Shown: positions 1 to 34,633 of the stretch, one piece after another
Layout of the letters: the number at the start of each line of letters is the position of its first letter
How positions within the stretch are numbered: the stretch's first letter is position 1
DNA from: a virus
DNA: 34,633 nt
Virus record (IMG/VR): IMGVR_UViG_3300044301_001096
Coordinates: 1 to 34,633 of that record
Direction: 5' to 3' (one strand)
Notes under the pieces: generated by a model
What the model was told of the DNA's origin: nothing
Database searches by the model: none
The model's input: only the letters and a program-made list of their open reading frames with translations
Translations under genes and position numbers: made by a program

Positions 1-2
1 CA

Positions 3-275
3 ACTGTTGTTGCTGGTGCAGTTACAGCGGTTGCTATAGGTAACAGTGCTGGTACTGGATATAAAGTAGGAGATACAATAACAATTTCTGGTGGTGGAGC
101 TGATGCTACTTTAACAGTAGATGAAGTATTAAGTTTAGCACCTGTAGTAGGTGATGGAGTTGAATTTGCTGGATTAGATGCTGGAGATATTATACCTATA
201 TATGTTGACTATGTATTAAGCACAAACACTACTGCTACATTGTTAGTAGCTGGTAGAGAATCATCTTTAGGGTAA
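3..275 (+). CDS. C-terminal part of a beta-rich, probably virion structural protein (cut by window start)
   Basis: An open frame runs from the first bases of the window to TAA at 273-275, giving 90 residues without the start. The product is rich in Gly, Val, Ala and Thr and has almost no charged residues, as expected of a beta-sandwich. A motif of the form GTGYKVGDTITISGGG matches, from memory, a repeated motif in phage tail-fibre and decoration proteins. The segment ending LLVAGRESSLG could be a final strand. It lies directly upstream of the head module, which fits a structural role. Without the N-terminus, the exact role (fibre, decoration or connector protein) cannot be fixed. Confidence 0.6.
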   Translation, partial: TVVAGAVTAVAIGNSAGTGYKVGDTITISGGGADATLTVDEVLSLAPVVGDGVEFAGLDAGDIIPIYVDYVLSTNTTATLLVAGRESSLG

Positions 276-277
276 AT

Positions 278-292
278 ACCTGATATACAGGT
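278..292 (+). other. Small hairpin after the first gene
   Basis: A 5-bp stem (ACCTG/CAGGT) with the loop ATATA starts three bases after the stop codon of the first gene. No T-run follows, so it is at best a weak terminator or an RNA-processing stem. The rest of the gap to 341 is A/T-rich and ends in an AATTAAATTAAA-type leader ahead of the next start codon. Confidence 0.3.
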
Positions 293-341
293 GACTATAT
301 AACTAAGAATATATATTAACAAATTAAATTAAATTAAAATT

Positions 342-593
342 ATGAGTAAAGAAGTTAAAAAAATTACTGACGAACAGTTAGAAAAAGTAAACAAACAACA
401 AACTGAACTTAGTGAATTACTAAGATCATTAGGTGTATTAGATGTTCAAAAGAATAACGTACATCAAAAAATTAATGATCTTTCTAAAGTCATTGAAGAA
501 ACTAAAAAAGAATTAGAGGAAGAGTATGGTTCTGTCAATATTGATTTAAAAGACGGATCATATACTGACATTGAAAAAGAAGATGCAAAGTAA
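342..593 (+). CDS. Small acidic coiled-coil protein, conserved-hypothetical type
   Basis: This 83-residue protein is nearly all helix. Residues 1-62 show heptad-like spacing of Leu/Val/Ile with many Lys and Glu, so a coiled coil is likely. The end has the pattern ELEEEYGSVNIDLKDG, which I recall from small unannotated proteins of many marine phages. There is no signal peptide and no catalytic motif. The start is the only ATG preceded by the A/T-rich leader typical of this genome. Its stop overlaps the next gene by 11 bases, so the two are probably translationally coupled. Function is unknown; a small virion or chaperone-like role is possible given its place ahead of the packaging genes. Confidence 0.75.
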   Translation: MSKEVKKITDEQLEKVNKQQTELSELLRSLGVLDVQKNNVHQKINDLSKVIEETKKELEEEYGSVNIDLKDGSYTDIEKEDAK

Positions 594-810
594 TATTAGA
601 AAAATCAGTATTGGATCTGATTATAAAAATGACGCTATGCATTATGCTATTGGCCAAAACGTTTATGGTGGTCATGAAATAGCGTATATTATATTTGATG
701 ATTCTGATAATTCTTATAATATTTATATAAAGAAAAACAGCGAGGTATTGCCGTGGAAAAAATTTAATTCTAACATGGCTATATCCGTTGAGTATGATTT
801 AGAATATTAA
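583..810 (+). CDS. Small hypothetical protein
   Basis: The frame is also open from a TTG at 571, but the ATG at 583 is the better start, leaving 75 residues (MQSNIRKISIG...). The protein is rich in Tyr, Asn, Asp and Ile and appears to be a compact mixed alpha/beta fold; GGHEIAYIIFDDSDNSYNIYI looks like two adjacent beta strands. No catalytic motif is visible. It overlaps the upstream gene by 11 bases and its stop forms a TAATG overlap with the co-chaperonin-like gene, which places it in the same operon. I do not recognise the family with certainty. Confidence 0.7.
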   Translation: MQSNIRKISIGSDYKNDAMHYAIGQNVYGGHEIAYIIFDDSDNSYNIYIKKNSEVLPWKKFNSNMAISVEYDLEY

Positions 811-1415
811 TGAAAAGTTTATATGATTTTATTATACAACCTTTAGGTGATAAATATAGTAATACAGTAAAAATTGGTGGTAAAGATGTTATTGTAAATA
901 CTAAAATTGAAAACTGGAAGTTTGTAAATAGATTAGCTATAGTACAAGAAACTCCTTTAGCTTTTGAAACTAAAATTAAAAAAGGAGATATTGTAGTTAT
1001 TCATCAAAATGTTTTTAGAACTTTTTATGATATAAGAGGCGAAAAAAAGAAAAGTAGATCTTATTTTAAAGATGATTTATATTTTTGCGCTATAGATCAA
1101 TTATATTTATATAAAAATTCAGAAGGTTGGCATAGTTTTGGCGATAGATGCTTCATTAAGCCAATAAAAAATATTGATGATCTAACGTTAGATAAAGAGC
1201 AGGAGCTTATCGGTATACTAAAATACGGTAATAACTCCTTAAACGCACTTAATATTAACCCAGGAGACCTAGTAGGTTATACACCAAACGGTGAGTGGGA
1301 GTTTTTAATTGAAGGTGAGCGTTTATATTGTATGAAATCAAATGATATTGTTATAAAGTATGAGCACAAAGGAAACGAAGAAGAATATAATCCAAGCTGG
1401 GCGAGTAGCAGTTAA
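810..1415 (+). CDS. Tandem GroES-like (Cpn10) co-chaperonin
   Basis: The 201-residue protein contains two GroES-like units in a row. Unit 1 (about 4-101) opens with YDFIIQPLGD, has KKGDIVVIHQNV at 57-68 (compare the VGDIVIF strand of GroES) and closes with DQLYLYKN. Unit 2 (about 111-186) opens with GDRCFIKPI (compare HDRVIVKR), has NPGDLVGYTPNG at 150-161 and closes with SNDIVIKYE. Family knowledge: GroES and T4 gp31 cap GroEL, and phage versions help fold capsid proteins. Inference: it assists the host chaperonin in folding the capsid protein encoded downstream. The insert between strands in unit 1 could act as the mobile loop. An acidic tail (about 188-193) lies in DNA shared with the next gene. 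The start is a TAATG overlap. The similarity was judged by eye. Confidence 0.65.
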   Translation: MKSLYDFIIQPLGDKYSNTVKIGGKDVIVNTKIENWKFVNRLAIVQETPLAFETKIKKGDIVVIHQNVFRTFYDIRGEKKKSRSYFKDDLYFCAIDQLYLYKNSEGWHSFGDRCFIKPIKNIDDLTLDKEQELIGILKYGNNSLNALNINPGDLVGYTPNGEWEFLIEGERLYCMKSNDIVIKYEHKGNEEEYNPSWASSS

Positions 1416-1635
1416 AGAGTTAATTAAAGTTGCTAAAGAGCCAATTATAGATTTTGGACCAGACATTTCAGCGGATAGATTAAAAAATGCCGCAGCTACA
1501 AAAAAACTAGCAATATTTGATGCTTTTGAAATATTAAGTAGAATACAAGAAGAGCAAGACATGTTAGATGATAAACCAAAAGAAAACAAGAAGCAAAGCA
1601 ATTTTAAAGGTTTTGCGGAAGGGAGATCTAAGTAA
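1360..1635 (+). CDS. Small helical protein upstream of TerL; candidate small terminase subunit
   Basis: This 91-residue protein is mostly helical, with a basic N-terminus (residues 3-25) and a central run DRLKNAAATKKLAIFDAFEIL followed by an acidic helix RIQEEQDMLDD and a basic, flexible tail. The start overlaps the GroES-like gene by 56 bases; no later in-frame start keeps the conserved centre, so the long overlap looks real. Its stop forms TAATG with TerL. Position just before TerL and small size fit a small terminase subunit, which binds DNA and regulates TerL, but no clear helix-turn-helix is visible. It could equally be another small head-assembly factor. Confidence 0.6.
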   Translation: MSTKETKKNIIQAGRVAVKELIKVAKEPIIDFGPDISADRLKNAAATKKLAIFDAFEILSRIQEEQDMLDDKPKENKKQSNFKGFAEGRSK

Positions 1636-3848
1636 TGTACGAGCAAAGTTTATATAAAGTTTTAGATAACTACATAAAACCTAAAGTACTTAAAGATTTT
1701 AATAGATTAAAAAAGTGGAAGTACGGTTACAATGAAGATCATGATATGATAGTTATTAGTAAAGATGGTACTGTAGGTGAAGTATATGAAATACAAAATC
1801 TTAAAATAGCTTTACCTAAAGCAAAAAATGTTCATAAATTTGAAAAAAATACATGGACAAAATTTGAATATCCAAAAATTTTAAGTAAAATAAAAACTGT
1901 TTTTGACTGGAAACAATACCCACAAGATTTTAAAGAAAAGTGGTATGATTATATAGATACAGAATTTACAAGAAGAGAAGATGGTTTTTGGTTTTATAAT
2001 AAAAATAAAGCAACTTATTTAACAGGTACGCATTACATGTATTTACAATGGAGTAAAATAGATGTTGGTGCTCCAGATTATAGAGAGGCAAATAGATTAT
2101 TTTTTATATTTTGGGAAGCTTGTAAAGCCGATTATAGATCATACGGTATGTGTTATTTAAAAAATAGACGTTCTGGTTTTTCATTTATGGCTTCAGGTGA
2201 ATCAGTTAATTTAGCAACAATATCAAGTGATAGTAGATATGGTATATTATCAAAGTCAGGTGCTGATGCAAAAAAAATGTTTACTGATAAAGTAGTTCCT
2301 ATATCGGTTAATTATCCTTTCTTTTTTAAACCTACACAAGATGGTATGGATCGTCCTAAAACAGAGTTAGCTTATCGTGTACCAGCTAGTAAGTTTACAC
2401 GTAGAAAACTAACAGCTATAGATGATTTAGATGAAGAATTAAAAGGATTAGATACTACAATTGACTGGAAAAATACAGGTGATAACGCTTATGATGGTGA
2501 AAAATTAAAATTATTAGTTCATGATGAAAGTGGTAAATGGGAAAAACCTAATAATATTTTAAATAATTGGCGTGTAACTAAAACTACTTTAAGATTAGGT
2601 AGTAGAATTATTGGTAAATGTATGATGGGTTCAACATCTAATGCATTAGACAAAGGTGGTAGAAATTTTAAAAAACTATATGATGATTCAGATGTTACAA
2701 AAAGAAACAGCAACGGACAGACTCGCTCAGGACTCTATTCTTTATTCATTCCTATGGAATGGAATTACGAAGGATACATTGATTCTTACGGAATGCCTGT
2801 ATTCGAGACCCCATCAAAAAAAGTGTGTGGACCTCATGGAACGCCAATTAAGCTCGGGGTTATTGAGTACTGGGATAACGAAGTGGAGGGTTTAAAAGAT
2901 GATCAAGATGCTTTAAACGAATTTTATAGACAATTTCCACGAACAACAAAACACGCTTTTAGAGATGAATCTAAATCATCTTTATTTAATCTTACAAAAA
3001 TATACGAACAAATAGACTTTAATGAAGATTTAAAAAATTCATTAGGTGTTACACAAGGTAGTTTTCAATGGGAAAATGGACACAAAGACACAAGAGTTAT
3101 TTTTATACCAAACAAACAAGGTAGGTTTTATGTAACTTGGGTTCCACCAGTAGAACTACAAAATAAAAGATATTTAAAAAATGGAATAAATTATCCAGGT
3201 AACGAGCATTGTGGTGCTTTTGGATGTGATCCATATGATATATCAGGAACAGTAGATAAAAGAGGTTCCAATGGATCTTTACATGGTTTAACTAAATTTA
3301 GCATGGAAGAAGTTCCACCTAATCATTTCTTTTTAGAATACATAGCTAGACCACAAACAGCTGAAATATTTTTTGAAGATGTATTAATGGCATGTGTATT
3401 TTATGGTATGCCAATATTAGCAGAAAACAACAAACCAAGATTACTTTATTATTTTAAACGTAGAGGTTATAGAGGTTTTGCTATGAATAGACCAGATAAA
3501 AGAAGAAATAAATTATCTGTAACAGAAAGAGAAATAGGTGGTATACCTAATTCAAGCGAAGATATTAAACAAGCTCATGCATCTGCAATAGAAACTTACG
3601 TAGAACATTATGTAGGATTAAAAGAAGCAGGTTATGGGGATATGTATTTTCAAAGAACACTAGAAGACTGGGCTAGATTTGACATAAATAATAGAACAAC
3701 TCATGATGCTTCTATTAGCTCTGGACTTGCTTTAATGGCTTGTAATAAACACAGGTATTCACCTGTAAATAAAAGAGAGTTAAAACCAGTTGATTTAGGT
3801 ATAAAAAAATACAATAATAAAGGAACTTTATCAAAAATTATAAATTAA
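1635..3848 (+). CDS. terL: Terminase large subunit (packaging ATPase-nuclease)
   Basis: This is the DNA-packaging motor, which translocates the genome into the prohead and cuts it. A Walker A-like loop is seen at 176-183 (KNRRSGFS), a variant form lacking the standard Lys, as in several terminase groups. Walker B is at 292-298 (KLLVHDE; Asp297, Glu298). A coupling-type MGSTSNALDKGG follows at about 330-340. The RNase H-like nuclease begins at GCDPYD (Asp532, Asp535), and THDAS near the end gives a third acidic residue (Asp691). At 737 residues it is longer than T4 gp17 (610) or T7 gp19 (586). It is coupled to the portal gene by TAATG. A patch at about 2700-2880 is clearly more GC-rich than its flanks. 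Identification as TerL is firm; fine details of the nuclease are inferred. Confidence 0.9.
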   Translation: MYEQSLYKVLDNYIKPKVLKDFNRLKKWKYGYNEDHDMIVISKDGTVGEVYEIQNLKIALPKAKNVHKFEKNTWTKFEYPKILSKIKTVFDWKQYPQDFKEKWYDYIDTEFTRREDGFWFYNKNKATYLTGTHYMYLQWSKIDVGAPDYREANRLFFIFWEACKADYRSYGMCYLKNRRSGFSFMASGESVNLATISSDSRYGILSKSGADAKKMFTDKVVPISVNYPFFFKPTQDGMDRPKTELAYRVPASKFTRRKLTAIDDLDEELKGLDTTIDWKNTGDNAYDGEKLKLLVHDESGKWEKPNNILNNWRVTKTTLRLGSRIIGKCMMGSTSNALDKGGRNFKKLYDDSDVTKRNSNGQTRSGLYSLFIPMEWNYEGYIDSYGMPVFETPSKKVCGPHGTPIKLGVIEYWDNEVEGLKDDQDALNEFYRQFPRTTKHAFRDESKSSLFNLTKIYEQIDFNEDLKNSLGVTQGSFQWENGHKDTRVIFIPNKQGRFYVTWVPPVELQNKRYLKNGINYPGNEHCGAFGCDPYDISGTVDKRGSNGSLHGLTKFSMEEVPPNHFFLEYIARPQTAEIFFEDVLMACVFYGMPILAENNKPRLLYYFKRRGYRGFAMNRPDKRRNKLSVTEREIGGIPNSSEDIKQAHASAIETYVEHYVGLKEAGYGDMYFQRTLEDWARFDINNRTTHDASISSGLALMACNKHRYSPVNKRELKPVDLGIKKYNNKGTLSKIIN

Positions 3849-6235
3849 TGAATATATATACTAATACCAATAGTGCTTTCCCTAGTCAAGTAGTGAGTGA
3901 TGCTGAAAAAGCTAGTATTGAATATGGGAGTCAGGTTGCTATGGCTATTGAATATGAGTGGTTTAAATCAGGAAGAACTCAAGGTAATAGATATTTAACT
4001 AACTGGAATCAGTTTCACCAATTAAGACTGTATGCTCGTGGAGAACAAAGTATACAAAAATATAAAGATGAATTATCTATAAATGGTGATTTGTCTTATC
4101 TTAATTTAGACTGGCAACCAGTTCCTATATTATCTAAATTTGTAGATATAGTAGTAAATGGTATATCTGCAAAAACATATGACATAAAAGCTTTTGCTCA
4201 AGATCCATCTTCTATAAAGAAAAGAACTGAATATGCTTCTAAGATTCAAGAAGATATGCTTGCTAAACAATATCTTGATTCGTTAAAAAATTCATTACAA
4301 ATAGATTTATATCAAAGCAAAAGTCCTGAGTTATTACCAGAAACTCCTGAAGAATTAGAACTTCACATGCAGTTATCTTATAAGCAAAGTATAGAAATAG
4401 CTGAAGAAGAAGCTATAACATCTGTTATGGATCACAACAAATATGACTTAACAAAGCGAAGATTAAACATGGACTTGGCTGTGTGTGGTATTGCAGCGTG
4501 TAAAACAAACTTTAATACAGCTGAAGGAATAACAGTTGATTATGTAGATCCAGCTTATATGGTATATTCATATACAGAAGATCCTAACTTTGAAGATATA
4601 TATTACGTTGGTGAAATTAAAGCTATAACTATACCAGAACTTAAAAAAGAGTTTCCAAATATATCAAATGAAGAATTAGAAAGAATACAAAAAATGCCTG
4701 GAAATAGAAATTATATTACAGGTTGGGGTGGTTATGATGAAAATACTGTACAAGTAATGTATTTTGATTATAAAACTTATCATAATCAAGTATTTAAAAT
4801 AAAACAAACAGATCAAGGATTAGAAAAAGCATTAGAAAAACCTGATACTTTTAATCCTCCAGCTAATGATGGTTTTGAAAGAGTTAGTAGAAGTATAGAG
4901 GTTTTATATAGTGGAGCTAAAGTATTAGGAACAGACACTATGTTAAAATGGGAGTTAGCAGAAAACATGTCTAGACCAGTATCAGATACTACAAAAGTAG
5001 AAATGAATTATGCTATATGTGCACCACGTATGTATAAAGGTAGAATAGAATCACTTGTAAGTAAATGTATTGGTTTTGCTGATATGATACAGTTAACTCA
5101 TTTAAAGTTACAACAAGTATTAGCTAAGATGGTACCAGATGGTGTTTACTTAGATATGGACGGACTTGCTGAAGTAGATCTAGGTAATGGAACTAATTAT
5201 AATCCAGCAGAAGCACTAAACATGTATTTCCAAACAGGTAGTATTGTTGGTAGATCACTTACTCAAGACGGTGATATGAATCCTGGTAAAGTTCCTATTC
5301 AAGAATTAACATCTAGTTCTGGTCAAGGTAAAATACAAAGTTTAATATCCACATATCAATATTATTTACAAATGATAAGAGATGTGACCGGATTAAACGA
5401 AGCTAGAGATGGAAGCACACCTGATAAACAAACTTTAGTTGGTTTACAAAAAATGGCAGCTAATGCTTCTAATGTAGCTACTAGACATATAAAACAAGCT
5501 GGTCTATACATAACATTAAGAATAGCAGAAAATATTGCTTTAAAAATAGCAGATGCTTTACAGTTCCCATTAACAGCAGAGTCTTTAGCTAATAATATAT
5601 CTAATTACAATGTAAATACTTTAGTAGAAATACAAAATTTAAATTTACATGATTTTGGAATATATTTAGAATTAGAACCAGACGAAGAACAACAAGCTCA
5701 GTTAGAACAAAATATACAAATGGCGTTACAACAAGGTGATATAAATCTTGAAGACGCTATAGATTTAAGACAAATTAAAAATCTTAAACTAGCTAACCAA
5801 TTACTTAAAGTAAAACGTAAATTAAAAGCTAGAGAAGATCACAAAAGAGCAATTGAACAAACTAAAGCTCAGGCAGAATCTCAAGCTCAAGCAGCTGAAG
5901 AGATAGCAATGGCTGAAGTTCAAAAACAAGAAGCTATTTCAAGTTCTAAAGTACAATATGAGCAAGCTAGATCTCAAATGGAAATACAACGTATGCAAAC
6001 AGCTGCGCAAATAGAACAAGAAAAAATGCAAGCTCAGTTCCAGTATGACATGCAATTAAAGCAAATGGACATGCAGAATATGGAAGCAAAAGAAAACAGA
6101 ATAGAAGATCGTAAAGATAAGCGTATAAAAATGGAAGGTACGCAACAAAGCAAGATGATAGATCAAAGAAAAAATGATCTAGCACCTATAGATTTTGAAG
6201 ATAAAGACGTGGCTAGTGGAATGCTACCCGTTTAA
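3848..6235 (+). CDS. Portal protein
   Basis: The 795-residue product has the expected length and place for a portal, directly after TerL. Residues 15-60 form a helical N-terminus; SYLNLDWQPVPILSKFVDIVVNG-type sequence at about 83-105 is typical of the wing/stem entry in this phage group. The central part is mixed alpha/beta. From about 645 to 770 the chain is a long helix very rich in Gln, Met, Glu, Ala and Lys, resembling the C-terminal barrel or crown helix seen in some podovirus portals. Twelve copies would form the DNA channel at the special vertex. The start is a TAATG overlap with TerL. The assignment rests on context, length and general pattern, since portals have no catalytic motif. 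Confidence 0.82.
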   Translation: MNIYTNTNSAFPSQVVSDAEKASIEYGSQVAMAIEYEWFKSGRTQGNRYLTNWNQFHQLRLYARGEQSIQKYKDELSINGDLSYLNLDWQPVPILSKFVDIVVNGISAKTYDIKAFAQDPSSIKKRTEYASKIQEDMLAKQYLDSLKNSLQIDLYQSKSPELLPETPEELELHMQLSYKQSIEIAEEEAITSVMDHNKYDLTKRRLNMDLAVCGIAACKTNFNTAEGITVDYVDPAYMVYSYTEDPNFEDIYYVGEIKAITIPELKKEFPNISNEELERIQKMPGNRNYITGWGGYDENTVQVMYFDYKTYHNQVFKIKQTDQGLEKALEKPDTFNPPANDGFERVSRSIEVLYSGAKVLGTDTMLKWELAENMSRPVSDTTKVEMNYAICAPRMYKGRIESLVSKCIGFADMIQLTHLKLQQVLAKMVPDGVYLDMDGLAEVDLGNGTNYNPAEALNMYFQTGSIVGRSLTQDGDMNPGKVPIQELTSSSGQGKIQSLISTYQYYLQMIRDVTGLNEARDGSTPDKQTLVGLQKMAANASNVATRHIKQAGLYITLRIAENIALKIADALQFPLTAESLANNISNYNVNTLVEIQNLNLHDFGIYLELEPDEEQQAQLEQNIQMALQQGDINLEDAIDLRQIKNLKLANQLLKVKRKLKAREDHKRAIEQTKAQAESQAQAAEEIAMAEVQKQEAISSSKVQYEQARSQMEIQRMQTAAQIEQEKMQAQFQYDMQLKQMDMQNMEAKENRIEDRKDKRIKMEGTQQSKMIDQRKNDLAPIDFEDKDVASGMLPV

Positions 6236-6243
6236 TTATTAAT

Positions 6244-6268
6244 TATTTAATTATATTATATTATGTCA
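6244..6268 (+). promoter_or_regulatory. A/T-rich leader, copy 1 (duplicated exactly at 9010-9034)
   Basis: These 25 bases, running into the ATG of the scaffold-like gene, are repeated without mismatch in front of the gene at 9029. The segment is almost pure A/T, with TTAATTATATTATATT ahead of the start codon. Bacteroidota generally do not use Shine-Dalgarno sites, and an A/T-rich unstructured leader favours initiation. It may be a translation enhancer, a phage-specific promoter, or both; no TAnnTTTG-type box was seen. Confidence 0.45.
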
Positions 6269-7477
6269 GAAGTAAAAACAAATGAACCTGTTAAGCAGGA
6301 AGGTGACTTTAAAATTAAATCTAAAAAACCAAAACAATTGGTAAGTACTGAAGAAACAGTAAAAAAAGTTAGTTTAAAAGAGCCATTAGTAGAAATACCT
6401 AACGATGTTACTAAGGTTACAATACCTAAGGAAGCATTTAAAAAAGAAGAGGAAAATGCCATTCAAATCGGAGAAACAAAGGAGATACCTGTGGAAGAAC
6501 CATCCGGAGATAGCGCAGAGGTGGGAGAACCTGTACAAGAGTCCGACGAGACTACTGAAGGGTTTTCTCCGATCAAAGAAGTAACCGAAGAAAAGGTTGA
6601 AAAAGTAGAACAAGAAGTAAAAGAAGCTATTAGAGATGAGAAAGTATTAGGTAAGGAATTACCTGATAACATTCAAAAACTTGTTTCATTTATGGAAGAT
6701 ACTGGTGGATCAGTAGAAGATTATGTAAGATTAAATGCTGATTACAGTAATGTAGATGATACTACTTTATTAAAAGAATATTACAAGCAGACTAAACCAC
6801 ATTTAGATGCTGAGGAAATAGATTTTATCATGGAAGATAAATTCCATTTCGATACAGATATTGACGAAGAGCGTGACGTCAAAAAGAAAAAACTCGCTAA
6901 AAAAGAGGAGATTGCAAAAGCTAAAAACTTTTTAGAAGAAACTAAGAAGAAATATTACGACGAAATCAAGTTGAGACCCGGCGTATCTGAAGATCAACAA
7001 AAAGCTATGGACTTTTTCAATCGATACAATAAGCAGCAAGAAATAGCTGAACAGCAACATAAAGTTTTTCAAGAAAATACTAATAAATTTTTTACTGAAA
7101 ATTTTGAAGGTTTCGATATTAAAGTAGGAGATAAACAATATAAGTATAATATTAAAGACGTAAATAAAGTTGCTGAAAACCAATCAAACATTAATAACTT
7201 AGTTAAGAAGTTCTTAGATAGTGAAGGTAATGTTAGTGATGCGGCTGGTTATCACAAAGCAATTTATGCAGCTGAAAATGTAGATAGAATAGCGTCTCAT
7301 TTTTATGAGCAAGGAAAAGCAGATGCGGTTAAAGACGTGGTGAATAAATCTAAAAATTTATCACCAACAAAAGCTAGAACCCAACAAGGTGAAGTTTTTG
7401 TAAACGGCTTTAAAGTTAAATCTATTTCTGGAGCTGATTCTACAAAATTGAAAATTAAGAAAAGAAAATTTAACTAA
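6263..7477 (+). CDS. Probable scaffolding protein
   Basis: This 404-residue protein is highly charged. Residues 1-135 are acidic and low in complexity, with many Glu, Val, Pro and Lys and no hydrophobic core. Residues about 150-300 form long Lys/Glu/Gln-rich helices (for example KKKKLAKKEEIAKAKNFLEE). The last residues are strongly basic (KLKIKKRKFN). A long charged helical chain ending in a basic segment, immediately before the capsid gene, is the classic picture of a scaffold whose tail binds the capsid protein during prohead assembly. No prohead-protease triad is visible. DNA at about 6476-6600 is much richer in GC than the rest. The start follows the duplicated leader. Confidence 0.7.
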   Translation: MSEVKTNEPVKQEGDFKIKSKKPKQLVSTEETVKKVSLKEPLVEIPNDVTKVTIPKEAFKKEEENAIQIGETKEIPVEEPSGDSAEVGEPVQESDETTEGFSPIKEVTEEKVEKVEQEVKEAIRDEKVLGKELPDNIQKLVSFMEDTGGSVEDYVRLNADYSNVDDTTLLKEYYKQTKPHLDAEEIDFIMEDKFHFDTDIDEERDVKKKKLAKKEEIAKAKNFLEETKKKYYDEIKLRPGVSEDQQKAMDFFNRYNKQQEIAEQQHKVFQENTNKFFTENFEGFDIKVGDKQYKYNIKDVNKVAENQSNINNLVKKFLDSEGNVSDAAGYHKAIYAAENVDRIASHFYEQGKADAVKDVVNKSKNLSPTKARTQQGEVFVNGFKVKSISGADSTKLKIKKRKFN

Positions 7478-7493
7478 TTAAAAATTACAAATT

Positions 7494-8951
7494 ATGAGTT
7501 TATCTCCACAATTTGGTAGTATTGTACCAAGTCCTATTCAAACTCCAAGTCCTTCAAACTACTTAGTATTTGATGGTGCGGCGGGCGGAAACTTTGCGCA
7601 ACAATATTTACCAGAAATTTACGAACAAGAAGTAGAGCGTTATGGAAACAGAACGTTATCTGGCTTTTTGAGAATGGTTGGTGCAGAAATGCCAATGACC
7701 TCAGATCAAGTAATCTGGTCTGAACAAAATAGATTACATATATCTTACGACAACTGTAGCGTAGCTGCAGGAGGAGGAGCTGGTGCGGCTTTAGCATCAG
7801 TTGTTACAATTCCAGTTGGTGCAGGTATAACTAACGTTATATCTATTAATGATACTGTAGTTCTTCTAGACCCAGCAAATGGTGCAGAAGCTAAAGGTAT
7901 TGTTACAGCAAGAGCTGCTGGTAACGTAACAGTTATGCCATTTGCAAATTCAACATTTGATGCACAAGGAATTAGTATTGCTTCTGCAACAATTAAAATG
8001 TTTGTTTATGGTTCTGACTATACTAAAGGATCAAGTATTGGAGCAGGAGTAGGAAACTCTGCTGCTAGAGTAAGTATCGATCCTTCTTTCACGCAGTTTT
8101 CTAACTCACCAGTGATTATAAGAGATCAGTACGTTGTTACTGGATCTGATATGGCACAAATCGGTTGGGTTGAAGTTGCTACTGAAGATGGTCAATCTGG
8201 ATACCTTTGGTATTTAAAAGCTGAGTCTGAAACTAGATTAAGATTTGAAGATTACTTAGAAATGGCAATGGTAGAAGGTGAATTAAATGCTAACGCTAAC
8301 GGTGCTGCAGGGCAATATGCTACTGCTGTTTTACCAGGTACACAAGGTTTATTTGCTGCTATTAGAGACAGAGGTAATGTAGAAGTAGGATTTACTGCTG
8401 CTAACGGTCTTGATGAGTTTGATGCAATACTTAAAAACCTAGATACTCAGGGAGCTATCGAAGAAAACATGTTATTCTTACAAAGACAAACTGCTCTTGA
8501 TTTTGATGATATGTTAGCTTCTATCTCTGGTGGATTTGCTGGTGGTACTGCATTTGGTTTATTTGAAAATTCAGAGGAAATGGCACTTAACTTAGGTTTC
8601 TCTGGTTTTAGAAGAGGTTCTTATGACTTCTATAAAACTGATTGGAAATACTTAAACGATGCTTCTACAAGAGGTGCTATCGTAGGTGTTAATTCAATCG
8701 AAGGTGTATTAGTTCCTGCTGGAACAAGCACAGTTTATGATCAAATCTTAGGTACTAACATTAGAAGACCTTTCTTACATGTAAGATATAGAGCTTCTCA
8801 AGGTGACGACAGAAGAATGAAATCATGGTTAACTGGTTCTGCTGGTGGTGCATTTACTTCAACTCTTGATGCTATGGAAGTTAACTTCCTATCTGAAAGA
8901 TGTTTAGTAACTCAAGCTGCTAACAACTTCGTTTTATTCCAAGGATTATAA
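7494..8951 (+). CDS. Major capsid protein
   Basis: The 485-residue product lies after the scaffold-like gene and before a strong terminator, the usual place for the main head protein. An N-terminal arm (1-75) is followed by LPEIYEQEVERYGNRTLSGF, a helix of the kind seen at the start of HK97-fold capsid proteins of this group. Residues about 89-165 form a Gly/Ala/Val-rich beta segment (VVTIPVGAG..., VTARAAGNVTVMPF) that looks like an inserted surface domain. The end FLSERCLVTQAANNFVLFQGL is compatible with the axial domain. Codon choice is even and the leader is A/T-rich, consistent with high expression. The HK97 fold is inferred from context and pattern. Confidence 0.85.
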   Translation: MSLSPQFGSIVPSPIQTPSPSNYLVFDGAAGGNFAQQYLPEIYEQEVERYGNRTLSGFLRMVGAEMPMTSDQVIWSEQNRLHISYDNCSVAAGGGAGAALASVVTIPVGAGITNVISINDTVVLLDPANGAEAKGIVTARAAGNVTVMPFANSTFDAQGISIASATIKMFVYGSDYTKGSSIGAGVGNSAARVSIDPSFTQFSNSPVIIRDQYVVTGSDMAQIGWVEVATEDGQSGYLWYLKAESETRLRFEDYLEMAMVEGELNANANGAAGQYATAVLPGTQGLFAAIRDRGNVEVGFTAANGLDEFDAILKNLDTQGAIEENMLFLQRQTALDFDDMLASISGGFAGGTAFGLFENSEEMALNLGFSGFRRGSYDFYKTDWKYLNDASTRGAIVGVNSIEGVLVPAGTSTVYDQILGTNIRRPFLHVRYRASQGDDRRMKSWLTGSAGGAFTSTLDAMEVNFLSERCLVTQAANNFVLFQGL

Positions 8952-8962
8952 CATCCAATTAT

Positions 8963-9006
8963 TAATAACTATCCCTGTCTTTGGGCAGGGATAATTATTA
9001 TTTTTT
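8963..9006 (+). terminator. Strong intrinsic terminator after the capsid gene
   Basis: An inverted repeat pairs 8963-8977 with 8986-9000: 14 of 15 pairs form, with a GC-rich core CCCTG/CAGGG and an 8-base loop (TCTTTGGG). Six T residues follow at 9001-9006. This is a textbook Rho-independent terminator. It lies just downstream of the capsid gene, the same position as the T7 terminator after gene 10, and would set high scaffold/capsid transcript levels relative to the tail genes. Confidence 0.88.
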
Positions 9007-9009
9007 AAC

Positions 9010-9034
9010 TATTTAATTATATTATATTATGTCA
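9010..9034 (+). promoter_or_regulatory. A/T-rich leader, copy 2 (identical to 6244-6268)
   Basis: This second exact copy of the 25-base leader starts three bases after the T-run of the capsid terminator and runs into the ATG at 9029. Its place directly after a terminator makes a promoter function more attractive here than a translation role alone, because the tail genes would need a new start of transcription. Perfect identity between two A/T-rich segments 2.7 kb apart suggests selection or recent duplication. Confidence 0.45.
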
Positions 9035-9802
9035 AAAAAAGAACAAGTGGCTGTAAAACAGTCAAAACCCAAGTGGGAAATAAGAGATAGAGTTTATTAT
9101 TTAAAAGGAAATAAATCTCCATTAACTTTAACAATACCAGGTAAACATACTAAAAAACATGCTTTACTTTGGTTTGATGAACAACAAGGTAAACAAAGAG
9201 AAATAAGATATGCTACCAACCAAGATTCACCACTAGTTGATGAACAAAAAGGTGAAGTAACAATGGGGCATATCATTTTTAGAGATGGATTTTTAAAAGT
9301 TCCTAAAAGTAAACAGAACTTACAGAAACTACTTTCACTATATCATCCGTTAAAAAATAAAATGTATGAAGAATATAGTCCTGTTGAAGAAGCTAAAGAC
9401 GAATTAGTAGATTTAGAAATGGAAATAGACGCTTTAAATGCGGCTAGAACTATAGATATTGATCACGCAGAGGCTATTTTAAGAGTAGAAAAAGGTTCTG
9501 AAGTTAATAGTATGAGCTCTAAAGAAATAAAAAGAGATTTATTATTGTTTGCAAAAAATGATCCAAGATTATTTATTGCTTTAGCTAATGATGAAAATGT
9601 ACAACTAAGAAACTTTGCTATTAAAGCTCGTGAAGCAGGTATAATAAAGTTATCTCAAGATCAAAGAACATTTTTATGGGGATCAAATGATAGAAAATTA
9701 ATGAATGTTCCATTTGATGAAAATCCTTATTCAGCTTTTGCTGCTTTCTTAAAAACAGATGAGGGAGTAGAAATTTATAAATCTATAGATAAAAAGCTAT
9801 AA
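9029..9802 (+). CDS. Probable connector or head-completion protein
   Basis: The 257-residue protein has a basic start (SKKEQVAVKQSKPKW), then a beta-rich domain (about 18-95) with YYLKGNKSPLTLTIPGKH and MGHIIFRDGFLKVPKSKQNL, then a helical, acidic middle (EEAKDELVDLEMEIDALNAARTID, about 118-145) and a helical C-terminal domain (DPRLFIALANDENVQLRNFAIKAREAG). No enzyme motif is visible. It sits between the capsid gene and the adaptor genes, so it could be a head-tail connector, a head-completion protein or a minor capsid protein. I recall relatives only as hypothetical proteins of marine phages. It is the first gene after the capsid terminator and has its own leader. Confidence 0.6.
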   Translation: MSKKEQVAVKQSKPKWEIRDRVYYLKGNKSPLTLTIPGKHTKKHALLWFDEQQGKQREIRYATNQDSPLVDEQKGEVTMGHIIFRDGFLKVPKSKQNLQKLLSLYHPLKNKMYEEYSPVEEAKDELVDLEMEIDALNAARTIDIDHAEAILRVEKGSEVNSMSSKEIKRDLLLFAKNDPRLFIALANDENVQLRNFAIKAREAGIIKLSQDQRTFLWGSNDRKLMNVPFDENPYSAFAAFLKTDEGVEIYKSIDKKL

Positions 9803-9821
9803 AAACAAGTGATATTAATAT

Positions 9822-9843
9822 AGAGGCGGCATTTGCTGCCTCT
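9822..9843 (+). other. Intergenic 10-bp hairpin without T-run
   Basis: AGAGGCGGCA pairs with TGCTGCCTCT, including one G-T wobble, and the tight loop would open to about 4 bases. It is the only strong structure in the 63-base gap between two tail genes. An A-rich stretch, not a T-run, follows, so a normal terminator is unlikely. An mRNA-processing or stabilising stem is more plausible. Confidence 0.5.
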
Positions 9844-9865
9844 GTATTATAATAAAAAAAATATA

Positions 9866-10615
9866 ATGGCAGTAAACGTAAATACAGTATACACAACAGT
9901 CTTGTACATATTAAACAAAGAACAAAGAGGATATGTTACTCCAACAGAGTTTAATAGTATTGCTGCTCAAGTACAAAAAGAAATATTTGAATCATATTTT
10001 CCAGATGGTAATCAGTTAAATAGATTCAACCAAAACAATCAACAAAACGATACAGAGTTCTTTAACATGTTTAAAGATACGGCTTACAAGTTATATCCAT
10101 TTGAACAGGATGTAGCTTTTACTTATGTTCCAGGTAATACAGCTTGGCAAAACAACACAGCTAACGCTATATATAAGTTAGGTCAAATAATATCTACATA
10201 TAACACTACTAATGTTAACAACCCTGTACGTAACTCAATAACTCAATTAGCTAGTAAAAAAGATTTTGAACAAATAACTAGATCAAAACTAACTAGTCCT
10301 ACCAATCAATATCCTATATGTTACACTACTAACAATGCAGGTTCATTAATAGTAAGAGTATCTCCAAACCCAGATACTTTAGTTATAAATTGCTTAACTG
10401 TACCAACTGATCCTGTTTGGGGTTTTACTACTGGTGCTGTAGGACAATATATATATGCGGCTGGTTCGTCTACTGATTTTGAATTAGATGTATCAGAGCA
10501 AACAAATATTATTACTAACATATTAAAGTATTGTGGTATAATAATTAATGATCCTACAATAATACAAACTGCAGAGCAAGAAGCAATGTCAGTTTCACAA
10601 AATGAAAAAGCATAA
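9866..10615 (+). CDS. Head-tail adaptor candidate 1
   Basis: The frame is also open from a TTG at 9833, but that start lies inside the hairpin; ATG 9866 with its A-rich leader is preferred, giving 249 residues. The N-terminus is helical (VNTVYTTVLYILNKEQRGYVTPTEFNSI) and resembles the helical core of gp4/gp11-type adaptors that dock below the portal. A beta domain follows (about 150-210, with SLIVRVSPNPDTLVINCL), then DFELDVSEQTNIITNILKYCG and a Gln/Glu-rich terminal helix that could insert against the portal. The stop overlaps the next gene as TAATG. Adaptor proteins diverge quickly, so the call is based mainly on place, size and helix/beta order. Confidence 0.55.
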   Translation: MAVNVNTVYTTVLYILNKEQRGYVTPTEFNSIAAQVQKEIFESYFPDGNQLNRFNQNNQQNDTEFFNMFKDTAYKLYPFEQDVAFTYVPGNTAWQNNTANAIYKLGQIISTYNTTNVNNPVRNSITQLASKKDFEQITRSKLTSPTNQYPICYTTNNAGSLIVRVSPNPDTLVINCLTVPTDPVWGFTTGAVGQYIYAAGSSTDFELDVSEQTNIITNILKYCGIIINDPTIIQTAEQEAMSVSQNEKA

Positions 10616-11841
10616 TGGGACAAATAACAGAAACTAACCAACAATATTATCAAGGCGTACAAGGCTTTAGAGGAACAGGTAATGCGTTAACAATAACAAC
10701 TACATTTAACACAGATCTTGTATATGGTAGTTGGAACCCAGCTGTAGCTGAATATGCTTTAAATAACTTTAAAATATACACTAGTACTACAGGTTTTCCA
10801 GGTAGTTGGACTGAATATGTATTACAGTATTCTGTAACCGGAAACGCTATAACTTTTGCGGCTAATCCTGCTAACAATTTATACATAGTTGTACAGTTAA
10901 AAACATTAGACGGTGGTCAGTACGCAAATACTCCAGCTGAAGAAGCTTTAGGTAATGCTGTAGAAGAAAATTACGGTAGTTATCAATATATAAAACTAGG
11001 AGATGTTATAGATAACTATATGGTTGGTTATGTTGGTGATGGTAAAGTAATTCAAACAGCTAAAAAATCTGATGTATTATTTTTTGCTAAAAGATCATTA
11101 CAAGAGTTTAGCTATGATACATTGAAAAGTATAAAATCTCAAGAATTAACTGTGCCAGATAATTTGTCTTTAGTTATACCTCAAGACTATGTTAATTATG
11201 TTGCTTTATCTTGGATAGATCAATACGGTGTAAAAAGACCACTTTTTCCTAACAATAACTTAACTACTAATCCTTACACTAAATTATTACAAGATGATAA
11301 AGGTGTACCAACACAAGATAACTTCGGTGAAGATTTAGAAGGAACATCGTTAACAGTAGAAAGATGGAGAGATGTAAATCCTAATAGAATATTAAATGAA
11401 GAAGCTTTATACGATCAAGATTTATGGGCATATGGATATTATGCAAATGATTTTGGTTCAGGTCCATGGAACTGGGGAAGATTATATGGATTAGATCCTC
11501 AATATTCTAACGCAAACGGTTGGTTTGGTATTAATGAAAGAGATGGTAAATTTACTTTTTCAAGTAATTTAAGAGATAAATTAATTGTTTTAGAATATAT
11601 ATCTGATGGACTTGCTTATGATTTAGATACTAGAATACCTAAATTAGCAGAAGAAGCTATGTACATGAGTATATCATATAACTTATTAGCTGGTAGAGCA
11701 GGTGTACCTGAAGGACTTGTAGCAAGATTTAAAAAAGATAGAAGAGCCGCATTAAGAAATGCTAAAATAAGATTATCTAATATTAAACTTGATCAAATAG
11801 TTCAAGTAATGAGAGGTAAATCTAAATGGATTAAACACTAA
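10615..11841 (+). CDS. Head-tail adaptor candidate 2, with an N-terminal beta domain
   Basis: This 408-residue protein appears to have two parts. Residues about 1-105 form a beta domain (GTGNALTITTTF, TEYVLQYSVTGNAITFAANP) like the attachment domains at the start of some podovirus tail fibres. The rest is mainly helical, with LKSIKSQELTVPDNLSLVIP followed by YVNYVALSWIDQYGVKRPLFP, a pattern I recall from marine podovirus adaptor or ring proteins. The end (about 350-408) is helical and basic (RFKKDRRAALRNAKIRLS). With the preceding protein it could form the ring beneath the portal. The start is coupled by TAATG. Which of the two is the true adaptor cannot be told from sequence alone. Confidence 0.55.
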   Translation: MGQITETNQQYYQGVQGFRGTGNALTITTTFNTDLVYGSWNPAVAEYALNNFKIYTSTTGFPGSWTEYVLQYSVTGNAITFAANPANNLYIVVQLKTLDGGQYANTPAEEALGNAVEENYGSYQYIKLGDVIDNYMVGYVGDGKVIQTAKKSDVLFFAKRSLQEFSYDTLKSIKSQELTVPDNLSLVIPQDYVNYVALSWIDQYGVKRPLFPNNNLTTNPYTKLLQDDKGVPTQDNFGEDLEGTSLTVERWRDVNPNRILNEEALYDQDLWAYGYYANDFGSGPWNWGRLYGLDPQYSNANGWFGINERDGKFTFSSNLRDKLIVLEYISDGLAYDLDTRIPKLAEEAMYMSISYNLLAGRAGVPEGLVARFKKDRRAALRNAKIRLSNIKLDQIVQVMRGKSKWIKH

Positions 11842-11847
11842 AATTTA

Positions 11848-14800
11848 ATGGCAAAAATAACCAATAATTTCGTCAAAGGTAAAATGAATAAAGATCTTGA
11901 TGATCGATTAATACCTCAGGGCGAATATAGAAACGCAATAAATGCTCAGGTAAGTAGATCTGAAGGTCCTAATGTTGGAGCATTAGAAAATGTTTTAGGT
12001 AATGTTTTGTCCGCAGATTTTAGAGAACTAACCAATAATGATAATTTATTTTCTATAGGTTATTGCACTGATGAAATAAACAATAGAGTTTTTTTATTTT
12101 TAACAGATAACACAGGTTCTACTTATAAAAGATCAGCTGGTTCAGGTAAAACATCTTACATAGTAATGTATGAGGCAAATAGTAACGCAGCTTCTATATT
12201 AGTTAATGGTGATTTTTTAAATTTTTCTACTTTATTTCCAATAACTGGTGTTAATATACTAGAAGATTTATTGTTTTTTACTGACAATAGAAATCAACCA
12301 CGAGTTATAAATGTAAGTTTAGCTAATCCAAATAACAGTGCTAATCCAACATATTATACAACTGAAGATCAAATATCTGTTGCTAAATATAATCCTTATC
12401 AACCAATAGAGTTATATAGACCAGCTTCCAATACAGCAACTGATTACGAAACATCTATGTACGATGTTGTAAGTAGGTATTATCCTGATGGTGGTGAAGG
12501 TGTTACAGAGAGTGCATATTCAAGTAATGTTACCGGTATAAAAATTGTTAGAAATGGTTATCAAGGTGATTTACCTTATGGTGCTACTATAGCTTATATT
12601 AAAGACGGTGAATTTATTGAAACAGGTCAAACAGTAGCAAGTGTTACTGGAGCTAATAACACTTATTTTACAGTAAATACTCAAACACAATCTCCTACAT
12701 ATACTATAGACGCAGGTACAACGGTTATATTTAATTATAATCCTTATTATCAAATTGATTACAATGGTGATTCAGATTATTTAGAAGAATTATTTGTAAG
12801 ATTTGCTTATAGATATAAATTTGAAAACGGTGAATACTCTATAATATCACCATTTACTCAAGAATGTTTTATACCAAAACAAGATGGTTATTTTAGATAC
12901 AAAGTAAACGAAGAAAGTGCTACAGCAGGTGTTGGGGATAAAAACAATAGTCCTATATTAGACGTTCAAGACGAAGAAGATACTTATAGAAGCACTGTTG
13001 TTGAATTTATGGAAAACAAAGTTAATAAAATAATATTAAGAATACCACTACCAACAACATCTAGTCTTTTAAATAGTGCTTTTAAAATAACAGATATAGA
13101 TATATTATACAAAGAATCTACTTCAAATAATGTTAATGTTATTGAAACAATTCCATTATCAAGAATAGGAAGTGGATACGGTAGAGCAGAGGTAAATGGC
13201 GCTACAACTACTACCACGAGTGTAGCTATAGATAATATTAGTGGTTCTATTAAAGTAGGTGCTTTAGTTAGTGGAGATGGTGTAGTTAATAATCCTGTTG
13301 TAGTAAGTTATGATGGAGTAAGTGCTCTTGTATTATCAACTCCTCAGAGTTTAGCTAATAACGCTAGTTTAACATTTGGTGATAATAATATTTTTGAATA
13401 TGAGTATCAATCTACAAAACCTTATAAAGTTTTACCAGCTAGCGATACAACAAGAACATATGATAAAATACCTGTAAGAGCCTTATCTCAAGAAATTATA
13501 AGTAATAGAGTTGTATATGGTAATTTTTTAGACAAACATACTCCTCCAGCTAGTATAGATTATAACGTTGCCGTTAGTCCAAAATCTGATTTTAATTTAG
13601 GTACAGCAACAACTACAACTACTGCTTTAGAACCACAAGGGGAAACTGTTATTGCTATAAATACAGCTACAGGTAATTTTGCTAATGGATACACAGTAAC
13701 ATCTAATGTTGTAGGAGCAATCCCAGCTAATACTGTTGTTGCTTCAAATACTGGTACTACAATTACATTATCTGCTGCGTTGGCTAGTGCTTTAGCAAAT
13801 GGTTCAACACTTACTTTTACAGCACCTAACAACGTAAGATATACAACAAGTAAAATAGAATATCCTAACCACTCGTTAAAACAAAATAGAAATTATCAAG
13901 TAGGTGTAGTATTATCAGATAAGTTTGGTAGACAATCAACTGTAATATTAGCTGATGGAGATAGTTCTGTTAAGTTTAATAATGAATCTTATTTAGGTTC
14001 TACTATTTTTTCAAGGTATCTAGCTTCAAGTGTAGAAGCTTTATCTTTTCCTGGAAACTCTTTAAAAGTTTTATTTAATAGTCCTATAGCTGGTGGTGTA
14101 ACAGGTATATATAATGGTGATCCCACTAGTGCAGATTATAATCCATTAGGTTGGTACTCTTATAAAATAGTTGTAAAACAAACTGAACAAGAATATTACA
14201 ATGTATATTTACCTGGTGTAATGGCTGCTTATCCTACAGATCCGACTAAAGAATTAGGTAAAACATCTCATGCTGTATTATTTAATGATAATATTAATAA
14301 AGTCCCTAGAGATTTAATAGAAGTAGGACCAGAACAAAAACAATTTAGAAGTAGTGTTGTATTACATGGAAGAGTAGAAAATTTAAACAGCGTAGATGTT
14401 TGGCAGAATAATGCTCAATATTATCCTGGAGATATTGCTCCTATAGTGAGCGTAATAGCTACAGACAATGATATGTTTAATGGTATATCTCAAACAGGTT
14501 ATGTTGGTAGTGCTGATTTTTATAATGTTATTTCAAACCCTTTAATTGGTAGAATAAATACACCTTCTGGAAAATTTGGAGTAGCACCTGTTATAGTAAC
14601 TGGAACCGTAGGTTCTACTAGCTTAGGAGGTTTAGACACTCTTGGTTTAACAACTGCATCTATAAGTCCTACCCCTGCTACAGCCGCGGTAACAAGTGGT
14701 CAAACAGTTACTGGTCCTGGAATAGCAGATGGTACTTTAGTTCTTTCTGTTTCAAATGACAGTGGTTTTCGTAAAATAATATTAAATCAAAACACATCGG

Positions 14801-16005
14801 GTACTGCTGTTGGCGATGTTTTAACATTCACACCAACACCTATAAATTCTAATAACTGGGTTACAATGCCTCAATTAGCTGTTATGGAAACAGATCCTGT
14901 AGAATCTAATATAGATATATTCTGGGAAACAACTACAGCTGGTTTAGTAACTGATTTAAACCAAGCAATATCTGGTGGTACTGCTGAAGGTGTTTCATTT
15001 GGTTTTAATACTGATGATTTTGATGAAGGACTTGTACCAGCAACAGCTAATGACGAAATGTGTTCATCAGATTTTCCTATATTAGATCAATTTGGTAACA
15101 CTATAACTTATGTTGAAACTAATCCACCTCAATTTCAACTGGTAGAGGTTAAAGATTTTAATAATAATGTAATTACTAGTACTAATGATCCATCTGATAA
15201 TACATCTGTTTTCAAACTAGTAAGAGATGGAAATAATTATAATGTAAAAGTTCAAGATTCTTTTTATTACAGTAATCAACATGCAACTAAAGACACCTAC
15301 TCTTTTAAATTCGAAATTAATTATGCTGGTGTGCAGACGTTTATTACAAAACAACCTGTTTCTTTAATAAATTTATCTCCTGTAATTTTAGGTAGTACAT
15401 GTAGTAATCCTCCTATTTATGTTCCAGGAACTGGTAATGGTGTAAATCCATTGGGAACTTTTAAAGTTATTCAAGCAACTAACGGAGCAGCTTTTGGAGT
15501 AGGAATATCAAATCCTCAAGGTTGGAAAGATTTAACATGGAGACTTACAGTTACTAAAGGCGGTGTAGATTATGGACCTTTAGGTAACGGCTCTGTATTT
15601 ATAAATCAATATCAAGCAAATCAATATTGGACAGCTTCTTTTAATTTTACAGGAGGAGATACACCAAGCGGTATGCCTGATGGAACATATGCCTGTGTAG
15701 CTACAGTAGAAGATGCTGGTGCTTTAACTGATGTTTGTAATTTTAACCTTGTTGTAAATAGAACACCGTGTTATACTTATAAGCGTGATTATCAAGGTAC
15801 TGGTAATGTTATCTCCGCTACATATACAGATTGTAGTGGTGATGCAACTGCTGCTGTTAGTTATGTTGATCCACCTTCTAATACATTCCCAGGTTATGAT
15901 AGAGTTTGTGCAAGAGATAATCAAACTACATTAATAAATGCAGGTTACACTAAACTAGCTTTAAACAGTACAGATCCTGCCAATACGTGTAACGTAACTT
16001 TGTAA
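11848..16005 (+). CDS. Nozzle / tail-hub protein with beta-module inserts and adhesin-like C-terminus
   Basis: The 1385-residue product starts with NNFVKGKMNKDLDDRLIP followed by YRNAINAQVSRSEGPNVGALENVLGN. This matches the start of podovirus nozzle or DNA-stabilisation proteins (T7 gp12, P22 gp10 type), where a beta-propeller plugs the tail. Asp/Phe/Leu repeats such as DLLFFTDNRNQPRVINV fit propeller blades. Three related beta modules are inserted at about 452-514, 586-662 and 922-997; each begins with a Thr- or Ser-rich run and ends with LTFG/LTFT. The last 350 residues contain Ig-like beta sequence and several Cys (for example CNFNLVV, CYTYKRDY), suggesting a surface-exposed domain. It would gate DNA exit and may contact the cell surface. 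It is about 600 residues longer than T7 gp12 (794). Confidence 0.7.
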   Translation: MAKITNNFVKGKMNKDLDDRLIPQGEYRNAINAQVSRSEGPNVGALENVLGNVLSADFRELTNNDNLFSIGYCTDEINNRVFLFLTDNTGSTYKRSAGSGKTSYIVMYEANSNAASILVNGDFLNFSTLFPITGVNILEDLLFFTDNRNQPRVINVSLANPNNSANPTYYTTEDQISVAKYNPYQPIELYRPASNTATDYETSMYDVVSRYYPDGGEGVTESAYSSNVTGIKIVRNGYQGDLPYGATIAYIKDGEFIETGQTVASVTGANNTYFTVNTQTQSPTYTIDAGTTVIFNYNPYYQIDYNGDSDYLEELFVRFAYRYKFENGEYSIISPFTQECFIPKQDGYFRYKVNEESATAGVGDKNNSPILDVQDEEDTYRSTVVEFMENKVNKIILRIPLPTTSSLLNSAFKITDIDILYKESTSNNVNVIETIPLSRIGSGYGRAEVNGATTTTTSVAIDNISGSIKVGALVSGDGVVNNPVVVSYDGVSALVLSTPQSLANNASLTFGDNNIFEYEYQSTKPYKVLPASDTTRTYDKIPVRALSQEIISNRVVYGNFLDKHTPPASIDYNVAVSPKSDFNLGTATTTTTALEPQGETVIAINTATGNFANGYTVTSNVVGAIPANTVVASNTGTTITLSAALASALANGSTLTFTAPNNVRYTTSKIEYPNHSLKQNRNYQVGVVLSDKFGRQSTVILADGDSSVKFNNESYLGSTIFSRYLASSVEALSFPGNSLKVLFNSPIAGGVTGIYNGDPTSADYNPLGWYSYKIVVKQTEQEYYNVYLPGVMAAYPTDPTKELGKTSHAVLFNDNINKVPRDLIEVGPEQKQFRSSVVLHGRVENLNSVDVWQNNAQYYPGDIAPIVSVIATDNDMFNGISQTGYVGSADFYNVISNPLIGRINTPSGKFGVAPVIVTGTVGSTSLGGLDTLGLTTASISPTPATAAVTSGQTVTGPGIADGTLVLSVSNDSGFRKIILNQNTSGTAVGDVLTFTPTPINSNNWVTMPQLAVMETDPVESNIDIFWETTTAGLVTDLNQAISGGTAEGVSFGFNTDDFDEGLVPATANDEMCSSDFPILDQFGNTITYVETNPPQFQLVEVKDFNNNVITSTNDPSDNTSVFKLVRDGNNYNVKVQDSFYYSNQHATKDTYSFKFEINYAGVQTFITKQPVSLINLSPVILGSTCSNPPIYVPGTGNGVNPLGTFKVIQATNGAAFGVGISNPQGWKDLTWRLTVTKGGVDYGPLGNGSVFINQYQANQYWTASFNFTGGDTPSGMPDGTYACVATVEDAGALTDVCNFNLVVNRTPCYTYKRDYQGTGNVISATYTDCSGDATAAVSYVDPPSNTFPGYDRVCARDNQTTLINAGYTKLALNSTDPANTCNVTL

Positions 16006-16027
16006 AAAAACAAGTAATACTAATAAT

Positions 16028-17497
16028 ATGGCTGCTATAATAGAAGTTAAATACTTCAATACATTTCTTCTAAAGAAAGTAAACCAAACAATAACGAATC
16101 CCAATTATGGAAATATTCCTTCTTGGAATGGTTCTATGGGTATACCTGCAGCTAAAGGAGGTTATCCTATATCTAACGCAGATGTTCCACAAAATTGGGT
16201 TATAGAAGAATCTAGAATTAATGGTGGTTATAACAACACCTCAGTATCTTTTGGTGCTAAAGCATATTTAGTAGAAGAAGAACCTAATGGATCTAGACGT
16301 GGAAACTCTTTAATATACTCAGGTATATTCAACTCTAGAACAGGTATAAATAATACAAATGTGTTTTCAGTAGGAGAAGATATAATTAAATCACTAGATC
16401 CAGCTAATGGAAGTATACAAAAACTTTATGCTGAAGATACTAATTTAAATATATTTCAAGAATTAAAAATTAGTAGAGCTTTAATTGATAAAGATGCTAT
16501 ATATTCTGCAGAAGGTGGTGGAGCTGTTACAAGTGCTAATCTTGTTATTGGAGCTATTCAACCTTACGCTGGTAAATATGGTATTAGTAATGATCCTACA
16601 AGTTTTGCGGTATACGGTACTGATAAGTATTTTACTGATAGAAACAACGGAGCTGTTTTAAAATTATCTGGAGGTTTGGTAGAAATATCTAGAGCTAATA
16701 TGATAGATTATTTTAGAGATAGATTAGGGTCAGGTATTGTGGTAGGTGGAGTAACAGGAAGAGTTATAGGTGGTTGGGACATACACAACAAACAATATGT
16801 TGTTTCAACACAAGAACCAGGTGCACAAGCTTATACAAGAGAAGGTGGTTATGAAACTTTATCATGGGATAATATTGTTCAAGGTTGGACTAGTTTCTTT
16901 ACATATAAACCAGAATTAATGTTTAGCTTAGGTAATAAGTTTTATAGTACAAAATTTGGTAGTTTATATGAGCATTATTCTATATCTGGTACAAGAAATT
17001 TATTCTATGGTAATGACGGTCAAACAGTTAAACCTACTTCTATAACATTTGTTTTTAATCCTAATGTAAGTTTATCTAAAACTTTTAAAACAGTTGATTA
17101 TGAAGGAAGTAATGGTTGGCAAATAAATTCTTTTGTATCTGATCTTACAGGTATGAATAATGTTACTAATAATAACAACTGGGCAGAGTTTCAAGATGCA
17201 ACTACTCAAGTATATAGCTATACACAAGGACAGTATGATGCTGCGGGTAATGTATATCCTAATGCTAACCCACCGTTTTATTATGCTGGGTTTAATAGAA
17301 AAGAAAATAAATATGTGGCTAACTTGGTAAATAATAGTTTACCTATGCCTGGTGAAATTACTTATGGCGCAGCTATATCTGGTATAAAAGGATTTTTAGC
17401 CACTGTAACAATAGCTACAGATACAGTTACAGAACCAGGTGGTGAAAAAGAATTATTCTCTGTTGGTAGTGAGTTTATAGCTAACAGCGGATATTAA
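16028..17497 (+). CDS. Tail structural protein, beta-rich (possible second propeller or fibre)
   Basis: This 489-residue protein is beta-rich, with many Gly, Asn, Tyr and Thr residues. Blade-like units such as GTDKYFTDRNNGAVLKLSGG, GGWDIHNKQYVVSTQ and LFYGNDGQTVKPTSITF suggest a propeller related to the nozzle fold. SLSKTFKTVDYEGSNGWQINSF (about 347-368) is a pattern I recall from tail proteins of marine podoviruses. No enzyme motif is visible. Together with the larger protein upstream it may build the nozzle or hub; an alternative is a fibre or needle. The gap to the upstream gene is 22 bases and it ends just before the cupin-like gene. Confidence 0.6.
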   Translation: MAAIIEVKYFNTFLLKKVNQTITNPNYGNIPSWNGSMGIPAAKGGYPISNADVPQNWVIEESRINGGYNNTSVSFGAKAYLVEEEPNGSRRGNSLIYSGIFNSRTGINNTNVFSVGEDIIKSLDPANGSIQKLYAEDTNLNIFQELKISRALIDKDAIYSAEGGGAVTSANLVIGAIQPYAGKYGISNDPTSFAVYGTDKYFTDRNNGAVLKLSGGLVEISRANMIDYFRDRLGSGIVVGGVTGRVIGGWDIHNKQYVVSTQEPGAQAYTREGGYETLSWDNIVQGWTSFFTYKPELMFSLGNKFYSTKFGSLYEHYSISGTRNLFYGNDGQTVKPTSITFVFNPNVSLSKTFKTVDYEGSNGWQINSFVSDLTGMNNVTNNNNWAEFQDATTQVYSYTQGQYDAAGNVYPNANPPFYYAGFNRKENKYVANLVNNSLPMPGEITYGAAISGIKGFLATVTIATDTVTEPGGEKELFSVGSEFIANSGY

Positions 17498-17507
17498 ATT
17501 AAATAAA

Positions 17508-17951
17508 ATGAAATTAAAAAAAGCAACAGCTGTAGAGGCTTTGCAGAAATTAATATTTGAAGGTAAAGAAGAAGATGGATTTTATGGAGACGGTAAAGCA
17601 ATAGCAACGGTACCTGATATACCAATAATACATAATTTCGCAGATCAACTCTACATAAGACAAATGAATTTAAAAAAAGGACATGTTATTCTAGGTGCAG
17701 TTCATAATCATCTACATGTTTGGTTTTTATTAACAGGTTCAGTTATTATAAATAATAATGGTGAAAAGATAGAGCACATAGCTCCTTGCTATACTGTATC
17801 AGAACCTGGTTCGCAAAGAATTATTTTAGCTTTAGAAGATTCTATATTTGTAAATGTTCACAAAAACCCTACAAATACAAAGGATATAGCTGAATTAGAA
17901 AAAGAAATAGTCTCTATGACAAAAGAAGAATACAATAATAAATATAAGTAA
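17508..17951 (+). CDS. Cupin-fold protein within the tail cluster
   Basis: The 147-residue protein has one predicted cupin barrel (about 48-120). KKGHVILGAVHNHLHVWFLLTGSV resembles cupin motif 1, with His66, His68 and His70 in the metal-binding region, but the usual Glu position is hydrophobic. Motif 2 is seen only loosely as SEPGSQRIILALEDSIFVNVH; its expected His after the Pro-Gly is not obvious. Metal binding is therefore possible, but a normal cupin enzyme site is incomplete. It lies between tail and internal-protein genes, only 10 bases after the first and one base before the second, so a virion role (decoration or baseplate-like ring) is as likely as a metabolic one. Confidence 0.6.
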   Translation: MKLKKATAVEALQKLIFEGKEEDGFYGDGKAIATVPDIPIIHNFADQLYIRQMNLKKGHVILGAVHNHLHVWFLLTGSVIINNNGEKIEHIAPCYTVSEPGSQRIILALEDSIFVNVHKNPTNTKDIAELEKEIVSMTKEEYNNKYK

Positions 17952-17952
17952 T

Positions 17953-18633
17953 ATGAGTTTTTTATTAGGATCCGCAGCTATAAGTGCGGGTACAAGCATA
18001 CTCGGTGGTATCCTTGGTGGCGGAAAAGCTAGAAGAGCGGCAAGAAAAGCTGCTAAGCAATTAAAAAAAATGAACGCTAAAATGGCACAACTAGAAGCTA
18101 ATAGACAGGAAATAATTAATCCTTACGAGGATTCTACTAACTTAAGTAGTATGATGAGTAATCCTATGGCTAATTTAGCTGTTGCTACACAAGCAACTGA
18201 AATGCAGATCGAAGAAACTGATCAAGCATTGGCTAATACATTAGATACTATAAGACAAACTGGAGGTGGAGCTGGTAGTGCAACTGCTTTAGCTCAAGCT
18301 GCATTAAAATCTAAACAAGGTATTGCTGCTAGTATTGAAGCTCAAGAAAAATCTAATGAACAAGCTAGACAAGCTGGTGAGCAAAGATTACAAGATGCTA
18401 AAATAGCTGAAGAGAAAAGAATGCAAGGTCTTGATGCTGCTGGTAAACAATTTGTATTTGGTCAAAGAGAAGCTAGAGAAATGCAACAACTAAACAGACT
18501 ACAAGCACAAATAGATAACATGCAGGGTGTTAAAGCACAGGCGCAGAGAGATCAAACAGCTGCTATTACTGGAGCTATATCAGGAGTTGCAGGAGCTGCT
18601 AGTTCATATTTTGGAGCTAAAAACGCTGGTTAA
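17953..18633 (+). CDS. Probable internal (DNA-ejection) protein
   Basis: This 226-residue protein has a hydrophobic, Gly-rich N-terminus (residues 2-25, SFLLGSAAISAGTSILGGIL), a basic stretch (GGKARRAARKAAKQLKK), a long Ala/Gln/Glu-rich coiled coil (about 35-195) and a second small-residue hydrophobic segment near the end (about 203-222, AAITGAISGVAGAASSYFG). Two membrane-active ends joined by a helical rod fit podovirus ejection proteins such as T7 gp14 or P22 gp7, which leave the virion and help DNA cross the envelope. Position, between tail genes and the giant protein, agrees. No motif proves it. Confidence 0.6.
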   Translation: MSFLLGSAAISAGTSILGGILGGGKARRAARKAAKQLKKMNAKMAQLEANRQEIINPYEDSTNLSSMMSNPMANLAVATQATEMQIEETDQALANTLDTIRQTGGGAGSATALAQAALKSKQGIAASIEAQEKSNEQARQAGEQRLQDAKIAEEKRMQGLDAAGKQFVFGQREAREMQQLNRLQAQIDNMQGVKAQAQRDQTAAITGAISGVAGAASSYFGAKNAG

Positions 18634-18644
18634 AAATATAGAAA

Positions 18645-19727
18645 ATGGAGAATAAAAATATATCAATAAACTTATTTATAAAGCAAATGTTACAGAGTGA
18701 TAACATGGCTTATGTACCTGGATATTTAAGCTCTAGAGTAAACATTGACTATGGTGTTTTAAATAAAGCATACCAGAATACAGGTAGAATATATGCTAGA
18801 CTAAAAGCAGAATTAGAAAGAGGAACATGTGGTGATTGTATATTAGAAAATAAAATGCTAGTACAATTAGAAGCTGCTCCTCAACTTTCATTAGAGTTTT
18901 TATCTAATGTAATGGGTGAATTACAAGTTGTAGAAACTGGTAACTACGATCCTAACAATTATTATGGATACATGGTTGCAAATTGTATTATTACTAAAAA
19001 ACCTGGTTTTTCTAAAACAGATGGTTATGATGTTTCTTTACAACTACTAGACAATGGCTCACAACAATTAATGTTTACAGGTCCGATGTTAGATACACCT
19101 TTAGTTATAAATAGCTCTGCTTTACAAAGTTTACTAGACGCAGATACATCTATGGTAGTTGAAACACCAGATCTTAATGCTGGTATGGATCAATTATTAG
19201 TAGAGTCTGGATTATTTACACCTGATTCAATAGGTGAAAACGGTAAATTATCTTCAGCTGCAAAAATATCAGAAGAATTTATATTAAAATTTAACGGTGA
19301 ACCTGATTATGAAATAATAGATATTGGTGGTGGTAAAGGTAGAAACATATTAAAATTTGATTTAGATAAAATAGAAAGAAAACTACAACCATTTATAAAC
19401 GCTGAAGTTGCTGGTATATTATCAGCAGAACAAGAAGCAGTTGCAGCTTGGAACGTTTATTTAGCTCAACTATCAAGTGATGAAGAAGATGATCAGATGG
19501 TTCAAAACGCTAATGCCGGTAGTTTATCATGGGATTATCAAAGAGATTTACCTTTACATCAAGATAAAAAAATTATATTTGGAGAAAGATATAAGCAATT
19601 TTTTATAAAAAATTATTTAGTACAGTTTTTAACTAACAAACTACCTTATGTAGAACAAGATGCCGCGGTATTTGATTTACAACAAGGCATTGCTGATAAA
19701 GCACAAAAAATAATGGGTAACCAATAA
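18645..19727 (+). CDS. Probable virion protein of unknown function
   Basis: I do not recognise this 360-residue protein. It is acidic and mixed alpha/beta. The first third is helical (NISINLFIKQMLQSDNMAY, YARLKAELERGTCGDC), the middle has beta segments (YDVSLQLLDNGSQQLMFTGP), and the last third is helical, with a run EQEAVAAWNVYLAQLSSDEEDD and a final stretch LQQGIADKAQKIMGNQ. CGDC at about 61-64 is isolated and probably not a redox site. There is no signal peptide. It lies 11 bases after the ejection-type gene and 10 bases before the giant protein gene, so it is likely an internal or core protein that works with them. Confidence 0.6.
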   Translation: MENKNISINLFIKQMLQSDNMAYVPGYLSSRVNIDYGVLNKAYQNTGRIYARLKAELERGTCGDCILENKMLVQLEAAPQLSLEFLSNVMGELQVVETGNYDPNNYYGYMVANCIITKKPGFSKTDGYDVSLQLLDNGSQQLMFTGPMLDTPLVINSSALQSLLDADTSMVVETPDLNAGMDQLLVESGLFTPDSIGENGKLSSAAKISEEFILKFNGEPDYEIIDIGGGKGRNILKFDLDKIERKLQPFINAEVAGILSAEQEAVAAWNVYLAQLSSDEEDDQMVQNANAGSLSWDYQRDLPLHQDKKIIFGERYKQFFIKNYLVQFLTNKLPYVEQDAAVFDLQQGIADKAQKIMGNQ

Positions 19728-19737
19728 ATTAAATTAA

Positions 19738-22700
19738 ATGACTAGACAAGAATATGTAAAAAAGTTGATTGCTGATGGTGGTTACACTAGTGATCAAATA
19801 TATCAAATGTCTCAAGCTGTTGCGGAAGCACCAGTAAAGACAAACGATCCTGCTGTAAAAGCGGAGACCAATGCAGGATCGACAAACGATATGGTCTCAG
19901 AATCGGAAAGTGGTTTATCGGAATCACCTATACTACCGGGAACTGTAATAACAAAAGGAGGTTATGAATATAAATTCCATGTAGATGATGAAACGGGTCA
20001 AGGTGAATATTATAGAAGACCAGCAGGTGAAGATGTAACATGGACAGATTTAGGTAAAGACGAAAGCGAAGCTGGTATGCTTGATAAAGCTTCTGCTGCT
20101 TACCATTTTGGACACTCAGATATGAGTCCAGAAAAAAGAAAAGAATATGAAGAGCAAATAAAAGCTCATGAACAGTATAAAAAAGATAAAGCTGCTGCTA
20201 TAAAAAAATACAATGAAGATAATAAAAAAGGTGTATTAGGTATATTAGCAGGAGATGATAATAAGTTTTTTGGTAATTTTGGCTTAGGTGAAGGAAAAGA
20301 ATTTACTTGGGATGCTTTTACTAAAGACATATCTGACATGAAGTTTGGAGAGTCAATAGCTAGAGCTGGAGGCGAAGGTGTAGAATTCATAATAGACGCG
20401 GCTGATTTTAAAATTAGTAAACTAGCTTTAGAACCTATAGCTGGAGCTTTAAATGCTATGGGTGTTTTAGATTTAAGTGATTATGAAGATGATTCATGGG
20501 ACGGTGTTAGTTTTGACAATGTAATTAATAATATTGTAGCAGAGTTTGTAGTAGGTGATCCTGCTTATGAAGGTTCATATGATTTTGGTGAAGAAGTAGG
20601 TGATCTTGTAGAGTCTGGAATATTAAACATTGGTGCTGGTATGATGGCTGTACCAAAGTTATTAGCTGATACTAAAAAAATGATTGGAGATAGTATAGGT
20701 GAATATTTACCTCCTGGTGCACAAGCAGTTTTAAAATCTCCATTAATGAGAGCTACAATGCCTGGATTATCTGCTATGAATGATATAAGTCAAAAAGGTT
20801 TAGTTGAAGCTGGCGAAGAAGGTTATAATGTGTTTAGTAAAAAAGCTGAACAATTAAACATGACATTAGCTGATTTTGGAGATGTAGGTATGGCTGAAAT
20901 GATGGGTGATGCTTTTACAGGTGGTGATGAAGGAGATTATGATATGAAAAAAAGACTTGCTTCTTTTGTTGCTGGTAGTACTAGAATTACAGCATCAGCT
21001 TTAGGATCATTACCTTCAGTGGCTCAATCAATGATACCTTATGTAGGTATTGCTTCTATTGTAGCAGGTGAAGCAGCTAGAACTAACATGGAAAGCGCGC
21101 AAGATGGTAGACCATTAAACTGGGGAAGATTAGCACACGCATATACAACAGGTGCTTCAGAAGGTTTACTAGAACTTGTTACTAAGAAAATTGGTGCAGG
21201 TATGTTTAAAGGATTACGTGGTGGTGGTAAAGAAGCAATTGAACAAAGTCTTAGACAGTATGGTACTAAAGTAATGAAAGAGTTTGGTCAAGAAGGTTTA
21301 TCAGAAGTTGGTACATTACTCATAAATCAAGCAGCTGATTATATATATAAAGATGAAGTAGATCAGTTCTTACCTAAATGGGGTGAAGTAATAGATACGT
21401 TCTTAATTGGTGGTGTTATGGGTGGTGGTATGTCTGCTACAGGTGTTGGTGGACAATTAATAAGAAATACTATTTCAAGAAAAAATATTAAAGGTAATTT
21501 ACAAAAAGCAGGTTTTAGTAATCTAGCTAGCATGTTTGAGTCTGTTAATCCATTTACAGAAGGTGGTTTATCACAAGAAATAGGTAGTGGTATGGAAGAC
21601 TCTACAACTCAAATAACTGAACCAGGACAAACAAACCAAGGAGATTTAAAAATAAAAGATCCTAAAGCACCTAATCAAAGAACAGATCAGGATACTAAGA
21701 AAAGTCTTACTCAAACAGAAATAAAACAAACACAAGAAACAGCTCAAGAACAAGCTGCTAGAGAATCAGTTTTAACAGAAAGACCTAACGATATTGGTCA
21801 ACAAAATGAAGCTAAAACTGTTACTATAAAAGATGGTAAACCAGTAAGTGAGTTAACAACTGATGAAAAAGCTGATGCTTACTATGATGTTCTTATGAAT
21901 CCTTCAACAGAAACATTTTTAAATACAGATTTAAAAAGAAAAGTTGAAAGTGGTCAAATGACTACAACTGAAGCTGATCAAATAAAAGCTAATTTTAAAG
22001 CTCAACAAGGTGCAGCAAATAGAATGCAAAATTTAGGCTACAGTGGAGAGCAAAGACAAAAAGCTATAGGTTTGTTAGCTGAAAAACAAAATTTAGAAAA
22101 TAAAATAAAAGACGTTAATGATAAATCTTTAACGCAACCTGAGCAAGCTAGAATAGAAGAAATAAATAGTGAGCTTAGTGCTATACCTAGATCAGCAGAT
22201 CAACAAGCTAATATAGATGCTCAGGTAGAAAAAGATATAGAGTTTACTGAAAAATTTGGTAATGTTGGTAAAAAAGATGGAGAGTTTGAAAATGCTGTTG
22301 GTGAAAACAAAGCTGTACAAGTATTTGAAACAACTCAAGAGTTTGAACAACTTGCTAAAGATAATGGTATAGATGTAGATGCTGATGTAGATGGATTTGT
22401 ATTACCTAATGGTCAGATATTCTTGAACAAACAAAAAATGAGAGAAGCTGGAGCTATAGGTGTTGGTAGACATGAGTTGCTACATAAAGTACTTAAGCAA
22501 CAATTTAGTGGACCAAATGGTGAAAAGCTAAAAGATGAGTTCTTAAAAATACTACAAGAATCAGATCCAGTAGGTTACGCTTTATTAATGGATAAAATGA
22601 AGTTATATTCAGAGCAAGAGTTGAAAGATGCTCCTGATGAATACTTAACAAACTACGCTTCATTATTAATGGAGAATAAAATACCTCTTGAAACGTTTGA

Positions 22701-25700
22701 AACAAAACCTTCATTAATAAAAAGATTAGGAGACTTCTTCTCTAGAATATTCTCTGATGCTGCTAATGAAAATCCAGTTGGACAAAATGTTAAACCAAGT
22801 GATATAGGTTTTGAAAGTGGTAAAGATTTATATGATTTTGTTAGAGGATATGTAAAAGATTCTGAAGCAGGTGTTTTATCTGATAGAGCTCAACAGTTGG
22901 CTGAACAAGGTGTAGCACAAGGTAAAGTTAAAAAATCTAAAACTAAAGCAGATCCACTAGATGCTATAAATGATTTAATACCAGCTGATATAAAAACTAA
23001 AAAGCAGTTTGATGACTTTATAAGTGATAATAGATCAGCACTTAAAATAGCTCAAGCATTAGATCCAGGTGGTGTAATAAATAACTATATAAGATCTAAG
23101 CAAACAAGTCAAGAACAAGGTAATAAAATGCTTGATGAAGTCCGTCTTCGTATGTTTAATTTTGATCCTGAAGCTGTAAGAGCTGATGGTACAGTTGTTG
23201 GACCTAAAGGTTTTGGTGAATCAATATTTGCTAATACTAGGTTTGCTAAAATGGTAGCAAATAAAGATTTAGCTCTAGAAGGTGAAACTAGAAAAGCAAC
23301 AAAAAGCATTGACAGTGAAGGTTTTGTAGAACCAACTACACGTAAAGACAAAAGTAAAAAAGATACTAAACCTAAAGAAAAAAGAAAATCTCAACTACCA
23401 AGAAGTACTACAAAATTTACTACTAATTTTGCATCAAATCTAGGTATAAATGTAGAAGGAAAAACACCTAAACAACTACAAGAAGAGATTCAAAAACAAT
23501 TTGATAAAGCTATAGCTAAAGATTTAAAAGCTAATCCAGTTAAAACCTTTGGTGAAACTAGAAACATCGGTCCAGCAGTAGCTGCTTTAATGGAAAAAGC
23601 AACTGGTATGCCTGCTAAAGTTTTTACAGATAAGTCTCAAAATATTCAGAAAAAAGATGCTAAATCTGGTGCTTTAACAGCTGTTAAACAATATCTATAT
23701 AATAATGCTCAAAGAGATTTTAATAATCTCCCTGATGCATTTGATACTGCCACTGGTAAAGCTAATTTTATACCGGAAAATATAAAAAGAGCATTCTATA
23801 AAAAAGATTCTAAAGGTAAATTTATTTTAGATAAAAGCAAAGGTCTTAAAGATTATCAAAATTTACTAGGTGAAATGGATAAACCTGTGTATAGAGCTAG
23901 TGAAGCTCAAACAATAAAAGGTTTGGTTGGTTTATCACTTAGAAATAGAATATTTGAACAAGCAATGCCTGATCCTATTGCTAGAAAAACTACAGGTGTT
24001 AAGTTTTCAAAATCTAAAGTAAATAATAGTTTATTAAAAACATTAGATAATAATGATATTAAGGGTGTTATGGAGACGCTTGGTGTTTCACGTGAAGACG
24101 CAACTGTTACACAAGCAAATAGAAAGAAAATACAAAAATCTATTCTAAAAAGTGTAAAAGCTGCAAAAATACCATTTGATGTACTTAGAAGATTAGGTCT
24201 TTCTAATTTTGGTGCAGAGAGAAGAGTAGATAGTAATGGAAACTACATTTATAAGCTAGATAATGGAGCGGAAATGATAGGTACTCCTACTTTAGATAAA
24301 AATGGTAATCAAAAACTAGATAAAGAAGGAAAGAAAATTTTTACTGTACCAAGTAAACAAGCTATAGAACTTGCTTTTCCAGGACAAAATGTAAAAGTTT
24401 TAGCAGCTAAAGGATCATTATTTTACGGTTCAGGTGATCAAGCTTTAATAGATATACAAAATGCAGCTAAAGATAACAACAAGTTTTATACTCCAAAAGA
24501 ATTAAGTAACTTTAGAAAAGTTAAAAGAATAACAATTCCTGCAGGTAAAAGATTAACATCGAAAGAAAAAGCAGCTAATAAAGCTCAGGAAAAGATTAAC
24601 ATGGATGCGTTAATGAGTTTTATTGATATGTTAAAAGGTGTGCCAATGAGAGAAGCTGGTATATTAGTTAGACAATCATATGCTGCTACAAGTGGTTTAA
24701 TAAAAATAGCAGCTCCTTTTGTAGGTGTATCTGAAAGATTTATAAAAGCTAAAGATGGCAAACAAGCTGACAGAAAACAACCTTATATAGAAGAACATAG
24801 TCCACCAGTGTCTGTTGTAGGCGCAGCTATTTTATGGGGATTAAAAAATGGTAATCTTAATAAAATAAAACAAGGTATTAAAGATAATTTTGTTCAAATA
24901 CAATTAGCTAATAATGCGGATCGAAAATTAGATCTAGCTAAACTTGATAAGTTATTACCTGAAGGAGTTAGTATACTTACTCCAAATGCTGGTTTAATAA
25001 GATTAGCAGCTGCTGGTATAAATTTAAATACTATACAAGATTTAAATAATCCAGGTAAATCACTAGCTGATAAAGCTGGTTTACCTTTACCAAAAGAATT
25101 AAGATCTAATCCTAGTGCATTTAATTATCAAAATAGATTATTAGTAGATTCAGGTGCTTTAGAATTTGATTCTAACAAAGATACGTTTTTAGATAAACCT
25201 ATAATGACTATAGAACAAGCTAAAAATGATTTGAAAATAAATAGACCCGTTGCTGTAGCTAAAAATAATAATGTAAAAAACGCTAGTAGAACTTTAAACA
25301 ATCAATTGTTTTCAGATAATCAAACAGCAGAGCAAATGAAAACTGTTATGGTTAACTCACTGGAAACAAAGGTGAAAGCCTCTAGAAGTAATCCTGAAAG
25401 AAAAGGTATTAGTGTTTTTGATTTTGACGATACACTTGCTAGAACAAAAGAAAGAGTTATAGTTAACATGCCTGATGGTAAGATTAAAGAAATATCAGCT
25501 AGTGAATTTGCTAGAGATGCTGGTAAATTTACAGAACAAGGTGCTGAGTTTGATTTTAGTAATTTTGAAAACGTTGCTAAAGGAACTAAAGAAGGACCAC
25601 TAGCAGAGCTTGCTAGAAAACGTCAAGGTAAATTTGGTTCAGGTGATATATTTGTTTTAACAGCAAGACCTAATTCAGCTGGTCCAGCAATACAAGCTTT

Positions 25701-28179
25701 CTTAAAAAGTATTGGTATAAATATACCTTTGAGAAATATAACTGGTCTTAGCGATGGTACACCACAAGCTAAAGTAGATTTTATATTAAATAAAACTGCT
25801 GAAGGTTATAATGATTTTTATTTTGCTGATGATTCGTTTGCAAATGTTAAAGCTGTTAAACAGATATTAGATGCTGTAGATGTTAAAAACAAAGTACAAC
25901 AAGCTAAATTTAGTAAATCAAAAAGATTAAACACAGAGTTTAATAAAATAATAGAAGAAGTTACTGGTAAAGAAGCTTTCAAAAAATATTCTGATGCTAG
26001 AGCTAGGCTAGAAGGTAAACAAAAAGACGGAGGTTTACTTAAAAGAATTGGTAAACAGTTTACAATAACACCATCAGCAGAGGATTTTGCTGGATTAACT
26101 TATGCTCTTAGAGGAAAAGGTGAACAAGGTAATAGACATGCTGACTGGATAGAAAATAATTTAATTCGTCCTTATAATAAAGCTGAACAAGCTTTATTGT
26201 CAGCTAAAGTTAGAGTATCAAATGATTTTGCTGCATTAAAATCTAAATTTCCAAGTTTAAAAAGAAATTTCTTTAGTCTTAAAAATCCTTTATTACAAAA
26301 AATTGGTGATGGACCTTTTATTAAAGAGCAAGCTGTAAGAGTTTATATATGGAATAAGCAAGGTATGGATATACCAGGCATGTCTAAAAGAGACATAGCG
26401 GATTTAGTTAAAGCTGTTGAAGGTGATCCTGAATTAAGACAATTTGCTGATGAGCTAAGTCTTATTCAACCAACTGAAGCATATCCTGCACCAAATAAAA
26501 ACTGGTTAGGCGGTAATATAAAAGATGATATAATAAATGGAATGGACACTGGATTTAGAACAAAGCTTATGGCTGAGTTTAATGAAAATGTAGATGCTAT
26601 ATTTACTCCAGAAAATTTAAATAAACTAGAAGCTATATACGGAACTAAATATGTTGAAGCTTTAAAAGATTCTCTACGTAGAATGAAATCTGGTAGTAAC
26701 AGACCTGTTATAACTGGTAGTGGATCACGTGCTGTTAACGAAATGCTTGACTGGTTGAACGCTTCAGTAGCAAATGTTATGTTCTTAAATATAAAATCTG
26801 GTTTACTACAGACATTATCTACTGTAAATTTTATAAATTGGGGTGATAATAATATTATAAACGCTAGTAAAGCTTTTGCAAGCAAAGAAATGTGGCCAAC
26901 ATTTATGAGATTAATGAACTCTGACTACTTAGTTAATAGACGTGACGGTTTAAAAATTAATGTAAACGAAGCTGAACTTGCTGACGCTGCTAAACAAGGT
27001 GGTATAAAAGGTGCTTTTAGTTATTTAATGGATAAAGGTTTTATTATAACAAGAATAATGGATAGTTTTGCTATTGCATTAGGTGGAGCACCATTTTTTA
27101 TTAACCGTAAAAAAGCTTTACTTAACAGGGTTAATCCTAAAACAGGTAAACTATATACTGAAGCAGAAGCTGATCAACAAGCATTTGATGATTTCTATGC
27201 TGTAGCGGAAGAAACACAACAGTCTAGTAATCCTAGTAAAATATCATCTCAACAAGCTAGTATAGCTGGTCGTGTGTTATTGGCTTTCCAAAACGTAACA
27301 ATGCAGTTTAATAGAAAAATTAAGAAGTCAACATTAGATTTATACAATAGACGTAAAAAACCTGGTATGACTCAACGTGAAAGTGATTTAAGTAATTTCT
27401 CTAGTATTATATATTATGCTGCAGTACAAAACTTTGTATTTAACGCTATGCAACAAGCATTAATGAGTATGTTCTTTGAAGAAGAAGATGAAGAAGAAAG
27501 AAATAGATTAGCTAATACTGCTAACGGTATGATTGATTCGTTGTTATTTGGTTTAGGTTTTGGTGGAGCAATAATATCTACAGTTAAAAATGTAGCTATG
27601 AAAGTAGCTGATGAATCTGAGAAAAAATCTCCAGATTATGAAGAAGCAGTGTGGGAAATATTCAATGTATCACCGGTGTTAGATTCTAAAATTAGAAAAG
27701 CTAGATCATCTGCTAAAACATTTATGTGGAACATGGATAAAATAAGAAGGCGAGGTTGGAGTATAGAAAACCCTGCTTATTTAGCTATAGCTCAACTTAT
27801 AGCTGCAAGTACTAATGCACCTGTTGATAGAGTTTTACAAAAATATAACAACTTATCCAATGTATTTGACAATGAAGTAAGAACTTATCATAGAGTTATG
27901 ATGCTTTTAGGTTGGAACGGTTGGAACTTTGGATTACCTTATTGGGGAAGACAAAGCACTTTAGATAGAGAACAAAAAGAAGATGAGCAACTACAAGTAA
28001 GTTACAAAGAAGCAGTTCATAAAGTAAAATTCGCAGGATTTACTAAAAAAATACCATTATCAGGACCAAATCATTATAAACCAGAAGGCGAACTCAACGT
28101 GGATTATATGCAAGTTGAAAGACCAGATGGAACAATACAGTATTACGTAAAACCCACAAATTATAAAAAGAAAAAATGA
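19738..28179 (+). CDS. Giant polyvalent virion protein (2813 aa) with zincin motif and HAD phosphatase-like domain
   Basis: The product is one open chain of 2813 residues. Residues about 210-615 alternate amphipathic and small-residue hydrophobic helices (for example SLPSVAQSMIPYVGIASIVAG), as in ejected internal proteins. A linker rich in Gln, Thr and Lys follows. HELLH at 912-916 is a zinc-peptidase (HExxH) motif. A HAD-type domain lies at about 1890-2050: DFDDT with Asp1895 and Asp1897, Thr1975 in VLTARP, and Asp2031-Asp2032 in FADDS. KFSKSK occurs at 1422-1427 and 2057-2062. The final 700 residues are helical with a basic tail. Family knowledge: large polyvalent proteins combine such domains and travel into the host with the DNA. 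Inference: an internal core protein that opens the envelope and modifies host molecules. It overlaps the next gene by 4 bases (ATGA). Confidence 0.7.
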   Translation: MTRQEYVKKLIADGGYTSDQIYQMSQAVAEAPVKTNDPAVKAETNAGSTNDMVSESESGLSESPILPGTVITKGGYEYKFHVDDETGQGEYYRRPAGEDVTWTDLGKDESEAGMLDKASAAYHFGHSDMSPEKRKEYEEQIKAHEQYKKDKAAAIKKYNEDNKKGVLGILAGDDNKFFGNFGLGEGKEFTWDAFTKDISDMKFGESIARAGGEGVEFIIDAADFKISKLALEPIAGALNAMGVLDLSDYEDDSWDGVSFDNVINNIVAEFVVGDPAYEGSYDFGEEVGDLVESGILNIGAGMMAVPKLLADTKKMIGDSIGEYLPPGAQAVLKSPLMRATMPGLSAMNDISQKGLVEAGEEGYNVFSKKAEQLNMTLADFGDVGMAEMMGDAFTGGDEGDYDMKKRLASFVAGSTRITASALGSLPSVAQSMIPYVGIASIVAGEAARTNMESAQDGRPLNWGRLAHAYTTGASEGLLELVTKKIGAGMFKGLRGGGKEAIEQSLRQYGTKVMKEFGQEGLSEVGTLLINQAADYIYKDEVDQFLPKWGEVIDTFLIGGVMGGGMSATGVGGQLIRNTISRKNIKGNLQKAGFSNLASMFESVNPFTEGGLSQEIGSGMEDSTTQITEPGQTNQGDLKIKDPKAPNQRTDQDTKKSLTQTEIKQTQETAQEQAARESVLTERPNDIGQQNEAKTVTIKDGKPVSELTTDEKADAYYDVLMNPSTETFLNTDLKRKVESGQMTTTEADQIKANFKAQQGAANRMQNLGYSGEQRQKAIGLLAEKQNLENKIKDVNDKSLTQPEQARIEEINSELSAIPRSADQQANIDAQVEKDIEFTEKFGNVGKKDGEFENAVGENKAVQVFETTQEFEQLAKDNGIDVDADVDGFVLPNGQIFLNKQKMREAGAIGVGRHELLHKVLKQQFSGPNGEKLKDEFLKILQESDPVGYALLMDKMKLYSEQELKDAPDEYLTNYASLLMENKIPLETFETKPSLIKRLGDFFSRIFSDAANENPVGQNVKPSDIGFESGKDLYDFVRGYVKDSEAGVLSDRAQQLAEQGVAQGKVKKSKTKADPLDAINDLIPADIKTKKQFDDFISDNRSALKIAQALDPGGVINNYIRSKQTSQEQGNKMLDEVRLRMFNFDPEAVRADGTVVGPKGFGESIFANTRFAKMVANKDLALEGETRKATKSIDSEGFVEPTTRKDKSKKDTKPKEKRKSQLPRSTTKFTTNFASNLGINVEGKTPKQLQEEIQKQFDKAIAKDLKANPVKTFGETRNIGPAVAALMEKATGMPAKVFTDKSQNIQKKDAKSGALTAVKQYLYNNAQRDFNNLPDAFDTATGKANFIPENIKRAFYKKDSKGKFILDKSKGLKDYQNLLGEMDKPVYRASEAQTIKGLVGLSLRNRIFEQAMPDPIARKTTGVKFSKSKVNNSLLKTLDNNDIKGVMETLGVSREDATVTQANRKKIQKSILKSVKAAKIPFDVLRRLGLSNFGAERRVDSNGNYIYKLDNGAEMIGTPTLDKNGNQKLDKEGKKIFTVPSKQAIELAFPGQNVKVLAAKGSLFYGSGDQALIDIQNAAKDNNKFYTPKELSNFRKVKRITIPAGKRLTSKEKAANKAQEKINMDALMSFIDMLKGVPMREAGILVRQSYAATSGLIKIAAPFVGVSERFIKAKDGKQADRKQPYIEEHSPPVSVVGAAILWGLKNGNLNKIKQGIKDNFVQIQLANNADRKLDLAKLDKLLPEGVSILTPNAGLIRLAAAGINLNTIQDLNNPGKSLADKAGLPLPKELRSNPSAFNYQNRLLVDSGALEFDSNKDTFLDKPIMTIEQAKNDLKINRPVAVAKNNNVKNASRTLNNQLFSDNQTAEQMKTVMVNSLETKVKASRSNPERKGISVFDFDDTLARTKERVIVNMPDGKIKEISASEFARDAGKFTEQGAEFDFSNFENVAKGTKEGPLAELARKRQGKFGSGDIFVLTARPNSAGPAIQAFLKSIGINIPLRNITGLSDGTPQAKVDFILNKTAEGYNDFYFADDSFANVKAVKQILDAVDVKNKVQQAKFSKSKRLNTEFNKIIEEVTGKEAFKKYSDARARLEGKQKDGGLLKRIGKQFTITPSAEDFAGLTYALRGKGEQGNRHADWIENNLIRPYNKAEQALLSAKVRVSNDFAALKSKFPSLKRNFFSLKNPLLQKIGDGPFIKEQAVRVYIWNKQGMDIPGMSKRDIADLVKAVEGDPELRQFADELSLIQPTEAYPAPNKNWLGGNIKDDIINGMDTGFRTKLMAEFNENVDAIFTPENLNKLEAIYGTKYVEALKDSLRRMKSGSNRPVITGSGSRAVNEMLDWLNASVANVMFLNIKSGLLQTLSTVNFINWGDNNIINASKAFASKEMWPTFMRLMNSDYLVNRRDGLKINVNEAELADAAKQGGIKGAFSYLMDKGFIITRIMDSFAIALGGAPFFINRKKALLNRVNPKTGKLYTEAEADQQAFDDFYAVAEETQQSSNPSKISSQQASIAGRVLLAFQNVTMQFNRKIKKSTLDLYNRRKKPGMTQRESDLSNFSSIIYYAAVQNFVFNAMQQALMSMFFEEEDEEERNRLANTANGMIDSLLFGLGFGGAIISTVKNVAMKVADESEKKSPDYEEAVWEIFNVSPVLDSKIRKARSSAKTFMWNMDKIRRRGWSIENPAYLAIAQLIAASTNAPVDRVLQKYNNLSNVFDNEVRTYHRVMMLLGWNGWNFGLPYWGRQSTLDREQKEDEQLQVSYKEAVHKVKFAGFTKKIPLSGPNHYKPEGELNVDYMQVERPDGTIQYYVKPTNYKKKK

Positions 28180-29345
28180 AACACTTATTAACACTATTAT
28201 TATTAGTAACCTTTTCTTTTCAAGCACAAGATAAGAAAAAATTATTTAAAGATTTTTTTAAGTACAGTACACTTTATGTGTCAGGTGATATTAAAAATTC
28301 TAAAGAAAATGCACCCAGTTATTTTGTAAGAACAAATCCTAATGGAAGCCTATATGATGTACCCGTTGTAGTTGACGGTACTGATTATTACGAGCATGAT
28401 TATCGCTATGGTTTTGGTATTCGTAAGATCGCTAGGTTTGATTATGAAATTAAAGGCAAACAATACTATGATGGGACTGAATCTAACGTATCTATGACAG
28501 CTCCTAATTCAGCTATTAAAGGTTTTGAATATGTATTTCATACAGAAAAAGAAAGAGTCAGAGATGATGTATTTAAAAATCACCGATATTTCTTAAAACA
28601 CAGTGGAAAATACCATATTGTAAAGGTAGAAAGTAGAAAACAAGGTAAAGTAAATTTTGATTATAAATCTGCAGAATTAAGAGCTAAATTACCTATTGGT
28701 AAAAAGTTTAGTTTATCAGGTGGAATTATGTATCGTACACATGAAAGACCTTATGGTTATAATCCTGTAGAAATATGGTTAAATGAAACAACACCAGATG
28801 GATATGCAGTAAACCCATGGTACACGCTTGGTTTTTATTATGGTTATGATGATATTTATTATACATCAGAAGATCAAAATGGAAACGAAGTAAGTGATTG
28901 GTACTGGATTAATCCTGAAGGTGAAACTGTGGCTTATACTGATTTACAATTTAGACAAACAGTGTTTACTGATCTTATGAATCGTTATAATAATGAGATA
29001 TGGGCAGATATAGATGCTTTTGGTGTTATATCACCAGTGCTCGGTTTTGACTTTTATCATTATAAAAATAACTTCTGGCTTCATGCTTATGGTTCCTACT
29101 TATTACCATATCATAAATATGTAAAAGGCGATGAAGACTTTAGTTATCATAACAGAAACAATTGGGGATTAGGTGGATTAATACAAGATGCTGAAAAAGA
29201 ACAATGGGAAGATTACCAAACCGGAGTACAGTTTGGATGGAAATTAAGCAAAAACATAGGAGTATTTGTAGAAGGCGAATACACTAAGTTTTGGGATAGT
29301 AGAATATATAACAGTTCAGTTGGTCTGAACATAACACTAAAATAA
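28176..29345 (+). CDS. Exported beta-barrel-like (outer-membrane) protein
   Basis: A clear signal peptide (Lys2-His3, then LLTLLLLVTFSFQ) ends at Ala17-Gln18, the style common in Bacteroidota. The mature 372 residues are very rich in Tyr, Trp, Phe, Gly and Asn, with alternating polar/hydrophobic strands (FSLSGGIMYRTHERPYGY, NFWLHAYGSYLLPYHKYV, SKNIGVFVEGEYTKFWD). The end, SSVGLNITLK, looks like a last barrel strand but lacks the usual terminal aromatic. Inference: a transmembrane beta-barrel placed in the host outer membrane, possibly to block superinfection or alter permeability. A secreted non-barrel beta protein is the alternative. The ATGA overlap with the giant gene shows it belongs to the late operon. 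Confidence 0.6.
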   Translation: MKHLLTLLLLVTFSFQAQDKKKLFKDFFKYSTLYVSGDIKNSKENAPSYFVRTNPNGSLYDVPVVVDGTDYYEHDYRYGFGIRKIARFDYEIKGKQYYDGTESNVSMTAPNSAIKGFEYVFHTEKERVRDDVFKNHRYFLKHSGKYHIVKVESRKQGKVNFDYKSAELRAKLPIGKKFSLSGGIMYRTHERPYGYNPVEIWLNETTPDGYAVNPWYTLGFYYGYDDIYYTSEDQNGNEVSDWYWINPEGETVAYTDLQFRQTVFTDLMNRYNNEIWADIDAFGVISPVLGFDFYHYKNNFWLHAYGSYLLPYHKYVKGDEDFSYHNRNNWGLGGLIQDAEKEQWEDYQTGVQFGWKLSKNIGVFVEGEYTKFWDSRIYNSSVGLNITLK

Positions 29346-29346
29346 A

Positions 29347-29577
29347 ATGAAAAAAATAACTTTAATCTTATTATTATTAATAGCTTTTAATACTAACGCG
29401 CAGAAAAGAACAAACTGTGTTACAACTATTGTAGAAAAAGTGAATGACTACAAAGTAAAAGTAATTAGAAAGAATACATGTGGTGAAAAAACAGTTATAA
29501 AGATTCAAACATATTTGAAAAAAGACTGGCAAGCATTACAGAAAAAAAGAAAATTAAGAAAAAGAAAAACTAAATAA
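29347..29577 (+). CDS. Small secreted basic protein
   Basis: The 76-residue precursor has a signal peptide (MKKITLILLLLIAFNTNA, predicted cut Ala18-Gln19). The mature 58 residues are strongly basic, with a Lys/Arg-rich tail (KKRKLRKRKTK) and two Cys (in NCVTTI and NTCGEK) that could form a disulfide in the periplasm. A basic tail could bind lipopolysaccharide, peptidoglycan or DNA. No family recognised. It starts one base after the barrel-like gene ends and its stop forms TAATG with the lipoprotein gene. Confidence 0.65.
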   Translation: MKKITLILLLLIAFNTNAQKRTNCVTTIVEKVNDYKVKVIRKNTCGEKTVIKIQTYLKKDWQALQKKRKLRKRKTK

Positions 29578-30020
29578 TGAAAATATGGAAAATTGTCCTT
29601 TATGTGGTGGCCATTGCGGCCTTTGCTAGTTGTGGAACATACACACAAGCACCAAAAAACACTATTAAAGTACTAGCGGTTACTCATGAAGGTGATACTA
29701 TTCAGCTTGATGTTAACTCGTTAAGACCTAGAGTATACCAAAATATTTATCACACTTATCCTTATTACCATAATTATTGGAGACCATCTCCTTATTATGG
29801 ATCATGGGGTTGGGGTAATTATTATTACACAGTACCAAGACCACAAGTAACAGTACCTAATGTACCTAATGTTACATTGCCAAATACTAAACCTACAGGT
29901 ACTTATAACAGACCATCTAATGTAGGAACAGGACCATCGTTATCACCAAGTTTAAGCACACCATCTAACAATACAATAAATAAATCAAATGGCAGCACCC
30001 CAAATAAGCGAAGAAACTAA
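29577..30020 (+). CDS. Tyr/Pro-rich lipoprotein; outer-spanin candidate
   Basis: A lipoprotein signal is evident: basic start, hydrophobic core, then FASC with Cys19 as the lipid site. The mature part has a short beta domain (NTIKVLAVTHEGDTIQLDV), a striking Tyr/Trp segment (about 61-84, with YYGSWGWGNYYYT), and a Pro/Thr/Asn/Ser-rich tail (VPNVPNVTLPNTKPTG and beyond). A Pro-rich lipoprotein next to a membrane/coiled-coil gene resembles the outer spanin (Rz1 type), which fuses inner and outer membranes at the end of lysis. Its 3' end overlaps the next gene by 32 bases. Alternatively it is a surface lipoprotein of the infected cell. Confidence 0.6.
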   Translation: MKIWKIVLYVVAIAAFASCGTYTQAPKNTIKVLAVTHEGDTIQLDVNSLRPRVYQNIYHTYPYYHNYWRPSPYYGSWGWGNYYYTVPRPQVTVPNVPNVTLPNTKPTGTYNRPSNVGTGPSLSPSLSTPSNNTINKSNGSTPNKRRN

Positions 30021-30279
30021 GGTAACATTAGATCTTAAAACTATTGGAATGATCGTAGCGTTTGTAGTAACCATAGCAGGTATGTGGTTTACATTACAAG
30101 CAGATATAGCTCAGGCGAAGGAATTACCCGTGCCAGTTATTGATAGAGTAGAGTATGATCTAAAAGACGAATTGATACGTCAGACAATAATGGATACTCA
30201 AGAAGATGTAGAAGAAATAAAAGAAACTATTGATAAGATAGATCAAAGATTGTACGATATACAAAGTAAACAAAGATAG
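29989..30279 (+). CDS. Membrane-anchored coiled-coil protein; inner-spanin or holin candidate
   Basis: This 96-residue protein has a short N-terminal part (MAAPQISEETKVTLDLK), one membrane segment (about 19-37, IGMIVAFVVTIAGMWFTLQ) and an acidic coiled coil (about 55-94, DLKDELIRQTIMDTQEDVEE...). An N-in/C-out topology with a periplasmic coiled coil fits an inner spanin; a holin is the main alternative. It overlaps the lipoprotein gene by 32 bases. In known spanin pairs the membrane gene usually comes first and the lipoprotein overlaps or nests in its end, so the order here is reversed. The Ala-Ala-Pro start was chosen because it is the only ATG upstream of the membrane segment. Confidence 0.6.
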   Translation: MAAPQISEETKVTLDLKTIGMIVAFVVTIAGMWFTLQADIAQAKELPVPVIDRVEYDLKDELIRQTIMDTQEDVEEIKETIDKIDQRLYDIQSKQR

Positions 30280-30280
30280 T

Positions 30281-30679
30281 ATGAAATACTTAAATATAAT
30301 TTTACTATTAATGTCGTTTAGCATGTCTGCTCAAGAGTGGATTACAGATGATAATTTTGATAGTAAAATAAATGAAAGAAAAGCTTTTGGTGATGATCAA
30401 TCATTACCAGTAGCTGTAGAGTTTTACGCTAAGTTTAACGATGCAAATAAATTTGAGGACTGGAGTAAATTAGAAAATGTAATATATTACAGAGCTGATA
30501 TATCAAATAGTCCTGAAGCTAAAAAGAAATATAAAGTACGAATGGCACCAACTTTAATTATATTTAAAGACGGTATTAAAGAAGTTATATTCAAAGCAGG
30601 TTTAGATCTTGTGTTACCTGCTGATTTACAAGAAATACAAGAATCAATAAATGAAATTAATAACGCAAGTAAATTTTAA
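30281..30679 (+). CDS. Secreted thioredoxin-fold protein lacking the CxxC site
   Basis: The 132-residue precursor has a signal peptide (YLNIILLLMSFSMSA, predicted cut Ala17-Gln18). The mature part follows the thioredoxin pattern: VAVEFYAKF (44-52) corresponds to the strand before the active site, and VRMAPTLIIFKDG (86-98) is the cis-Pro loop and next strand, with Pro90. Where CGPC should stand, residues 53-56 read NDAN, followed by the expected Lys57. There is no Cys anywhere in the protein. It cannot do thiol chemistry and may instead bind a periplasmic partner. It starts one base after the previous stop, within the export and lysis block. Confidence 0.65.
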   Translation: MKYLNIILLLMSFSMSAQEWITDDNFDSKINERKAFGDDQSLPVAVEFYAKFNDANKFEDWSKLENVIYYRADISNSPEAKKKYKVRMAPTLIIFKDGIKEVIFKAGLDLVLPADLQEIQESINEINNASKF

Positions 30680-30682
30680 ATT

Positions 30683-31267
30683 ATGTCACATCACCCAAGA
30701 ATTAAGAGTTTTGAAAAAGCTCCAGAGTTAAATCAAAAAACTAAAGATAGTTTGCATAATGAAGCTGCTTTACGTGGTAAACCATTTTTTAGTCCTAAAC
30801 ATGGTGTTAATGTTGATCCTGAAGATGGAGTATTGGTAAACAGACCTGTATACACTGATGGTACTAAGTTAACTTATGAAATAGCTGATAAACCTTTTAG
30901 AAGTAATTCTTCTAATCATTTTTCTACTCCTTTTATGGCTAAAAGTCCTTTAAAAGACGCTAAGTTTCTTACTTCGGCACAACCTCCAGTAATGGATCCT
31001 GAAAGAAATATAGATATGACAGAGCAAGAAAGAGCTGAAGGTAGAGAAGCTCTTACAGATGCTGTTGTAGGAGGAGTAAGTCTTAATCCAACATTAGCTG
31101 GAGCTAGTAGCATGGTTAGAGGTACTGGTGCTGGTGCAAAAGCTTTAATGACTGGAGGTTTTGGTCAATTAGTTAGACGTAATGCTAACAAAATTGGAGG
31201 CTTTATTGCTAAAAAACTTGGTATGAAAGGAACTACAGCTGGGGCACAACACTTAGGAAAAATGTAA
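30683..31267 (+). CDS. Hypothetical protein with a small-residue hydrophobic C-terminal half
   Basis: This 194-residue protein has a polar N-terminal two-thirds without a clear fold (FFSPKHGVNVDPEDGVLV, FMAKSPLKDAKFL) and a C-terminal part (about 124-194) rich in Gly, Ala, Val and Met with spaced basic residues (VVGGVSLNPTLAGASSMV, GGFGQLVRRNANKIGGFIAKKLG). The latter could be membrane-active, so a holin-like or ejected virion role is possible. KSPLKD resembles short SP[L/F] motifs in other small proteins of this block. Stop and next start overlap as TAATG. Confidence 0.55.
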   Translation: MSHHPRIKSFEKAPELNQKTKDSLHNEAALRGKPFFSPKHGVNVDPEDGVLVNRPVYTDGTKLTYEIADKPFRSNSSNHFSTPFMAKSPLKDAKFLTSAQPPVMDPERNIDMTEQERAEGREALTDAVVGGVSLNPTLAGASSMVRGTGAGAKALMTGGFGQLVRRNANKIGGFIAKKLGMKGTTAGAQHLGKM

Positions 31268-31416
31268 TGAAAAAAAGAAAATTAAATAGTACGAATCCTA
31301 AATACTATCCTGTAAAAGATGAGGAAGTTAAAGATCGTAAAGAACTAATAGCTACAATACGTAAAGGCAGAAAAAGAGATATACATGTCTATGCTGTATT
31401 TAGCGAAGCTGAATAA
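31267..31416 (+). CDS. 49-residue basic hypothetical protein
   Basis: A short frame starts in a TAATG overlap with the preceding stop and ends at TAA 31414-31416, one base before the ATG of the peptidase gene. The product is basic and hydrophilic (MKKRKLNSTNPKYYPV..., LIATIRKGRKRDIHVYAV), ending in an acidic SEAE. The exact spacing to both neighbours, as elsewhere in this operon, is the best evidence that it is translated. No family recognised. Confidence 0.5.
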   Translation: MKKRKLNSTNPKYYPVKDEEVKDRKELIATIRKGRKRDIHVYAVFSEAE

Positions 31417-31417
31417 T

Positions 31418-31882
31418 ATGGAAAACATAAGTAAACATATAACTTACGCAGAAGCGATACACTCACAAACAGCTAAACGTAAGTGTATAGATAACACACC
31501 TAATCCTACACAAGTAGAAAATATGAAGGTGTTAGCAGAAAAAGTATTTGAACCATTAAGATTATGGGTTGGTGGACCTATAAAAGTTAATTCATTTTTT
31601 AGATCACCTGAACTTAATGAAAAAATTGGTGGGTCAAAAACCTCACAACATTGCAAAGGTCAAGCAATTGATATAGACGATGTGTACGGTTACAAAACAA
31701 ATGCAGAAATGTATGCATGGGTAAAAGAAAATTTAAATTTTGATCAAATGATATGGGAGTTTGGAACAGACATGAATCCAAACTGGGTACATATATCATA
31801 CGTATCAGAAGAAGACAACAGAAACAGATGTTTAAAAGCCTATAAAGATGACATGGGCAGAACTAAATACAAAACAATATGA
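31418..31882 (+). CDS. M15-family peptidase (endolysin or virion-type DD-peptidase)
   Basis: The frame is open from an ATG at 31385, but ATG 31418, one base after the previous stop, is the better start, giving 154 residues. The family signature is clear: SQHCKGQAIDI (77-87) supplies Zn ligands His78 and Asp85, and WVHISY (123-128) supplies His125. VNSFFRSPELN before it is also typical. M15 peptidases cut peptide cross-links of peptidoglycan. No signal peptide is present, so a holin or another route must release it. Its place after spanin- and holin-like genes supports an endolysin role. Length is that of a single-domain M15 enzyme with no cell-wall-binding domain. Confidence 0.82.
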   Translation: MENISKHITYAEAIHSQTAKRKCIDNTPNPTQVENMKVLAEKVFEPLRLWVGGPIKVNSFFRSPELNEKIGGSKTSQHCKGQAIDIDDVYGYKTNAEMYAWVKENLNFDQMIWEFGTDMNPNWVHISYVSEEDNRNRCLKAYKDDMGRTKYKTI

Positions 31883-32019
31883 GCTATACACAATACAACT
31901 CTCCGTTCAATAAGAAAAAAACTAGTTGCTGGGAAGGATACAGTAATATAGTAGATGGTAAACCAACTTTTAAAAAGAAAGGTGGAAAAATGGTACCTGA
32001 TTGTAAACCTATAAAATAA
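31879..32019 (+). CDS. 46-residue Cys-containing small protein
   Basis: The frame starts in an ATGA overlap with the peptidase stop and ends at TAA 32017-32019. The product MSYTQYNSPFNKKKTSCWEG... has two Cys (17 and 42), an aromatic WEGY and a Lys-rich core (FKKKGGKMV). I recall short marine phage proteins with a comparable C-W-x-G-Y pattern and SPF start, all unannotated. It shares the SPF element with its neighbours. It may be a small virion or DNA-binding protein; not proven. Confidence 0.5.
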   Translation: MSYTQYNSPFNKKKTSCWEGYSNIVDGKPTFKKKGGKMVPDCKPIK

Positions 32020-32024
32020 TAATT

Positions 32025-32312
32025 ATGAGATCACCATTACACGATAATCATACTGATGCTTCTTACGAAGAAGACAATAGAGAAATGCGCGCGGAGCATA
32101 AAAAAGACACAGGTAAAACATTAGGTAAAAGATTAACTTCAGGTACAAACTCACGTAGAGTATCTTTTGCTTGTAGATTTGCTGGTATGGCAGGTGCAAT
32201 GAAAGATGCTAAAGGCAGACCAACTAAAAAAGCAAGAGCTTTAGAAAAATGGGGTTTTAGTAGTGTTGAAGCTGCAAGAAACTTTTGTCAAAAAAATAAA
32301 GAAAAAAAATAA
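32025..32312 (+). CDS. Small basic protein of a family widespread in marine phages
   Basis: This 95-residue protein starts MRSPLHDNHTDASYEED and has a conserved-looking core RRVSFACRFAGMAGAMKDAKG (about 44-65) followed by RPTKKARALEKWGFSSVEAARNFC. I recall this core, roughly RVSFA-RFAGM-G-MKD-G-PT, from cyanophages and other marine phages, where it is a domain of unknown function. It is helical and basic and could bind nucleic acid or sit in the virion. The start follows TAATAATT, five bases after the previous stop. Confidence 0.65.
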   Translation: MRSPLHDNHTDASYEEDNREMRAEHKKDTGKTLGKRLTSGTNSRRVSFACRFAGMAGAMKDAKGRPTKKARALEKWGFSSVEAARNFCQKNKEKK

Positions 32313-32316
32313 AATT

Positions 32317-32550
32317 ATGTGGAAATTAACTAAACAATATCTAAAAGATATGTGGGCTTTACTATGGAGCAAAACAAACATAGATGAAAAAGCAATAGCA
32401 ACTGTAAAAGAAATTAATAGAAGATATAAACTTACTTCTGAAGAGTGGAAAGACATCGCTAAAGCATTAAAAGAAGTAGGTAACCAAATTGGAGATCTTG
32501 ACGACGCTGTAAAAGGAAAAGCAAGAAAAGGTCGAAAAGCAAAAAAATAA
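32317..32550 (+). CDS. Small amphipathic basic protein
   Basis: The frame extends upstream to an ATG at 32263, but that lies inside the previous gene; ATG 32317, four bases after its stop, is preferred and gives 77 residues. It begins with an amphipathic aromatic helix (MWKLTKQYLKDMWALLWSK), continues with TNIDEKAIATVKEINRRYK and ends in a Gly/Lys/Arg tail (AVKGKARKGRKAKK). A membrane-surface helix plus a basic tail is visible; I recall similar short proteins from marine phages, without known function. Confidence 0.6.
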   Translation: MWKLTKQYLKDMWALLWSKTNIDEKAIATVKEINRRYKLTSEEWKDIAKALKEVGNQIGDLDDAVKGKARKGRKAKK

Positions 32551-32555
32551 ATATT

Positions 32556-33386
32556 ATGGCATTTAAAATACCAAATTTTTCAAAACAAATGGGAGGATCT
32601 CCGTTTAAAAATGTAGATTATTCCGCTTATAAACTACCTAACTACGCTGATAAAAAAGCTGGGTGGGCGCATCGTAACGCGTTAAGCGATTACAGAATGA
32701 ATCTTATGAAAAATGATCCTGAGGCTTTTGCTCGGCTTGCGATTGGACAAGATGAAGGTTATAATGCTTTAAGAGCAAGTAAAGATGATGTGATTAAAAA
32801 AGCCCTTATTGAAAAAGGGTTTTATGATGATCCAAAAAATCAAAGATATTTAGTTCAACAACCGGGTACAATGGTAGATCCAGCTGACGAAATTGGTTCG
32901 GCAGGACCAGCAGAACCTCAAGCTACAAACTGGGATCCAGCTTTAAACGAGTTGGTTACTCAAAGAAGTGGTTTAGAGCCTGGAAGTAATGAATACAATA
33001 TAGTTCAAAATAAGATTAATGAAATATCTGGTGTATCGAAAAGGTATCCTGTTGTTGATACGGTTGAAGATGTAGTTATTAATCCTGATAATGTAGAAGC
33101 TTTAGATGTTGCTGTAGATGTTAATCAGCATGTTCCGTCTGAAGGAATAAATATAATCAGTGGTAAAAACAATAGAAAACAAAGAAGAGCTGCTAGAAGA
33201 GTTGCTAGACTTAGAAAGAAAGCTCAAAATCAAGAAGGATTAACAGAAGGTCAATCTAAAAAGTTAAACAGAAATATATCTAAAGCTAAAGGCGAAGACG
33301 TTGCTTTTGCAGATAGATCTAGATTAGGTCAAATAGCTAATATAACTGGTGACGCTTTAGGTTTAGGCAAAGATGAAGTAGTATAA
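32556..33386 (+). CDS. Hypothetical protein, last gene of the late operon
   Basis: The 276-residue protein has no recognised domain. The N-terminus (FSKQMGGSPFKNVDYSAYKLP) carries the SPF element seen in neighbours. Residues about 110-200 are acidic and probably disordered (DPADEIGSAGPAEPQ, VEDVVINPDNVEALDVAVDV). Residues about 204-245 are strongly basic (GKNNRKQRRAARRVARLRKKAQNQ) and could bind nucleic acid. The reading frame stays open for 21 codons beyond its TAA (to TGA at 33450). It is followed by the bidirectional terminator. Confidence 0.6.
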   Translation: MAFKIPNFSKQMGGSPFKNVDYSAYKLPNYADKKAGWAHRNALSDYRMNLMKNDPEAFARLAIGQDEGYNALRASKDDVIKKALIEKGFYDDPKNQRYLVQQPGTMVDPADEIGSAGPAEPQATNWDPALNELVTQRSGLEPGSNEYNIVQNKINEISGVSKRYPVVDTVEDVVINPDNVEALDVAVDVNQHVPSEGINIISGKNNRKQRRAARRVARLRKKAQNQEGLTEGQSKKLNRNISKAKGEDVAFADRSRLGQIANITGDALGLGKDEVV

Positions 33387-33431
33387 GGAACAAAATATAA
33401 TGGGCGTACCATACCCAAAGTTCCTGTAACC

Positions 33432-33463
33432 AAAGAAGGGGATCGATTATGATCCCCTTTTTT
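33432..33463. terminator. Bidirectional terminator between convergent genes
   Basis: GGGGATC (33438-33444) pairs with GATCCCC (33451-33457) around a 6-base loop (GATTAT). A-rich bases on the left continue the pairing with six T on the right (33458-33463), so a T-run is present for the + strand transcript and a shorter, interrupted one (TTCTTTG) for the - strand transcript. It closes the late operon on one side and the reductase gene on the other, and marks the border between two gene blocks. Confidence 0.85.
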
Positions 33464-33472
33464 GATATTTAG

Positions 33473-33488
33473 TAACTAACTAACTAAC
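33473..33488. repeat. TAAC x 4 short tandem repeat
   Basis: Four TAAC units overlap the 3' end of the reductase gene. Read on the - strand this is GTTA repeated, which contains the stop codon of that gene (33484-33486) and supplies stops in all three frames. It may simply be a stop cluster produced by slippage. Confidence 0.6.
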
Positions 33489-34633
33489 CATCGCACGCAA
33501 CACAGTCTTGCATTGCTTTTTGTGCAATATCTCCACGTAGTACACTTTCGGTACGCATATAATATAAGGTTTTAATACCTTTTTTCCACGCATCTAAATG
33601 TACTTGATTAATCCATTTAGGACTTGCCTCAGCTGGAAACGCTAAGTTTAAACTAACTGACTGATCTATGTATTGTTGGCGTATTCCCGCTTGTCTAACA
33701 AGTTCTAGTTGATTAATTTCTTTAAACGTTTTAAATACTTCTTTTGTATCATCGTCTAATTCTTTTATATCTTGTACTGAACCACCATCCGCTAATATTT
33801 TGTCCCAAGTTTCTTTGTTGTTTATTCCTATCTTTTCCAGAACTTTAACAAGCGTAGGATTTTTCCGTATAAATGTGCCCTTAGCTGATTGTTCGGTGAA
33901 TACGTTAGCTGCCCAGGGTTCAATCCCGGGACTAACATTTCCAGAAAGTTTACTATTACTAACAGTGGGAGCAACAGCGCGTAAATGGGTATTACGAAAG
34001 CCAGTACCGACGCACCAAAGAGGTTCTCCATAAACATCAGCAAGAGCCATACTAGCTCTTTCAGATTCGATTTTGATTTGGCTAAAGATTCTTCTAGTTT
34101 CATATTGTGATAATAAACCCTCAAATGGTAAACCTTTTTCTTGTAGATATGTATGCCAACCTAATACACCGAGACCTAATGCTCTACCTTTTTCAGCAGA
34201 TCTTACAGCGTTTTCAAAACCTTTTCTGTATTTAGCTCTTTGTATAAATTCTTCAAGCACACCATCTAAGAACCATATTGAGTCATAAATGATATTTGTA
34301 TTTTTCCACTCGTCATACTTAGCTAGGTTTAAGCTAGACAGACAACAAACGAATGAATGATTTTCATCTGTATGTAAAACTATTTCACTACAGATATTTG
34401 TCATATGCACTTTAAGTGCGTTGTCTTTATATGCTATTGGGTTATTTTTATTTGTGTTTCCCTTAAATAAGATATAAGGTTCACCAGTAGCTTTACGTTT
34501 TTGTAATAACTTCCCCCATTTTTTTCTAGCGTTGTTATCTCCTGCAACAAGTCTTCGCATAAACTTATCGCCGACAACCGCGCATTGATGTAAGTTAAGG
34601 GATTGTCTGTTGACGTCTCCTTTTGGTTCTCTA
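33484..34633 (-). CDS. nrdA: Class I ribonucleotide reductase large (alpha) subunit, C-terminal part
   Basis: The frame is open to the window end (about 382 codons), so the N-terminus lies outside. Active-site features of class I reductase are visible: TNICSEI (Asn, Cys and Glu, as 437/439/441 of E. coli NrdA), the partner Cys in VCCLSSLNL, PTVSNSKLSGNVSPGIEP as a phosphate-binding loop, RQQYIDQSVSLNL, the tyrosine pair in TLYYMRTES, and the C-terminal redox pair in DCVACDG. The enzyme makes deoxyribonucleotides for phage DNA synthesis. It is transcribed convergently to the late genes and belongs to an early or replication module. The stop lies in the TAAC repeat. The ATG at 34560 is internal and not the true start. 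Confidence 0.9.
   Translation of the reverse strand, partial: REPKGDVNRQSLNLHQCAVVGDKFMRRLVAGDNNARKKWGKLLQKRKATGEPYILFKGNTNKNNPIAYKDNALKVHMTNICSEIVLHTDENHSFVCCLSSLNLAKYDEWKNTNIIYDSIWFLDGVLEEFIQRAKYRKGFENAVRSAEKGRALGLGVLGWHTYLQEKGLPFEGLLSQYETRRIFSQIKIESERASMALADVYGEPLWCVGTGFRNTHLRAVAPTVSNSKLSGNVSPGIEPWAANVFTEQSAKGTFIRKNPTLVKVLEKIGINNKETWDKILADGGSVQDIKELDDDTKEVFKTFKEINQLELVRQAGIRQQYIDQSVSLNLAFPAEASPKWINQVHLDAWKKGIKTLYYMRTESVLRGDIAQKAMQDCVACDG

Follow-up and report, generated by a model that had tools for sequence, protein, structure and literature searches.

The window analysed here, the complete 34,633-nucleotide stretch of IMG/VR virus record IMGVR_UViG_3300044301_001096, includes three genes on the plus strand, here called the trio. 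The first (nucleotides 28176 to 29345) codes for a predicted outer-membrane beta-barrel protein of 389 amino acids with a signal peptide, the second (29989 to 30279) for a 96-amino acid single-pass membrane protein with a C-terminal coiled-coil-like tail, and the third (30281 to 30679) for an exported 132-amino acid protein with a thioredoxin fold in which NDAN replaces CxxC. The stop codon of the second gene sits 1 nt from the ATG of the third. The order of the trio is constant amid quite different flanks on contigs of up to 213 kb. Two inconstant neighbours are present in the window, both on the plus strand: a gene for a Tyr-rich, 147-amino acid lipobox lipoprotein (29577 to 30020), found in 70 of 230 loci, which shares 32 nt with the start of the membrane-protein gene, and a gene for an M15 peptidase endolysin (31385 to 31882; Pfam 4e-16, PHROG endolysin 3.7e-33). 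At a minority of loci (L168, L169, L171, L173 and L204) the trio is accompanied by a gene for a lipoprotein of about 180 amino acids with the motif LDGESFDP. Upstream of the trio lies the gene for a very long protein of 2813 amino acids (19738 to 28179), relatives of which occur in 182/230 loci. Elsewhere in the window, nucleotides 810 to 1415 code for a co-chaperonin GroES-like protein (PHROG 6.9e-21) and nucleotides 33484 to 34632 of the minus strand for the end of a putative ribonucleotide reductase large subunit, named from its sequence and neighbours and truncated at the edge of the window. Podoviruses of Flavobacterium, Cellulophaga and Tenacibaculum have terminases related to that of the window. 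The 34.6-kb window may be a fragment, in which case additional lysis genes could be located beyond its ends.

Translation of the ORF at 30281-30679 gives N53-D54-A55-N56 (AAC GAT GCA AAT, nucleotides 30437 to 30448) at the position of the CGPC of E. coli thioredoxin, and no cysteine anywhere in the protein. The product matches PF00085 with 26.8 bits (curated cut-off 23.5, E 5.4e-6), as do 36 out of 36 aligned relatives, and its top match among PDB sequences is a thioredoxin (E 9e-5). An AlphaFold2 model generated from the alignment of the 36 relatives (pLDDT 82.1, pTM 0.75) has the thioredoxin order of beta strands and alpha helices. Several solved thioredoxins superpose on it with Z values of about 15 and an rmsd of 1.4-1.6 over 95-98 residues; VIA-align Z values were 15.3 for D. 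radiodurans Trx2 and 14.7 for S. aureus Trx (rmsd 1.4, 95 residues). The original prediction of a thioredoxin fold with NDAN for CxxC and no cysteine is borne out by Pfam, the model, the PDB superposition and the translation, and structure prediction against thioredoxin, the check that had been named beforehand, returned this fold and not a different one. The positions of the groove were placed by alignment to thioredoxin. P90 (nucleotides 30548 to 30550), in the A-P-T sequence of residues 89-91, occupies the cis-Pro position of thioredoxins, is found in 198/198 relatives and is expected from homology to have the cis geometry. The sequence KAGLDL (residues 105-110, nucleotides 30593 to 30610) corresponds to the loop after beta5, the third wall of the groove; it is kept in all 125 members of the first set of relatives and in 153 of 194 in a wider set, the remainder having close variants. 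The C-terminal end of the NxxN proteins, ASKF or ASQF, is conserved as well.

Residues 1-17 (nucleotides 30281 to 30331) have the characteristics of a signal peptide, in which a hydrophobic stretch leads to S-M-S-A|Q, with Q18 as the predicted mature N-terminus. This glutamine is invariant in 125/125 relatives and fits the Q-rule described for signal peptidase I of Bacteroidetes (PMC5837995), which indicates Bacteroidota hosts. The A|Q site and the invariance of Q18 argue for the export that had been proposed. A function as a cytoplasmic processivity factor is ruled out by the signal peptide in the relatives.

Relatives of the thioredoxin-fold protein numbered 131 in a first viral scan and 340 in a profile scan, and pooling of the scans rendered 198 distinct proteins. 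Position 53 is Asn in all 198 and position 56 in 195, the other three, members of a deep branch, having Arg. Asn is encoded by AAT in 145 cases and AAC in 53 at the first site, and by AAT in 161 and AAC in 34 at the second; this use of both codons at both sites points to selection on the residue. Since, in addition, two base changes separate Asn from Cys codons, the motif can be considered the product of selection rather than of a recent point loss. The latter, raised beforehand as something that homologues with an intact CxxC would reveal, is rejected because none of the 198 relatives has a CxxC and all of them have Asn at the first site. As judged from their sequences the NxxN proteins probably share one origin: they form one side of a branch with 100/96 support when compared with nine CxxC thioredoxins, in a tree whose outgroup is small and whose branches are long, so that it does not fix the root or the origin. 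Exactly one cysteine, at position 57, 77 or 112 and never as part of a CxxC, is found in 117 of 125 mature close relatives; these positions are mostly mutually exclusive, and a cysteine at position 72 also occurs. The position of the cysteine shifts between clades, and 19/198 relatives have none. Taken at the sequence level, hundreds of uncultured marine phages encode an exported, redox-dead thioredoxin fold in which the Cys pair is almost always Asn.

The membrane-protein gene is the upstream neighbour of the thioredoxin-fold gene in 194 of 195 distinct cases. Among the 198 it is found at position -1 in 190 and at -2 in four; three are at contig edges and are left out of the 195, and one lacks it. 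A scan seeded with the membrane protein identified 78 new loci, and in 78/78 an exported NxxN thioredoxin came directly after it; the copy in L302 is cut before the motif and the motif in L299 was read by eye. The product of 29989-30279 consists of one transmembrane segment and a charged helical tail. In the main family the numbers of positive residues around the segment are 1.9 before and 2.2 after it, a distribution of charge that does not decide the topology. In the deep branch a basic N-terminus (IKKKK, KIKGKK) precedes the segment, from which the coiled coil can be assigned to the periplasm. The tail beyond the transmembrane segment has about 59 residues, roughly 9 nm if helical, which is short for spanning the periplasm alone when compared with the about 25 nm given for lambda Rz/Rz1 (PMC5295617). 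Three other proteins (L173:11786-12115, L209:9395-9706 and L226:1761-2060) share the N-terminal transmembrane half, have another tail (RIKWPRGEMGALPDDAKQDL), match phrog_20984 and are encoded by genes with no thioredoxin gene directly after them. The original prediction had suggested a host periplasmic protein as the binding partner. The constant companion is instead the phage's own upstream membrane protein, usually together with the barrel, and on this gene arrangement the phage protein is the more likely partner.

The protein encoded at 28176-29345 has a signal peptide and is, according to its model, an outer-membrane barrel. The AlphaFold2 model has about 12 long strands and moderate confidence (pLDDT 72.6), and the PDB matches listed for it are all outer-membrane proteins, the best being CymA (Z 12.1). 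No family was found when Pfam and PDB sequences were searched with a profile of the barrel. The gene is present in 218/230 loci, and an exported protein of about 400 amino acids precedes the pair formed by the membrane-protein and thioredoxin-fold genes in 110 of the 118 loci with enough context. When a scan was seeded with the barrel, the pair turned up at every locus except those truncated within the barrel gene. Most pairs of the deep branch have no barrel gene beside them.

Variation in the groove is correlated with variation in the membrane protein. Where the cis-Pro loop departs from RMAPT, the membrane-protein motif EYDLKDELIRQT is altered too in 12/12 cases with RTIPH or KTIPH, 8/8 with RMVPT, 6/6 with KSVPT and 3/3 with KAAPT; the exception is RMPPT, with which the motif is unchanged (2/2). 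When positions of the thioredoxin-fold protein with 5-60 minor-allele cases were scanned, position 89 had the strongest association with variants of the membrane-protein motif ELIRQT (phi 0.67; Fisher 3e-18, with no correction for kinship or for how many positions were scanned), and positions 113, 110 and 88 came next; all four are in the cis-Pro loop or in the one that follows beta5. Contrasts between nearest neighbours at position 89 show five of five pairs changing together against a base rate of 11%. By mutual information A89, M88 and T91 are found within the top 20 pairs between the two proteins, and the top pairs between the thioredoxin fold and the barrel avoid both loops. The covariation reflects few independent events and may be inflated by shared descent; the co-changes of the two loops suggest, at the level of sequence, that one helix in the membrane protein is clamped by the dead groove.

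The explanation that we favour, with a confidence somewhat above even, is that the thioredoxin fold is a redox-dead periplasmic adaptor whose groove sits on the membrane partner, both belonging to a phage module that spans the envelope and has a spanin-like late use. As judged from its sequence the protein is exported by Sec and signal peptidase I, and its groove (the start of the NxxN helix, the cis-Pro loop and the loop behind beta5) is kept under selection. It would have lost redox chemistry for good and would act by non-covalent binding in the host periplasm. What the groove most likely holds is the periplasmic helix YDLKDELIRQT in the upstream membrane protein, a proposal suggested by the fixed pairing of the genes and the correlated changes. 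The pair would be tethered to the inner membrane and, through a presumed physical link with the modelled barrel, would form a module that spans the envelope. From its near-constant adjacency to the genes for the membrane protein and the barrel, the exported fold is probably a component of a phage assembly that crosses the host envelope rather than a redox enzyme. The binding role proposed at the outset for a dead, exported protein is consistent with the conserved replacement, the signal peptide and the retained groove loops. The weakest step is the last one, in which the module would most likely serve late, coupling or destabilising the inner and outer membranes around the action of the endolysin, spanin-like and with other parts. 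The proximity to lysis genes that had been noted is true of the window, where the M15 gene is close, but does not stand as a general rule: an M15 endolysin lies within six genes in 66 of the 118 distinct loci with enough context, a proportion that weakens the lysis step. A part in lysis timing, which had also been suggested, is possible. A lysis-phase role is favoured because of the setting in the window and in the deep branch, where the pairs adjoin an M15 endolysin and a holin-like gene, and the module is probably late and lysis-related. A more general reading, to which we give a probability somewhat below even, is that the barrel, the helix-clamping NxxN fold and the inner-membrane coiled-coil anchor compose a trans-envelope machine shared by marine Bacteroidota phages and used for lysis, superinfection control or another envelope task.

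The NxxN protein shares with thioredoxin (PF00085, TrxA) the fold, the cis-Pro position and the groove loops, and differs in the absence of CxxC, the export, the ASKF/ASQF end and the membrane partner. The processivity factor of the T7 DNA polymerase is the host's intact cytoplasmic thioredoxin, which serves by binding and not by redox chemistry; here a phage would likewise use the fold for binding, and the protein is instead phage-encoded and exported. The closest functional precedent for the NxxN protein with its membrane partner is TraF of the F plasmid, a periplasmic thioredoxin-like fold without CXXC whose partners are TrbI, a bitopic protein of the inner membrane, and components of the outer membrane (PMC7555446). 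Both cases combine a periplasmic CXXC-less fold, an envelope-spanning complex and a bitopic inner-membrane partner. TraF, however, is a 26-kDa protein of a pilus system, is encoded in the tra operon and has an extra N-terminal domain that binds TraH, whereas the NxxN protein has 132 amino acids and one domain; no tra genes were recognised among the neighbours listed at the trio loci, and the likeness to TraF, TrbI and other Tra proteins is one of architecture, without demonstrated homology. With the lambda spanins Rz/Rz1 the pair has in common a small single-pass, presumably inner-membrane protein, a coiled coil that would be periplasmic and a location in the phage late region, and the membrane protein has a weak Rz-like match in PHROG (E 0.054). 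In contrast to Rz1, the partner here is a soluble thioredoxin fold with a Q-rule signal peptide and no lipobox, and a barrel is added; the thioredoxin-fold protein is thus not the outer-membrane lipoprotein of a two-component spanin, and a lipoprotein is encoded nearby in a minority of loci only.

Holin T of phage T4 is a single-pass membrane protein with a periplasmic domain, and the periplasmic phage protein RI binds it and delays lysis. This layout of a single-pass protein and a periplasmic partner resembles that of the pair, with the barrel as an extra element and no link in sequence or fold seen. The pair could accordingly be a T-like holin and an RI-like regulator that delays lysis. A single transmembrane segment with a presumed periplasmic tail, encoded beside an exported protein and, in the window, near the M15 endolysin, is compatible with this idea, 29989-30279 codes for the only small non-secreted protein of the window with a clear transmembrane helix near the endolysin, and there is a weak PHROG holin match (E 0.08). 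However, in the deep-branch phages the cassette includes a holin-like gene apart from the pair, another small membrane-protein candidate is encoded nearby in 47 of 118 loci, and no sequence match with T4 RI or T was found, so that we consider this reading unlikely. Superinfection exclusion or envelope remodelling, in which the phage barrel with its periplasmic and inner-membrane anchor would block later phages or alter uptake, is rather unlikely but deserves a little more weight; it would account for a phage-encoded outer-membrane barrel as the third nearly constant part and for the frequent location of the trio away from an endolysin, at some loci beside ribonucleotide reductase genes, but not for the pairs of the deep branch, most of which do without the barrel.

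A periplasmic chaperone, or a redox protein with a single Cys, that acts on envelope or virion proteins of the phage would also retain a binding groove, and most close relatives do have a single cysteine. The window copy has none, the shifting of the cysteine between clades and its complete loss in some relatives argue against such chemistry, and the almost invariable pairing with a single membrane protein favours a single partner, making this an improbable alternative. Decay of a former thioredoxin on its way to loss has in its favour only the missing CxxC; in view of the conservation of both Asn residues and of many other invariant positions, its probability is negligible.

No description of such a three-gene module was found in the literature. 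A tblastn search of 50,697 named-phage records with the window and divergent members did not find the trio: the thioredoxin-fold member gave only weak matches to ordinary phage thioredoxins or chance ones, and the other two members gave none. HMM searches of the compared loci of the cultured relatives Elemovirus, phi13:2, phi38:1 and Manatee Spring MW202828 gave nothing above noise for any of the three genes. In cellular genomes NxxN was found in 1 of 295 in one class, this being the query genome, reached through its own phage-like locus. A scan of genome contigs yielded five loci that resemble phage contigs binned into MAGs; L158, L160 and L161 (PBPJ01 contigs) and L159 (DQLC01) seem to be phage contigs that ended up in MAGs of Woesearchaeota and Alphaproteobacteria. 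Only unimolecular spanins have been reported in Bacteroidetes phages (PMC12596118), which raises the question of how many marine ones open the outer membrane. The gene set, conserved in a variety of uncultured phages and not found among the named-phage records searched, makes a testable candidate for outer-membrane opening or another envelope function. With the Cys pair fixed as Asn and the groove kept, the protein is also a clear example from nature of an enzyme that became an adaptor. In six loci (L289, L305, L308, L327, L330 and L331) a second thioredoxin with an intact CGPC and no evident signal peptide is encoded about 12 genes upstream of the NxxN gene, which indicates that the exported NxxN protein is not simply the thioredoxin of those phages.
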